IMG/VR virus record: IMGVR_UViG_3300042691_017990
Coordinates: 1-52,863 of that record
Strand: one strand, 5' to 3'
DNA: 52,863 nucleotides
Source of the DNA: a virus
Under the pieces are notes generated by a model, which saw only the letters and a list, made by a program, of their open reading frames with translations, searched no databases and was not told where the DNA came from. The translations under genes and the position numbers were made by a program. Of the stretch, positions 1 to 52,863 are shown piece after piece (position 1 is the stretch's first letter; the number at the start of each line of letters is the position of its first letter).

Positions 1-1126
1 AGAAAGTGTTTTGATAATCTCTATCAATAATTTGTTGTAGTGTTCCCCAACCAATGTTGTTATTTTCTACAACAAGCAACGCACTGTTATATTCAGTTGC
101 AATTGCCACCAACAAGTTACCATAATCTTTGGTAGTTAACTGACCCTTATACTCCGCTACTTGTGTCAATGTGTCAACATCAAATACATGAAATGCACTA
201 TAGTCAGCACCATCACCACGAGCACAGTCAGCAGATACGATATAGTTTTTGCTATTGTCTGGACGATCCCAAATCCACAAATCTTGACTTGCTCCACGTT
301 TTTCAACTGGATCTTTAATGTAAGTTTGTTTGTAAAACTCAAGAGTATCAACCGACACAACTTGATTACCAGATGTTGAAAAGTCACAATCACACTCTTG
401 AGCAGCACCTTTTACACCAGACAATTCAGTTTGTTTGTCACGCCAAGCTTGATCACGTTCTGGATGTAAATGCCATGGTAATCTAATTGTATTGAAACCA
501 TTCTCTCCAGCTTCGGCAGCAACCCATGTCTTGTGGAAAAAGTTACCAACACCATTAGGGGTCGATAACAAAATAGCTCTACCACCAGTTGACAACGTAT
601 ACTGAGCAGACAACCAAATTTCTTCAATACCATCAATGAATGCAGCTTCGTCAATGATTAGAAGTGACAATGCGGCAGAACGACCTGCGGTTCCAGCACT
701 TGACACAGCTTTAATTTGAGAACCATTTTTAAGACGTAGTGACAAACGATTATCTTCTACACATGGAACTTTTAACCATGTAGGAAGATTGTCATTGGCA
801 AATCTAACCTTTGTAACAATTTCTTTTGCAGTCTCTTGCGTGATACTGATGATCAAAATGTTCTTGTCTGTATGGAACGTCATCAACCACAAACTATATG
901 CTGCCGTCAAAGTAGAAATACCCATCTGACGACTCTTTAGAATGATGTTGAGACTATGATCCACCATGTCTTGTAGAGCACCTTCTTGGAAGGGATACAA
1001 GTCAAAGTTGCAGGTTCCCTTGACGGGATGTTGAATTTTGACATACTTCTTCATGAAGTATATCGGATTTTCAACACACTTCTTATACTCCTGCTTTATT
1101 ATTTCTCTTAGATTTTGCTGACTCAT
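1..1126 (-). CDS. Terminase large subunit (partial, C-terminus beyond window)
   Basis: ATP-driven DNA packaging motor and headful nuclease, T4 gp17 family, acting at the portal. The first 375 residues are present and the reading frame runs off the window edge. Visible motifs: a Walker A-like segment SRQMGIST at residues 65-72, in which the usual P-loop lysine is Ile and a lysine sits just upstream at 64; Walker B LLIIDE at 155-160; coupling motif LLSTPNG at 186-192; and the RNase H-fold nuclease with D300 in VSADCARGDGADYS and E354 in VVENNNIGWG. T4 gp17 is about 610 residues, so roughly 200 residues are missing. The ATG at 1126-1124 lies inside the 3' end of the upstream zinc-ribbon gene (44 bp overlap), indicating translational coupling. 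The assignment is secure. Confidence 0.93.
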   Translation of the reverse strand, partial: MSQQNLREIIKQEYKKCVENPIYFMKKYVKIQHPVKGTCNFDLYPFQEGALQDMVDHSLNIILKSRQMGISTLTAAYSLWLMTFHTDKNILIISITQETAKEIVTKVRFANDNLPTWLKVPCVEDNRLSLRLKNGSQIKAVSSAGTAGRSAALSLLIIDEAAFIDGIEEIWLSAQYTLSTGGRAILLSTPNGVGNFFHKTWVAAEAGENGFNTIRLPWHLHPERDQAWRDKQTELSGVKGAAQECDCDFSTSGNQVVSVDTLEFYKQTYIKDPVEKRGASQDLWIWDRPDNSKNYIVSADCARGDGADYSAFHVFDVDTLTQVAEYKGQLTTKDYGNLLVAIATEYNSALLVVENNNIGWGTLQQIIDRDYQNTF

Positions 1127-1730
1127 ATTCTTTTTCTAAATTGTCAATAAACGTGTCGATTTCTGACAATCTAGCATTTACATACTCAAGATCCTTCAAA
1201 ACATCTTGTTTGATCTTATCAAGACCGGTCTCACCCTCCCACTTTTCTATAGAACCATCTTCGTTGATAAACTCAAGAGGTTTACCCTCTTTTTCTTCAC
1301 ACCACTTGAGAGTTTCATCAAACTTCTTTTTGTATTCAGACAAAATTGCTTTCTCATTCTTAAAGTCACGGATCTTGTCAAAGTATTCCCAAGTTCCATC
1401 CATCTTCATCTTAGTTTCATTGTTAGTGAAACAGTCATAACACAAATGTGTCTTGGGCCAAACTTGTGAATCCAAATAGTTACCCCAACGAACGTCGGCA
1501 CTACATTGCTTACAAATTTGTTTGTTGTCGATTATAACCTTCTTTGGAACTCGACGTTTACTACCATTCTTCCAAACCCATTTACGACCTTGACCATCCT
1601 CCCACTCTTCACCTTCTTTACGTGTGGCGTTATTTATGTCTTCGGTGTAACCAACTTGTATAAATGGTCGATTTCCGTCCAGATAATCTTTTACAATCTC
1701 CAGATTGCTTTTGCCTTGTGCTCTTTTCAT
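1083..1730 (-). CDS. Zinc-ribbon protein upstream of terminase; possible small terminase or accessory
   Basis: A 215-residue protein I do not recognise as a named family. A CKQC pair and a CYDC pair about 45 residues apart form a likely four-cysteine zinc ribbon in the middle; the C-terminal third is charged and predicted helical or coiled coil, ending in a basic tail. The ATG at 1730 is preferred over an upstream in-frame TTG. The 3' end overlaps the large terminase start by 44 bp, the position where many T4-like phages place the small terminase subunit gp16, but no gp16-specific sequence signature is visible. It could equally be an HNH-like or DNA-binding accessory protein. The positional inference is weak. 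Confidence 0.55.
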   Translation of the reverse strand: MKRAQGKSNLEIVKDYLDGNRPFIQVGYTEDINNATRKEGEEWEDGQGRKWVWKNGSKRRVPKKVIIDNKQICKQCSADVRWGNYLDSQVWPKTHLCYDCFTNNETKMKMDGTWEYFDKIRDFKNEKAILSEYKKKFDETLKWCEEKEGKPLEFINEDGSIEKWEGETGLDKIKQDVLKDLEYVNARLSEIDTFIDNLEKEYESAKSKRNNKAGV

Positions 1731-1748
1731 AACCAATATTTATTTATT

Positions 1749-2801
1749 TTATTTCCCAAAACCACTTTGTAGTCCCTTAATAATGAAACTACCAGTTATT
1801 TTAAATGGACTACTGTGAATACTAGGATCTCTGACCACGATTCCTTCGTGTTTTTCAAGATCACCAATTTCACTAGTAGCATTCTTTAATATTTCATCAC
1901 CAAGTTTGATTGTTGCCAAATATACAACTGTATCATTGACAACTTTATCTATATCTTGTCCCTCAAAATCCATAGCAATATTCTTACTAGCAACAGCCTT
2001 TTGGAACTGTTCACGGGTAATCAATGGTGTTTGAATATTTACATCTTTTAACCAATCCTTCAAACTCTTTGTGACTGGATTGCCTTGTGGATACAAAGTA
2101 ACCTTTTCACCGAGTGGTTTGGAGAGGTTTGGCTTGGTCTTAAACTTGGTGTCAACACTACCCAATACCTTAAATCCACGTTTCTTAGCAAACACATTCA
2201 ACTTATTGATATATGATTGCATGACTGTCTTATCATAAGGAATTTCAGTAGCTACTCTGGATTTGACACTACCATCCTTACCAAACGTCTTGGGTTTGAT
2301 TTCTTTCAAACCGTGAATTGCCAAGAAGTTACCAATGTCTTCGTAACCCAAAACATTTGTTTGTCCCTCAACATATTCAACGTTCAACAAAATGTTTGGA
2401 TTGTTCAACAAACCAAGAGCCTTCAATTCGTTTGTTGTTGATGGAATTGCATCATCAAAAATTTGAATTACAGTAGAACCAATCTTGATGAATCCATGTT
2501 CAGCACCTGTTTCTGGATTTGGTAAAAATCTAGCAGATAGATCTTGTGGACGCATTCCCTTGATGTCTAATGGTTTTGCACTACCACGGTCCATCACAAA
2601 TTCTCCATTAACTAAACGAATACTTGCATTAACACCGTCAATCTTTACACTGCCAGTTCCCTTTTCCAAAGAATTAATGGACTTTTGAAAGATATCAACT
2701 AGTTGTTTTCCGTTGGATGCAAAGTCAAATGGATGTTCCATGTGGCCACCAGCACCACCTTCTCTAAGAACTTCCGACAAAATATTACTCAGCTTTATCA
2801 T
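1749..2801 (-). CDS. ATP-dependent RNA/DNA ligase-like nucleotidyltransferase with capsid-leader-like N-terminus
   Basis: A 350-residue protein of the covalent nucleotidyltransferase (ligase/capping) superfamily. Motif I is KIDG at residues 53-56 (K53 the presumed adenylated lysine), motif III is VEYVEG at 141-146, motif IV is EGIVVRD at 319-325 and motif V is FKITGSFIIKG at 333-343, in the family order and spacing for one adenylation domain. No separate OB or zinc domain is evident after motif V, which resembles compact RNA ligases more than replicative DNA ligases. The first ten residues, MIKLSNILSE, resemble the T4 internal-protein capsid-targeting peptide (MKTYQEFIAE) and end in the L-x-E prohead protease consensus; see the finding. 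The start overlaps the 3' end of the upstream reductase gene by 17 bp. Substrate (RNA or DNA) is unknown. Confidence 0.72.
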   Translation of the reverse strand: MIKLSNILSEVLREGGAGGHMEHPFDFASNGKQLVDIFQKSINSLEKGTGSVKIDGVNASIRLVNGEFVMDRGSAKPLDIKGMRPQDLSARFLPNPETGAEHGFIKIGSTVIQIFDDAIPSTTNELKALGLLNNPNILLNVEYVEGQTNVLGYEDIGNFLAIHGLKEIKPKTFGKDGSVKSRVATEIPYDKTVMQSYINKLNVFAKKRGFKVLGSVDTKFKTKPNLSKPLGEKVTLYPQGNPVTKSLKDWLKDVNIQTPLITREQFQKAVASKNIAMDFEGQDIDKVVNDTVVYLATIKLGDEILKNATSEIGDLEKHEGIVVRDPSIHSSPFKITGSFIIKGLQSGFGK

Positions 2802-3567
2802 ATGGTTTAATAAATGTTTTTTCGAATGTAGATACGCCTTTTAAGTATGAACGTTTGGTTTCATCAAGGGCATCATCTGTAAATTGCCAATTCCAAAACA
2901 ATTGGTCTGGTGTCTTGAATCCAAAAAATTCAAGAACACTCTTTTGTGTTTGAACAACGTGTTTACCATTCCAGTTCTGACCAACAGCAATAAATCCAGC
3001 ATCAATATCTTTAACTAGATTGGACTCACCCAAAGTCGAGTGTCTATTTTCAATCCAAGTCAAACGTTCAATCAACTTTTGATAATAACCGTTGGCTTGA
3101 CCCCATCTGACACTTGCAAAAAATAATACACAATCACTCTCAAACAACTCCTTACTGATCTTCCAAAGTTCGTCACCCTTCTCATTTACACTAGCCCAAC
3201 AACGATGATGACCACTTGGATTTTGTTCTTTGTTTTTCAATAAAGCACCAATTGTTCCACAATGGTTGCCACCAAACTCTTTGTTGCTACTCACATTACC
3301 TTCACATGGAACGATGTGTAGTTTTGTTGTGTCAATCAATGTTACTTTTTCTTTGCCAAGCAACTCTTGAATTTTAATGGCTAACTGACTGCTTTTTGGA
3401 ACATCGTCTTTATGTTGAGACCAACGATTACTTGTAGTCAATAGTAACACTTTGTTTTTACTACGCAAATAATCCATGGTCTTCTTGTATTTTTTAGCAT
3501 ACAAGTCCATGTCTTGTTCACTTGCTGGCAATTTAGCCTCTGTTAGAAGGTCTGATAGACTAATCAT
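2785..3567 (-). CDS. Flavodoxin-fold NAD(P)H:FMN reductase-like protein with capsid-leader-like N-terminus
   Basis: A 260-residue protein. After a 35-residue lead, KVLLLTTSNRW (about residues 39-49) looks like the first beta strand and phosphate loop of the NADPH-dependent FMN reductase/flavodoxin fold; LFESDCVLFFASVRWGQANGYYQKLIERL (split here only for description) matches the second FMN-contact region of that family, and KDIDAGFIAVGQNWNGK a later strand. A Cys/His-rich stretch (PCEGN, GGNHC, HHRCW) could hold a metal or Fe-S site, as in iron-sulfur flavoproteins, but this is speculative. The N-terminus MISLSDLLTE/A fits the T4 capsid-targeting and L-x-E cleavage pattern. The gene is the first after the terminator at 3644-3665, with the ATATTTAT element 5 nt before its ATG and no clear Shine-Dalgarno. 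Confidence 0.6.
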   Translation of the reverse strand: MISLSDLLTEAKLPASEQDMDLYAKKYKKTMDYLRSKNKVLLLTTSNRWSQHKDDVPKSSQLAIKIQELLGKEKVTLIDTTKLHIVPCEGNVSSNKEFGGNHCGTIGALLKNKEQNPSGHHRCWASVNEKGDELWKISKELFESDCVLFFASVRWGQANGYYQKLIERLTWIENRHSTLGESNLVKDIDAGFIAVGQNWNGKHVVQTQKSVLEFFGFKTPDQLFWNWQFTDDALDETKRSYLKGVSTFEKTFIKPYDKAE

Positions 3568-3572
3568 CGCAT

Positions 3573-3580
3573 ATAAATAT
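3573..3580 (-). promoter_or_regulatory. ATATTTAT element, candidate late promoter
   Basis: The coding strand reads ATATTTAT, then 5 nt, then the ATG at 3567. It lies between the sheath terminator and the reductase gene, so transcription must restart here or read through. Confidence 0.5.
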
Positions 3581-3643
3581 GTGGTGTTCTCAAAAAATAT
3601 CTATATTAATTTATCAATCTAGTCTGTTCAAATAAACAAAAAA

Positions 3644-3665
3644 CCCCGGCTTTTTAGGGCCGGGG
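3644..3665 (-). terminator. Rho-independent terminator after the sheath gene
   Basis: Minus-strand hairpin with a 7-bp GC stem (CCCCGGC/GCCGGGG) and an 8-nt loop, followed in the transcript by a run of six T. It lies 23 bp beyond the sheath stop codon. Confidence 0.9.
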
Positions 3666-3687
3666 TCTTGATTTAGTTTACTCTAGG

Positions 3688-6600
3688 TTATTCACCGAAA
3701 GTAGCACCAGTTGGCAGAATGTTGAAGTCAAGCAATATGAATTCAGCAGTTCTGGTTGGTTGAATGAAGATTTGACCGTAAAGAATATTGCGATCAATCA
3801 AGTCAGGAGTGTTGTTTTCAGCATCCATCTTAACTTGGTAAGCATAGATACCGTTACGTTGTTGAACACTCTCCAAGTATGGATTGACGATACTCAAGAA
3901 ACGGTTACGTGTAGCAGCTACGTTTTGTTCGAAGACCAAGTAGTTGCTTGAACTTGCGATAAACTTCTTCAAGTTGATCAACAAGCGACGAACATTCACA
4001 CGATCCAAGGCACTTGGTTGGATTTGAAGAGTCTTTTGACCCCAAACCACGATACCTTGACCTGGGAATGCGGCAATTGGATTGACACGGTTCTCATAGA
4101 GAGTGTCACGTTCAGCATGAGTCAATCTGTCAAGAACTTGAACAGCTTGTGGGATTCCACCACGGTTTAGACCGGCTGGAGCATACCATTCAGCAGCTGC
4201 GTTGTCGTTAGCGGCATAAACCGATGGCAACACCACAGAAGGTGGAACACTGATAATCTTGTTCAAGTTAGTGTCGAGGATCTTGACCCATGGGTAGTAA
4301 GTTGCGACGTAGTTACTATCAATTGTAGCAACCGTGTTGATTGCGGCATTGATCAAACCTACGCTTTGGTTACTTGCTGGGAACACCACGTTATCCATGA
4401 TGTAGAAACAATCTCCACGAGCTTCACACATATCAATGGTGATCTCGGTGACATAGCTGTGTTGTTCACGGAAGATACCTGGCAACACGATCAAGTTGAT
4501 ATCAAACTCATCGGCGTTACCGAGAGCAGTGATACATTGCTTGTATGCGATACTACCTGGGCTTGTAATGTTTGTGCAATCCAAACCTTGGGTATTACCA
4601 GCAGTGATGTCAGATCCAACGTTGATTGGAATTGCTGGCCATTGACCATCAAATCCACCTTGGAATCCAATCACGAACTTACGAAGTCTTACATAAGTAG
4701 ATTCGTTGACTGGATCGTATACTGAAGGAATACTACCACTCAAACTTGGAGCGAGCAACGAGCCTGTGCTTGCTGCTACACCTTGAGCATAGTATGAACA
4801 ATCAGCTGTTCCCCATACCTTGGCTTCAAGATCGAAGTCGATGTTTTCACCGTTTTGATCTGCACCACCGTAGTATGGAAGTGGCTTGAAGTATTGCTTT
4901 GTATCGTTCTCAATACCAACTCCGAACGAAGCGGTAGGATATAGAGCAGAGATTTCAGCTCCACTTTCTGGAACTTCACCGAACACTGTTCCCGATGGAT
5001 ACTTACCAGGTCCAAGACCATAGATAGATGCCTTACTGTAACGAACTGCTGGCAACAAGTTACCAAGAGTTCCGTCTACTGGAGTTGAATATGATTCGAA
5101 ACCGTATGGAACAACCGATTGTGGGTATGCCACATCAGTCATTTCGATACGAACATACTTACTCAAGTTTACGTAAGTTCCGTATTCTACGATCTTACTG
5201 GTGTTCGTAATGTAAGCATAACGATCACCAATACGACGTGCAACAAAGTTTGCACTGTCTGGATCAAGGTTCAAGTTTTGGAAGATTTCGAGATACTTAG
5301 GACGCTTATCGGTGTCACTGTAAGCACGAACAGCAAGAGTGAATGAACCCCAGTTGCTGCCTGGAACAGTTCCGGCCAACTTAACGTTGCTAATTTCGAT
5401 CTTATACTTCTTGTTGCTCAAGCTACCATCACTTAGAGTGTGAACCTTGAACAACTTGAACTTGGTAGGAACAGCAACTTCATCAGCGCTTCCCTTGAAT
5501 GGAGCAATTTGTTGACTGTAGATCCATGGTGTCTTAGCATTTGTGATAGCAAATTGTGAATCACCACTGTTAGGATCTAGTGAGTATTGATCCAAGAACT
5601 TCATAGACTCACCAACACTGAACGAAGCAGATGGAGCAGTTGCTACTTGCAATCTCCAACCACCACCCTCCGCATTTGGACGGGTCTTTTCAGCAACGAA
5701 TCTCTTGATGGTATCTTCGAAGAGGATGTAGTTATAAGCAGCCTCAATCTTTTGACCAGCAATTTGCTTAGAAGGATTACCAACAGTTGGATCAATTCCG
5801 AAAACGTCCTTGATGTAGTTGTTGTCGTCTTCATTCAAACTGAAGTCATAGTAACCATAGGTTCCGTCAGAAACGTTACCATCAGTATCAGTCCAGTTGT
5901 ATCTCAAGATAAGTTGATAAACGTTGTCGTTTGGATTTACAATACCTTGATATGGATATATTGAACTGGTCAATTGACTTACAGCAGAGGTATCGAATCC
6001 GTATACTTCATAGTCGCTACTGAATTGTGTCGAAGCATTTTGGGTGTTTGCCAAAACTGCGAGCACAACTGGTGAACGACCAGTAGTAGATGGATTACAT
6101 GGATCAGATCCACCCGAACCATCAGCTTGGAAGTTTCCTGTAAATGCTCCGTAAGAACCACTCACAAGACCCAAGAATCTCAATGCGGCACCGCAAGTTG
6201 CGGCACTACGAACAGTGGCAAAACTACCACTCTTGACATACAATGTGCTTGTAGCATCAAATGTATCTTGATCATATGCCAATGTAATATTGGTTATAGC
6301 ACCACCAATATTCAACAAGCTTGAAGTCAACAAGAAGGAAACTTCAGTGCTTTCTTGAATTGCTCGAGCAATTTGTGTTTGTGGTGTAGCTGTGCTACTT
6401 CCTTGAGCACTAGAACTCAAGAAGAAATACAAACCAACAGATCCCGAAGGTGCCAAGTTGCCACCATCATCGAAGTATCTGCTGAGTTGTGCAGTTTCTA
6501 CTGTTCCAAGACTTACTTGTTTACCAGCATACAACTTACTACCACTCAAGTTACCAGTTCCATCATAGTTGGCTGGGAAACCACTGGTCAATGCGGCACT

Positions 6601-7659
6601 ACCAAATCTTGCATTGATACTACCACTAATTGTCAAGTATGAACAATCAAATGTTGAATAAAGATGTGGCGAGAATGCGGTGTTCGCACCAGTTTCTCTG
6701 TGAGAACACAACTTTGCATTTGCACCAACACTTGTATCCAATACTACGAATGGGAACTTGACTTGTTGATTATTGATCTTAGTTACCGAAGCAGTCAAAT
6801 AAGATCCAGATCCGGCTGGGAATCCGGCCACAATGTTGCCCGTAATACCACTATCTATCAAAATAGAGGTAAATGCACCAGAACCAGACTTGAAAATATA
6901 TCCACTTGGTGCCCATTGTGTGATATCAAACCATGCCAAAGCATAGTCAGAACCACCACCCGAAGGAGTTACCTTTAGTCCGTTATCAACAATCGAAGCA
7001 CTAAATGCTGAATCAGCATTATATGTAGTCAAACTTACCAATTGATAAGCATCTTTCAATGCTACAAGAGAAGCAGACAAACTGTTGATGTCTGGCAAAC
7101 TTGAATTTGCACCAACGAAATCAGCAATTTCTTGATTTGTAGTGTTAGAACCTGTGATCCAGATACCTGCGAGAGGGTTTGTTCTAGTTAGAGCGTTTGG
7201 TTGAATTTCCCATGATGATGCGCTGTGAACATATTGAATGTTCGCAGTATAGTCATCACTGTTCAAATACATGAACGAAGCAGTGGTCAAAGCACCAATG
7301 TCTGCTGTTCTCAACCATTGACCTGGCTCAGCATAAACCACCAATGGGTTCTTTTGCCAGTAACCAGTCAATCCACCAACACGGACGATAGTTACAACGC
7401 CTTGTTGAATGAGATATTCTTTTGCAGTGTAGGGACCGTAGTATACACCGTCAGCAATACCGAAGCGTTGTTCTAGTGTTGCTACGTCAGTTATAATATT
7501 TGGGTAAAACGCAGGTCCGTCAGCAAACGGAGCCACGATTGCACCACCGATGTTGGCTACGCCTTGGGCTAGCCCCGATAAGTCATTTTCTCTGGTGAAT
7601 ACACCAGGACTTACTATTTGTTGTGTTGGACTCCAGCGTCCACCTTCTTGAATTGGCAT
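3688..7659 (-). CDS. Contractile tail sheath protein (very long, 1323 aa)
   Basis: Forms the contractile outer tube of the tail, gp18 family. The N-terminus (SPGVFTRENDLSG, then GPAFYPNIITDVATLEQRFG) and the C-terminus (TLYENRVNPIAAFPGQGIVVWGQKTL, followed by VNVRRLLINLKKFI and a final RTAEFILLDFNI) are the conserved sheath core. At 1323 residues it is about twice T4 gp18 (659 residues); the excess sits in the middle (roughly residues 120-1050) and is Ser/Thr/Gly-rich, probably surface-exposed insertion domains. A good Shine-Dalgarno (AAAGGA) precedes the ATG by about 10 nt, and the ATATTTAT element lies 56 nt upstream. It is transcribed alone: its own terminator follows. Confidence 0.92.
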   Translation of the reverse strand: MPIQEGGRWSPTQQIVSPGVFTRENDLSGLAQGVANIGGAIVAPFADGPAFYPNIITDVATLEQRFGIADGVYYGPYTAKEYLIQQGVVTIVRVGGLTGYWQKNPLVVYAEPGQWLRTADIGALTTASFMYLNSDDYTANIQYVHSASSWEIQPNALTRTNPLAGIWITGSNTTNQEIADFVGANSSLPDINSLSASLVALKDAYQLVSLTTYNADSAFSASIVDNGLKVTPSGGGSDYALAWFDITQWAPSGYIFKSGSGAFTSILIDSGITGNIVAGFPAGSGSYLTASVTKINNQQVKFPFVVLDTSVGANAKLCSHRETGANTAFSPHLYSTFDCSYLTISGSINARFGSAALTSGFPANYDGTGNLSGSKLYAGKQVSLGTVETAQLSRYFDDGGNLAPSGSVGLYFFLSSSAQGSSTATPQTQIARAIQESTEVSFLLTSSLLNIGGAITNITLAYDQDTFDATSTLYVKSGSFATVRSAATCGAALRFLGLVSGSYGAFTGNFQADGSGGSDPCNPSTTGRSPVVLAVLANTQNASTQFSSDYEVYGFDTSAVSQLTSSIYPYQGIVNPNDNVYQLILRYNWTDTDGNVSDGTYGYYDFSLNEDDNNYIKDVFGIDPTVGNPSKQIAGQKIEAAYNYILFEDTIKRFVAEKTRPNAEGGGWRLQVATAPSASFSVGESMKFLDQYSLDPNSGDSQFAITNAKTPWIYSQQIAPFKGSADEVAVPTKFKLFKVHTLSDGSLSNKKYKIEISNVKLAGTVPGSNWGSFTLAVRAYSDTDKRPKYLEIFQNLNLDPDSANFVARRIGDRYAYITNTSKIVEYGTYVNLSKYVRIEMTDVAYPQSVVPYGFESYSTPVDGTLGNLLPAVRYSKASIYGLGPGKYPSGTVFGEVPESGAEISALYPTASFGVGIENDTKQYFKPLPYYGGADQNGENIDFDLEAKVWGTADCSYYAQGVAASTGSLLAPSLSGSIPSVYDPVNESTYVRLRKFVIGFQGGFDGQWPAIPINVGSDITAGNTQGLDCTNITSPGSIAYKQCITALGNADEFDINLIVLPGIFREQHSYVTEITIDMCEARGDCFYIMDNVVFPASNQSVGLINAAINTVATIDSNYVATYYPWVKILDTNLNKIISVPPSVVLPSVYAANDNAAAEWYAPAGLNRGGIPQAVQVLDRLTHAERDTLYENRVNPIAAFPGQGIVVWGQKTLQIQPSALDRVNVRRLLINLKKFIASSSNYLVFEQNVAATRNRFLSIVNPYLESVQQRNGIYAYQVKMDAENNTPDLIDRNILYGQIFIQPTRTAEFILLDFNILPTGATFGE

Positions 7660-7715
7660 AATTTATGTTCCTTTCAGAGTGTCAACTTAACTTTTCCAAA
7701 AGTTATGTTTACTTT

Positions 7716-7723
7716 ATAAATAT
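7716..7723 (-). promoter_or_regulatory. ATATTTAT element upstream of sheath gene
   Basis: Coding-strand ATATTTAT lies 56 nt before the sheath ATG. Unlike most copies it leaves room for a 5' leader, and this gene does have a Shine-Dalgarno (AAAGGA). Confidence 0.5.
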
Positions 7724-7772
7724 TGCCAAAAAAGTGGAACACCTAACTATTTATATCCTCTTTAACTTTTTT

Positions 7773-10700
7773 TCACCGAAAATCGATCTTGCTATACCCA
7801 TTTTCTTTTTTGATCTCTAGTTGTTGATCAACCATGTCTCTCATTTGATCAAGATGGCTGATAATCCAAATAAACTCAAATTGGTGTTTCAAATATGTAA
7901 ATAGAGCACCCATCTGTCCCAAATGATCACTATCAGCACATCCAAATCCTTCGTCAATACAAATAATATTGGGTCTAGGTAGATTACTAATATTAATCAA
8001 AGCAACTCTGATGGCCAATCCACTCACAAACTTCTCCATACCACTAGCCATTTCAAGAGGCCAACGTTTGTCATCATAAACAATGTTGGTCATGATGTTT
8101 TTACCGTCAGTTTGTAGAGTAACACTAAATTCAACAATCTGATGAAGAATATTGTTAACTTCTTTCTCAATCTCTGGCAATGTCTTGGAAATAACATCAT
8201 ATGGAATACCGTCACGACTAATAATTGCGGTATACAACTTGTAAGCTTCATATGAAGACTCCAACTCCTTTACCTTATTCAATTGATCGGTAGTATTCTT
8301 ATATTGAAGTTCCAACTTACCCTTTTCGGTAGAAGCAGTGAACAACTTTGAATTCACAAACTTAATCTGAGTCTCAATGTCCTTAATAAAGGACTTGTGT
8401 TCATCAATTTGATCCAACAACTTCTGATTGTTTTCAATAGTATCCTTATTCTTATAGAAACTATCAATTGCATCAACAATATCCTTCAGCTTGTTTTGCA
8501 ACGTAATCAAATAGTTTTCATCACGTAGTATTGCCGTATTGATAACACCACGCTTCTTTTCCAATTTGACTCTATCATTATTTAGACTCTGACAATTTTT
8601 GTATCTAGTCTCAATATCACCAAACTCTTCAACCTTAGACTTTAGAGTGTTGTATTCACCAATGATAGTAGTTGCGTTGACCTTTTCATTTTCAAGATCT
8701 TGTTTGGTTGCAATAGCATCTTTTACGAACACGTTGTTGACGCAGTATTCACAATTAGGGTCATACTTATGTTCTTCAAGCTTCTTGAGTTTGTCAACCT
8801 TGGTCTTGATAACATACTTCAATCGTTCAATTTCAGCCTGCTTTGATTCTTCAAGTTTCTTTGCATTCTTATACTCTTGATATGTAGTCTCAATGTTATC
8901 ACAAGCCTTTAGAGAAGAACTCAACTGTGAAATCTCGGAGTCAGTCTCTTCCAACTTGGTCTTATTCTCAGAAATATCCAAAGTGAACTTGTTGACTTTT
9001 TCCTCATAATCAATCTTATCTTTTTCAAGAGAAGTGATATCAACATACTTGACCGAATCCAGTTTAACAATATTCTTGCTCAACTGTAACAGTTCATTAT
9101 TATGTTCATCTTTCTTTAACTCCAAGTTCTTCAACTCAACATTGAAAGAGGCAATGTTTTCCAAGTTGGTATTGATACTACCAGATATGGTAACAAGGTC
9201 TGCTTCCAATTGATCTTTACTGATATTCTTCAATAGAGTATTAGTTTCCTTGAAGTTCTCGTTGGCAATATTATAGAGTTGATCAAAGATATTCAATCCC
9301 ATGAATTGGCACAACAAGTCCTTACGTTCAGTCTGACCAAGATCAATAAAAGATCCAGCCTTACTGTTTTGAACACTCAACACAGTCAAAATAAAGTCAT
9401 CGTATGTTCCAACATAGTCTCTGATAATATCATTGGTGCTTCTACGAGCTTCACCGTTCAAAGGCACTTCGTTACCATCTTTGTCAATCTTATAGAATTT
9501 GACATCTACCTTGACACTACCCTTCTTATCAGCCTTACCTTCACGTTCGATGTAATAATCAACACCACTCACTTCAAAATTAAACTTACACTTGAAGCTC
9601 ATCTTTTGAGTATTAAGAACGTGACCAGCCTTGTATCCCTTACTGAACTTATCGAAGACACAAAATGCCAAAGCATCCATGATACTAGATTTACCACTAG
9701 CATTTGGAGCAAACAAACCAATAGTTCCCTTGAGTTTGGTAAAGTCGATATAATTACCTTCACCATAACTAAACATGTTGTCAAATTCAAAGGTCTTTGG
9801 CTTCCATCGAATATTCTTTGGAGTCTTATCTTTAGGAATTTGAAGGTTGATATCCTTATTTAGATTCTTGACTTTCTCAATCAAGGCCTTGTCAGTCTTT
9901 TTTGAAGTCAGTGTTTCTTCAATCAACTTGTTTTGATAATCAACATTGAAGATGTTATGAATATCAAGAACGTGATTGATCTTGGTAGAACTGTTATCAA
10001 ATTCATCAATACGAATAAAAGTTGATTCAAGAATCTCACACTTATCCTTAATTTCATTGATAACTTCTTTTACTTGTGAAGGAATAGATTCAAAACACTT
10101 GGTTCTGATACGAGCCTTCTTGGGAATATCACTAATATCTGTTACCAACTTACCCTTGTTGATTTCGACAGTATAAAAACCATAGTCGTTTGCCAATTCA
10201 TAGTGCTTGAACAACTTACGCTTTAGATCCCACAACAAAAATCCATGACCCTTGAGTTCTTCACCATGATTTTGTTGAATCATTGATCCAGCATACACAA
10301 TCACTGGCTTATTTTCATCCTCGTTGTATTCTTGAAGTATCTGATGTTTGTGAATATCACCCAACATTGCGATGTGGTGACCGTCAAACAAATTATTCAT
10401 GATGGTTCTGTTGCTGACAGTATAACCAACATCTGTCACGGCATCATTCACAGGTCCGTGGAATAGTGCGATGTGATGATCAGTTTCCACCTTATACCTT
10501 GAAGGAATGGTGTAATAGTTGATATACTTATCTGGTTCATCAAATACACTAAAATGATTGAACAAAATATTCTCATATCTAAACACCTCACTAGGCTTTA
10601 GATAATACAAATTGGGATGATTCAATGCTTCCACGATGGGAGTCAAACAATCCAATCGTGACTTATTAGCTAATGTAGCATCATGGTTACCAGCAATTAA

Positions 10701-10964
10701 GATGGTAGGAACTCTATCCGCACAATTCTTCAAGAAGTCACTACCAATTTTAACACACTCTGGACTGAGGTCAGACTTGTTATGGAAAACGTCACCAGTA
10801 ATAACACAAACCAAACTTGTGTTCTTTTTGAGTTTGTCCAAGACAGTATAAAAACGTTCGAATACAGAGGTATATTCGTCGTGCCTCTTTGTTAGACGAA
10901 TGTGAATATCAGATACCTGAACCACATTGTCTATACGTTGATCTGTGTTTTTTAATACTATCAT
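7773..10964 (-). CDS. Fused Mre11-Rad50 (gp47-gp46-like) recombination nuclease
   Basis: DNA end-processing nuclease/ATPase for recombination-dependent replication and host DNA degradation. Residues 1-340 are a calcineurin-like phosphoesterase: D19-I-H21, GD at 57-58, GNHD at 92-95, H169, and GDIHKH at 202-207. Residues about 390-1063 are the Rad50/gp46 ATPase: Walker A GLFAPNASGKSS at 416-427, a long coiled coil split by a zinc hook CEYC at 738-741, signature-like ASGMEKFVSG at 973-982, Walker B ICIDE at 1001-1005 and switch H1037. T4 and bacteria use two genes for these, so one 1063-residue polypeptide is a natural fusion. It overlaps the primase stop by 4 bp (ATGA), implying coupled translation. 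Confidence 0.93.
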   Translation of the reverse strand: MIVLKNTDQRIDNVVQVSDIHIRLTKRHDEYTSVFERFYTVLDKLKKNTSLVCVITGDVFHNKSDLSPECVKIGSDFLKNCADRVPTILIAGNHDATLANKSRLDCLTPIVEALNHPNLYYLKPSEVFRYENILFNHFSVFDEPDKYINYYTIPSRYKVETDHHIALFHGPVNDAVTDVGYTVSNRTIMNNLFDGHHIAMLGDIHKHQILQEYNEDENKPVIVYAGSMIQQNHGEELKGHGFLLWDLKRKLFKHYELANDYGFYTVEINKGKLVTDISDIPKKARIRTKCFESIPSQVKEVINEIKDKCEILESTFIRIDEFDNSSTKINHVLDIHNIFNVDYQNKLIEETLTSKKTDKALIEKVKNLNKDINLQIPKDKTPKNIRWKPKTFEFDNMFSYGEGNYIDFTKLKGTIGLFAPNASGKSSIMDALAFCVFDKFSKGYKAGHVLNTQKMSFKCKFNFEVSGVDYYIEREGKADKKGSVKVDVKFYKIDKDGNEVPLNGEARRSTNDIIRDYVGTYDDFILTVLSVQNSKAGSFIDLGQTERKDLLCQFMGLNIFDQLYNIANENFKETNTLLKNISKDQLEADLVTISGSINTNLENIASFNVELKNLELKKDEHNNELLQLSKNIVKLDSVKYVDITSLEKDKIDYEEKVNKFTLDISENKTKLEETDSEISQLSSSLKACDNIETTYQEYKNAKKLEESKQAEIERLKYVIKTKVDKLKKLEEHKYDPNCEYCVNNVFVKDAIATKQDLENEKVNATTIIGEYNTLKSKVEEFGDIETRYKNCQSLNNDRVKLEKKRGVINTAILRDENYLITLQNKLKDIVDAIDSFYKNKDTIENNQKLLDQIDEHKSFIKDIETQIKFVNSKLFTASTEKGKLELQYKNTTDQLNKVKELESSYEAYKLYTAIISRDGIPYDVISKTLPEIEKEVNNILHQIVEFSVTLQTDGKNIMTNIVYDDKRWPLEMASGMEKFVSGLAIRVALINISNLPRPNIICIDEGFGCADSDHLGQMGALFTYLKHQFEFIWIISHLDQMRDMVDQQLEIKKENGYSKIDFR

Positions 10965-11872
10965 ATCTTATGTTTAATTTTCAATTTGAATAAATCGCTT
11001 TCAGAGATCTTAACACTGGCATCTATGGCTTTCCAAGTATTTTTATGTCCGATTTCGTTTGGATCTTTACCGTTTAACAAAACCAAGTGTGCATCAATTC
11101 CATTACAAACCAAGAATTGACAAATATCCAAACTGTTTTTAATCGCATCATTGTCCAACAACACATTCACCCTCGGAGGTTTTTGTGACGACAACTTGGC
11201 TTTTAATTTGTTAGACAACGTTTTACCAAACAATGGAATCACGTTGTATTTTACAGAAAATGCGTCAAACACACCTTCCACTAAAGTTACAGGCTTACTA
11301 AAGTCGGTGAACATTTCAAACCCAACAATATCCTTGGTCGAGTCACACAATCTATACTTCATCTTACTTTCATAGATGTCTCGACCACAATAAAAGTTTA
11401 GTTCACCCGTTGCAGAATATGACGGAACCACAACTCTGTTTTTGAATTGACCATCAGAACAATATCCGATGTTGTATCGAATCATATCGTAAACCGACAG
11501 ACCACGTTTGAAACAATAGTTCAAAGCGTGTTTGTGCGTAACATCCGAGCTAGCCTTATACAAGGGTTTGAATTCAGACGGAAGTTGTAACTTTTTGATT
11601 TCGGATTTGATTGTTTTTGGAGCCTTTATTTTGCACAACGACTCATAGAACTCCGCCGGAGCTTTGATCTTGTTTAGAAGACTCTTGAATCCTTTACCAC
11701 TAAAATTACAAACCCAACAATGATAATAACCAGTTGTGGTGTTTACGTTTAACTTTCTTTTATAGTGATTACAATTAGGACAAAAAAACATCAACTCCGT
11801 TCCGCCCTTTTGGACAGACGGTTTGTGTTTAAACAGTCTTGTAAGTGTATCTATAACAGAAGTCTCTACCAT
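10961..11872 (-). CDS. DNA primase (DnaG/gp61-like)
   Basis: Synthesises RNA primers for lagging-strand replication, acting with a replicative helicase (outside this window). The N-terminal zinc-binding site is C31-x2-C34 with C52-x2-C55 (H51 adjacent). The catalytic TOPRIM core shows E199 in TLVEG and D240/D242 in VLLDND. Its 303 residues are a little shorter than T4 gp61 (342) and far shorter than bacterial DnaG, with no obvious C-terminal helicase-interaction domain. The gene is followed at once by the Mre11-Rad50 fusion with a 4-bp overlap and preceded at 44 bp by a RuvC-like resolvase, forming a replication-recombination cassette. Confidence 0.85.
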   Translation of the reverse strand: MVETSVIDTLTRLFKHKPSVQKGGTELMFFCPNCNHYKRKLNVNTTTGYYHCWVCNFSGKGFKSLLNKIKAPAEFYESLCKIKAPKTIKSEIKKLQLPSEFKPLYKASSDVTHKHALNYCFKRGLSVYDMIRYNIGYCSDGQFKNRVVVPSYSATGELNFYCGRDIYESKMKYRLCDSTKDIVGFEMFTDFSKPVTLVEGVFDAFSVKYNVIPLFGKTLSNKLKAKLSSQKPPRVNVLLDNDAIKNSLDICQFLVCNGIDAHLVLLNGKDPNEIGHKNTWKAIDASVKISESDLFKLKIKHKI

Positions 11873-11916
11873 ACGTCACTTCAGATACTACACGACGAAT
11901 CGGAAGATTCAACTTT

Positions 11917-12429
11917 TTATTTTTCGACATACATAGCGCACACAATTCCATCATACATGTCGCTATTTCGTTCGTCCCAATTTCCCTTCTTATTCTTAAC
12001 AGTAAACTTGGTGACGTTCGGCATCAATTTTTCCAACTCTTCTTTTACAAACTCTTTTGGTTTGATGCCCTTGACACGACACTTACCAAACAAATGTTTA
12101 CGCATTGTGGTGACCGATAGAAGATTTACTTTCGTCTTGAAATGTTCTTCAATGATGTAAGCAAATACAGCGTTGTGTCTGGCCAGAGTTATAATAACTT
12201 GTTGTGAAGTAAATCCACCGGCAAAACCACTTAGAGCAGCTTCAAGGTTAATATGATCCACCTTTTTTATAAGTGGAACCTTTTCCAATTCTGAAATTAC
12301 ATGAAACGTTTTTTCTTTGGTAGTTTCGAACTTTTTTGTGTCAATAAATCCCGCTTGTTCGATCTTACCGTCAACGTTAAATGCCCATCCAGTTACAGAT
12401 GTTGAAGAATCTAAACCCAGTATAACCAT
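11917..12429 (-). CDS. RuvC-like Holliday junction resolvase
   Basis: RNase H-fold endonuclease expected to resolve branched DNA before packaging. The four acidic residues of the RuvC site are visible: D7 in LGLDSSTSVTGWA, E63 in INLEAAL, and D157 and D160 in NSDMYDGIVCA. The length of 170 residues is typical of RuvC. The ATG at 12429 is chosen over an upstream in-frame TTG because the conserved first beta strand starts directly after it. T4 itself uses the unrelated endonuclease VII (gp49), so this lineage employs a different enzyme for the same step. It sits directly upstream of primase. Confidence 0.85.
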   Translation of the reverse strand: MVILGLDSSTSVTGWAFNVDGKIEQAGFIDTKKFETTKEKTFHVISELEKVPLIKKVDHINLEAALSGFAGGFTSQQVIITLARHNAVFAYIIEEHFKTKVNLLSVTTMRKHLFGKCRVKGIKPKEFVKEELEKLMPNVTKFTVKNKKGNWDERNSDMYDGIVCAMYVEK

Positions 12430-12443
12430 TAACAATAGATATA

Positions 12444-12932
12444 TTAACGGGTAAACTTGCCATTAATATATTTGTTGGAATTGAATCCCTTCAAATAGAT
12501 AGAAAGCTGCTTGGATTGATTTCCAGTAGCATCTTTGAACTGAGTGGCTCCAGTTGGAGTATTTGTAACAAAGCCTGGGTCAACGGTATACAACGAATCC
12601 TTGATTGAAGATCCTCCGTTCCAGTTTGTAGCAATCTTGTTTACACCATTGGTGATCACTGGACCCAATCTGGTATTATCACTATAACTGAGTGCGCTCT
12701 TATTGAAATTCTCAGTGCCAGTTGTTACCTTGGTCAAAAATCCCTTACTAACGGTCCAATCTCTATCAGCAGTGCTACCACCAAGAGACAATTCATTAGA
12801 TCCTTGAGTCTTTACGTTCTTTTGAACTGGTTGGTAAGCACCACCAGCAGCTTGACCAGACAAATATCTGTCTGCCAAACTCTTGTTTGATGATTCACGG
12901 TCAATTATTTTGCTGTCAGATAGAGTTGCCAT
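12444..12932 (-). CDS. Hypothetical protein, probable virion component
   Basis: A 162-residue protein rich in Ser, Gly, Asn and Thr with few hydrophobic stretches; no motif recognised. The N-terminus (MATLSDSKIIDRESS) is polar and the rest looks extended or beta-rich. It follows the FG-GAP surface protein gene and precedes the resolvase by 14 bp. Composition resembles phage structural or fibre-associated proteins, but that is only a compositional argument. Confidence 0.6.
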   Translation of the reverse strand: MATLSDSKIIDRESSNKSLADRYLSGQAAGGAYQPVQKNVKTQGSNELSLGGSTADRDWTVSKGFLTKVTTGTENFNKSALSYSDNTRLGPVITNGVNKIATNWNGGSSIKDSLYTVDPGFVTNTPTGATQFKDATGNQSKQLSIYLKGFNSNKYINGKFTR

Positions 12933-12955
12933 ATGATTTTATGTCGCTTTATATA

Positions 12956-12963
12956 ATAAATAT
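12956..12963 (-). promoter_or_regulatory. ATATTTAT element between surface-protein gene and 12932 gene
   Basis: Coding-strand ATATTTAT, 23 nt before the ATG at 12932, in the 33-bp gap after the stop of the upstream gene. Confidence 0.4.
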
Positions 12964-12965
12964 GG

Positions 12966-15557
12966 TTAGGTGTCCCATTTAACAACAATATTTATTGGAA
13001 TTTGACCATTGTTTTTTATAGGAGTTGCAATTTTTCCAACTGCTACTAGGTCGGCACCAGCATATAATCCAACCTGTGTAATGTATGGTGCCAAATAAGA
13101 ACCAGTAGGATCTACAGACGAACTAAAGTTGTAATTGAAAAATTCAGCTTTGATAGTATTTTGACTGCCTTTACCAGTTTGGTTGTCCAAGAAAGAAATG
13201 ATGTCGTCATAGTTTTTCCTTCTTGATGTTGGTGTGATATACTGTTGGTAATTTTCAACCGTCAAATTTTCTATAAAGTAGTTCCAGATCATATACGCAT
13301 CTGCGTAATTTACCATACCATCTTTATTTACATCAAAGTCTTTGGTTGCCAATTCACACTTTAACTCTGGAGTCAATCTATTGTTTGTATAATCAACCAT
13401 CGAAGAACTGAAGTATCCAAAGATGCTTTCTTGAACATCTCCAGACACCAATACATCCCACCATGATTCAACGTGAGTTGTAGTCAACTTATAGTTAATA
13501 TATCTCAAAATAATATCCAAATTACTAAAGTCAAATGTTTCTTTGTTGATCACACAATATGGTCCAACATAAGATGCAGTAACAGCAGTTGGATTTGTAG
13601 AAATATTAAACTCGCCGGGTTCTACAGTGCAAATGTATTGTTTTTCATGTAGAGTTATTTGACTTTGGTATTCTCCGTAAATATAGTCATCCAATTGTTG
13701 TAATGGATTCTTCAATATATCCGACAATATACTACCAGTATTATTGACCACAAACTTATTGTAACTATAAAATATGTTACCTATATTTGGATTGGTTTGA
13801 AGATCACCAAAATCATAAATAAACGCTCTACCAAATACTGAATCTGTGACATTTGAATCTTGTTCCATCACAAGCACAATTGACCCACTATCAGTTGCGT
13901 TTAAGTTGTTACCATCACAACCACAGATTTCATCTTCCATTCTGAAATAAAATGAACTGATAGATGGTCCATCTGAGTTACATGTAAACAAACCACTGCC
14001 GCTTTGTTCAGCTGCATATGGTTCTGACAAATACAAATCATCATTCAAAGGTGCTGGTGAACCAATTACCAAATTTAAATCTGATAATGCTACTGAGGCA
14101 CCAAATGCGGTAAAACTTTCGTCTAACTTTTTTCTGTATCCGATTGGTGTGGTTGTTGCCATCTTCAACGTCAAATTATTATCACATGACCCCGTAGAAA
14201 TCTTGTATAACATTGCTTGACCGTTGAATGTGCTAGCACCAAAGTCGTTTGTTTCAAAGTTGATATTGTATCTGTTTACCGACGAAGATAGATACAAACT
14301 AGAGAATGGAAAATATGGTTTTGGAGAACCAGCAAGAACATAATGACCGTTTATGTCAACACTGTATCCAAACATATTGTCTTTGAACGTATTTGTGTCA
14401 CCGTAGATCTTCTCCAATAGAACATATTGTTTGGTTCCAACAGCAGGTATGTTGTAATAATAAATTGCACCACGTTGTCTCAACGGTTGAGAACCAGTCA
14501 ATGCCATCGAACTACTGTATTCGTAGTATATCAGATCATTTGGAGCACCAACAATCAGATTATCTTTAGCAATAGCAACTGAATATCCATATCTAGTTAT
14601 TGACTGACTGATAGGCAACCAGTCAAGATCCCCATCACCTTGCAATTTTAACCACTTTGAAGAAGTATCTTGTGTTAGAGTTTGAGTAAGTTCCCAACTT
14701 CCATTAATCAGATCACCCTCTCTAAAATATACAAAGACTTTGCTACCTGTTTGTGGAGCAGATGCTATTACCAATCTATCTTCATTGTATTTATCAATAT
14801 AAACCGATGATCCAAAATACAAATCAGCACCATTTGATGATGAAATAGTTTGGTAGTATGTGTAATAACCACATCCAGATCCAGTATACAAATAGATGTC
14901 AACGGCGCCTCTGTTGGAATTTCTGAATGGTGAACTTATTGCCAAAAAGTTGTTTGACACGGCAACCGCACGACCAAATCCTTCAGCTGCCGATCCAGTA
15001 ACTCCACAAAATGGACTGTTTGGCAAAGAAAATAAACTGTCATTTTCTACTGAACAAGACCCCGTTGATGCTTCATCGTAAATTTTGTATATGTCTACGG
15101 TTGCATAATTTTGATCAATACTAGCAATACTTTGACTAAAAGCAATGTCTGATATTACCAAGAATCGTTCGCATATTGCCAAAGCAGAACCATAAGACGT
15201 TTGTTTTTGTATTACAGTTCCGTCTTCCAATATCAAAAAGTCACAGGCTAATGAATTATCAGCCAAAGACCCACTTTCATATCTTAATGATGCTGTATAG
15301 GCAGAACTTGCACTTTGTTCTGTATAATATGATAGTAGTTCACCGTGGTCGAGAGGACTGCCTCGTCTATAGGTCTTTGCAAAAGAATAATTGGTAGTGA
15401 ACCTGTTTTTTTGATAAACCAACACTTCACCAAGTCTTGCAAATCCCTCATTACAAGAATATGGCTTTGAATTGGTATTTGAAACCGCTATGTAGTTACC
15501 GTTTGTAACCACATGTTGGCCAAAGTTCTCATTATAGATGTTTAACAAATTCGACAT
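12966..15557 (-). CDS. FG-GAP beta-propeller / dockerin-like surface protein
   Basis: An 863-residue virion surface candidate. Several repeats of the FG-GAP (integrin-alpha/beta-propeller) type are visible: FGRAVAVSNNFLAISSP, YGYSVAIAKDNLIVGAP, FGYSVDINGHYVLAGSP and FGASVALSDLNLVIGSP, spaced about 80-110 residues apart through residues ~50-500. Near residue 745 a dockerin/EF-hand calcium loop, DVNKDGMVNYAD, appears. The last about 45 residues (YITQVGLYAGADLVAVGKI and after) closely resemble the C-terminus of the structural protein at 23734-24837, suggesting a common virion attachment module. Its likely role is host or glycan binding. The ATATTTAT element is 5 nt before the ATG and no Shine-Dalgarno is seen. 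Confidence 0.7.
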   Translation of the reverse strand: MSNLLNIYNENFGQHVVTNGNYIAVSNTNSKPYSCNEGFARLGEVLVYQKNRFTTNYSFAKTYRRGSPLDHGELLSYYTEQSASSAYTASLRYESGSLADNSLACDFLILEDGTVIQKQTSYGSALAICERFLVISDIAFSQSIASIDQNYATVDIYKIYDEASTGSCSVENDSLFSLPNSPFCGVTGSAAEGFGRAVAVSNNFLAISSPFRNSNRGAVDIYLYTGSGCGYYTYYQTISSSNGADLYFGSSVYIDKYNEDRLVIASAPQTGSKVFVYFREGDLINGSWELTQTLTQDTSSKWLKLQGDGDLDWLPISQSITRYGYSVAIAKDNLIVGAPNDLIYYEYSSSMALTGSQPLRQRGAIYYYNIPAVGTKQYVLLEKIYGDTNTFKDNMFGYSVDINGHYVLAGSPKPYFPFSSLYLSSSVNRYNINFETNDFGASTFNGQAMLYKISTGSCDNNLTLKMATTTPIGYRKKLDESFTAFGASVALSDLNLVIGSPAPLNDDLYLSEPYAAEQSGSGLFTCNSDGPSISSFYFRMEDEICGCDGNNLNATDSGSIVLVMEQDSNVTDSVFGRAFIYDFGDLQTNPNIGNIFYSYNKFVVNNTGSILSDILKNPLQQLDDYIYGEYQSQITLHEKQYICTVEPGEFNISTNPTAVTASYVGPYCVINKETFDFSNLDIILRYINYKLTTTHVESWWDVLVSGDVQESIFGYFSSSMVDYTNNRLTPELKCELATKDFDVNKDGMVNYADAYMIWNYFIENLTVENYQQYITPTSRRKNYDDIISFLDNQTGKGSQNTIKAEFFNYNFSSSVDPTGSYLAPYITQVGLYAGADLVAVGKIATPIKNNGQIPINIVVKWDT

Positions 15558-15562
15558 TTACT

Positions 15563-15570
15563 ATAAATAT
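15563..15570 (-). promoter_or_regulatory. ATATTTAT element before FG-GAP protein gene
   Basis: Coding-strand ATATTTAT, 5 nt before the ATG at 15557, separating this gene from the glycosyltransferase operon. Confidence 0.5.
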
Positions 15571-15609
15571 TGAGTAAACCAAAAATAAACCCTTAGATTC
15601 CAAATATTA

Positions 15610-16458
15610 TTATGAACGTTTCAATTCAAGCACACCGTTGTTCCAATATGTTGGTATTTTAATCCACCCATCACAATAAATATCCTTGGTATCTTCTCTC
15701 AAATCCGGTCCAAACCAAGTATCTGGGGTTATGACCACTTTGTTGTCGGTCCTAGATAACCAAGCTCCCCACCAACTAAATGACGAGTTTGAGATGATAA
15801 AGTGATCACACAATGACAACAACCATATACCTTCTTGATCACGATACCTATTTTCTTCTATGAACACACTATTGGGTAGTTTGACATTTTGTTTACACCA
15901 ATTTATATCATCACTCATGATAATCAAATGGTCATGTTTAGGTAAATGTTTGTGTGCTTCTTCAATATACTCAACTGATATAACTGGATGTCTAGTTGGT
16001 TGAGTCAAATAATCGCCTCGTCTCACATTCAGTGCCGCTACAGTTGAATTTTCTAAAAATGGAAAGTCCTTCAGTGCTTTATCCACAAATTCTCTAGGTG
16101 GTGAGTATAGGTCTCTGATTGCTTCTGTAAACTTTCCAAAATACTTTTCTGATTGAAACCACCCAATGTAAACTGTCGGTTTATGATTTGCCGGTGGCAA
16201 CGGAGAATGTGCAAATGTTCCAGTAATAAACTCAGCATCGTGAATACCTTCTGATTTTTTGACATCAAAGTCTAACTTTCGAAACAAATTTTTTTCCAAC
16301 AACCCAGAACAACTGTCTTGAGATGGTGCTATGAATTGTCTGTTATACTCCAAAGCTTTAGCGTATCCATGTGCTAATTGAAACATCATGTTACCGGTTC
16401 TTCCTTGTAATCTGCTACAAATAAAGTTCTTAGAAAATGTTGTTGCTTTTTTTCTCAT
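15610..16458 (-). CDS. Alpha-1,2-fucosyltransferase-like glycosyltransferase (GT11)
   Basis: Predicted transfer of fucose from GDP-fucose to a glycan acceptor. GT11 motifs: GRTGNMMFQLA at residues 19-29 (donor-binding loop), NVRRGDY at 144-150 (family motif HxRRxDY, with Asn in place of His here) and ISNSSFSWWGAW at 222-233. Its 282 residues match the family. It is the last gene of a five-gene glycosyltransferase operon, 2 bp after the preceding gene. No GDP-fucose synthesis genes occur in the window, so the donor must come from the host or from phage genes elsewhere. Confidence 0.85.
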   Translation of the reverse strand: MRKKATTFSKNFICSRLQGRTGNMMFQLAHGYAKALEYNRQFIAPSQDSCSGLLEKNLFRKLDFDVKKSEGIHDAEFITGTFAHSPLPPANHKPTVYIGWFQSEKYFGKFTEAIRDLYSPPREFVDKALKDFPFLENSTVAALNVRRGDYLTQPTRHPVISVEYIEEAHKHLPKHDHLIIMSDDINWCKQNVKLPNSVFIEENRYRDQEGIWLLSLCDHFIISNSSFSWWGAWLSRTDNKVVITPDTWFGPDLREDTKDIYCDGWIKIPTYWNNGVLELKRS

Positions 16459-16460
16459 TG

Positions 16461-17126
16461 TTATTCTCCATTTAGTTTAACTAGTTTGCCTTTTATGTAA
16501 TTCTTCTTGAAATGTTCTAATGGCGGCGTGTCACCAAACGCATCCAAATCACTTGAAATGGTTCGTTGATAACTACTCAATGGATAAACGACATATTTGT
16601 TGATCCACGGTCTTTGTCCTATCCATCCATCAAACGCCGAATCCTCAAATGGTTTGAAATCTAGTAGTTTCTCCAATCCTCTCCGTGATACACCATAACC
16701 GTGTAAAGTAAGCACAGTATCAGCTTTTAGTAAATTTGGGGTCACTTGATGAACTTCTTTATCAAAAATATATCCTCCAAAGTAGACTATATCCCAATCT
16801 GAAAAATTGACCAACTGATCCAATCCATTTTGTATGTTATCTATACCGTTTGTTTCTTCATTCAGAAACACAAAATCATCTTCAAACACAACTATATTGT
16901 TGTATCCTTTACTATAAGCATCTTGAAACGTTTTATAAAAGGAATAACTACAAAAATGTTGTTTGTAAGTCACATCAGGTCGTAACAAAGAGTCTTCTGC
17001 GGACCTCCTTTCCAAAAAATCAATCAGACCATACTGAGACATCTGTTGTTCAAACAAAGTTCTTCTGTCTGGCCTTCTATCTAAATTTATGTAATAACCC
17101 TTTTCAAAAAAATCTTGTATTTTCAT
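16461..17126 (-). CDS. Glycosyltransferase family 25-like protein
   Basis: A 221-residue GT25 (LPS galactosyltransferase/LgtB-like) protein. YYINLDRRPDRR at residues 11-22 is the family N-terminal signature, and FEDDFVF from residue 81 supplies the acidic metal/sugar-nucleotide motif. ERRSAED at 39-45 matches the family pattern after the first helix. The acceptor and sugar are unknown. The ATG overlaps the stop of the upstream glycosyltransferase by 4 bp (ATGA). Confidence 0.8.
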   Translation of the reverse strand: MKIQDFFEKGYYINLDRRPDRRTLFEQQMSQYGLIDFLERRSAEDSLLRPDVTYKQHFCSYSFYKTFQDAYSKGYNNIVVFEDDFVFLNEETNGIDNIQNGLDQLVNFSDWDIVYFGGYIFDKEVHQVTPNLLKADTVLTLHGYGVSRRGLEKLLDFKPFEDSAFDGWIGQRPWINKYVVYPLSSYQRTISSDLDAFGDTPPLEHFKKNYIKGKLVKLNGE

Positions 17127-17836
17127 GTTAGTATGTGTTCATACTCTTCAATATTAAATATTTCTCCCAAGATACTTTTGCTACGTTTCAAGAAATGTAT
17201 TCGTTTATCGGGTATTCTGATTTGGAAGTTATGAAATGTGTCACTGTCATATTCCGTTCCATTACCATAACTGAATGGTGGATAACCAAACCCTCCACCA
17301 TATTTCCAAGTGTGATCTGTTGGACAATATGTTGGATAAGACAAAACGATTCGTCTTCCACGCTTCTCCAACTCTCTGGTTAAAGCTTCATATCCATCCG
17401 CTTCAGCTAAATTACCGTCTGGATTAGGATACATTTGTGCATGAACAGATTTGAAAGAAGAATTGCTCCATACTTTGTATGACATATTAAACACACCACC
17501 ATTTACAAACGGCGGAGTTCTATATGGATTTATGTCTGGAAAAACGTTTGACGCTTGTGCATTTCCATAAACTGTATTTTGATCGGAAATAATATCAATC
17601 GTTTTCTTCAACCAATTTTTTGATGTAGGAAAACAATCTACATCAAATAAAGATATAAAATCGTAATCAAAGTGTGTATCCAAATAACCTTGAATTGCTC
17701 CAGTATGTCTTGCTTTTTGTCCATCCCATCCAATTTGTTCAACGTCCAAATCAAAATGATTAAACACTCGTTTTTGAAGTGAAACGATTTCTTGAGGCAA
17801 ATCGGTCTGATAAAACGAAACAATTTTGTGTATCAT
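17123..17836 (-). CDS. GT-A fold glycosyltransferase
   Basis: A 237-residue protein with ISLFDVDCFP at about residues 61-70, giving the D65-x-D67 metal-binding pair of GT-A enzymes, and a FVNGGVFNMS segment typical of the acceptor side of small phage and bacterial glycosyltransferases. A His-containing C-terminal region (HFLKRS) may supply the late metal ligand. No specific CAZy family is assigned. Both ends overlap neighbours by 4 bp, so the gene is translationally coupled inside the glycosylation operon. Confidence 0.75.
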   Translation of the reverse strand: MIHKIVSFYQTDLPQEIVSLQKRVFNHFDLDVEQIGWDGQKARHTGAIQGYLDTHFDYDFISLFDVDCFPTSKNWLKKTIDIISDQNTVYGNAQASNVFPDINPYRTPPFVNGGVFNMSYKVWSNSSFKSVHAQMYPNPDGNLAEADGYEALTRELEKRGRRIVLSYPTYCPTDHTWKYGGGFGYPPFSYGNGTEYDSDTFHNFQIRIPDKRIHFLKRSKSILGEIFNIEEYEHILT

Positions 17837-19011
17837 ACCAACGTATTAATAAAGTCTACCCACATAGAACCAATCTTTTTAGAATTGAACTTGTCCAAAA
17901 TATACTGTTTACCTTTGGCTCTCAATTCGTCTTTTACTTGAGGATTGTTCTCCAAATACATTATCTTCTCCACTATTTTTTCAATATTGTCTTTGAAAAT
18001 ACCCTCTTCATCTTTAGATAGCTGTTCTTTCTGCATCTTGACGGGATCAGCCTTGTCTGGAAAGTCTATCCAAATACAATGTCCTTCAAAATTCTCAGGC
18101 AATGCTCCCAAAGGATAAGTGATTGGTATTGCTCCTAAAGCTATAGCTTCGGCCACAACACACGAAAACGTATCTTTATGAACATCTTTATATGGAGTGT
18201 AAAGTGGATAAACAAAATATTCACTTTCTGCCAAATGTTTAAACAGAGTTTTCTTGTCCACACCATCGTGTTTTCTAAAAAATGAATCTCTGTGATCATG
18301 TGTTGCCAACAAATAATCAAAAGCGTGAAACTCACAATCAGTAAACCCTAACTGTCTAACAGCTTCTACAGCAACATTTCCACCTCTAGCCCAAGCAGCA
18401 TGAAATATGAACTTGTGTTTCTTCTTTGTCAAATTCATATCACACACCTCATTTACTATATCATCCATTATGGGATTGGGTATCAATGTTTGTTTGACAT
18501 CTGGTATCTGTGATTTGATATGATCAATGGTGGATTGATTCATTCCCTTCTCCCAATTTGAAATATTAACAAAGCCCAACTTCAAATTGTTGTCTCTGGT
18601 ATAATTCATAATTTCACTCAGACCATAAAGCCATTGCATATGATTCCAATAAATCAATGCTTTGGTTACTTTAATTGGAAGTTCGTTGTATTTAGCAAAC
18701 CACAAACTATTGATCAAAATATCAAACTCTCTGTTTTCTATACCTTCAAACTGTAGATTTGTGTATATGACATTTCTAACTTTCATGCCTGGAACATAAA
18801 CACGACCGTTTTCTTTATACAATTTTTCCAATTGTGGTTCCAAAGCCTCGGTAACAAAAACAACTTCATGTCCTTGATCAGCCAAATATTCAGCCACAAC
18901 TATAGAACTACTGTCGGTTCCACTTCCACCACCACCTCCATAACGAAGTGTATCTCCGTTTAGATAGTTGCTACGTCTACTGTTGCCTATGACTGTAAAT
19001 ACAATTCTCAT
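17833..19011 (-). CDS. GT-B fold glycosyltransferase (GT4-like)
   Basis: A 392-residue two-domain enzyme. The N-terminal domain begins MRIVFTVIGN with a glycine-rich GGGGSGTDSS loop at about residues 25-36, and the C-terminal domain has SCVVAEAIALGAIPITY, the donor-binding E-x7-E-like region of GT4 glycosyltransferases. The start at 19011 (ATGA overlap with the upstream stop) is preferred to an ATG 27 bp further upstream, because it begins exactly at the first beta strand. The transferred sugar is unknown. Confidence 0.8.
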   Translation of the reverse strand: MRIVFTVIGNSRRSNYLNGDTLRYGGGGGSGTDSSSIVVAEYLADQGHEVVFVTEALEPQLEKLYKENGRVYVPGMKVRNVIYTNLQFEGIENREFDILINSLWFAKYNELPIKVTKALIYWNHMQWLYGLSEIMNYTRDNNLKLGFVNISNWEKGMNQSTIDHIKSQIPDVKQTLIPNPIMDDIVNEVCDMNLTKKKHKFIFHAAWARGGNVAVEAVRQLGFTDCEFHAFDYLLATHDHRDSFFRKHDGVDKKTLFKHLAESEYFVYPLYTPYKDVHKDTFSCVVAEAIALGAIPITYPLGALPENFEGHCIWIDFPDKADPVKMQKEQLSKDEEGIFKDNIEKIVEKIMYLENNPQVKDELRAKGKQYILDKFNSKKIGSMWVDFINTLV

Positions 19012-20255
19012 ATGTTCTTTTCGTATCGTGGAGTCCATCCAGATTTGGTGTGACCATACATAACCAACTTATCAGGTCTGTTTTCACTCATAAACTTGGC
19101 AGTATGAGTAGTCTGTGTATAGTTGAACACATTTGGATTCTCACTTGGTTTAAAATCAACTCTGTGTAAATTGTTACCAAACTTATCAATAATACCCAAT
19201 GTGATAAACTCATATCCATCCAATGCATTATTCTTGAAAAACTCAACATCCCAGTTTACCACAATATTGTAATTTTCCATGGTAAACTGTTCTTCCCATA
19301 CACCTGGATTTGGTGGTTCGTTAACCTTTAGAGTGTATCCTTGGATTCTACATTTCTTAAAGTCAAATCCAAACGCAACTTCATAGTCACGAAGAGTTCG
19401 TTCAGTTCCCAATCCATAAACACCAAATGGAATATTGTGATTCTCTTGACCAAACAATTGTCTGACTAGATTGCGTGACAACACATCACGTTCACCACTG
19501 GTAACCTTGATCTGTTCTGTCTTGTGTCCATGATCATCCCAATGTTTGACACGATAGTTTCGGGTATACTCATGCCACATAATCATTCTGTATGGAGAAA
19601 AGAAATCATATCCATGGCTGTAGGCTCTGAGACTCATAGAGGTTTCTTCTGTGTAACCACCAAAATAAACTCTTGGGTCATACTGAACTTCCTCACAGAA
19701 CTTGCCTTGTGTAAAAATAAAATGTCCAGACAATGTTCTTGCACGAATAACTTTGGTTCTTGACTTGTAGTCTTGTATAAACCAAGGCATGCTCATCAAC
19801 AACTTGTCATAAGAAAACTCATATTGACTCATCAAACAAGGAACTGGATTCCATGTTGACGGATCGTCCTTTGGATTGAATGGTGTGCAGTAAGTTGTAA
19901 TTATTGGCTTCTTACAATACTCAAGAGCTTGGTTATAGTCTTCGATACACATTGCATCCCAGTCTTGAACAAATCTATGATGTGAATCAATTTGTAGTGT
20001 ATACTCTTCGTCCTTCCACAACTTTTGTGTTAGGTTTCTTGCCCACCCCAAACCCTCACTCTTTTGATATTGAACATCTACAACTCTGAATCTAGGATCA
20101 TTGGTAAATTCTTCCAACGACTCAGTATCATCACGTTGCCAACAAATGCCAAACGTCAGATTTTCTGGATGTTTGGCTTTGTTAATTAGATCTCGGATTG
20201 TAGGGACCAACTCTGGGTCTCTATAACTAGCAATTTGAACAAATATTTTAGACAT
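19008..20255 (-). CDS. GlcNAc-type polypeptide glycosyltransferase-like protein (GT60-like)
   Basis: A 415-residue protein. FVQIASYRDPELVPTIRDL at the N-terminus, followed by LTFGICWQ, is the signature of the Pfam family related to Dictyostelium Skp1 GlcNAc-transferase, which adds GlcNAc to hydroxyproline or other protein sites. QIDSHHRF at about residues 88-95 supplies the DxD-equivalent (D90-S-H92), and GYTEETSMSLRAYSHGYD the conserved C-terminal catalytic region. First gene of the operon. The ATG at 20255 is chosen over an upstream GTG. A protein-directed transferase beside Pro-Thr-rich virion proteins is suggestive of virion glycosylation (inference). Confidence 0.8.
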   Translation of the reverse strand: MSKIFVQIASYRDPELVPTIRDLINKAKHPENLTFGICWQRDDTESLEEFTNDPRFRVVDVQYQKSEGLGWARNLTQKLWKDEEYTLQIDSHHRFVQDWDAMCIEDYNQALEYCKKPIITTYCTPFNPKDDPSTWNPVPCLMSQYEFSYDKLLMSMPWFIQDYKSRTKVIRARTLSGHFIFTQGKFCEEVQYDPRVYFGGYTEETSMSLRAYSHGYDFFSPYRMIMWHEYTRNYRVKHWDDHGHKTEQIKVTSGERDVLSRNLVRQLFGQENHNIPFGVYGLGTERTLRDYEVAFGFDFKKCRIQGYTLKVNEPPNPGVWEEQFTMENYNIVVNWDVEFFKNNALDGYEFITLGIIDKFGNNLHRVDFKPSENPNVFNYTQTTHTAKFMSENRPDKLVMYGHTKSGWTPRYEKNI

Positions 20256-20313
20256 AACCACTGTTTATATAGATATTATAACAATTCAAACCATTATTAT
20301 AAAATGACAGGTA

Positions 20314-22038
20314 TTAAGCAACAGTATCCCACCTTACAGTTCCAGAATATGTTTTCATACCATCACCCCATCCACGGCCGTTGACCTCAACATTAGTATT
20401 TCTGCTAGTAATGTATATGAATAGTATTTTATATGGGGTGGCAGTTAGTATTGAATAGTTGAAGAAATTGACATTACCATTTCCCGTATATGTTACGACT
20501 GGAGTAGACCATGTGTTTGGATATATATAGGCAATAAATCCGTCTCCACCAAATCCGCTTGTATAAGGGCCGAATCCAGCACCGCCACCATTACCAGCAC
20601 CCCAGTTTTGACCAGCAGATGTAGGCATTCCACCGTCTCTTCCTCTTCCATCAGGTCCATAGAAATCAGCGGCACCACGACCTTGGCCGGGTGCTGGTGC
20701 GGTGGTTGAGCCAACAACACCGGTCTTTTTTATAGAATTGCCGCCGCCGCTTCCTGCGATAGCATCGGCTATAAGCGTGTCAACATAGATATCAAACCAA
20801 GTTGGAACTTCTCCAGCAGTCATAACAGCTGTTCCAAGACCACCTTGTGCTGTAGGACCGGCTAAGAGTTGTCCACTAACGCCACTGGAATTATATCCAC
20901 CACCAGATCCACCAACTCTATAATCAACAGCTTCAACGCCAACACCGCCAGATCCGCCAGATCCATCGCCGATACCTGCTGCTATAAGAGTTCCATCGGG
21001 TGCGACACCGCCGCCACCGCCACCGCCACCATATACACCATTACCGGCAGCAAGAGCTACGCCGTTGATATAACTTGCGCCACCACCGCCACCACCGGCA
21101 TAATAGGTATCAGCAAACATAGTGGTTTGACCATTTCTATTGGCCATTACTGAACCGGTAAAGTCGCCACCACTACCAACAACAAAGTTATATGATACAC
21201 CAGCAACAGGTATAAAGGTATTTGTTAATACATAAGCACCCGATCCACCACCACCCATTGCGGGTTCACTAGCAACGACACTGTTTATTTTGTCACCACC
21301 CGCACCACCGCCACCTACCATAAATAGTTGAATACCAGGATCAGGTGTAGGTGTTGGAGTTGGGGTCGCAGTAGGAGTTGGTGTAGGAGTATTTGTTATT
21401 GTTGGGGTAGGAGTAGGTGTAGCTGTAGGAGCAGGCGTGTTTGTAGGGGTTGGAGTTACAGTAGGAGCTGGAGTAGGTGTAGGTGTAGGAGTATCTGTTG
21501 GAGCTGGAGTAGGCGTTGGAGTAGGAGTATTTGTTGGGGCTGACGTAGATGTAGGGGTTGGCGTTGGAGTTACGGTTGGAGCTGGAGTCGTTGTTGGCGT
21601 AGGTGTAGAAGTTGATGTAGGAGTTGGCGTTGGAGTTGACGTAACTGTAGGCGTAGGAGTGACTGTAGCTGTTGGAGTAGGTGTTGGTGTAGGGGTTGGC
21701 GTAGGTGTAGGTGTAGGAGGCAAATCTTCTGAGTTACATGGACATATTATTGAATTTTTGATCACGCCTACAAACGTGAAACTATCCTTGATGTCGTTAT
21801 ACTGAAACAACACGTATCCCAAAGATTGTCCATTGCCTACACTTTGTTGTGTCACCTTGAACTTGTATTTTTTAAACAACAAGTTATACGCAGGAGATGT
21901 TGTCAAAATGTCATTTTCCAAGTCTGAAACCAGTTTGATAGCTGTCGTAGAAAGAAATTTATCAGTGTCAGCAATCGTTAAAAGCCATGAGACCATGTTT
22001 GGTTTATATAGTAGATATGAGTATAAGTTATCAATCAT
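20314..22038 (-). CDS. Pro-Thr-linker, glycine-rich adhesin-like virion protein
   Basis: A 574-residue mosaic. Residues 1-106 form a globular N-terminal domain ending in [10 protein letters not shown]; residues ~107-228 are almost pure Thr-Pro repeats with Ala/Val/Ser interruptions; residues ~230-500 are glycine-rich with runs of up to eight Gly, resembling the polyglycine receptor-binding tips of T4-like adhesins (gp38 type) and other glycine-rich phage fibre proteins; the last about 70 residues form a beta-rich cap. It is likely a receptor-binding or decoration protein at the end of the virion. The Thr-rich linker is a plausible O-glycosylation target for the enzymes encoded immediately downstream. 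Repeat length is probably variable between relatives. Confidence 0.65.
21353..21718 (-). repeat. Thr-Pro codon repeat array 1
   Basis: Degenerate 6-bp tandem repeat (ACN-CCN codons; the plus strand reads GGNGTN) encoding about 120 residues of Thr-Pro linker. It has no spacers of CRISPR type. Confidence 0.9.
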
Positions 22039-22059
22039 ATGTTTCTTTCTTCTTTGTTA

Positions 22060-23712
22060 TCAGAATCCAGCATAGCAGATGTATGGATCTCCAACTGTTC
22101 CAGAACCTCTGTTATTATTAATAGCATCTTGAATCATGCCATTGACATCATTGTAAGTGTGCCATAATCCAGGCGAAGTAGTCGTCGTGCAGCAATCACT
22201 AATATCTTTACTTGGCTGTGTCTTTTGAGTAAATACCGCATTACCACTATCGGTAACTGACATAAATGCCGAGTTGAATTTAATGCCCACCAATCTTTGT
22301 GAAAGAACCACACCACATGCCATAGTTGTTTCAGCAACACCATCAATTTGCATAACTGCTCCACCTGAACTATAAGTGTTGACATTAATCGTGATAGGAA
22401 TAATTCCAGGGTCACAATATGGTTGTGTTCCCGTTCCATCCCAACAAGGAAGACATCCAGTATCGCAAGTTGGTTGACTTGAACAGCTTCCGTATCCACG
22501 AAGTTCTGCGTAGAAAAACGAACCTGGGTCAAGTGTTGGTGTTGGTGTCGGCGTAGCAGTAGCCGTAGGTGTCGGCGTTGGTGTGTCAGTAGGTATTGGA
22601 GTAGATGTAGGAGTTGGTGTAGGAGTTGCCGTAGGTTCAACTGGAGTAGGTGTTGGGGTAGGTGTAGCAGTAGCCGTAGGTGTAGGCGTTGGAGTGTCAG
22701 TAGGAACAACGGGTGTTGGAGTAGGCGTAGGAGTTGATGTTGCCGTTGGGGTTGGAGTAGCGGTAGCTGTAGGTGTTGGGGTTGGCGTAGCCGTTGGACC
22801 AACTGGCGTAGGAGTTGGTGTTGGTGTGTTTGTGGCGGTAGGTGTAGGCGTTGGAGTCGAAGTTGCTGTTGGTGTAGGCGTTGGTGTTGCTGTAGGACCA
22901 GGCGTAGGTGTAGGGGTTACGGTTGGAGTAGCCGTTGGAGTTGCTGTAGCGGTTGGCGTTGGAGTTGGGGTCGCAGTAGGTGCTGGAGTTGGAGTTGGTG
23001 TCGGAGGAATACAACACACACCCGTATTGTATGGGTCAGACAAATATGCACCCAAACCACAAATATTCAATGGAACAGTCAAATCTGTCGAATCACTTTG
23101 TAATGGATACTTGTTGATAAAATAACTACCAGACAATATCAAATTGTAATTTCCATCATCTATAACGTTCGCAATGATATCACCACTTTGATTGTTTATC
23201 ACCAACGTAGTTGGTCTAATTTTGTCACCCGCTTGATTGATGGTTAGATTGAAAACAGAAATATTGTTGGTCAAACTACTGGTCATCAATGAATTGTCAT
23301 AACCATCGATGCCAAAAATGTTGTAAGCATTGTTGTAGTTGTTATAATACATCTTTTTGATGGTATTATACACTTGACGTTGATATGTTCCGTCCAAGTT
23401 TTGTGGATTTGTAGCAGGATTATAATCAGCACTACCACTTGGATAAAATACTGAACTAGAAGGAACGTATATACCAATTTGAAGGTTTATGTTGTCTTCA
23501 AATTGAGTTGTTCCCAAGAAACCATCAATACTTTTTTGTGTGCAACTTCCCGACAGATTATCATCACATGCTACTATCGGAATGATCAATGGAAATGTTT
23601 CGTCACCCTCGTTTGCTATGATTATGTCATTAAACACACTGTTCAACTCTTGTGGTTTAGCAAGAGTGAACGGAGTTAGTATGATGTCTTGATTTCTAAA
23701 AAACTTGATCAT
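22060..23712 (-). CDS. Pro-Thr-linker virion protein with Cys-rich C-terminal domain
   Basis: A 550-residue protein: an N-terminal domain of about 235 residues ending in GVCCIPP, a Thr-Pro linker at ~236-393, and a C-terminal domain of about 155 residues with at least ten cysteines ([15 protein letters not shown] and others), likely disulphide or metal stabilised. The layout mirrors the neighbouring gene at 20314-22038: different heads and tips joined by the same type of linker. It is probably a fibre or decoration protein. It belongs to the cluster with the glycosyltransferases and the structural protein at 23734. Confidence 0.65.
22533..23005 (-). repeat. Thr-Pro codon repeat array 2
   Basis: Same degenerate 6-bp repeat as array 1, encoding about 158 residues. 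Blocks of the form PTATPTPTP recur with imperfect periodicity, so the two arrays could recombine with each other. Confidence 0.9.
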
Positions 23713-23733
23713 CCTAATATAAATAGGATTGTA

Positions 23734-24837
23734 TTAGAAATCGATACGGACTTTTATGAGTAGTTCGCTATCAAAACTCTTCTGAACTGGTCTGCTGATC
23801 TTACCAATAGCTAACAATTCGTTGTTAGAGTTGTATAAACCCACACTAGTAATGTAGGTTCTAGGGTTATTGATCAAATCTTGATAAATAATTGTTCCCT
23901 TTGTGAGACCGTCAGTTCCATCCGATACAAAAGTAGGATTGTTACTGTAGTTGAACTCTTTATTCTTTACACGAACGAAGTAATTTGTTGATGGAACAAA
24001 CTCACTCTTACGTGCTGCCATAGTCTTGTTACTAAGCTTAATAGCATTGAAAAAGTCACGTTGCCACAAACGAGCTATTGATTGAACAGAATTTGCACCA
24101 ATATAACTACTCAAATTTGACAAACGTTGGTTAATATACGTTCCGTGTGTAAATCCAACTTGAGCATTTGTCTTGGTAGCATTGAAAACCACGATACCAT
24201 TTGAAGGATAGAACAAACCAATACCAGCATATACTGGACTTCCATTCTTAAGATATGGAGTAGCCACACCTTGAATAACAGAACCAGAAATCAAATTGTA
24301 TACATTTTGTTGTTTATTGATAACTTGTGAATCGTCAATATACGAGAAAGATCCACTAGATCCAGACAAATTGATTTGAATTTGACCTGGGTCCAATTGA
24401 TCCTTGATCTTGTCCGAAGAAAAATTCATGACAAAGATATTTTCACTGTCAACTGGTGTTGTTACACTACCAGAAGCAAACGAGAACAATTGGTCACCTG
24501 GTTGCAACAATGTGTTCTTGTATTGAGAATAAATTACCTTGGTTTCGTGAGTCAACACGTTTATCGAAGATGATCCGTTAAACACGGAACTACCACTGGT
24601 TTCATAGTCACCGTAAGCAATAGCAAAATAAGTTTCGCCATCCAATAAAACATTCAAGTAATATTGTCCGTTCTTAACATCAAATGGTGATGATCCAGTA
24701 AGATTATTTGCTTGTGTGGGAGATGTAGTAAATCTGGATTGAGTTACATACAAACTACCTGTTCCGAATAATCCAGAAGATACTTGGTTTATTCTACCCG
24801 CTACGATGTCATCACTTGTAAATTGACTAAATATCAT
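23734..24837 (-). CDS. Baseplate or tail structural protein
   Basis: A 367-residue virion protein candidate. The C-terminal region IIYQDLINNPRTYITSVGLY, then NNELLAIGKISRPVQ and a final LLIKVRIDF, recalls the end of baseplate wedge proteins in T4-like phages, and a similar tail is seen in the FG-GAP protein at 12966. This C-terminal module therefore appears twice in the window. The N-terminal two thirds are Ser/Gly/Asn-rich and beta-like. Position next to the baseplate genes supports a baseplate-proximal role; gp8 homology is possible but not shown. Confidence 0.6.
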   Translation of the reverse strand: MIFSQFTSDDIVAGRINQVSSGLFGTGSLYVTQSRFTTSPTQANNLTGSSPFDVKNGQYYLNVLLDGETYFAIAYGDYETSGSSVFNGSSSINVLTHETKVIYSQYKNTLLQPGDQLFSFASGSVTTPVDSENIFVMNFSSDKIKDQLDPGQIQINLSGSSGSFSYIDDSQVINKQQNVYNLISGSVIQGVATPYLKNGSPVYAGIGLFYPSNGIVVFNATKTNAQVGFTHGTYINQRLSNLSSYIGANSVQSIARLWQRDFFNAIKLSNKTMAARKSEFVPSTNYFVRVKNKEFNYSNNPTFVSDGTDGLTKGTIIYQDLINNPRTYITSVGLYNSNNELLAIGKISRPVQKSFDSELLIKVRIDF

Positions 24838-24845
24838 AATTCAGT

Positions 24846-25487
24846 TTATGTTGTTGTTGGGACTTTAACAGTAACAGTAATCGACGTATTTCCGCCACTC
24901 TCATTACCTATGATAGTGATATTTGTGGTGGTTGTCTTGGACAAAGAAGCATTTGGAACGAATCTAAACTTGTTTCCTACTACCACTTGAGATGTCTGAG
25001 ATGCCAAATCGCCGGAGAAAGAAGGAACTGTTGCAGTGGTTGAGTTTAGACTGTTGGTTTCTGTTACGATCAATGTTCCAACATTCTTGTTTGCCAAAAT
25101 TGCGGTATATCCAAGAGTGACGTTGTAAGTTGGGTTTGTGCTTGGGCTGATACTGATATCACCAGTATAGTCTCTATCTACCGTAATTACCGATTGTGCC
25201 ACGCTGATCGTAGGAACGGCAGTAACACCTTGATTGAGTGTCACCAACTTATACTTCATCAACTGTGATTCATCGGTGATGGGTTCCATTACTGGAGTAT
25301 TACGAATTGCGATATCGTAATAAGCACTTCCCATCGGATGATCTGGGTTAAACTGTGTGTAGTCGATTTCGTCATCTGCGAGAGCAAATGCTGTAATGTT
25401 TAATCCACCAGTTTTCGCTAGGATTTCACGACCTTTCTTGGTCAAGACCGCGTTAATCGTGATCACATTGTTGTCTAAGTATGCCAT
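24846..25487 (-). CDS. Virion structural protein with C-terminal beta domain
   Basis: A 213-residue protein. The N-terminal MAYLDNNVITINAVLTKKGR, then FALADDEIDYTQFN, is a pattern I associate with structural proteins found near the baseplate genes of marine T4-like phages. Residues ~85-213 are Thr/Ser/Val-rich and look like an immunoglobulin-like beta sandwich. No enzymatic motif. A near-match to the ATATTTAT element (ATTATTTATATATG) precedes the ATG. Confidence 0.6.
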   Translation of the reverse strand: MAYLDNNVITINAVLTKKGREILAKTGGLNITAFALADDEIDYTQFNPDHPMGSAYYDIAIRNTPVMEPITDESQLMKYKLVTLNQGVTAVPTISVAQSVITVDRDYTGDISISPSTNPTYNVTLGYTAILANKNVGTLIVTETNSLNSTTATVPSFSGDLASQTSQVVVGNKFRFVPNASLSKTTTTNITIIGNESGGNTSITVTVKVPTTT

Positions 25488-25533
25488 ATATAAATAATTA
25501 TCAAGGATTTTATGTTTTACATCAAAATTGATA

Positions 25534-28500
25534 TTATAAATTCATGATGTATTTGTCCAAACTTGCACTAGTTTCCATAGAAGCTGTCAATGGTAACTGA
25601 ACAAATAGATTGTTTGGATCTCCAGTAGACCCCGTTGTGGTGCCATATACTGGGAAATCACTACTACTGATGTTGAGACTCAAATAGCCAGGTATTGTAG
25701 TGACTGGACTAGATCCATTTGGAAGTCCTTTACGGTTCACAGTTGTGGTAGAATCATTCTTACCCTTAATGTAAGTATAATATGTCAACTGTGCTGGAGC
25801 AAACACCTTAACACCATTGTTTAGACTAAAATTAGATCCACTCACCGCAATATACTTTTGGCGAGAACCAGGCATCATAATCTTACTCAAGTGTCTTGGA
25901 GAATATCCAGTGTTTCCTTCACCTCTATAAACATTGGTAAATACAGATGACCCAGTTACAGATCCCGATCCAATGACTTCTACTGTATTGAAACTAGAAG
26001 TGAATGTTACTATGTTACCATTATCATTTACCATTTGATAATACTCATTGTCTGGAACGTTATATGTGTTTCTAACGTGATAACCATTAGAATCAACGTT
26101 GATATACTTTCCATACTTTGCGTAGATGAAATCTCGACTATCAATTGACGGAGGTATTTCTAAACGTTGGTAGTTATATTGATTTCTATCTGTATCATAT
26201 GTTGTAATTGACTCGACCGTAATATTCATAGGACTGCCGGTTGTGAATATAGGAGTCAATTCAGCAGCATTGTTAAAATAAATACTAGACGTATACAATC
26301 CACTTACATTGTATGAGATGTCCTTGTAATTGAACTTCTTTCTTTCAAGAATAGATGGTTCAATCAACAAACCTGTTTTTATTGAAGCACGGTTTGGAAC
26401 CACATTCTTGACATAATCAAAAATTGAGAAGTCAATATACAACTTGTAGGTTGTGTAGAACTCTTGAGGGTAAATATACTTAATACTTGACGATGGAAGT
26501 GAAGCAAATTCCCTCAGTCTCAAGTCCAACTCTGGATAATTTTGACTGGTTAGGTATTTTGGATCACCAATAATATCAGTGATACCTTCTTTACCCAAAA
26601 AGTTTTCCATCTTGGATTCCAAGTATGTGTATGGACTGATATAGAATCCCACAACGTTACTGTCACTACCTACGATGTCATTGGTCTTTGTAGAATAGTC
26701 ATAAGGAACAAGATTTGATGTAGCAAATTCATCAATCTTGTTTATCTTCACATTGTTCTTATAGTTTGGACCAAATCGATTTGAATTGATTGCTTGATTT
26801 ACAACAACCTTATCAAATTGATATGGAAACTCTGACACATACGCTGGAGCACATGATGGATATGGTTGAGTTACAGATTCTCCAGTAAAGTTTGAAGCGG
26901 TAAACCAAGTGTCATAGTAAGTGTTTCTATTTGGTATACCAACTTGTGTCGAAGAAATAACCAAAGAAGCACTTACAACCGAGTCCAAAGGCGTATTAAC
27001 AGATGAACTTGCTGCCCATAATTGCATTGGAGTATCAAAACTCCACAAGTAAAGCAAATTGTAATACAATGCTGCCTTGTCTGGAATTGATATAGAATCG
27101 AGATTGTAACTATGTTCATCGAAGTCAGACAAACTCAATGGATCACGGAAAACCTTTATCTTATCGATGTTTCCATCAAACTCAATATTGTTGTTATATG
27201 TGGTATTGTAATTACCAACATAATAGCTACCACTTGAGAAATAATTGTTTTGATTGTAGTTAATTACCTTGGTCTTTATACTACTGAAATTCTTCAACGA
27301 ACCATCATACTGATTGACTGCAAATGTATATGTGTTAGGAACATACTTTTCAGCTGCCGATGATGTGAGTGATGATGTAAACACGGTAATACTACCATAA
27401 GTGTTTGTGTCCGTGTTTTGTTCTGGTGTGATACTATCATATTCATAATCAGCTTTAATATCACGGGATATCATGAATGTGAATATGTTACCATTCAAAT
27501 ATGGCAACTCATCCAACTTGATACTTGATGTGGCATTCGATTCAGGTGGATGTAGATCATAAATCAACACACCAGACTCAGCTTGTTGTGTTTTTCTGAT
27601 ATAAACTTCCCAGTCAATTTTGTTGTTTCTGATCTTTCTTACAATAGGAATCTTATCGTTGAAATTGTAGTCTTTTGATTTGAATCTAAACGAAGCTTCA
27701 AAAGTATCATATCCACGAAACTCTTCTGTTTGTGATCTTGAAGATGTAAATGTGTTTGCCTGAGATCCACTGTAATATAAAGGATCACCTACCACAGAAA
27801 CATATTCTGGGTCTGTGTAATCAAACTTTATGTATCTACCATCTTTGATTCTGGTCAAATAAATGATATCTTCAAAGTCATAATAATTTTGACGATTTAC
27901 ATTTACATCTGTGCTTCCATATTCACGAAGTTGAATCAACTCAGAAGGTATACCAAACAATGATCTGATCAAATCCAATGATGTTGAAGTTCCTTTTGTC
28001 TTGTAGATATAAGGAAGGTTGTTAGCAAATCTATTTAAGATCTTCTTACCGTAGTCAAAATAAGAACTTGATAGTGAACTAGATATCTCAGTGTTGTCGA
28101 ACAAGTATTGAGAAATACCACTATTTTGAAACTTGAAGTTGTTTGTATTCCAGCTGAACGAATTCAATAACTCATCCAAGAAGTTCTTTGGATAATCACT
28201 GAGTTCAGATACTCCGAGAGGATATGTCTTTGGAAACTTTTTGATGTAGACCAAAATGTTATCAAAGAAATGACCCACCATCGAAGTGAACTTCAAATAA
28301 TCAACAGACTGACTGTCTTCACGAATATATTCTGGTAGTTGATTTAGTAAACTGTCTACATTGTTTTGGTCATATGAAATACCATCTTCAATCTTATCAT
28401 CGATGCTAGAAGTATTGAAGAACAAATATGACTCATACTCATCAAGGGAGTTTAGTATGTCAATTTGAGATTGAGTAATACGATCTATATCTGTTTCATA

Positions 28501-30045
28501 TGTAGCACGTATAGTCAATGCTGAAGAACTAGCTGCTGTATGAACTTGAGCCTTCTGAGTTTCTAACTTGTTGTAATCAGAAATCTTGTTCTTGGCAATC
28601 TTGGTTCTAAGTTCAGCTGATGAGTAAACTATGAAGTTTGCAAAGTTATCATAATCAATCAACAAATCATTGATTCTTTGTTTTAGTCTTGACTGTGCTG
28701 CAAATAGTGTATTTACATCGTGGTCAGAATACTTTTGATTGATAGGGTCAGCAGTATCTACGTTAACCGTAAAATTAACACCGTTTAGAGATACGTTGCG
28801 TTTTACAGCCTCCGCAAATAGATTTACCTTGAAGTAAATAGGAGCAATTGAAATATTAGAAATCCAACATGTGGTTCTAATATCATATTCCAAAGGCAAC
28901 GGATCAGACAACTTGACCTGAACATTTACACGACCATCAATTGGGTTGAAGTAATTTGTGTGAGTCAAAATTTGAACCAAATTACCATTGTCAAAATTCA
29001 ATGCATTTTTGTATAGACCAAAATACTTGTTAGCATACTCGGTCAAAAGCAAAGTTGTTTGAGTTTCCAACCAGTCGGTGTAGATAATCTTGACAAACAA
29101 GTCCAATATACCCTGCAATTGTATTTGGTTGATCGATGTCTTTTGTAGAATTCTATCTTGAGAAACTTTGGTTACAATCGTCTTGAATGCCAACAAGATT
29201 TCGTCAGCACTAAACTCGGTTGAATTGTATGTGTATGTAAAGTTCTTGATTTGGTCATCAATACCAATGAACTTTGAAGCTTGTTGAATCGACTCATCGT
29301 TAGCCGAAAGTGTAATTACTTTATCAAAGCCAACATAGGTCTGAATGATAAACTCTTGAAGTTCAGCTGCATTTTGAAGACCCAAACTTTGAGCAATTGC
29401 ATTGTAATTGTAGTTGACAGAATTGCGAACAAACGTCTCTGAGATTGGATTGTTGTCAACAATTTGGTTGATGAACGAAGATATCTGTAGGAACAAATAC
29501 TTCTTATCAGCAAATGCTGACACCTTTACAGCATCCAGTGCATTCTGTGGTGTCAATGTGGTATTGAATGCAAACGATAAACGCAATTCAGTTCTACTTG
29601 GAGAAATTTCCTTGATTACAAGTCGGTTTTGGTTGTTACCAGCAACGTTTCTAACAAAGTTGTAGAGAACATAATACAAACCAGGTGCAACTTGTGTCTG
29701 TCTAAGAACGTCTTGGGTATCAATCAAGATGTCATTATTGAACTTTGCGTAGTTTGTAAAAGGTTGCGCAAAGTTGTAATATGTCAACTTGTTGTTGATA
29801 TCACGATACGAACCTTGGACCACCGAATAAGACACGGTTGGAACAACTCTATTGAAAGCAATACTTTCTTGAGAACTGTTGTAAAGACTGAATTCAATGA
29901 TGTCACTGTCTGACGTTCCAAAGAAACGTTCACGGTCCAGATACTTTTGTTCATACAGTTCTTGTAGATCTGGGGTAAAATATGAACCACTAGCTATTCC
30001 AGTGTTTAACGTCGTCTCATCAAAATTTAGATAACTATATGGCAT
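25534..30045 (-). CDS. Very large baseplate-region structural protein (1503 aa), gp7-like by position
   Basis: Begins MPYSYLNFDETTLNTGIASG. Mostly Asn/Tyr/Ser-rich and beta-like, with a helical section around residues 440-560. The DNTEISSSLSSSYFDYGKKIL to KTKGTSTSLDLIRSLFGIP region (about residues 640-700) looks like a conserved core. In T4 the next wedge gene after gp6 is gp7 (1032 aa), and this protein lies just downstream of the gp6 homologue and two smaller genes, so a gp7-type wedge role is a positional inference. No lysozyme or protease motif was noticed. Confidence 0.55.
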   Translation of the reverse strand: MPYSYLNFDETTLNTGIASGSYFTPDLQELYEQKYLDRERFFGTSDSDIIEFSLYNSSQESIAFNRVVPTVSYSVVQGSYRDINNKLTYYNFAQPFTNYAKFNNDILIDTQDVLRQTQVAPGLYYVLYNFVRNVAGNNQNRLVIKEISPSRTELRLSFAFNTTLTPQNALDAVKVSAFADKKYLFLQISSFINQIVDNNPISETFVRNSVNYNYNAIAQSLGLQNAAELQEFIIQTYVGFDKVITLSANDESIQQASKFIGIDDQIKNFTYTYNSTEFSADEILLAFKTIVTKVSQDRILQKTSINQIQLQGILDLFVKIIYTDWLETQTTLLLTEYANKYFGLYKNALNFDNGNLVQILTHTNYFNPIDGRVNVQVKLSDPLPLEYDIRTTCWISNISIAPIYFKVNLFAEAVKRNVSLNGVNFTVNVDTADPINQKYSDHDVNTLFAAQSRLKQRINDLLIDYDNFANFIVYSSAELRTKIAKNKISDYNKLETQKAQVHTAASSSALTIRATYETDIDRITQSQIDILNSLDEYESYLFFNTSSIDDKIEDGISYDQNNVDSLLNQLPEYIREDSQSVDYLKFTSMVGHFFDNILVYIKKFPKTYPLGVSELSDYPKNFLDELLNSFSWNTNNFKFQNSGISQYLFDNTEISSSLSSSYFDYGKKILNRFANNLPYIYKTKGTSTSLDLIRSLFGIPSELIQLREYGSTDVNVNRQNYYDFEDIIYLTRIKDGRYIKFDYTDPEYVSVVGDPLYYSGSQANTFTSSRSQTEEFRGYDTFEASFRFKSKDYNFNDKIPIVRKIRNNKIDWEVYIRKTQQAESGVLIYDLHPPESNATSSIKLDELPYLNGNIFTFMISRDIKADYEYDSITPEQNTDTNTYGSITVFTSSLTSSAAEKYVPNTYTFAVNQYDGSLKNFSSIKTKVINYNQNNYFSSGSYYVGNYNTTYNNNIEFDGNIDKIKVFRDPLSLSDFDEHSYNLDSISIPDKAALYYNLLYLWSFDTPMQLWAASSSVNTPLDSVVSASLVISSTQVGIPNRNTYYDTWFTASNFTGESVTQPYPSCAPAYVSEFPYQFDKVVVNQAINSNRFGPNYKNNVKINKIDEFATSNLVPYDYSTKTNDIVGSDSNVVGFYISPYTYLESKMENFLGKEGITDIIGDPKYLTSQNYPELDLRLREFASLPSSSIKYIYPQEFYTTYKLYIDFSIFDYVKNVVPNRASIKTGLLIEPSILERKKFNYKDISYNVSGLYTSSIYFNNAAELTPIFTTGSPMNITVESITTYDTDRNQYNYQRLEIPPSIDSRDFIYAKYGKYINVDSNGYHVRNTYNVPDNEYYQMVNDNGNIVTFTSSFNTVEVIGSGSVTGSSVFTNVYRGEGNTGYSPRHLSKIMMPGSRQKYIAVSGSNFSLNNGVKVFAPAQLTYYTYIKGKNDSTTTVNRKGLPNGSSPVTTIPGYLSLNISSSDFPVYGTTTGSTGDPNNLFVQLPLTASMETSASLDKYIMNL

Positions 30046-30046
30046 A

Positions 30047-30523
30047 TTATGATGTTAATGGTAAAAATGGAAAGTCGTCACTAAAGTCAGATGGAACATT
30101 TCCTTGACCCAACTTGATTCTTAGATCGATAATTTCAGTCTTCATTGCTGCTATGACTTGTTTATCGTCGTTGAGTTCATACTTTTCAACCAAAGAGTTC
30201 ACAGTCTCATTGAGAATTCTGTTTTCGGCAATGGCTTCATTATATTGTTGTAAAATAGTATTGATATCTTGTGCTTGCTCTTGTTGAGTAGTTTGCAATT
30301 CATTAAACCCAATCGAATTGGTATCCAAAACTTTGTCTGGATTGTATTCTAGTGTTTTTAATGTGATATCTGTATAGTAAAACTTACCTTCGTCGGTCTT
30401 ATTATCATTATAAATGAGTTGAAAGTTTCCGAATGAATCAATGTTGTTCGGAAACTGACCAAGATCCTTAAAAGTCTGTAACTGTTTAAGACCTACTGTA
30501 TATTCTACTACTATATCAGCCAT
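30047..30523 (-). CDS. Small baseplate-region protein with coiled coil
   Basis: A 158-residue protein not recognised as a named family. Residues 1-70 look like a compact beta domain (VEYTVGLKQLQTFKDLG); residues ~75-145 are a heptad-rich helix (ELQTTQQEQAQDINTILQQ and after), followed by an acidic-aromatic tail DFSDDFPFLPLTS. It is packed between two large baseplate genes with 1-bp gaps on both sides, so it probably assembles with them. Confidence 0.6.
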   Translation of the reverse strand: MADIVVEYTVGLKQLQTFKDLGQFPNNIDSFGNFQLIYNDNKTDEGKFYYTDITLKTLEYNPDKVLDTNSIGFNELQTTQQEQAQDINTILQQYNEAIAENRILNETVNSLVEKYELNDDKQVIAAMKTEIIDLRIKLGQGNVPSDFSDDFPFLPLTS

Positions 30524-30524
30524 A

Positions 30525-32390
30525 TTATCTTACAATTTGGAATACCTTGTCGGTGTCCACAATGTCCACCGTTCCATCTGGATACTCCGCCTTTATAAAT
30601 ATCTTGAAATATCTTTCTTGTGGCAATCCAGTGGTATCAAACTTAAAATAATTTCCTTGGTTAGGGTCACAGCTGAGTTTAGAATATTCATCAAAGTCTA
30701 TAAAAACCTGACCGGATTCAGCATCAGTTATTTGATAATATGATGAAGTAGGTAGGTATTTAGGTGTTACCATCACAGGTTGTTGATATGCTTTTTGGAA
30801 GTTCTTGAGAGGGTATTGATCTCTTGCGAACACAAATACTTTTGGTAAACTACCAGCCTTATACGTGTCTTTTAACTGTTGTAGAGTAATTAAGTTCTCA
30901 ATAGAACCAGTCACAGGTGCTAAACTACCCGTATTGAATGTAGTATCATCCCAAGCAACATCGATGTATGGACTATAGATTGTATTGGTTTCTTTACTGA
31001 AGAACTGTAACAATCCATTGGTCTTACCAACCGGTGGAACAGTCAACTCCAACGAAGACAACAGTATGATTCCGTTGTTTGGAATACATCCACAAATCCA
31101 AGAACGAACTATGTTGGTAACATCCATGGTTATGTCGCCTTGTTGACCGAGAGTATATGATTGACTGCAAATCAAACTTGAACCACTCAATGATGGGAAT
31201 GCAGACGATGAACAGAACCAGAAGTTTACATCACTATATGTAGACGGAACATCATAATACCAAGTTCCTCCACCATTTTCAAAGCTGGCTGTCTTATAAG
31301 AAGATGTCAACAAGTAATCGATTTGTTGGTAAGAACCAGTAAATGGCACATACCAAGCATTGCTTCCAGAGTAATCTCTAAAATTCCAACTTGCACCCAT
31401 TGTGGTTCCACCATCTGCCCATCTACCATTACCATTGTCCCAACTTTGACTTACTGGGTAAGCATAAATTGTGTAGTTGAGTGGTAGATTTCTTTGTCCA
31501 CAAGCAGTCAAATTCAAAGTGAACTTTATGTTTGAACTAGACAATTCATTGTTTGCTATAGAAGCACTGATGTTGGTAATATCAAACTGAACCACAGTTC
31601 TTGAAAACTCAGGTCTCAACAAATAGTATACAGATGTTGGAGGAGTTATAGAACCACTGTAATAACCACGGAAATACCCTTGGAAATTTTCAACATCCAA
31701 ATAGTAACTGGTGCTAGACGTTTCAGTAGATATAACTCCAACAAATTGAGAACCAGTTACACTACCATCGAATGTTCCATTTTGAATGCAAAGTGGTCCA
31801 GGTCCAGTGCAAGATGTTCCAAATAGTTTTCCTGAGAATCCACCAACACTACCACTACCAATTAATGACTGTGTTAGTGGTGAAGTTGTGTAGGTTACAC
31901 CATTGACATCTAGGTTTGTGAACGATGATCCGCTGTAAACAATTCCACTGAAACTTCCCGTTGAAATTTGACCATTCACGGTTACATTGCTCAAGAAGTT
32001 ATAGCTACCACTAAATGACCCAGAAGCAAAATCTGACGAACCAGACACATATAGTGAGACAAAAGGACTTACGTTTATATTTGAGAATATGCCAGTGAAT
32101 GAAGCAATTGCAATTGCAGATTCGACCACAGATGTTGCGAGTGGGTATTCTCTCCAAAGACTTCCAGAGTAAACATAGAAACTAGATGTTGTGTAAGCCA
32201 ACCAACCTTCGTTACCATATGACGAACTGTTTTGTGGAGGGGTTCTCCAAATTGGATCTGTGTATACCAACTTGTTACCATCGTTGCTAGCATACACCTC
32301 CAAAATTTCGTCTATACCAAAGTTTTTGTTTTTGTAAACTTTGGCGTTATTGATGTAGGTGTCTTGAGATGGATAAATAAATGTGTGCAT
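30525..32390 (-). CDS. Baseplate or fibre structural protein with DNRLRE-like domain
   Basis: A 621-residue protein. The opening FIYPSQDTYINNAKVYKNKNFG with a following LEVYAS, and later SRTVVQFDITNI, IYAYPVSQSWDNGNG and ITMDVTNIVRSWICG, match the DNRLRE/carbohydrate-binding-module-like beta domain found in secreted surface proteins. A Gly/Ser-rich segment (~90-230) lies between. It sits between the gp6 homologue and the small coiled-coil gene, with 1-nt spacing. It is likely a peripheral baseplate or short fibre component that may bind polysaccharide. The domain call is moderate, the precise role unknown. Confidence 0.55.
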   Translation of the reverse strand: MHTFIYPSQDTYINNAKVYKNKNFGIDEILEVYASNDGNKLVYTDPIWRTPPQNSSSYGNEGWLAYTTSSFYVYSGSLWREYPLATSVVESAIAIASFTGIFSNINVSPFVSLYVSGSSDFASGSFSGSYNFLSNVTVNGQISTGSFSGIVYSGSSFTNLDVNGVTYTTSPLTQSLIGSGSVGGFSGKLFGTSCTGPGPLCIQNGTFDGSVTGSQFVGVISTETSSTSYYLDVENFQGYFRGYYSGSITPPTSVYYLLRPEFSRTVVQFDITNISASIANNELSSSNIKFTLNLTACGQRNLPLNYTIYAYPVSQSWDNGNGRWADGGTTMGASWNFRDYSGSNAWYVPFTGSYQQIDYLLTSSYKTASFENGGGTWYYDVPSTYSDVNFWFCSSSAFPSLSGSSLICSQSYTLGQQGDITMDVTNIVRSWICGCIPNNGIILLSSLELTVPPVGKTNGLLQFFSKETNTIYSPYIDVAWDDTTFNTGSLAPVTGSIENLITLQQLKDTYKAGSLPKVFVFARDQYPLKNFQKAYQQPVMVTPKYLPTSSYYQITDAESGQVFIDFDEYSKLSCDPNQGNYFKFDTTGLPQERYFKIFIKAEYPDGTVDIVDTDKVFQIVR

Positions 32391-32391
32391 A

Positions 32392-34389
32392 TTATACCAC
32401 TAATCCTTTAATGTCGGTATCTGGAAACTTGACTTCAAATATTGAAGGGTCTTTTGATGGATATACGATATTGTTCTGTGTAGCAATATCGATATTATAA
32501 GCTATAGGCGAATATTGAACTCCATCAGTATCATAAGTCAAATTTTTGATTGTAACTTCGGTCACAGATTGAACACCTTCGTTTTTCATTATTTCAAAGG
32601 TTAATTGACTTAAATTGATTGGTTGATTAAATCCCCAGTTGTCAATATTGAAAAATGCTTGAACAGATGCAATACATTCATTCAACACATCACGTTTGTT
32701 GAAACCAGCAAAGACTGTGATCTTGAATTCAACGCCGATATTGATAATGTATCCGTCAATCACATTGAATCTATCAGTCAAAATCTTGTATTGACTCAAG
32801 TAGTTCTTCAAATTCAAAAGTGTTGCTTCGTTACATGGAGTGAGTTTCTTATCACTGTTGTATCCTAGAATATACAAGTTGTTTGTGAATGGATTGTTTG
32901 ACTCCAAAAACTTTCTACGATCAAGTGGATTCAATGGGTTCAAATTCAACAACTCATTTTGAGCAGCTGAACCTGTGATAACACCACTAATCAATCCAGT
33001 ATATGCAATTTGTCTAGTAGCATTTGATTGAACGAACGCTTTAGCTATACTACCAAATTGTGGACTCATTGCGTATACACGAAGAAGTATGTCCTCCTCA
33101 GTTACGATACGATTTTGAGATGAAAAATTTGCAATAGCATTTTGACGTATTTCTTCGTCGGTTTCTGGACCATCTCCACCAGTTGCTGCAAGTGGGTTGT
33201 TTACTCTCAAAGAGTTCTTGATATTATTGAACAATGTAACTTGACTATCTGTTAATCCAGTAATATCGTTCATCAATCCGACCGCACTAATTGTATTGAT
33301 TTCTCCAGAGTTGACGTTAGAATTTACGCCGCCACCAACAATATAAGTGATGGTCAATATTGTGTTCGATGGAGATACACCATATGAATTGCTCTTCAAC
33401 ACGTTTGTTCCGTCCAAACTGATGTTAAGATTATCTAAATTAGACAAACCCACACCCACGTTTGAAGGATTTGGTATGATCACAGTGTTATCGAAGTTTT
33501 CAGTGTTTGCACCAAACTGAATGTATGTTGAATTGTTTTCATCAATCGTGGTGATAAAACGATTCTCGGTTCTCAAATACTTCAACAACTTAGGCGTTTC
33601 ACCTCTATACTTCGACAAGGTTTGATTTGTTAATGGAACGTTGTCAACAGAAATTGGTATTGTTTCTTGTGCTAGATATTGAACTTCATAGTAATTGTTA
33701 TTGTTACTATCAACTATACTTGCTACTTTCAATACATCGGTAGCGTCCAATTTAATTTCTAAAAATGGTGTTGCGGTTCCTACACTTACTTGTTTGACTA
33801 CAAGTTTACCTGCATATGCTTTTGCAGTCTTTTTGATCAAGTAAAATAGTGGTGCTCCAGTTTCATCACGGTTATACACAGACACTTCTCTTGGTGAAAA
33901 TACCGTGTCTTGACTAAAGTCTACACTTTCTTCAATCAAGAATGGAACTCCAGAAACACTGGACAATTCTGTGAATGGTTTCAATATCAAACAATAGGTG
34001 TCATCTGGAACATATTCACCGTCTATCTCGCCCACTCTTTTGGCTGGAACTAGTTGAAACAGTTCAAGATCAGTTGCAGCTGCTGATGTGACCTTTGGTT
34101 TGTATCCCAAATATCTAGCTTGGTTGATCAAGTTTCTTCTATCTGTGGCAAACTGAATAAAACTTTCCTTGAACTGTTGATCGGTATAATATGACAATAT
34201 GTCACCAACATATGCGGCTTGTTCAATGAAAATTTGACCAGGCGAACTCTCACTAAAATCTCTATAACTTTGTGGGTAGTATTGTTTAGTGAAATCGATC
34301 AATTGTTGCTTCAAAGATGCAAAATCTCTATTAACGTAATTTACGTCTTTAGTATTTGCTCTAAAAGTCTTGTTAATTATTTGTGCCAT
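32392..34389 (-). CDS. Baseplate wedge protein gp6-like (baseplate J family)
   Basis: A 665-residue protein, almost the length of T4 gp6 (660). The N-terminus NRDFASLKQQLIDFTKQYYP, then ESSPGQIFIEQAAYVGDILSYYTD and NLINQARYLGYKP, is the conserved J/gp6 helical core. GGDGPETDEEIRQNAIANF at about residues 400-420 and the DRFNVIDGYIINIGVEFKITV region in the C-terminal third complete the family pattern. It forms the inner ring of the wedge and works with gp25, encoded immediately upstream; that stop codon and this ATG overlap as TAATG. Confidence 0.9.
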   Translation of the reverse strand: MAQIINKTFRANTKDVNYVNRDFASLKQQLIDFTKQYYPQSYRDFSESSPGQIFIEQAAYVGDILSYYTDQQFKESFIQFATDRRNLINQARYLGYKPKVTSAAATDLELFQLVPAKRVGEIDGEYVPDDTYCLILKPFTELSSVSGVPFLIEESVDFSQDTVFSPREVSVYNRDETGAPLFYLIKKTAKAYAGKLVVKQVSVGTATPFLEIKLDATDVLKVASIVDSNNNNYYEVQYLAQETIPISVDNVPLTNQTLSKYRGETPKLLKYLRTENRFITTIDENNSTYIQFGANTENFDNTVIIPNPSNVGVGLSNLDNLNISLDGTNVLKSNSYGVSPSNTILTITYIVGGGVNSNVNSGEINTISAVGLMNDITGLTDSQVTLFNNIKNSLRVNNPLAATGGDGPETDEEIRQNAIANFSSQNRIVTEEDILLRVYAMSPQFGSIAKAFVQSNATRQIAYTGLISGVITGSAAQNELLNLNPLNPLDRRKFLESNNPFTNNLYILGYNSDKKLTPCNEATLLNLKNYLSQYKILTDRFNVIDGYIINIGVEFKITVFAGFNKRDVLNECIASVQAFFNIDNWGFNQPINLSQLTFEIMKNEGVQSVTEVTIKNLTYDTDGVQYSPIAYNIDIATQNNIVYPSKDPSIFEVKFPDTDIKGLVV

Positions 34390-34790
34390 TAGATTCTGTT
34401 ATTAGTAAGTTCCACCTCAGTAGTAGAGGTAATCTTGTTATAAGTGAACACCACACTTATAAATATCGTATTTGCATCAGTATTTTCGTTTTGAGTGGAT
34501 GCTATTTTTACCTTCACATCATTAACGATCACACCATTCAAAAATTTGTTGATATCACGTTGGACTACATCGACAATAATGCCTGGATTGACTTCCAATT
34601 CATTTTGTTGAAATAATAGGTAATACAATCCAGATCCAAACTCATTGTTGAATCGTCTTTCGCCTGGTTTGGTCAACAACAAGTTTCTTATGTTTGAAGA
34701 TACTTGATCAATAGTAGCAGTATTGGTTTCAAAATATCCATCTTGACCCAATCTCAACGGTAACTTAAGCCCAAGTATCTGTTTAGCCAT
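34389..34790 (-). CDS. Baseplate wedge protein gp25-like
   Basis: A 133-residue protein of the gp25/GPW family, which locks sheath and baseplate wedges together. The diagnostic segment is NIRNLLLTKPGERRFNNEFG at about residues 33-52, carrying the E-R-R version of the family EPR motif. Length matches T4 gp25 (132 residues). It is coupled to the gp6 homologue by a TAATG overlap. Confidence 0.9.
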   Translation of the reverse strand: MAKQILGLKLPLRLGQDGYFETNTATIDQVSSNIRNLLLTKPGERRFNNEFGSGLYYLLFQQNELEVNPGIIVDVVQRDINKFLNGVIVNDVKVKIASTQNENTDANTIFISVVFTYNKITSTTEVELTNNRI

Positions 34791-34796
34791 ATGTTG

Positions 34797-35234
34797 TTAT
34801 TTCTTTTCTCCACGCTTTTTATCAACAGCTTTCAGTAGTGATCTATAATCTCTGGTAACTGCTTGAGCAACCGCTTTTACTGGTTCTGGAGCATGTTCAG
34901 TCACAGATTCAGTCAACTTGTCAACAACACTTGGTTCGCCACTACCCATGATACTTGCCAACCCACCTTCTTGAGGCACACCACCAGTTGTTTCATTCAA
35001 TATTTGATTCAATACTGGATTGCTAGTGTATTTGACAAACTTCTTTTTGTTTTGTGATTGTTCTACAGGCTGTTCCGTCACTGATTCACTCACCAAAGAT
35101 GAAAATGATGGTGACGAATCTGATCTTGAAATTGATTCTTTAGAAAATGCTTCCAACAAGCAGTTTTTTACTTCTTCTCTGACAGCATTTCTTACTTCTT
35201 GACGAATGTATTCTTTAAGAGTATCTAGTTTCAT
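34797..35234 (-). CDS. Hypothetical virion-associated protein
   Basis: A 145-residue protein with a charged N-terminal helix (EYIRQEVRNAVREEVKNCLLEAF), a Ser-rich spacer, then KKFVKYTSNPVLNQILNETTGGVP, a segment I associate with small proteins in the baseplate clusters of T4-like marine phages. The C-terminus is basic (DKKRGEKK). No enzyme motif. It lies 6 bp upstream of gp25 and 9 bp downstream of the glycine-zipper protein. Confidence 0.6.
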   Translation of the reverse strand: MKLDTLKEYIRQEVRNAVREEVKNCLLEAFSKESISRSDSSPSFSSLVSESVTEQPVEQSQNKKKFVKYTSNPVLNQILNETTGGVPQEGGLASIMGSGEPSVVDKLTESVTEHAPEPVKAVAQAVTRDYRSLLKAVDKKRGEKK

Positions 35235-35243
35235 ATTATATAA

Positions 35244-37133
35244 TTATTGTCCAAGTTTAGATTTTTGTAAATTTAATAGGTCTTCTGCTCCCTTTGTATT
35301 GGAAGGAGCCTTTATTTTGACCTTTTTGATACGTGGTGCAGACGGTGGTTTTGGTATTTTTGGCTTAGGCATACCTTTTTTGACTAAAGCTAGTTTAGCA
35401 GCCGCAGCACCAAGTGCTCCACCTGCAGCAGCTCCAATCAAAGCACCTTTACCACCTCCAGCCAAAGCACCTATTCCGCCTCCTAAACCAGCTCCTGCGA
35501 GTGTTCCACCACCCACACCACCCAAAGCTATACCACCACCTAAAGCAGCCCCAGATAGTCCTCCAATCAACGCACCTTGACCTCCACCAGCCAATGCACC
35601 AACTCCAGCACCAAGACCGCCACCAACCAATCCTCCAGTTGCCGCTTTAACCAGTGTGTTTGGAGGAGTTATGGCGTTGTTTGGACTCAAAGATCCAACA
35701 TTACCATTTGATAAGTTGGTAAGTGCCGCATCAGCATTGGTTATGTTTGTAGGAACTGGATTAGCTGGTAAATCTGGTAGGTTTGGTTTAGGAACATCTG
35801 GTATTGCACTCTTTAGTTTATCTACAGCAGCAATCTTCTCAGTTGAACCAATATTACCCGTAGCTGGATCAACAAACTTAGTGTTACCAGCGATAGTTTC
35901 AGGTCTGTATTTATCTGGACTCCAATTCTCTCCGAGACCATCTTTGACAAACTTTGGTTTTTCTACAGTTGGAACTTTTGGAGTCTCTACTTTTATCTTA
36001 CTATCAACTTCCAACTTAGATACTACATCAGTTCCAGTTGGAGTCTTGACTTGACTAACTGTAGATGAAATCGAATCTGTGGTAGTTGTCACAGAATCTT
36101 TGCCTGGTATCTTAAACTCACTTTGACCGGCACCATTTGGAAGTGCATCCAACTCAGCCGATGTCATTCTGGATCTAGGATCGTCTGATGCAAAACTTGT
36201 TCTTACAGTCACACCACCACCAGTCACAGTTTCCTTGGATGTGACTGTGTTGGTAGAAGTAACAGTGCTGGTAGTTACAGCATTAGGATCTGATATTGAA
36301 GATGTTGGAGTTTCATTGGCAGAATCCGACATCATTTTGTCAAGGTCGGCACTGTTCTTGTCCAACATTTTGTCTATGTCATCCTCTTTTTTATCCACCT
36401 CGGTCAAAGCCTTTGATGGGTCCAATTGTTTTGGTGTGGATGACGGCAACTTTATGTTGGGATTATCAACACTAGGTGCTTTATTTATTGTTCCATAGAT
36501 GGTTTGAGATGGAGGACCAACCAAGGCTGGATCTGGGTCTGGAAGGAAACATGCTGGTATTTTATTTTTTGACCATGTTCCATCTTTAGTGTTGTCTTGA
36601 ACCTCTTGATTGAGAGAATTCAACTCTTCAATATATTGTTTTTCACTAGACTTCGCGGCATCAATCTTTCCTTGCAACAAACTAGTTTCATATCTACGAA
36701 CATTTTCAGAAACATCAAATACATACTCCAATAGTTTTGATGTCTGTAAATCTTTCAAACATGGCCACTTTGAATAGTATACTTTTCTAAAGACTGGACG
36801 TTGGTTTATGTTAACGATGATGTTTTGTTTATTTGAATTTGGTCCAGCATAACCAACGATTACTGGAGGTAGATTGTCTTTATTTGGAACATCTGGCAAA
36901 AGTTTACGGTCATTCAAATACTTGTATAATTCAGCATATGTTTTTGGACCCGTGTTTTGAATGTTTGCTATTCCAGTGGATGCGTCGAAGTATGAAAAAG
37001 ATTGAAGAGGTGCGGTGGTGTCTTCAAAAGCATACATGATTCTTGCATTACCATCCAAGAAAATACCAGCACTCCAGTTGTTACCAGAGTCGGGTTGTAA
37101 GAATCCTAAAATGTCTACTAGTTTCTCTTCCAT
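35244..37133 (-). CDS. Baseplate-region protein with glycine-zipper segment
   Basis: A 629-residue protein. Residues 1-200 form a globular domain (IFLDGNARIMYAFEDTT; VFRKVYYSKWPCL); ~210-490 are low-complexity Thr/Ser/Pro/Asp; ~495-578 contain repeated GxxxG segments (GGLVGGGLGAGVGALAGGG, then a near copy GGGIGALAGGGKGALIGAA), as in glycine-zipper membrane-inserting proteins; the C-terminus is Lys/Pro-rich and basic. Located between the spike-like and gp25 genes, it may insert into the host membrane during injection or act in hub assembly. That role is inferred from composition only. Confidence 0.6.
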   Translation of the reverse strand: MEEKLVDILGFLQPDSGNNWSAGIFLDGNARIMYAFEDTTAPLQSFSYFDASTGIANIQNTGPKTYAELYKYLNDRKLLPDVPNKDNLPPVIVGYAGPNSNKQNIIVNINQRPVFRKVYYSKWPCLKDLQTSKLLEYVFDVSENVRRYETSLLQGKIDAAKSSEKQYIEELNSLNQEVQDNTKDGTWSKNKIPACFLPDPDPALVGPPSQTIYGTINKAPSVDNPNIKLPSSTPKQLDPSKALTEVDKKEDDIDKMLDKNSADLDKMMSDSANETPTSSISDPNAVTTSTVTSTNTVTSKETVTGGGVTVRTSFASDDPRSRMTSAELDALPNGAGQSEFKIPGKDSVTTTTDSISSTVSQVKTPTGTDVVSKLEVDSKIKVETPKVPTVEKPKFVKDGLGENWSPDKYRPETIAGNTKFVDPATGNIGSTEKIAAVDKLKSAIPDVPKPNLPDLPANPVPTNITNADAALTNLSNGNVGSLSPNNAITPPNTLVKAATGGLVGGGLGAGVGALAGGGQGALIGGLSGAALGGGIALGGVGGGTLAGAGLGGGIGALAGGGKGALIGAAAGGALGAAAAKLALVKKGMPKPKIPKPPSAPRIKKVKIKAPSNTKGAEDLLNLQKSKLGQ

Positions 37134-37139
37134 AATATC

Positions 37140-38855
37140 TTAATTTGTGAATTCAAACTCAATCTGAACTGGACCTTCTCTACGATTTCTACCCTTAAAG
37201 TCTCCTATAGCACCCTCACCAGTCACAGTATTGATTACTACTGGAGGAGCACATTCTGCACCGCTTCCCACTGGTTTCACACCGTTTGATCCAGGTGCAT
37301 ATCCACCACCAGTCAAATAAACACGACGACTCAAAGTCTTGTGTAGATTATCACGCAACAATTTTAGTGTTATCTGTTGAACGGGGATTTGTGTTTGGTC
37401 GGGATTAGCATCATTGGTATTTTCTTGAGTAATCTGACCAGCGTCATCATGACCGTGAGGATGAGGATGAACGTGATGATACCAATGAACGTGATCAAGT
37501 AACCAATTACAAAGATCATAAAGCCAATCAACAGTAGTTTGTCCGAGTAGTGCAGGTTCGTTTGTTTCTCCATATTGTCCTAAAAAGATCTGTGGAGCGT
37601 TTACACAAGCTACTCTGTTTGTGGTCAAAACAATTTGATCATTTGCATCAACGGTATAATCCGAATCTGTAGCAATGCCATAACGCTTTTTACTAAAATG
37701 TAGTGTTTCAGCAAATCGACTACTAAGAACAATTCTGTCAGTGTTCAATATTAGTTGATCGCCATTTAATGTTGGAAACTCAAAGTTTGAAGAGCCTGGC
37801 GGATTAAACTTAACTTGTTCTTCAGTTGGTTTTCTATCGTTTCTGGTAACTCCAAACATACTTTTATAAACAGTAGTTTTCCAATCACTTATTGGCGATC
37901 CACTGTTTATCTCAATTGTAGTTCCATCGTTGTTGATATCCTCTTCAATTTGTCCACCATAGTTTTTCTCACGTTCTGTTATGGGTGGAATTGGAGGCAA
38001 CTTTGGATGTAGTTGTTGTGGTTTATCCAACGCGATATTTCTCTGACGGTTTCTTAGAATTATGCGAGGATTACCGTAACCACCGGCAACAGATTCTCTG
38101 AATAGATTAGAATTAATTGCATACGATGGATATTTTGATTTATCATTGCTTCTAATGTCGTCATAGGCTGTGAATCTTATTGATTGTCCGAATCTACTTT
38201 CAACAACTGTATCACCCTCAAACTTTCTTACACTACGAATAAATGGGTTCAATATAAAATAGTCACCCAAATATCCTACCTTTGTTATTGCTTTGAAGAA
38301 TGGGTGTGAAATATAACTCTTTCTGAGAGTATCAGCATTTGCTGGAGTAGCACTAGTATTATCATTGCTTAAACCAGACTCAGTAACAAAGTCTACATTT
38401 GTTCCTACGAAATTGAAACGATTAAAAGGCTTTGTGTAGTAAAAATTACCACCAACCTTTATAACCATTACTTGTTCATTCAACAATGGAAACTGTGTTA
38501 TGGTATTATCCAATGGTATAGCCCACGGTAATTTTTCAATCGGTGTTTTCTTTTCCAATTCTAAAATTCTTACCTTAGCACGACCAATAAAACTATAGTC
38601 CACATCATTACTGTTTGGAACATCATTCTTATAGTTTACAGGTATCTGTTGTGGATTTATCGTGATTGCTGGTCTTGAACTTGGATCGTCTGGACTCTTA
38701 CTAAAGAATGGATGTTGGTCGTTAAGAATAACATCGACCACCACAGCCAATTGAAAATTTGGATTGTCGCCAATTCTATTTGAAGGGTCTGTGTTTCTAC
38801 CAGACGGATTCTGATTGGTCACGTATCTGGAAATATCTGTTGATGAGTCTGCCAT
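37140..38855 (-). CDS. Baseplate hub/spike-like protein with His-rich segment
   Basis: A 571-residue protein. Residues ~20-260 include an OB-like region (FIGRAKVRILELE, LLNEQVMVIKVGG) and ESRFGQSIRFTAYDD; residues ~370-440 are short beta repeats (GDQLILNTDRIVLSS, ANDQIVLTTNRVAC) suggestive of a triple-stranded beta helix or spike; at ~455-470 comes DHVHWYHHVHPHPHGHDD, nine histidines within 16 residues. Phage spike tips often bind metal through HxH motifs. T4 gp5-type hub/spike function is inferred from architecture and from position beside the wedge genes; no lysozyme domain is apparent. Confidence 0.65.
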   Translation of the reverse strand: MADSSTDISRYVTNQNPSGRNTDPSNRIGDNPNFQLAVVVDVILNDQHPFFSKSPDDPSSRPAITINPQQIPVNYKNDVPNSNDVDYSFIGRAKVRILELEKKTPIEKLPWAIPLDNTITQFPLLNEQVMVIKVGGNFYYTKPFNRFNFVGTNVDFVTESGLSNDNTSATPANADTLRKSYISHPFFKAITKVGYLGDYFILNPFIRSVRKFEGDTVVESRFGQSIRFTAYDDIRSNDKSKYPSYAINSNLFRESVAGGYGNPRIILRNRQRNIALDKPQQLHPKLPPIPPITEREKNYGGQIEEDINNDGTTIEINSGSPISDWKTTVYKSMFGVTRNDRKPTEEQVKFNPPGSSNFEFPTLNGDQLILNTDRIVLSSRFAETLHFSKKRYGIATDSDYTVDANDQIVLTTNRVACVNAPQIFLGQYGETNEPALLGQTTVDWLYDLCNWLLDHVHWYHHVHPHPHGHDDAGQITQENTNDANPDQTQIPVQQITLKLLRDNLHKTLSRRVYLTGGGYAPGSNGVKPVGSGAECAPPVVINTVTGEGAIGDFKGRNRREGPVQIEFEFTN

Positions 38856-38857
38856 AA

Positions 38858-39208
38858 TTAATCTTGTTTTGTGACCTTGGCAATTGACACCACATCCTCC
38901 ATCAACTGTCTTCTTTCATCGTCGGATAGTATCATTGAATTTCCTTCACCACTAGCTTCACCTTTAGCAACCAACTTCTGAACGATAGAAGCCAATTTAA
39001 CCAATTGTTCATCGTTCTTGACTCCAACGTCATAATAGTCTTTGATTAGAGGAACGATAATAACCGCATCATTTACAGTCTTAATCAAAGAACGTAGTTC
39101 AGAAATAAGAATGTCAATTTGATCCTTCTTACTTTCTGAGTTTTTCACTATGTCCTTACATAGACCAGAGAAGTTCTTTCCCTTGTATATCTCAAAGTTA
39201 GTATCCAT
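38858..39208 (-). CDS. Small helical hypothetical protein
   Basis: A 116-residue protein, largely alpha-helical and charged (FSGLCKDIVKNSESKKDQID; LVKLASIVQKLVAKGE; RRQLMEDVVSIAKV). Not recognised as a named family. The ATG at 39208 is preferred to an upstream TTG. It is first in the baseplate transcription unit, just downstream of the terminator at 39227-39249, with an ATATTTAT-like element (CTATTTATTGAG) between terminator and ATG. The next gene, encoding the spike-like protein, begins 2 bp after its stop. Confidence 0.65.
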   Translation of the reverse strand: MDTNFEIYKGKNFSGLCKDIVKNSESKKDQIDILISELRSLIKTVNDAVIIVPLIKDYYDVGVKNDEQLVKLASIVQKLVAKGEASGEGNSMILSDDERRQLMEDVVSIAKVTKQD

Positions 39209-39226
39209 ACTCAATAAATAGAAAAA

Positions 39227-39249
39227 ACCAATCGTTTTGTCGATTGGTT
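39227..39249 (-). terminator. Rho-independent terminator after late sigma gene
   Basis: A 9-bp stem (AACCAATCG/CGATTGGTT) followed on the minus strand by six T. It lies 28 bp after the sigma stop codon. The plus-strand side is also T-rich, so it may be bidirectional. Confidence 0.85.
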
Positions 39250-39277
39250 TTGTTTTTATACTATTTATTCTATCGAA

Positions 39278-40279
39278 TCAGACTGTTCCACGATTCATAT
39301 AATTCTTCATGACCGCAGTTTGATAACTCTTCATCTTATTCAATACCTTGGTAATTTGTTGAGTCTTACAATTGCTAATTTCACGAATATACAAATACAA
39401 TGTCTTCTTGTTGAAACTTTCAATTCGATCACAGTTACGGAACAATTCAATCACCGCATAAGCAATGTTTAGATCCTTAGATTTACTAAAGATCTTGGTA
39501 ATGTTCTTTTCCCAGTAATCAATCAACAAGTGCATCAACTCTTGAGTCTGAACATCTTTATGATGAGCATCCTCTGTTTGTAGACACACAGTATCTTCTG
39601 ACGGAGTTTCACTGATATCAACGTGTTGGTTAAAACGCTTGTAGTTGTTATTGTTGTGGAAAATCAAATAGTTCTTAGCAACAATACTGAAATAACTGAA
39701 TGCTTTTCCTTTACCAGCTTGGAACTTATGTATGTTAGCTACAAGATGTGCGACCGTTTCTTTTTGAACCTCAAGTGGACCATTGTCAAAATAAGTAAAC
39801 TTGAATGTATTATAAATGTTTTCTACCAACTTTTCAAAACTAAACTTGATACGTTCATTATAGATGGTATTTCTAATATCAAAGTTTTCCTCTGCATTAT
39901 ACTCAATAATGGCTTCTTCTGTAGCCTTGCTAAAATAGATCTTCTCTTTCTTGTTTCTACCACGGCGTCTGACCTTCTTTGGTTCATCATCAAGTGTGAC
40001 AGTATCATCGTCTACATCAATATCGGTCTCGGCCTTTGGGATAATATCAACATCACTGTCTCGTTTTACTTCAATCTCTATACGAGACTCTATGGGTTTA
40101 TCATCCGATTTGATTTTGGTCTTTTTCTTGGCAACAGACTTTGGCTTCTTGATTTTTACATCATAAATAACCTTGAGTTTCTGTTTCTTCGTTTTTTTGG
40201 AAAGAACAGAATTGCTTTTCTTCTTAGAAGATAAGGTTTTACTTTTTGTTTTGTTCTTCATTACTGAGATTGTCGTCAT
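39278..40279 (-). CDS. Late-transcription sigma factor, gp55-like, with basic N-terminal extension
   Basis: A 333-residue protein predicted to redirect host RNA polymerase to late promoters. The core begins near residue 113 with KIYFSKATEEAIIEYN, the segment characteristic of T4-like gp55, followed by sigma region-2-like helices (FEKLVENIYNTFKFTYFD; AFSYFSIVAKNYLIFHNNN). T4 gp55 is 185 residues; here about 110 extra N-terminal residues are Lys/Asp/Glu-rich (KKTKQKLKV, KKKTKIKSDD) and probably disordered. An AAGGA Shine-Dalgarno 9 nt before the ATG at 40279 supports that start. A late sigma fits the candidate late-promoter elements found throughout the window. Confidence 0.72.
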   Translation of the reverse strand: MTTISVMKNKTKSKTLSSKKKSNSVLSKKTKKQKLKVIYDVKIKKPKSVAKKKTKIKSDDKPIESRIEIEVKRDSDVDIIPKAETDIDVDDDTVTLDDEPKKVRRRGRNKKEKIYFSKATEEAIIEYNAEENFDIRNTIYNERIKFSFEKLVENIYNTFKFTYFDNGPLEVQKETVAHLVANIHKFQAGKGKAFSYFSIVAKNYLIFHNNNNYKRFNQHVDISETPSEDTVCLQTEDAHHKDVQTQELMHLLIDYWEKNITKIFSKSKDLNIAYAVIELFRNCDRIESFNKKTLYLYIREISNCKTQQITKVLNKMKSYQTAVMKNYMNRGTV

Positions 40280-40583
40280 TATCTGTTATCCTTTTATTAC
40301 ATTCTTCGACAATAGTTACCATTTCTTGGAAAAGAAAGCCAACATCGTCGTCTTTTTCAAAGATACCACGCTCATCAACACTTTTCAACTTTTTGTATAC
40401 ATTAGAGACAAGTTTTCTAAAATCAACGACCCATTGGCCAAGTTCTGTATTCAGCTTTTCAATGGTATCCAACTCAGATTCTAATACATCAATTCGTTCC
40501 AATGCCTTTTTGAGAGAAATGTAAAAAAAGACGGCAACGCCGATGGACAATATAAGGAGTGTAACTAATATAGTTGTGATCAT
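40239..40583 (-). CDS. Membrane-anchored coiled-coil hypothetical protein
   Basis: A 114-residue protein with one N-terminal transmembrane helix (residues ~3-23) followed by a heptad-like region (LKKALERIDVLESELDTIEK) and an acidic C-terminus. No known family recognised. It overlaps the sigma factor start by 41 bp and the upstream acidic mini-gene by 4 bp, so all three are translationally coupled. The topology suggests a cytoplasmic domain tethered to the host inner membrane. Confidence 0.65.
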   Translation of the reverse strand: MITTILVTLLILSIGVAVFFYISLKKALERIDVLESELDTIEKLNTELGQWVVDFRKLVSNVYKKLKSVDERGIFEKDDDVGFLFQEMVTIVEECNKRITDNDDNLSNEEQNKK

Positions 40584-40717
40584 AGTTCGTCGGTATCATC
40601 ATCGAAATCTACAAACTCATTAATAAAGTCAATTGCTTCTTCTACAGCAGACCAATCATTATTTTCGTTTGCATCAAGAAGAATTCGACGCAGTTCTAAA
40701 AGCTCTTCGTTATTCAT
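40580..40717 (-). CDS. Acidic 45-residue mini-protein
   Basis: Reading frame MNNEELLELRRILLDANEN continuing to VDFDDDTDEL, 45 residues and strongly acidic. It ends in an ATGA overlap with the following membrane-coiled-coil gene, which supports real translation. The function is unknown; small acidic phage proteins sometimes bind host factors or DNA-binding proteins. Confidence 0.6.
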   Translation of the reverse strand: MNNEELLELRRILLDANENNDWSAVEEAIDFINEFVDFDDDTDEL

Positions 40718-40764
40718 AGTTAACAGTAATATATAGTTAGACGTATGAAAAACGAATTTTTATT

Positions 40765-41892
40765 TTAGAAGCTAAACATTCTTCTCAATCCGCCAGTATT
40801 TATTCTCTTAACTTTCTCTACCACTTTTTCAACTGGCTTTTCGACTTCTCTAATTACTTCCGTTGGTTTTTCAACAATTTTTTCCACCTCAACTTGTTTT
40901 TCAACCTCTTTAATAACTTCCACTGGTTTTTCAACCTCAACAATTTTCTCAACAATTGTTTCAACAGGCTTTTCAACCTCAACAATTTTTTCAATCACTG
41001 TTGGCTTGACTTCTTGAACCGGTTCTTGAACTGGTTCTGGTTGGTCATACACTGATTTTTTCTTTTCTTCCTTATCTTTCTTCTTGTAAAGTTCGTATTC
41101 CTTGTCAGACTCTACTTCACGATAATTCTCAGACATGTTGTATGCCAACAATAAAACCACAGCAAGAGGATCGAATACAGTAATCAATACTATGATAAAC
41201 CACTTCACAACGGTGTTAATATCAGAATTAAACTCCTTCGCAACAAACTTGAATGTAGTAATATCCTTCTTTTGACTATTGTCAATCTTCAACTTAAAAA
41301 TTTCATCATCAATCTTAGTAGATTTTGCGGCAGCAGTCTTCAACTTTTCATTCTCATTTTCAATCTGCTTATTTAACCCCTCAATTTGTTCGTTGATTTG
41401 GTTTTGAAGCATTTGTAGTTGAACTGGGTTTCTAGCAATAAGAGCATTGGTCATACTTTCACCCAATCTTGACTCTTGACTACTTCTTAGTGCCAACAAT
41501 TTGTCAATGGTTGATCTTACGTTGTCTAACTTTTTGGTCTCCTCTAATTTTTGAGCTTCCAAAGTTGTAATTTTTGTGTTTGCCAATTCGGTCTCCAACG
41601 AAGACTTTTGATAAGCAGCGGTCAAATATCCAAAGATACCCAACGAAGTAATACACATCAATACCACAACGGCAATAACCATATAAACCTTCATCAACTT
41701 GTTGGCAATATTCCAATATCTAAATAACCATGATGTAGTTACAAGCTTACCTAACTCCAATGAACTAGCCATGATCATAGCAGCAACAACTGCACCAGAA
41801 AATAATAGTCCGATACCATACACACTGAAGAACGCAGCACAACCTGCGATCAACATGGATGTGAACATTACTAGATGTTTAAATTTTATCAT
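40765..41892 (-). CDS. Polytopic membrane protein with coiled coil and VEKPVE-repeat tail
   Basis: A 375-residue protein. Hydrophobic segments at ~8-30, 31-48 and 68-93, a coiled coil at ~95-215 (LEETKKLDNVRSTIDKLLAL; INEQIEGLNKQIENENEKL), a fourth transmembrane segment at ~233-257, then a charged tail with repeats of IVEVEKPVE type up to a basic LRRMFSF end. The start is placed at 41892: the frame is open to 41955, but that stretch contains the upstream terminator, and the ATATTTAT element sits 4 nt before this ATG. The function is unknown; a host-membrane role such as lysis control, exclusion or cell remodelling is possible. Confidence 0.68.
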   Translation of the reverse strand: MIKFKHLVMFTSMLIAGCAAFFSVYGIGLLFSGAVVAAMIMASSLELGKLVTTSWLFRYWNIANKLMKVYMVIAVVVLMCITSLGIFGYLTAAYQKSSLETELANTKITTLEAQKLEETKKLDNVRSTIDKLLALRSSQESRLGESMTNALIARNPVQLQMLQNQINEQIEGLNKQIENENEKLKTAAAKSTKIDDEIFKLKIDNSQKKDITTFKFVAKEFNSDINTVVKWFIIVLITVFDPLAVVLLLAYNMSENYREVESDKEYELYKKKDKEEKKKSVYDQPEPVQEPVQEVKPTVIEKIVEVEKPVETIVEKIVEVEKPVEVIKEVEKQVEVEKIVEKPTEVIREVEKPVEKVVEKVKRINTGGLRRMFSF

Positions 41893-41896
41893 ATAT

Positions 41897-41904
41897 ATAA
41901 ATAT
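41897..41904 (-). promoter_or_regulatory. ATATTTAT element after Hsp20 terminator
   Basis: Coding-strand ATATTTAT, 4 nt before the ATG at 41892 and 16 nt after the terminator stem. No Shine-Dalgarno intervenes. Confidence 0.55.
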
Positions 41905-41920
41905 CAATACAAATAAAAAA

Positions 41921-41941
41921 CCCTCCACTTTAAATGGAGGG
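41921..41941 (-). terminator. Rho-independent terminator after Hsp20
   Basis: Perfect 7-bp stem CCCTCCA/TGGAGGG with a 7-nt loop, followed on the minus strand by six T, 26 bp beyond the Hsp20 stop. Confidence 0.92.
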
Positions 41942-41967
41942 TGGAACATAACCAATTTACTGTATAA

Positions 41968-42450
41968 TTATGTGATTTTGACCTTTTTACTGGTAGGAGG
42001 TGTAGGTTTAACCTTCTTTACAGTGACCGTCAACAATCCATTTTCAAACTTAGCAGACGGTGTGTCCTTATCAAACACATCACTCAACACAAAAGCACGC
42101 TTGAAACTACTGTGCTTCAATTCTTTACGAATGTAGGTGCGTTTGGTGTCACTGTCATCAATAGTCTTAGTCTTCTGACCACTGATAATCAACAGATTCT
42201 CCTCAATTTCAACACCAACCTCGTCACGATCAAGACCAGGAATCTCAGCTACAACCTCAATTCGATCTGAATAATCAATTACGTCTACACGGGGATAACT
42301 TTGCTTTTCGAAGAAACCCACACCAAAATCCTTTGTAAGTTCTGGGAAGGTATTTGCAAAAACCTCATCGAACAACTTGTCGAATGGGGTTACGAAATCG
42401 TCCTTAGAAGTAGGACGCAATGCAGGCACTTTATATCTAACAATACTCAT
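41968..42450 (-). CDS. Small heat shock protein (Hsp20/alpha-crystallin)
   Basis: A 160-residue holdase-type chaperone common in T4-like cyanophages and other marine phages. The alpha-crystallin domain runs from YPRVDVIDYSDRIEVVAEIPGL (about residue 52) through VEIEENLLIISGQK to the C-terminal strand FENGLLTVTVKKV; the final KKVKIT may supply a weak I/V-x-I tail motif. A clear Shine-Dalgarno (AAAGGA) lies 6-7 nt before the ATG. It has its own terminator, so it is probably a single-gene transcript. Confidence 0.9.
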   Translation of the reverse strand: MSIVRYKVPALRPTSKDDFVTPFDKLFDEVFANTFPELTKDFGVGFFEKQSYPRVDVIDYSDRIEVVAEIPGLDRDEVGVEIEENLLIISGQKTKTIDDSDTKRTYIRKELKHSSFKRAFVLSDVFDKDTPSAKFENGLLTVTVKKVKPTPPTSKKVKIT

Positions 42451-42568
42451 ATATTTCCTTTCTTTGTTATAATAATTCTATTGAACTTATTATCATAGCA
42501 ACCTCACTCGAGCGTTGCCGTGACGGTAATTTACCATCAAGAATATATATTTGTCAAGATACGAAAAA

Positions 42569-44473
42569 TCAATTTTTTACGATAGGAACCTTGAGTGGGA
42601 AATTGTGACCTATGACATTGGTTCCCATGACAAATCTCTGGTTTTCACAATTCAAGTGCATGTATTCTTCTTCTCCAAACAACAAGATATTGTCATCTAC
42701 AGTTAATACTTCACCCTCGGTGCCTTCAAGTTTGTCACCCTTCTTAACTTCAGTCACAACCTTCCATACATCGTTACCAACATACCATTGATGACTGTCG
42801 TCTACATCAAAATCATTACCATTGATCGTGGTTCTGTAGATTGGTGCCTTGGCGATGTAAGCTACTGTGACCTTGTTCCACAAACCATCTTGTATGTCAC
42901 GTAGATGCATACCAACTTGGATTTCTCTAGCAGGTATAAATCCACGTTCAAGAGTTTCCATCAATTGCCAAGCAGCTGGACATCCACCACCGCCACCACT
43001 TGGAGGAGGAGCAGCTACATAACATACTGATTTGTCTAAAGTTGCAGATACCTGACCTTGCAACACGGTTGGGCTTGGAGATGTTGCAAAAGATGCCGCA
43101 AATGTAGCACGTGCTGAAAAACTTGAACTTTGATATGATTGATTATAATATGGTAAACCAAATCCATATTGAACAATTTGTGTCGCACCAGGTGCTAAAG
43201 TAAACGTAGATGGACTGAATGTTGGCAACAATTGTGCAATACCAGCTGGTGCGGCATACAAAGATTGATTGTTTGCCAAATTTATCCAATCAGCATTTAG
43301 TGTGTATGTAGCGTTATAAGCATTTGTAGAAGGATTTGTGAAAATCGCACTACCACTGAACCTCACTTGTGATGGGGTAGTCGGATTGTTTGTCACTTGT
43401 GCTGGTGTGCCACATCTTTGAGTAACTGATGTATTTGAAATAGTAATTGATGGAGCTGATCCACAAGAAGACGCACTTGGATCTGAAATAGTAGAAACCG
43501 CAAGACTAGCATTTCCAGTGGTTGTCGTAGCATCAGAAATAGCATATGAATATGGTAGTGTTGCCGTTCCTCCAGAAGCAGAAACATATCCGGCAAAATA
43601 TCTTCCTCCATTTACAACATTTGCTATAAATCCTTCTACTGTAAAAGTTCTGGTGCCACCAGATGGCCACGATGTAGATATTATTCTTGAAAATCCACTG
43701 AGTGTATATGTCTCAGGGGTGTTGATCAATGTTGATAAAAAATTACATACAAAATTCAAATCTTGACGTTGAAGACTTGATATAGCACTACTAGCATTGA
43801 TTGATGCTTTGGTCGAATCAATTGCTGTTTGAAAGTTTGTTGTATTGTTGGATTGAAACAATGTTGTTGGACTTGTTGTAGATGTTGATGCACAAGTTCC
43901 AGTGAATACACTAGATGTAAATGCGTTAGAAACTACATCTTTCAATACAATTTTATAGATGTTGTTACTGGTGAGATTTGAAATATATTCATCCGAATCA
44001 TTTGGTCTTACATATGAATATTGTAGTCTAAAATCTGACCCTGGAGAAGCTGCTGGTTTTGAATAAACAGCATATCTGTATACTCTACTAGACGTTTCTC
44101 TAGTTAAGAAATTTGCGTTTGGCACCACACTATCTGGATAAAAATTTGTATACCAAACTCCTTGATTAACTCCATATTCTTGTATAGATGCACTTAAAAA
44201 ATTACCTCCATAAAACTCACTCATTCTGGCATCAGCCAAATCATTGAGGGTCACCAATCCTATACCAATTCCCAAAGCATTTTGAGTGTCTGTTACTGGA
44301 TCACCCGTGTTTCTCATCAACAACCCCAACGACGAAGACAAAGAAATATTTTGAGTCGGAGGTGTTCCAACAACATTGTCTATCAAATTGTTAATAGAAC
44401 CATATGGTGTTCCCGTTGTGAGTTGGGAAAATGCAATTGGACCTGATCTATTTAGTCTTGTTATAGCAGACAT
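42569..44473 (-). CDS. Fibre-type structural protein with C-terminal Hint (intein-like) autoprocessing domain
   Basis: A 634-residue protein. Residues 1-~490 are Ser/Thr/Asn-rich and beta-like, with APPPSGGGGG as linker. At C498 a Hint domain starts: block A CPAAWQLMETLERGFIPARE, then IQVGMH; block B DDSHQWYV with H561; VKKGDKLEG; and C-terminal blocks F/G NCENQRFVMGTNVIGHN ending at H623-N624, followed by F625 and nine more residues. Inteins need Cys, Ser or Thr after HN, so splicing should not occur; N-terminal cleavage or transesterification at G497/C498 is chemically plausible. No homing endonuclease is inserted. Three nt separate it from the upstream S74-chaperone gene. Confidence 0.78.
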   Translation of the reverse strand: MSAITRLNRSGPIAFSQLTTGTPYGSINNLIDNVVGTPPTQNISLSSSLGLLMRNTGDPVTDTQNALGIGIGLVTLNDLADARMSEFYGGNFLSASIQEYGVNQGVWYTNFYPDSVVPNANFLTRETSSRVYRYAVYSKPAASPGSDFRLQYSYVRPNDSDEYISNLTSNNIYKIVLKDVVSNAFTSSVFTGTCASTSTTSPTTLFQSNNTTNFQTAIDSTKASINASSAISSLQRQDLNFVCNFLSTLINTPETYTLSGFSRIISTSWPSGGTRTFTVEGFIANVVNGGRYFAGYVSASGGTATLPYSYAISDATTTTGNASLAVSTISDPSASSCGSAPSITISNTSVTQRCGTPAQVTNNPTTPSQVRFSGSAIFTNPSTNAYNATYTLNADWINLANNQSLYAAPAGIAQLLPTFSPSTFTLAPGATQIVQYGFGLPYYNQSYQSSSFSARATFAASFATSPSPTVLQGQVSATLDKSVCYVAAPPPSGGGGGCPAAWQLMETLERGFIPAREIQVGMHLRDIQDGLWNKVTVAYIAKAPIYRTTINGNDFDVDDSHQWYVGNDVWKVVTEVKKGDKLEGTEGEVLTVDDNILLFGEEEYMHLNCENQRFVMGTNVIGHNFPLKVPIVKN

Positions 44474-44476
44474 AAA

Positions 44477-45769
44477 TTATTTGTCTTCCAAGGCAGATAC
44501 ACGCTCTTGTAGATCTTCTATCAATGTTTGTTGTTCTTGAACAGTTTTGATCAACAATGATACAAACGAATTGTATTTAACTGCTTTAAATCCGTTCATA
44601 TCTTCTTTGACAAACTCTGGGAACACATCTTCAACTTCTTGAGCAATCAAACCAAAATCTGATTGTTCAGTGTTGTTCCAAACAAATGAAACTGGATTCA
44701 AAGATGACAATTTTCCAATTGCGTCTTCGATTGGTTCAATATCATCCTTCAATCGTGCATCTGATGAAGCAAATGTTGAATATGCCACGATATCACCACG
44801 AACATCAAGTTGACCACTGCCGCTAACTCTCATTAACTTTGTGTAAGAGCTACCAGATGTGACCAAGAATACGTTGCGATGTGGAATGTAAGTATTAAGT
44901 TGACTTACATTGTCAGCATAGTATTGAGGCCAACCAAATGAACTACTCAAATGAACGTGTAATTGAGCCTGAACATTGTTGGTTTGTGGGAAGTGTCCAA
45001 CACCTACAAGACGACCACGAACACCAAATGATGTCCATCCATATATACCTTTCTTAGCAGCAGTATTTGGATTCCAGTATCCGTCTTTTTCACTTGCAGA
45101 AACAAAACTGGTATTTCCATCATACGAACCAGAATAATATATTGCAAAATTTGCACCGGTTCTTATGTAGCTGGAACCAGGTTGCAACCCAATATCATAC
45201 ATGTAATTAATTCCAGCAGCAGATGCTGAGAACTGAATAAACTGTTGACCAATGTAGTTATTTACTGCCAATGGTCTATACAACGTAACTCTACCAGTTG
45301 CGGCTGGGTATGCTCCTGACAATCCAAACCCAGCGACGGTTCCCGTGGTATTACGACGCAACCAATCAGAACCGGCTACTTCAGCTGAATTTTTCCAATA
45401 TGCGTAGTAATCTGTAGTGCCTGACCCAGATGCGTAACCCTCAACATATGAAGCAGTCTCGGTAGTTACGGCATTTGTAGCCCAACTTGATGTTCCAACA
45501 AGATCTCCGGTGTGGTCGCCTACAAAACTACCAGTAAAACTACCAGTGTGTCTTCCTATAAAACTACCGGTAAAACTACCGGTGTAACTACCGTCGAGGT
45601 CACTTATATATGACACCAAATCACCAATTGTTGTTTTTCGAGAATAGTAGTTTGGTGAATCATTCTGAATCAACAACAGATAATCATTTGATTGAATTGC
45701 TCTGGATGGAGATGCTAAAGAGCTTATCTTGATTGTCTGGACGTTTAAACTGTTACATGGACTTGACAT
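44477..45769 (-). CDS. Tail fibre protein with C-terminal S74 intramolecular chaperone
   Basis: A 430-residue fibre. The C-terminal ~105 residues carry the Peptidase_S74 (endosialidase-type) chaperone signature: SSDARLKDDIEPIEDAIGKL, then FGLIAQEVEDVFPEFV and a terminal coiled coil (LIKTVQEQQTLIEDLQERV). These domains trimerise the fibre and then cleave themselves off, usually just before the conserved S/D region. The N-terminal part has short TGSFTGSF/IGRHTGSF repeats at ~65-95. The ATATTTAT element lies 6 nt before the ATG. Confidence 0.85.
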   Translation of the reverse strand: MSSPCNSLNVQTIKISSLASPSRAIQSNDYLLLIQNDSPNYYSRKTTIGDLVSYISDLDGSYTGSFTGSFIGRHTGSFTGSFVGDHTGDLVGTSSWATNAVTTETASYVEGYASGSGTTDYYAYWKNSAEVAGSDWLRRNTTGTVAGFGLSGAYPAATGRVTLYRPLAVNNYIGQQFIQFSASAAGINYMYDIGLQPGSSYIRTGANFAIYYSGSYDGNTSFVSASEKDGYWNPNTAAKKGIYGWTSFGVRGRLVGVGHFPQTNNVQAQLHVHLSSSFGWPQYYADNVSQLNTYIPHRNVFLVTSGSSYTKLMRVSGSGQLDVRGDIVAYSTFASSDARLKDDIEPIEDAIGKLSSLNPVSFVWNNTEQSDFGLIAQEVEDVFPEFVKEDMNGFKAVKYNSFVSLLIKTVQEQQTLIEDLQERVSALEDK

Positions 45770-45775
45770 ATGTTA

Positions 45776-45783
45776 ATAAATAT
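45776..45783 (-). promoter_or_regulatory. ATATTTAT element before S74 fibre gene
   Basis: Coding strand reads GATATTTATTAACAT just before the ATG at 45769; a near-identical string precedes the gene at 49351. Confidence 0.55.
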
Positions 45784-45809
45784 CGTATTGTTTCTTTTAT
45801 ACTTTAAAT

Positions 45810-48314
45810 TTAGCTACCGTAGTATGGCGATTTACCAACAATACCCGTCAACGAAGAGTTATTAACACGATTCCACGACCAGAACAATTCTTGACCAGTT
45901 GTAGTATCATATTCCAAACTGTATGTTTCCCAATTAGAATCAGTCCAGTAATTAGAACCTTGTTGTGGGATTGTAATTGTCTTTTCGTAGGTTAATTGAG
46001 CTGATCTACCAGTTTCAGCTGTTGCCCACCATGCACCAATGTCGTTACTGCTATACAAATTCAAGTTGTATACATCACACATACCACTATTATTATTTAT
46101 GCAGTATAATCTACGTTTAATTGGATTATATATGTTGGTTATGGTGTTGTAGTTTGTCAAACCATTAATACCTTGAAGTGTCGAATAGTTAATTATGTTG
46201 TTATTGTTTAACAAATTCAACGCACTTCCAACCGCGGCATAAGTGTATGCCGATCCATTCCAATATACCTTATACATGGTAAGATTATTGGCATTATTGA
46301 CAGATCCAGCTTGATACGAATCTGGCAACAAATAGAACGTAGGATGTAAGTTATCGGATGCATCCACAAATACACATCTATATCTAAAAAAGTTAGTTCC
46401 AGATGAATATTGTTGATGTGTTGGTGATCCCGTGGTCAATCCACCAATCACGTTAATGTAATTGTTTGTGTCTGTGAATACGATACAATCTTCTGTGACA
46501 CCTTGATTGTTAAAGTTGTGTAGTGCCATGTGACCGCCTTGAAACGATCTACCCAAAGTGCCACCGTCCAATATTTTTGTTACAGCATTTGTGTTTTGAT
46601 TTAGTCTGAACAAATATCCGTTGTTGGTGAAGTTAACTTGATTATAGAAAATGTAATCTTGATAAGTTATAGCTCCAATTGGATATCTGACTGCAAATGC
46701 ATTTGGAGTTTGTGGTCCATAACCAAACGTTCCGTTGATATTGCCGTCAACAGTAAGATCACCAGCAATGTATGTATCTCCAGCATTTGAACCAGAAGCA
46801 CCCACACTGAAAATTGGAGCGTAACTACTAGAACCATAGTCTACATAAATTGCATACTCAGGCAACTTCACAGTTCCAGTCAAAGCTTGTCCCGTGACTT
46901 TACCAACGTGTGCTTTGCTTGAACTAAAACATCTGATACTAAACTTACCAAGCAACGTAGGATTGGTATCAGCTGATGTAGGTGGTTGGAAACCAATACC
47001 AATAGATCCTTCTCTTGATGGAGTGTTTGATGCTAGATATGGCCAGAAATAATATCCAGATCTTCTACTTACAAGACCGTAAGTTTCGGTAGCACTACCT
47101 ACAGCTGTTCTGGTTGAAGAAGAAAATTCTGCACTACCAAGTGGAGCAATAAATGTCAAACTTCCACTATTGATCGATCCAATCGTATATCCAGAAATGT
47201 TTGGATAGTTGATTAGATTCTTTGCATTATTTAAATTATAGAACGAGATCAATGATTGATTTTGTCCATTATATCCTCTGGATGCTACTCTCAATCCGTT
47301 CAAATATCTTGATGAAGATATCTCCAACAATTGATAATTACCAAGGCCTGTGCCATTTGTAATTCGTTTCATTCCCACATTTGACGCAACCACAGACTGT
47401 GAGAAAAATGCAATATTGAAACTGCCACTACCATTTCCAAGACCAACTCCGTCAACTTCATCTGTAGCAGCTGATTTTAAAGCATAACTTGCACTGACAG
47501 CTGTTGTAGGAGTATTGATTACGTTTAATGCACTTCCAGCAAAAACCGCATATGATGCCGAACCATTATTTATACTGTATTCTAAATATGATGCGGTTTT
47601 CGCCACTTGTGTTTGACTAGCACTAAGAGCATATGAAGCGGACGTAGCGGTATCAGCAAAAACAACATTTGTAGAACATGTAAATGCATTTGTAGCAACA
47701 TGTGCATATGATGCAGATTTTGCCCTTGATGCATAACTAGAAGTTCCAGTAAATTGAGCATCTTTTGCTGGACCGGCACCATTCTCCAATACTTTATTAC
47801 CAGTTGCAGAATATACATCTCCATACAACCCACCAAAAAAGTTGCCTGTAACTGTAGCTACTAAGTTGGTAATTCTTCCGTATGATGCCGTGATAGGACT
47901 GTTGAACTCAGTATTACCATTAATCAACACCGAACTACCTTCCAAGAAAAGTGTGTTGGTCACAGTAATACTACCTTCATTACTGACTGCATCAAATATG
48001 TTGGTTCTTATATAGACTTGATTGCCGAGAGCTCCGTCATAGTATGTGTTTATTGAAGGTAAACCACTTGGTCCCACACCCAATTTTGTCAAACCATAAG
48101 AAGTTAAAGTATGTGAAGATGAAACGTAAAAAGACCCAGTAAATTCAACTGTGCTTGGTGGTGCCGAAAATATAGAGTTGACCAAATTACTGAACGTTAT
48201 CTTTTTGGTCACATCACTAGTTACGTCCTGAATTATCAGGAAATCACCAGCCCTACTACCTGTTGTTTCTGGTAGGGCTGGGATTGGTCTCGCTTTATTT
48301 GTTAATACTGCCAT
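45810..48314 (-). CDS. Long tail fibre protein with alanine/serine-tyrosine repeats
   Basis: An 834-residue fibre candidate. Residues ~175-280 hold many degenerate SASYA repeats (GTSSYASRAKSASYAHV; ATSASYALSASQTQVAKTASY), a pattern of elongated trimeric fibre shafts. Around residues 520-830 a beta-rich, Asn/Tyr-rich region with GGTLGRSFQGGHMALHNFN may be a propeller or tip. The N-terminus (TNKARPIPALPETTGSRAGDFLIIQD) resembles that of the next fibre gene (ASPSRAIQSNDYLLLIQND), suggesting a shared attachment domain. The ATATTTAT element lies 5 nt before the ATG; phoH lies just upstream. Confidence 0.78.
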   Translation of the reverse strand: MAVLTNKARPIPALPETTGSRAGDFLIIQDVTSDVTKKITFSNLVNSIFSAPPSTVEFTGSFYVSSSHTLTSYGLTKLGVGPSGLPSINTYYDGALGNQVYIRTNIFDAVSNEGSITVTNTLFLEGSSVLINGNTEFNSPITASYGRITNLVATVTGNFFGGLYGDVYSATGNKVLENGAGPAKDAQFTGTSSYASRAKSASYAHVATNAFTCSTNVVFADTATSASYALSASQTQVAKTASYLEYSINNGSASYAVFAGSALNVINTPTTAVSASYALKSAATDEVDGVGLGNGSGSFNIAFFSQSVVASNVGMKRITNGTGLGNYQLLEISSSRYLNGLRVASRGYNGQNQSLISFYNLNNAKNLINYPNISGYTIGSINSGSLTFIAPLGSAEFSSSTRTAVGSATETYGLVSRRSGYYFWPYLASNTPSREGSIGIGFQPPTSADTNPTLLGKFSIRCFSSSKAHVGKVTGQALTGTVKLPEYAIYVDYGSSSYAPIFSVGASGSNAGDTYIAGDLTVDGNINGTFGYGPQTPNAFAVRYPIGAITYQDYIFYNQVNFTNNGYLFRLNQNTNAVTKILDGGTLGRSFQGGHMALHNFNNQGVTEDCIVFTDTNNYINVIGGLTTGSPTHQQYSSGTNFFRYRCVFVDASDNLHPTFYLLPDSYQAGSVNNANNLTMYKVYWNGSAYTYAAVGSALNLLNNNNIINYSTLQGINGLTNYNTITNIYNPIKRRLYCINNNSGMCDVYNLNLYSSNDIGAWWATAETGRSAQLTYEKTITIPQQGSNYWTDSNWETYSLEYDTTTGQELFWSWNRVNNSSLTGIVGKSPYYGS

Positions 48315-48319
48315 ATGTT

Positions 48320-48327
48320 ATAAATAT
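48320..48327 (-). promoter_or_regulatory. ATATTTAT element before long fibre gene
   Basis: Coding strand reads TATATTTATAACAT before the ATG at 48314, in the 22-bp gap after the phoH stop. Confidence 0.55.
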
Positions 48328-48336
48328 AATTATCAA

Positions 48337-49047
48337 TCAGGTAAACTTTTTGAGTTTTTTTAATATAAATTTGACAAGACCACTTCTCACTACATCATCT
48401 TCGTCAAACCTGAATATATGGATGCCATTCTCACGACTTTCTGCGTCGTCGAACACATTCATAATGGCAGTCAAACCACTCTTACCGTTGATATCACTTT
48501 GATCTGGGTCACCACAAACATACAACTTACTGAATTCACCTACTCTTGTGACCAAAGTGATTAGTTCCTTCTTGGTCATGTTTTGTGCTTCGTCGGCAAC
48601 TATACATTTAGCATTCCAGTTTAGACCACGAAGAAAGTTAACTGGTGCTCCATGGATACGTTCTTCCTTTTTAAGCTTTTCGATGTCATGTTTAGGCAAC
48701 ATTTCTTCAAGCTTATCAACGAGTGGTTGTATATATGGACTCATCTTGTCGTCCATTTCACCAGGCAAAAATCCCAACTTGCTGTCACTGCTTTCGACAG
48801 CTGTTCTGATATAAATCAGTTCGCTTACACGTTTATCATTAATAAGATGTAAACCGGCAAGAATTGCAGTGTATGTTTTTGATGTTCCGGCTGGACCGGC
48901 TACAAATACTAGTTTTGTGTTTTTGTCTCGTAATACTTCTATGAGCTGTTTTTGTTTTTCAGTTAAGTCTACACTTTTAATTTGGATTGAGTCCCTTATT
49001 TTTGGATTTTGGGGAACTTTTGGACTTGTGTCTTTTTTCTTGCTCAT
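48337..49047 (-). CDS. phoH: PhoH-like P-loop ATPase
   Basis: A 236-residue PhoH family ATPase/predicted RNA helicase-like enzyme. Walker A is GPAGTSKT at residues 51-58, Walker B CIVADE at 148-153, and YVCGDPDQSD supplies the sensor region. phoH is one of the most frequent auxiliary genes of marine and freshwater phages; its role in infection remains unclear despite the link to phosphate starvation in bacteria. It overlaps the preceding small gene by 71 bp. Confidence 0.9.
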   Translation of the reverse strand: MSKKKDTSPKVPQNPKIRDSIQIKSVDLTEKQKQLIEVLRDKNTKLVFVAGPAGTSKTYTAILAGLHLINDKRVSELIYIRTAVESSDSKLGFLPGEMDDKMSPYIQPLVDKLEEMLPKHDIEKLKKEERIHGAPVNFLRGLNWNAKCIVADEAQNMTKKELITLVTRVGEFSKLYVCGDPDQSDINGKSGLTAIMNVFDDAESRENGIHIFRFDEDDVVRSGLVKFILKKLKKFT

Positions 49048-49351
49048 TAGGTTTTTCTTGGTTAATTATCTTTTGAAGGTTCAAAACACGTTCACAGAAT
49101 TCATATTGTTCCGTGTTAATATAGTAGTTGTAAATGTTGTCCAAGTTCTCTTTGAACGTAGATATATTCAAAACCACTATAAAATCAGTTTTACTGAAAT
49201 TGAAAACCTCAACATTTGATAAATTGTTTTTTAATGCAAATTCTATGGCGGTGACAACTTGTTCTGTCAACTCCGATTTATGCTTTATAACAAACTCCTC
49301 CATCGACTTAAACTCCGATGGTATCATTTTTGGTTGAAACCTCTTTGCCAT
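48977..49351 (-). CDS. Hypothetical protein upstream of phoH
   Basis: A 124-residue protein with a mixed alpha/beta core (EQVVTAIEFALKNNLSNVEVF; DFIVVLNISTFKENLDNIYNYY) and a basic, Lys/Ser-rich tail (EQEKRHKSKSSPKSKNKG). The layout, with helix-strand elements and repeated aromatic pairs, recalls small phage proteins encoded beside phoH, but I recognise no family. Its last 71 bp overlap phoH. The ATATTTAT element precedes the ATG by 4 nt. Confidence 0.65.
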   Translation of the reverse strand: MAKRFQPKMIPSEFKSMEEFVIKHKSELTEQVVTAIEFALKNNLSNVEVFNFSKTDFIVVLNISTFKENLDNIYNYYINTEQYEFCERVLNLQKIINQEKPNEQEKRHKSKSSPKSKNKGLNPN

Positions 49352-49355
49352 GTTA

Positions 49356-49363
49356 ATAAATAT
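49356..49363 (-). promoter_or_regulatory. ATATTTAT element after terminator 49382-49403
   Basis: Coding strand reads GATATTTATTAACATG, placing the element 4 nt before the ATG at 49351 and 18 nt after the terminator stem. Confidence 0.55.
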
Positions 49364-49381
49364 CTACCGCAAAAATAATAA

Positions 49382-49403
49382 GGGCGCCATAATTTTGGCG
49401 CCC
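49382..49403 (-). terminator. Rho-independent terminator
   Basis: Perfect 8-bp stem GGGCGCCA/TGGCGCCC with a 6-nt loop; the minus-strand trailer is TTATTATTTTTG. It lies 32 bp after the stop of the 76-residue gene. Confidence 0.85.
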
Positions 49404-49435
49404 TCATCATTTAACCAAGTTGTATCTACTATTTA

Positions 49436-49666
49436 TTAGACAGCTTTCTTCTTACCCGTCTTGCCTTTGACCTTCTTCGTCTCACTAGACTTCTCTGGTG
49501 TTTGTGCTGTATCTCCGCTAGTCAATTGAGCAAGTCTAAACTTTGCCGTGGATCTCCAAGACTGTTTGGTTCGTTCTGATGCAAACTCAAAATTTCTGCC
49601 CTTTGACAACAAGGTCGAAACTTCTGATTCAGAATTTGCGGTCTTAATTTGTTCACGTAGTCCCAT
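49436..49666 (-). CDS. Small basic hypothetical protein
   Basis: A 76-residue protein with an N-terminal helical part (LREQIKTANSESEVSTLLSK) and a Lys-rich C-terminus (KKVKGKTGKKKAV), so possibly nucleic-acid binding. No family recognised. It is followed by a strong terminator and begins 2 bp after the stop of the 68-residue gene. Confidence 0.55.
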   Translation of the reverse strand: MGLREQIKTANSESEVSTLLSKGRNFEFASERTKQSWRSTAKFRLAQLTSGDTAQTPEKSSETKKVKGKTGKKKAV

Positions 49667-49668
49667 AA

Positions 49669-49875
49669 TTATCTACCTTTCCTTGAGAGGTTAACGATTT
49701 CCAACTTACTACCATCTGGCCAACGAGTAATAACTTTGTTCCAGTGATCAAATTCTGGTTGTGCCTCACTACGGTTCGTATATTCCTCATCAGAAACACG
49801 AGCGCCATTTCGCAACACAACAAAACGATCAACTGACTCATTAATATTTTCGTTTTTCTTAATCTTAGTTTGCAT
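49669..49875 (-). CDS. Small hypothetical protein
   Basis: A 68-residue protein: ESVDRFVVLRNGARVSDEEY looks like a short beta-hairpin, followed by WNKVITRWPDGSKLEIV. Not recognised. It is transcribed with the 76-residue gene (2-bp gap). Confidence 0.5.
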   Translation of the reverse strand: MQTKIKKNENINESVDRFVVLRNGARVSDEEYTNRSEAQPEFDHWNKVITRWPDGSKLEIVNLSRKGR

Positions 49876-49922
49876 GTATTCTTATATGTGTTATTATGTT
49901 ATAGCATTGATATAATTAGTTA

Positions 49923-49947
49923 CTGTGGGGATTATCAGTCCCTACAG
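49923..49947. other. Stem-loop in 49876-49979 intergenic gap
   Basis: Nine-pair stem CTGTGGGGA/TCCCTACAG (one G-T pair) with a 7-nt loop. There is no adjacent T-tract on either strand, so it could be a processing or regulatory hairpin rather than a standard terminator. Confidence 0.5.
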
Positions 49948-49979
49948 GGTCGTTACAATATCACTTAGATGAATGTGTG

Positions 49980-50372
49980 TCAATCGATTTCCATTGATTT
50001 ATTGTAATACTCAACGTCTTTGTGTTTAACCACAGCATCTGGATAAACACACCTTTGTTCACCCAATGTTTTATTGTAAATCTTTACTCCGCCATGCGGA
50101 TATGTTGGTTCACCCGGTCGATGATACTGAACCAAATAAATTTCATGACTGTCTGGATATATAGACGACAATATCTTACGTCCCTTTTCAGTCATATGAT
50201 CTACCGCCAATTCGGTTGGAATATTCTTGTAGATTTTGAATGGATTGCCGTTAGCACTATATGTCTTGTTAACAACTTCCAAACCTTTTGTCAACTTAGA
50301 TATCTCACGGTCAACAACAATATCTTTCTTTATACGTTTCTTACGTTTGACTTTTTCTTTGATCTTTGCCAT
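49980..50372 (-). CDS. Hypothetical protein with basic N-terminus
   Basis: A 130-residue protein. The N-terminus is strongly basic (KIKEKVKRKKRIKKD); the rest, from LAVDHMTEKGRKILSSIYPD through YLVQYHRPGEPTYPHGGVKIY, looks like a compact alpha/beta domain. No family recognised. It is divergent from the small plus-strand gene at 50386, with only 13 bp between the two start codons. Confidence 0.6.
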   Translation of the reverse strand: MAKIKEKVKRKKRIKKDIVVDREISKLTKGLEVVNKTYSANGNPFKIYKNIPTELAVDHMTEKGRKILSSIYPDSHEIYLVQYHRPGEPTYPHGGVKIYNKTLGEQRCVYPDAVVKHKDVEYYNKSMEID

Positions 50373-50385
50373 GATACTTAATTAT

Positions 50386-50493
50386 ATGAAGAAAAAATTA
50401 AATGTCAAGACGGAAGAGTTTATAAATAGCATCCGATTGACAACTGATAAGGATCGTAAACCCAAAAAGAAACGTGTTAAAAAACAAAAATGA
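50386..50493 (+). CDS. Lysine-rich 35-residue mini-protein (plus strand)
   Basis: Reads MKKKLNVKTEEFINSIRL and ends KKKRVKKQK. Strongly basic, one of only two likely plus-strand genes. It begins 13 bp from the divergent gene at 50372 and ends 2 bp before the convergent gene at 50496. The neat fit between neighbours supports it, but it is short and has no recognisable family. Confidence 0.45.
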   Translation: MKKKLNVKTEEFINSIRLTTDKDRKPKKKRVKKQK

Positions 50494-50495
50494 TA

Positions 50496-50675
50496 TTACG
50501 GAGTTGTAGCCGTAGATTCTTCTACAACAGCCTTGATTTCGTTTTCAATTTCCTTGATCTTTTCCTTGTATCCGGCTGCTACATCCTTAAAGTCCTTCTT
50601 TACGAAGAGAAGCTTCTCGGTTAGTTCGTATACTTTCTTTTGTGCGTCTGCTTTGTTTAATTTGAGTTGGCTCAT
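50496..50675 (-). CDS. Small helical protein, 59 residues
   Basis: Reads MSQLKLNKADAQKKVYELTE and ends VVEESTATTP. It is predicted as two amphipathic helices with Lys/Glu heptads, a probable coiled coil. Its ATG overlaps the stop of the upstream ADP-ribosyltransferase-like gene as ATGA, supporting coupled translation. Function unknown; it could be a partner or regulator of that protein. Confidence 0.65.
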   Translation of the reverse strand: MSQLKLNKADAQKKVYELTEKLLFVKKDFKDVAAGYKEKIKEIENEIKAVVEESTATTP

Positions 50676-51085
50676 AACTTTGATAAATCTATAATTTGTT
50701 TTACTGCTTCTAACGGTATATAACTAGTAACAAAGTTGCCTGGATCAACACTTTTTAAATCGGGTAACTTATTTTTATCTACGACGATTATGACTCCCTC
50801 TTTCTTATCACGATAGTTTACCAAAGCAAATCTAGCACTCAATTTGAAATCGCTAGCTAGATAACTACCATAGATGTTACGTGTGTTACCTTTACCCTTC
50901 GAAGTTACTCTGCCATGCTTTTGTAATAGATCCAACTCCTTCTTGGACATGCCTCTGAACAAATCGTCTGACGAAAAGTTATTGTATGTATCAAGTGTGT
51001 CAGCAATATGCTTGAGTTCGCCTTGAGGCTCCCAAATCAAATAATCATATATGCTAGCTTCGTATAGCAAACTGTAGGATTTCAT
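50672..51085 (-). CDS. ADP-ribosyltransferase-like protein with capsid-leader-like N-terminus
   Basis: A 137-residue protein. DLFRGMSKKEL (R44 in LFRG) matches the first beta strand of ADP-ribosyltransferase (ART) folds; GSYLASDFKLSARFAL (residues 73-88) matches the second block (Y/S-x-A-S/T-D...A..FA); EGVIIVVDKNKLPDL the core strands; and SYIPLEAVKQIIDL at the end carries E124 as a candidate catalytic Glu. The family call is by pattern only and could be wrong. The N-terminus MKSYSLLYE/A fits the T4 capsid-targeting pattern with L-x-E cleavage, and T4 packages the ART Alt in the same way. The gene is coupled to the 59-residue helical gene. Confidence 0.5.
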   Translation of the reverse strand: MKSYSLLYEASIYDYLIWEPQGELKHIADTLDTYNNFSSDDLFRGMSKKELDLLQKHGRVTSKGKGNTRNIYGSYLASDFKLSARFALVNYRDKKEGVIIVVDKNKLPDLKSVDPGNFVTSYIPLEAVKQIIDLSKL

Positions 51086-51090
51086 TGAAT

Positions 51091-51098
51091 ATAAATAT
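51091..51098. promoter_or_regulatory. Shared ATAAATAT/ATATTTAT element between divergent genes
   Basis: Lies in the 23-bp gap between the minus ATG at 51085 (5 nt away) and the plus ATG at 51109 (10 nt away). The sequence is nearly palindromic (GTATATTTATATTC), so it could serve both directions. Confidence 0.45.
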
Positions 51099-51108
51099 AC
51101 TTATAGTT

Positions 51109-51327
51109 ATGGACTCTGTTAATTTTCATGACATCGAAATCAACAATCACAAAATAACCATATGGGATGACCGTTTTGTTGTATTAAGACATCCAGAAAA
51201 ATGTGATTTGTATGAAGATGAACATTGTAGAGAACACATGGTGAAGTATCTAACAGATGAAGGTTATATAGATCCTACCAACAAAAACTGTCTAATATTT
51301 GATAGTTACATTGACTTCGAACCATAA
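51109..51327 (+). CDS. Small acidic hypothetical protein (plus strand)
   Basis: A 72-residue protein starting MDSVNFHDIEINNHKITIWD and containing CDLYEDEHCREHMVKYLTDEGYIDP. His/Cys/Asp-rich and acidic, beta-hairpin then helix in appearance; no family recognised. The ATG at 51109 is preferred to one at 51085, which would overlap the divergent start. The open frame ends 6 bp before the terminator stem shared with the tmRNA. Confidence 0.6.
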   Translation: MDSVNFHDIEINNHKITIWDDRFVVLRHPEKCDLYEDEHCREHMVKYLTDEGYIDPTNKNCLIFDSYIDFEP

Positions 51328-51332
51328 AAAAA

Positions 51333-51351
51333 CCCCGAGCATAGCCCGGGG
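51333..51351 (-). terminator. Terminator of the tmRNA transcript
   Basis: Stem CCCCGAGC/GCCCGGGG with a 3-nt loop and one A-C mismatch; the minus-strand trailer has seven T. It lies 14 nt past the tmRNA 3' CCA. On the plus strand it lies just after the 72-residue gene, but the T-tract there is weak. Confidence 0.88.
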
Positions 51352-51364
51352 TTATAAGTTAAAA

Positions 51365-51749
51365 TGGTGGACGCGGCGAGAATCGAACTCGCGTCTTTAA
51401 GAAGTGATCCATACCAGACTACACGCTTGTATGATTTGAATTTGATAGGAAACAGAATCTAAATCATCAAAAATCCGTTTCTTAAGATTTACAGAATGGT
51501 AGATTGGATGAGCAAATCAATCATTCCAATTATAGTTCGATGATAACACCCAACCAACTATCGAACAGTCATTAGTCAAGTGTGCAACCTTTAATTAGGC
51601 TGCGAGTGCTGCAACTTCTCCATAAGAGAAGTCATAGCTAACCACGTTTTCTTCAGCAGTTATGTTTTGATAGACGTTTAAAGAGGCCAACTATCATCCT
51701 CTACGTGCCTAGCATGAACGCATCCTTAAATCGAAACCTGAACGCGCCC
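51365..51749 (-). ncRNA. ssrA: tmRNA (ssrA), phage-encoded
   Basis: A 385-nt transfer-messenger RNA for ribosome rescue and tagging of stalled proteins. The ends form a 7-bp acceptor stem (5' GGGCGCG with 3' CGCGTCC, then ACCA), and the 3' T-arm contains GAGTTCGATTCTC. The tag frame opens at an Ala GCT resume codon at 51657 and ends at TAA (51597-51595), giving AEENVVSYDFSYGEVAALAA, 20 residues ending in the degradation-type ALAA. The 3' half carries several hairpins expected for pseudoknots. Encoded CCA and an intrinsic terminator follow. Confidence 0.93.
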
Positions 51750-51771
51750 ATTAAATTTTAAAGAACAAAAA

Positions 51772-51843
51772 TGGTAGCTGGTATGGGTGCTGCCCCCACT
51801 TAACAAACCTTATGAGGATTCGTCGTTTGCTGAAACCCCAGCC
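51772..51843 (-). other. Structured, CCA-ending 72-nt spacer between tRNA and tmRNA
   Basis: The minus strand begins GGCTGGGG and ends ACCAGCTACCA; GCTGG pairs with CCAGC at the ends, TGGG-N7-CCCA forms an internal 3' arm, and GCTG-N6-CAGC an alternative 5' hairpin. It has tRNA-like length and a CCA end, but no TTCGA loop or convincing anticodon arm. Confidence 0.35.
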
Positions 51844-51853
51844 ATTCTAAAAT

Positions 51854-51927
51854 TGGAGCGGGTAGCGGGAATCGAACCCGCATAATCAGTTTGGAAGACT
51901 GACACTCTACCATTGAGCTATACCCGC
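51854..51927 (-). tRNA. tRNA-Gly(UCC)
   Basis: Complete cloverleaf: acceptor GCGGGTA/TACCCGC, anticodon loop CTTCCAA with anticodon TCC, T-loop TTCGATT, discriminator T and encoded CCA (74 nt with CCA). It reads GGA, a codon common in this AT-rich genome. It is the only certain tRNA in the window and lies 104 nt upstream of the tmRNA 5' end on the same strand. Confidence 0.95.
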
Positions 51928-51933
51928 ATTCTA

Positions 51934-51941
51934 ATAAATAT
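51934..51941 (-). promoter_or_regulatory. ATATTTAT element before tRNA-Gly
   Basis: Coding strand reads ATATTTAT starting at the last base of the upstream stop codon, 6 nt before the mature tRNA 5' end. No start codon is involved here, which argues for a transcriptional rather than a translational signal. Confidence 0.5.
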
Positions 51942-52168
51942 TATTCGGTCAACACAAGAACTTCATATTCGTAATTGTGATTTTCCTTAAACATATCACA
52001 ATACTTTTTTGCTGACTTCTCGGTCAAAAAAACCTTATGAATTGATCGTTCACTGTCACCATTACGGACAACATATACCGTAATTGGCAAGATCTTTTCT
52101 TCCTTGATAATTTCACTTGCAACCAAAATGTTGCCAATCAAAATCAACGATATCAATAGTTTCTTCAT
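51941..52168 (-). CDS. Small exported protein with signal peptide
   Basis: A 75-residue protein. MKKLLISLILIGNILVASEI is a typical short signal peptide with a likely cleavage site around residues 17-18; the mature part (ITVYVVRNGDSERSIHKVFL; KSAKKYCDMFKENHNYEY) is a small alpha/beta domain with one Cys. No family recognised. There is no Shine-Dalgarno; a promoter-like TTGACA/TAGACT pair sits directly before the ATG. A secreted or periplasmic role during infection, such as envelope modification or exclusion, is possible. Confidence 0.65.
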   Translation of the reverse strand: MKKLLISLILIGNILVASEIIKEEKILPITVYVVRNGDSERSIHKVFLTEKSAKKYCDMFKENHNYEYEVLVLTE

Positions 52169-52863
52169 ATCTAAAGTCTACCACAGATTGTTGTTGTGTC
52201 AACTGTTAAAATTGGATGACCGTGACTTGCGAATATACGAGGATTTCACTGGGCGTTCCAAATGTCTATCTCGTCAACTTCAGTCTCCTATACCCTCCTA
52301 TGGGTATCGTGCTATAATTCTATACACTAACGATCAAATTTAAATTCAACCCTATCCTATCTGGAACAGATTCGTCCGGGTCAGACATACAGGGGTGTAT
52401 CGTGTCCCTCACGCCATGGCTAAACCACCACAAGATCTTTGACACAGCCGTAGCCGATGTTCTGTTCTATTCCTACATTTATCTCAGACATCTTGGCGGT
52501 TTTATGGGCATATTTAACCCACAGATTATTAGCCGAACACAGCCGTTGGTTATTGTTTCGGACCTAGCCAAGCTCAAACCTCTACCATTGTCTGGTTGTT
52601 CGTTAAAAACAACTGCTCCAACCTATCCTTTCAAACGTGCAGCACTACACTCGGGTTATTTAGGATTACTGCTAATATGTGGTGTTATCAAATTAAGGTT
52701 AACCGGACTGCTCCTTGCTTCCACGGAATCGCAATCTTTTAATCATTGTGGGCAATATGAAGTTAACTTACATTCTCCCAATCATCTGCTGTGCAGCATC
52801 GAACTTCCTCTAAGATATTATCTCAGCGTAGGATCGCTTGTGTCAAAAAAAGTGGCAGGGGAT
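52169..52863 (-). ncRNA. Gene-free, hairpin-rich region; candidate large structured RNA
   Basis: About 695 bp to the window edge with no plausible reading frame on either strand. Strong hairpins on the minus strand: one at 52745-52782 (ATTGGG/CCC-CAAT outer stem with an inner ATG-AAG/CTT-CAT stem); ATACCC-N6-GGGTAT at 52290-52307; GTTGTT-N7-AACAAC near 52596-52614; CCGAA/TTCGG near 52534-52563; ATACA-CCCC-TGTAT near 52387-52400; and CGTG-N5-CACG near 52402-52414. It lies next to a tRNA and a tmRNA, a setting known for large phage RNAs such as GOLLD and ROOL. Family identity is not established. Confidence 0.42.
52175..52202 (-). promoter_or_regulatory. Sigma70-like promoter before exported-protein gene
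   Basis: Minus strand TTGACA, 16-nt spacer, TAGACT, ending 6 nt before the ATG at 52168, so the transcript would be leaderless or nearly so. The -35 hexamer is a perfect consensus match; the -10 differs. Confidence 0.4.

Follow-up and report, generated by a model that had tools for sequence, protein, structure and literature searches.

Bacteriophage T4 has internal proteins that carry a capsid targeting sequence and are injected (PMC9026906, PMC3012670). In one of these, IPIII, targeting is set by residues 4 and 7 and processing by residues 8 and 10, the T4 motif being L/I-x-E, and it has already been proposed that such a tag enables T4-like phages to package a variety of proteins (PMC9026906). 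The T4 leaders whose sequences were inspected are MKTYQEFIAE/A (IPII and IPIII), MAKINELLRE/S (gp24), MLKEQLIAE/A (gp22), and MELITELFDE/D (Alt), where the slash marks the cut, and gp23 has an internal site, FLTE/A. To our knowledge, no cargo polyproteins are known in T4, and little is known of the stage before phage transcription except in T4 and a few giant phages.

Two further systems invite comparison. In SPN3US and phiKZ, the prohead protease trims propeptides from packaged head and ejection proteins after motifs ending in E; those propeptides are mostly long (often >100 residues) and end in A-x-E or S-x-E, whereas the leaders described here comprise 9-14 residues and end in (L/I)-x-E (PMC5694885). 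Polyvalent proteins (Iyer et al. 2017, PMC5512222) are multi-enzyme phage chains predicted to enter with the DNA, and in this they resemble the polyproteins reported below. In contrast, their domains are described as freed by embedded peptidase domains, whereas a scan of polyproteins from marine relatives found no such domain; in these, the ligase joint is a site of the prohead-protease type, suited to cutting in trans. Neither RNA ligase fusions of this kind nor a superoxide dismutase (SOD) was found in the passages of that article consulted.

Compared with IPI-III and Alt of T4, the phages studied here share a 10-residue N-terminal tag that is hydrophobic at 4, 7, and 8, an (L/I)xE site of the kind cut by gp21, and mutually unrelated bodies behind the tag, but the candidate cargo belongs to other families (ligase-like, CCA-adding, Mom-like, GP88, and more) and to an uncultured group of phages. 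The tag itself is of the known T4 kind; what goes beyond the descriptions that we found is the choice of cargo proteins and, chiefly, their arrangement as polyproteins with joints of the prohead-protease type. Apart from the polyvalent-protein paper, a literature search on prohead protease and polyproteins returned nothing on this subject by title or abstract, and no report of a phage SOD was found with the phrases tried.

Three leader-bearing proteins in the window

The window, i.e., the whole stretch of DNA analysed, is a 52.9-kb virus record with 47 called genes, and its left end truncates the gene of the large terminase (gp17-like; 1..1126, minus strand; PHROG terminase, E 1.6e-40). A preliminary description had singled out the N-termini MIKLSNILSE/V, MISLSDLLTE/A, and MKSYSLLYE/A, and these are indeed present at the starts of lig (1749..2801), fla (2785..3567), and art (50672..51085), all of which begin with ATG on the minus strand and encode candidate cargo proteins of 350, 260, and 137 aa, respectively. 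The lig leader (2760..2801, minus strand) reads MIKLSNILSE(10)VLRE(14) and thus has a possible first site at E10 and a preferred one at E14, in the context L-R-E/GGAGGHM. The fla leader (3538..3567, minus strand) fits the T4-derived pattern given below, and the art leader (51059..51085, minus strand) is one residue shorter, its E being residue 9. Judging from sequence, we consider it quite probable that these leaders are T4-type capsid targeting sequences on packaged, and probably injected, cargo.

The bodies behind the leaders had been described as ligase-like, flavodoxin-like, and ART-like, and these assignments fared differently. The ligase-like reading of lig, which would make it a covalent nucleotidyltransferase, is moderately supported. 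Its motifs stand: KIDG is invariant in close relatives, EGIVVRD is present, and HEG.V..D is conserved, corresponding to KxDG and motif IV (EGxVxR) of the RNA/DNA ligase superfamily. The fold match is weak, in that the AlphaFold model (pLDDT 78; residues 1-19 below 50) found RNA ligases as its best matches in a Foldseek search of the PDB at E 0.009-0.02, and the Pfam RNA_ligase match, at 14 bits, lies under the cut-off. The flavodoxin-like label for fla could not be upheld: it had no match in Pfam, PHROG, or NCBIfam and no flavodoxin hit in the PDB. A search for bacterial homologues of fla found none. For its part, art had no family hit, its AlphaFold model (pLDDT 39) has no usable fold, and the hhalign comparison with T4 Alt/ModA/ModB reached a probability of 8.6 over 28 columns, a weak match that does not confirm the ART-like label. 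A PDB sequence search with profiles of the three proteins gave nothing useful, and no GenBank relatives of any of them were found at the cut-offs used.

Two other genes of the window were rejected as tagged proteins. The protein at 34797-35234, formerly offered as a weaker fourth candidate, has a coiled-coil-like sequence and an N-terminus that varies among relatives (MKIEVLKEF or MNAEQLRKII), and that at 12966-15557 (MSNLLNIYNE) matches a loose pattern alone, with Y at P3. Elsewhere in the window, the tail sheath protein (3688-7659, minus strand) has 1323 aa, approximately double the length in T4, and its sheath matches fall mostly in the C-terminal third, and a row of glycosyltransferase-looking genes (with motifs such as GRTGNMMFQ and NLDRRPDR) lies amid structural genes at 15610-20261 (minus strand).

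Frequency of the leader among N-termini

A pattern with a small P1' residue, ^M.{4,5}[FLI][LIF].E[AGSVTD], was derived from the T4 leaders alone (IPII, IPIII, gp24, gp22, and Alt). In the window it matches 3/47 genes, which are exactly lig, fla, and art (binomial p ~1e-4 at the internal-Met rate). Across the window and eight related contigs (nine in all, with 1222 genes with a usable start in 620 clusters), it matches 34/1222 N-termini (2.8%) versus 8/4246 internal Met positions (0.19%), and a loose pattern matches 44/1229 versus 23/4688. At the level of gene clusters there are 12 hits among the 620, where ~1 is expected (binomial p 4e-9), although the 12 include a ligase fragment, a doubtful singleton, and GP88 twice and so amount to ~9 independent families. 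The three leader N-termini exceed chance.

The search for further N-termini of this type, which had been suggested along with the original three, extended the tag in relatives to ~9 unrelated families of the phage group. Tagged members include a GP88 family protein (PF17338, 1.6e-34; MKFIDLLTE/A), a CCA tRNA nucleotidyltransferase (PF01743, 8e-21; MITFKNLLVE/G), a Mom-like protein (PF25680, 1e-24; MIKLKELILE/G), an HTH protein (MIKLKDLFKE/S), a basic KPKG module (MISLTDILNEVLSE/SDPK), and two proteins in which VYRGVNP follows soon after the leader. In the Mom-like cluster the seven other members are leaderless, one of them in the same contig as the tagged member.

Many leader genes share an upstream element as well. 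TATTTAT stands at -12 from the start codon of both fla (3573..3579, minus strand) and art (51091..51097, minus strand), and in all nine contigs it occurs at -13 to -11 before ~158 genes, with T at -1 in 71%; no Shine-Dalgarno sequence was found before the starts in these contigs. It precedes 29/51 leader genes versus 162/918 others (p 1.6e-9), and, with gene types judged by eye, it is found before tape-measure-like and tail-like genes and not before the replication-like genes examined. From its sequence and placement, TATTTAT is likely a late promoter, possibly that of the group, and looks like a -10-type promoter yielding leaderless mRNAs. Given such starts, and given that AT-rich codons favour M-I-K-L, the similar N-termini might merely mirror the translation-start composition of a leaderless, AT-rich class of late genes. 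This is most improbable, since start composition leaves both the E and the register of (L/I)xE unexplained: when E is exchanged for one of the decoys D, K, S, N, or Q (the limit on P1' being lifted), 0.3-1.2% of N-termini match, versus 2.9% with E. In addition, the same (L/I)xE site is retained deep within polyproteins (see below).

Conservation of the leaders

Relatives were collected from IMG/VR (76 loci for lig, the best 80 of 165 loci for fla, and 20 loci for art), and positions 4, 7, 8, and 10 of the leaders are kept in >100 of them. Among the best 80 of the 165 fla loci, L4, L8, and E10 are invariant and position 7 is kept at 93%, while Y4 and LLYE are unchanged in 11 aligned art sequences. 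In lig, E10 is conserved in 81% of relatives and E14 in 94%. Lack of conservation had been named at the outset as evidence against a tag, and the leaders of all three proteins proved to be kept.

The 32 distinct 10-residue leaders are hydrophobic at positions 4 (97%), 7 (100%), and 8 (100%), and polar at 3, 5, and 6; some of them had been selected with a pattern in which 7, 8, and 10 are set in advance, and the lig and fla sets by E10 only. Individual lig leaders deviate: V after E10 is frequent in them and absent from the T4 examples inspected, E10 is lost in some relatives (two, L058 and L091, read MIKLNDILNK), and the whole leader is missing in one interrupted gene (L056).

Prohead protease and head genes

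No S77/gp21-type protease was found in the window, because this is a fragment and ends short of that gene. In relatives, the portal, protease, scaffold, and capsid genes sit past the terminase end (order read in G013), and the protease family PF03420 is present in 15/16 related contigs (E ~1e-30). These include the near-identical contig G013, whose lig and fla proteins are 100% identical to those of the window and whose protease gene lies ~4 kb past the end of the terminase gene. The search for a gp21-type protease, on which the preliminary description had made its reading depend, was thus answered outside the window. PF03420 was also found in 10/16 contigs carrying polyproteins or their domains, the remaining contigs being mostly shorter. 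The capsid protein of the relatives has a conserved LLDE/A near residue 60, at the place where gp23 is cut. These comparisons support well a shared, cleavable leader of the T4 capsid-targeting type on unrelated bodies, in phages that also encode a gp21-family protease.

Some proteins near the protease start in a comparable manner: the small coiled-coil protein adjoining it begins MxLKHLLE/N in 8/8 genomes, and the scaffold protein begins MSDLLKE/S. The lig and fla genes themselves lie within the head/tail gene cluster. The leaders could accordingly mark structural or scaffold-associated proteins that the prohead protease trims as the head matures and that are not injected. We regard this as unlikely, as the tagged and polyprotein bodies include clear enzymes with no obvious structural role (the CCA-adding and Mom matches given above, and SOD), and as close relatives differ in whether they have several of the tagged families.

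On the preferred reading, i.e., targeting of cargo to the head, the hydrophobic residues at 4, 7, and 8 would dock the new protein on the prohead core, and the gp21-type protease, to judge from the site and the protease gene, would then cut after (L/I)-x-E and free the enzyme. By analogy with T4, the freed enzyme would remain in the head and, when the next cell is infected, exit with the DNA. The tag is modular, as it is found on ~9 unrelated families of the group.

Two other features of the head genes may be mentioned. Seven genomes, G001-G007, have a conserved, leaderless Mom-like DNA-modification protein beside the major capsid gene (e.g., G003 84276-85049 and G006 62501-63277), and a ribosomal protein S21 gene lies within the head gene cluster of Microcystis phage Mel-JY01 (L317:22183-22410).

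Ligase junction and polyproteins

The ligase also occurs in a second arrangement. In three marine relatives it lies within a protein of 734-736 aa that starts with MNELTKYLVE/S or similar and continues with an HxGH adenylyltransferase-like domain, and LSE or LLE stands directly before GGAGGHM. A wider search in marine relatives found polyproteins of 571-1410 aa of which the ligase forms the end. Over 66 distinct pre-ligase contexts, N-terminal or internal, P1 is E in 65/66 and P3 is L/I in 64/66, with P2 variable. Two stand-alone ligases (L291 and L297) have classic leaders that run directly into the same junction, MNSFREYLLLE/GGAAGHM and MIAFKEFLLLE/GGAAGHM. Since the E14 site, and not E10, persists when the ligase sits in polyproteins, the window ligase is probably cut after E14, rather than after E10 as had first been supposed.

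The sequence that follows the site, GGA(A/G)GHM, is itself nearly invariant, and art and fla are without confirmed function; E/GGAGGHM could then be part of the ligase fold and the remaining leaders chance. We give this very little credence. P2 varies while P1 and P3 are fixed, residues 1-19 of the ligase are modelled with low confidence, and 12 tagged clusters stand against ~1 expected. A similar rule also holds at unrelated junctions: in nearly all of 33 contexts the KPKG module follows a leader when on its own (VLSE/SDPK) or (L/I/V/M)xE when within a polyprotein, and in L287 the HxGH adenylyltransferase is followed by LLVE/GG and a different module. The junction pattern fits a protease site retained at domain joints.

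The closest GenBank terminases are those of two cultured phages, Mel-JY01 (57%) and Flavobacterium phage immuto (52%), both of which have an annotated prohead protease. Mel-JY01 encodes a 639-aa adenylyltransferase-ligase protein (WWT39297) with the leader MGKLINILLSE and the junction IAE/GGLGGHM. In immuto, the same region holds a 907-aa protein with an adenylyltransferase domain, and there is a tagged 146-aa protein (gp093; MISIYNILKE/V).

The polyproteins are varied in content. That at L241:1431-5660 contains an Fe/Mn superoxide dismutase (both Pfam domains, 1e-28) and a plastocyanin-type cupredoxin (4e-16), and others contain DUF192, an acetyltransferase, and weak RegB-like matches. The adenylyltransferase domain weakly resembles nicotinate/nicotinamide-nucleotide adenylyltransferases. 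No embedded peptidase was found in eight scanned polyproteins from marine relatives, and KNV73_gp088 of immuto has a weak M91 hit. Tested against the interior of the adenylyltransferase domain, the (L/I)xE motif is not enriched between polyprotein domains (0.63% in each). Many polyproteins have no N-terminal tag, so the leader does not account for their targeting, a point against the preferred reading.

In the marine relatives, then, the same candidate cargo domains are linked end to end as polyproteins, and their joints carry (L/I)-x-E sites. We put at about even the chance that this widespread T4-like group brings mosaic cargo polyproteins into the prohead, where the prohead protease cuts them in trans into separate enzymes for injection (NMN-adenylyltransferase-like, RNA-ligase-like, SOD, cupredoxin, acetyltransferase, and others), with modules switching between this form and the tagged single-protein form seen in the window. 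If the polyprotein is indeed cut in the prohead, it would represent a new route for delivering several enzymes in fixed proportion.

Taken with the tagged families, these data suggest that phages of this group deliver several preformed enzymes to the cell along with the DNA. Phage head contents may thereby become predictable from sequence, a tagged protein or a polyprotein module behind (L/I)xE being a candidate injected effector, and the enzymes named here (ligase-like, CCA-adding, Mom-like, GP88, SOD, NMN-adenylyltransferase-like, and more) form a list of candidates for action before transcription. Phage RNA ligases and nucleotidyltransferases have been tied to tRNA repair (PMC9503650), and from the enzyme types RNA repair and NAD supply are plausible roles. 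More speculatively, and with the odds somewhat against it, the RNA-ligase-like, CCA-adding, and NMN-adenylyltransferase-like enzymes and the Mom-like acetyltransferase would repair RNA, restore NAD, or resist defence in the first minutes of infection.

Finally, in one relative (G007 67188-68042; L206) an HNH-like ORF splits the ligase gene between GGAGGH and M, in the manner of a mobile intron or homing element.
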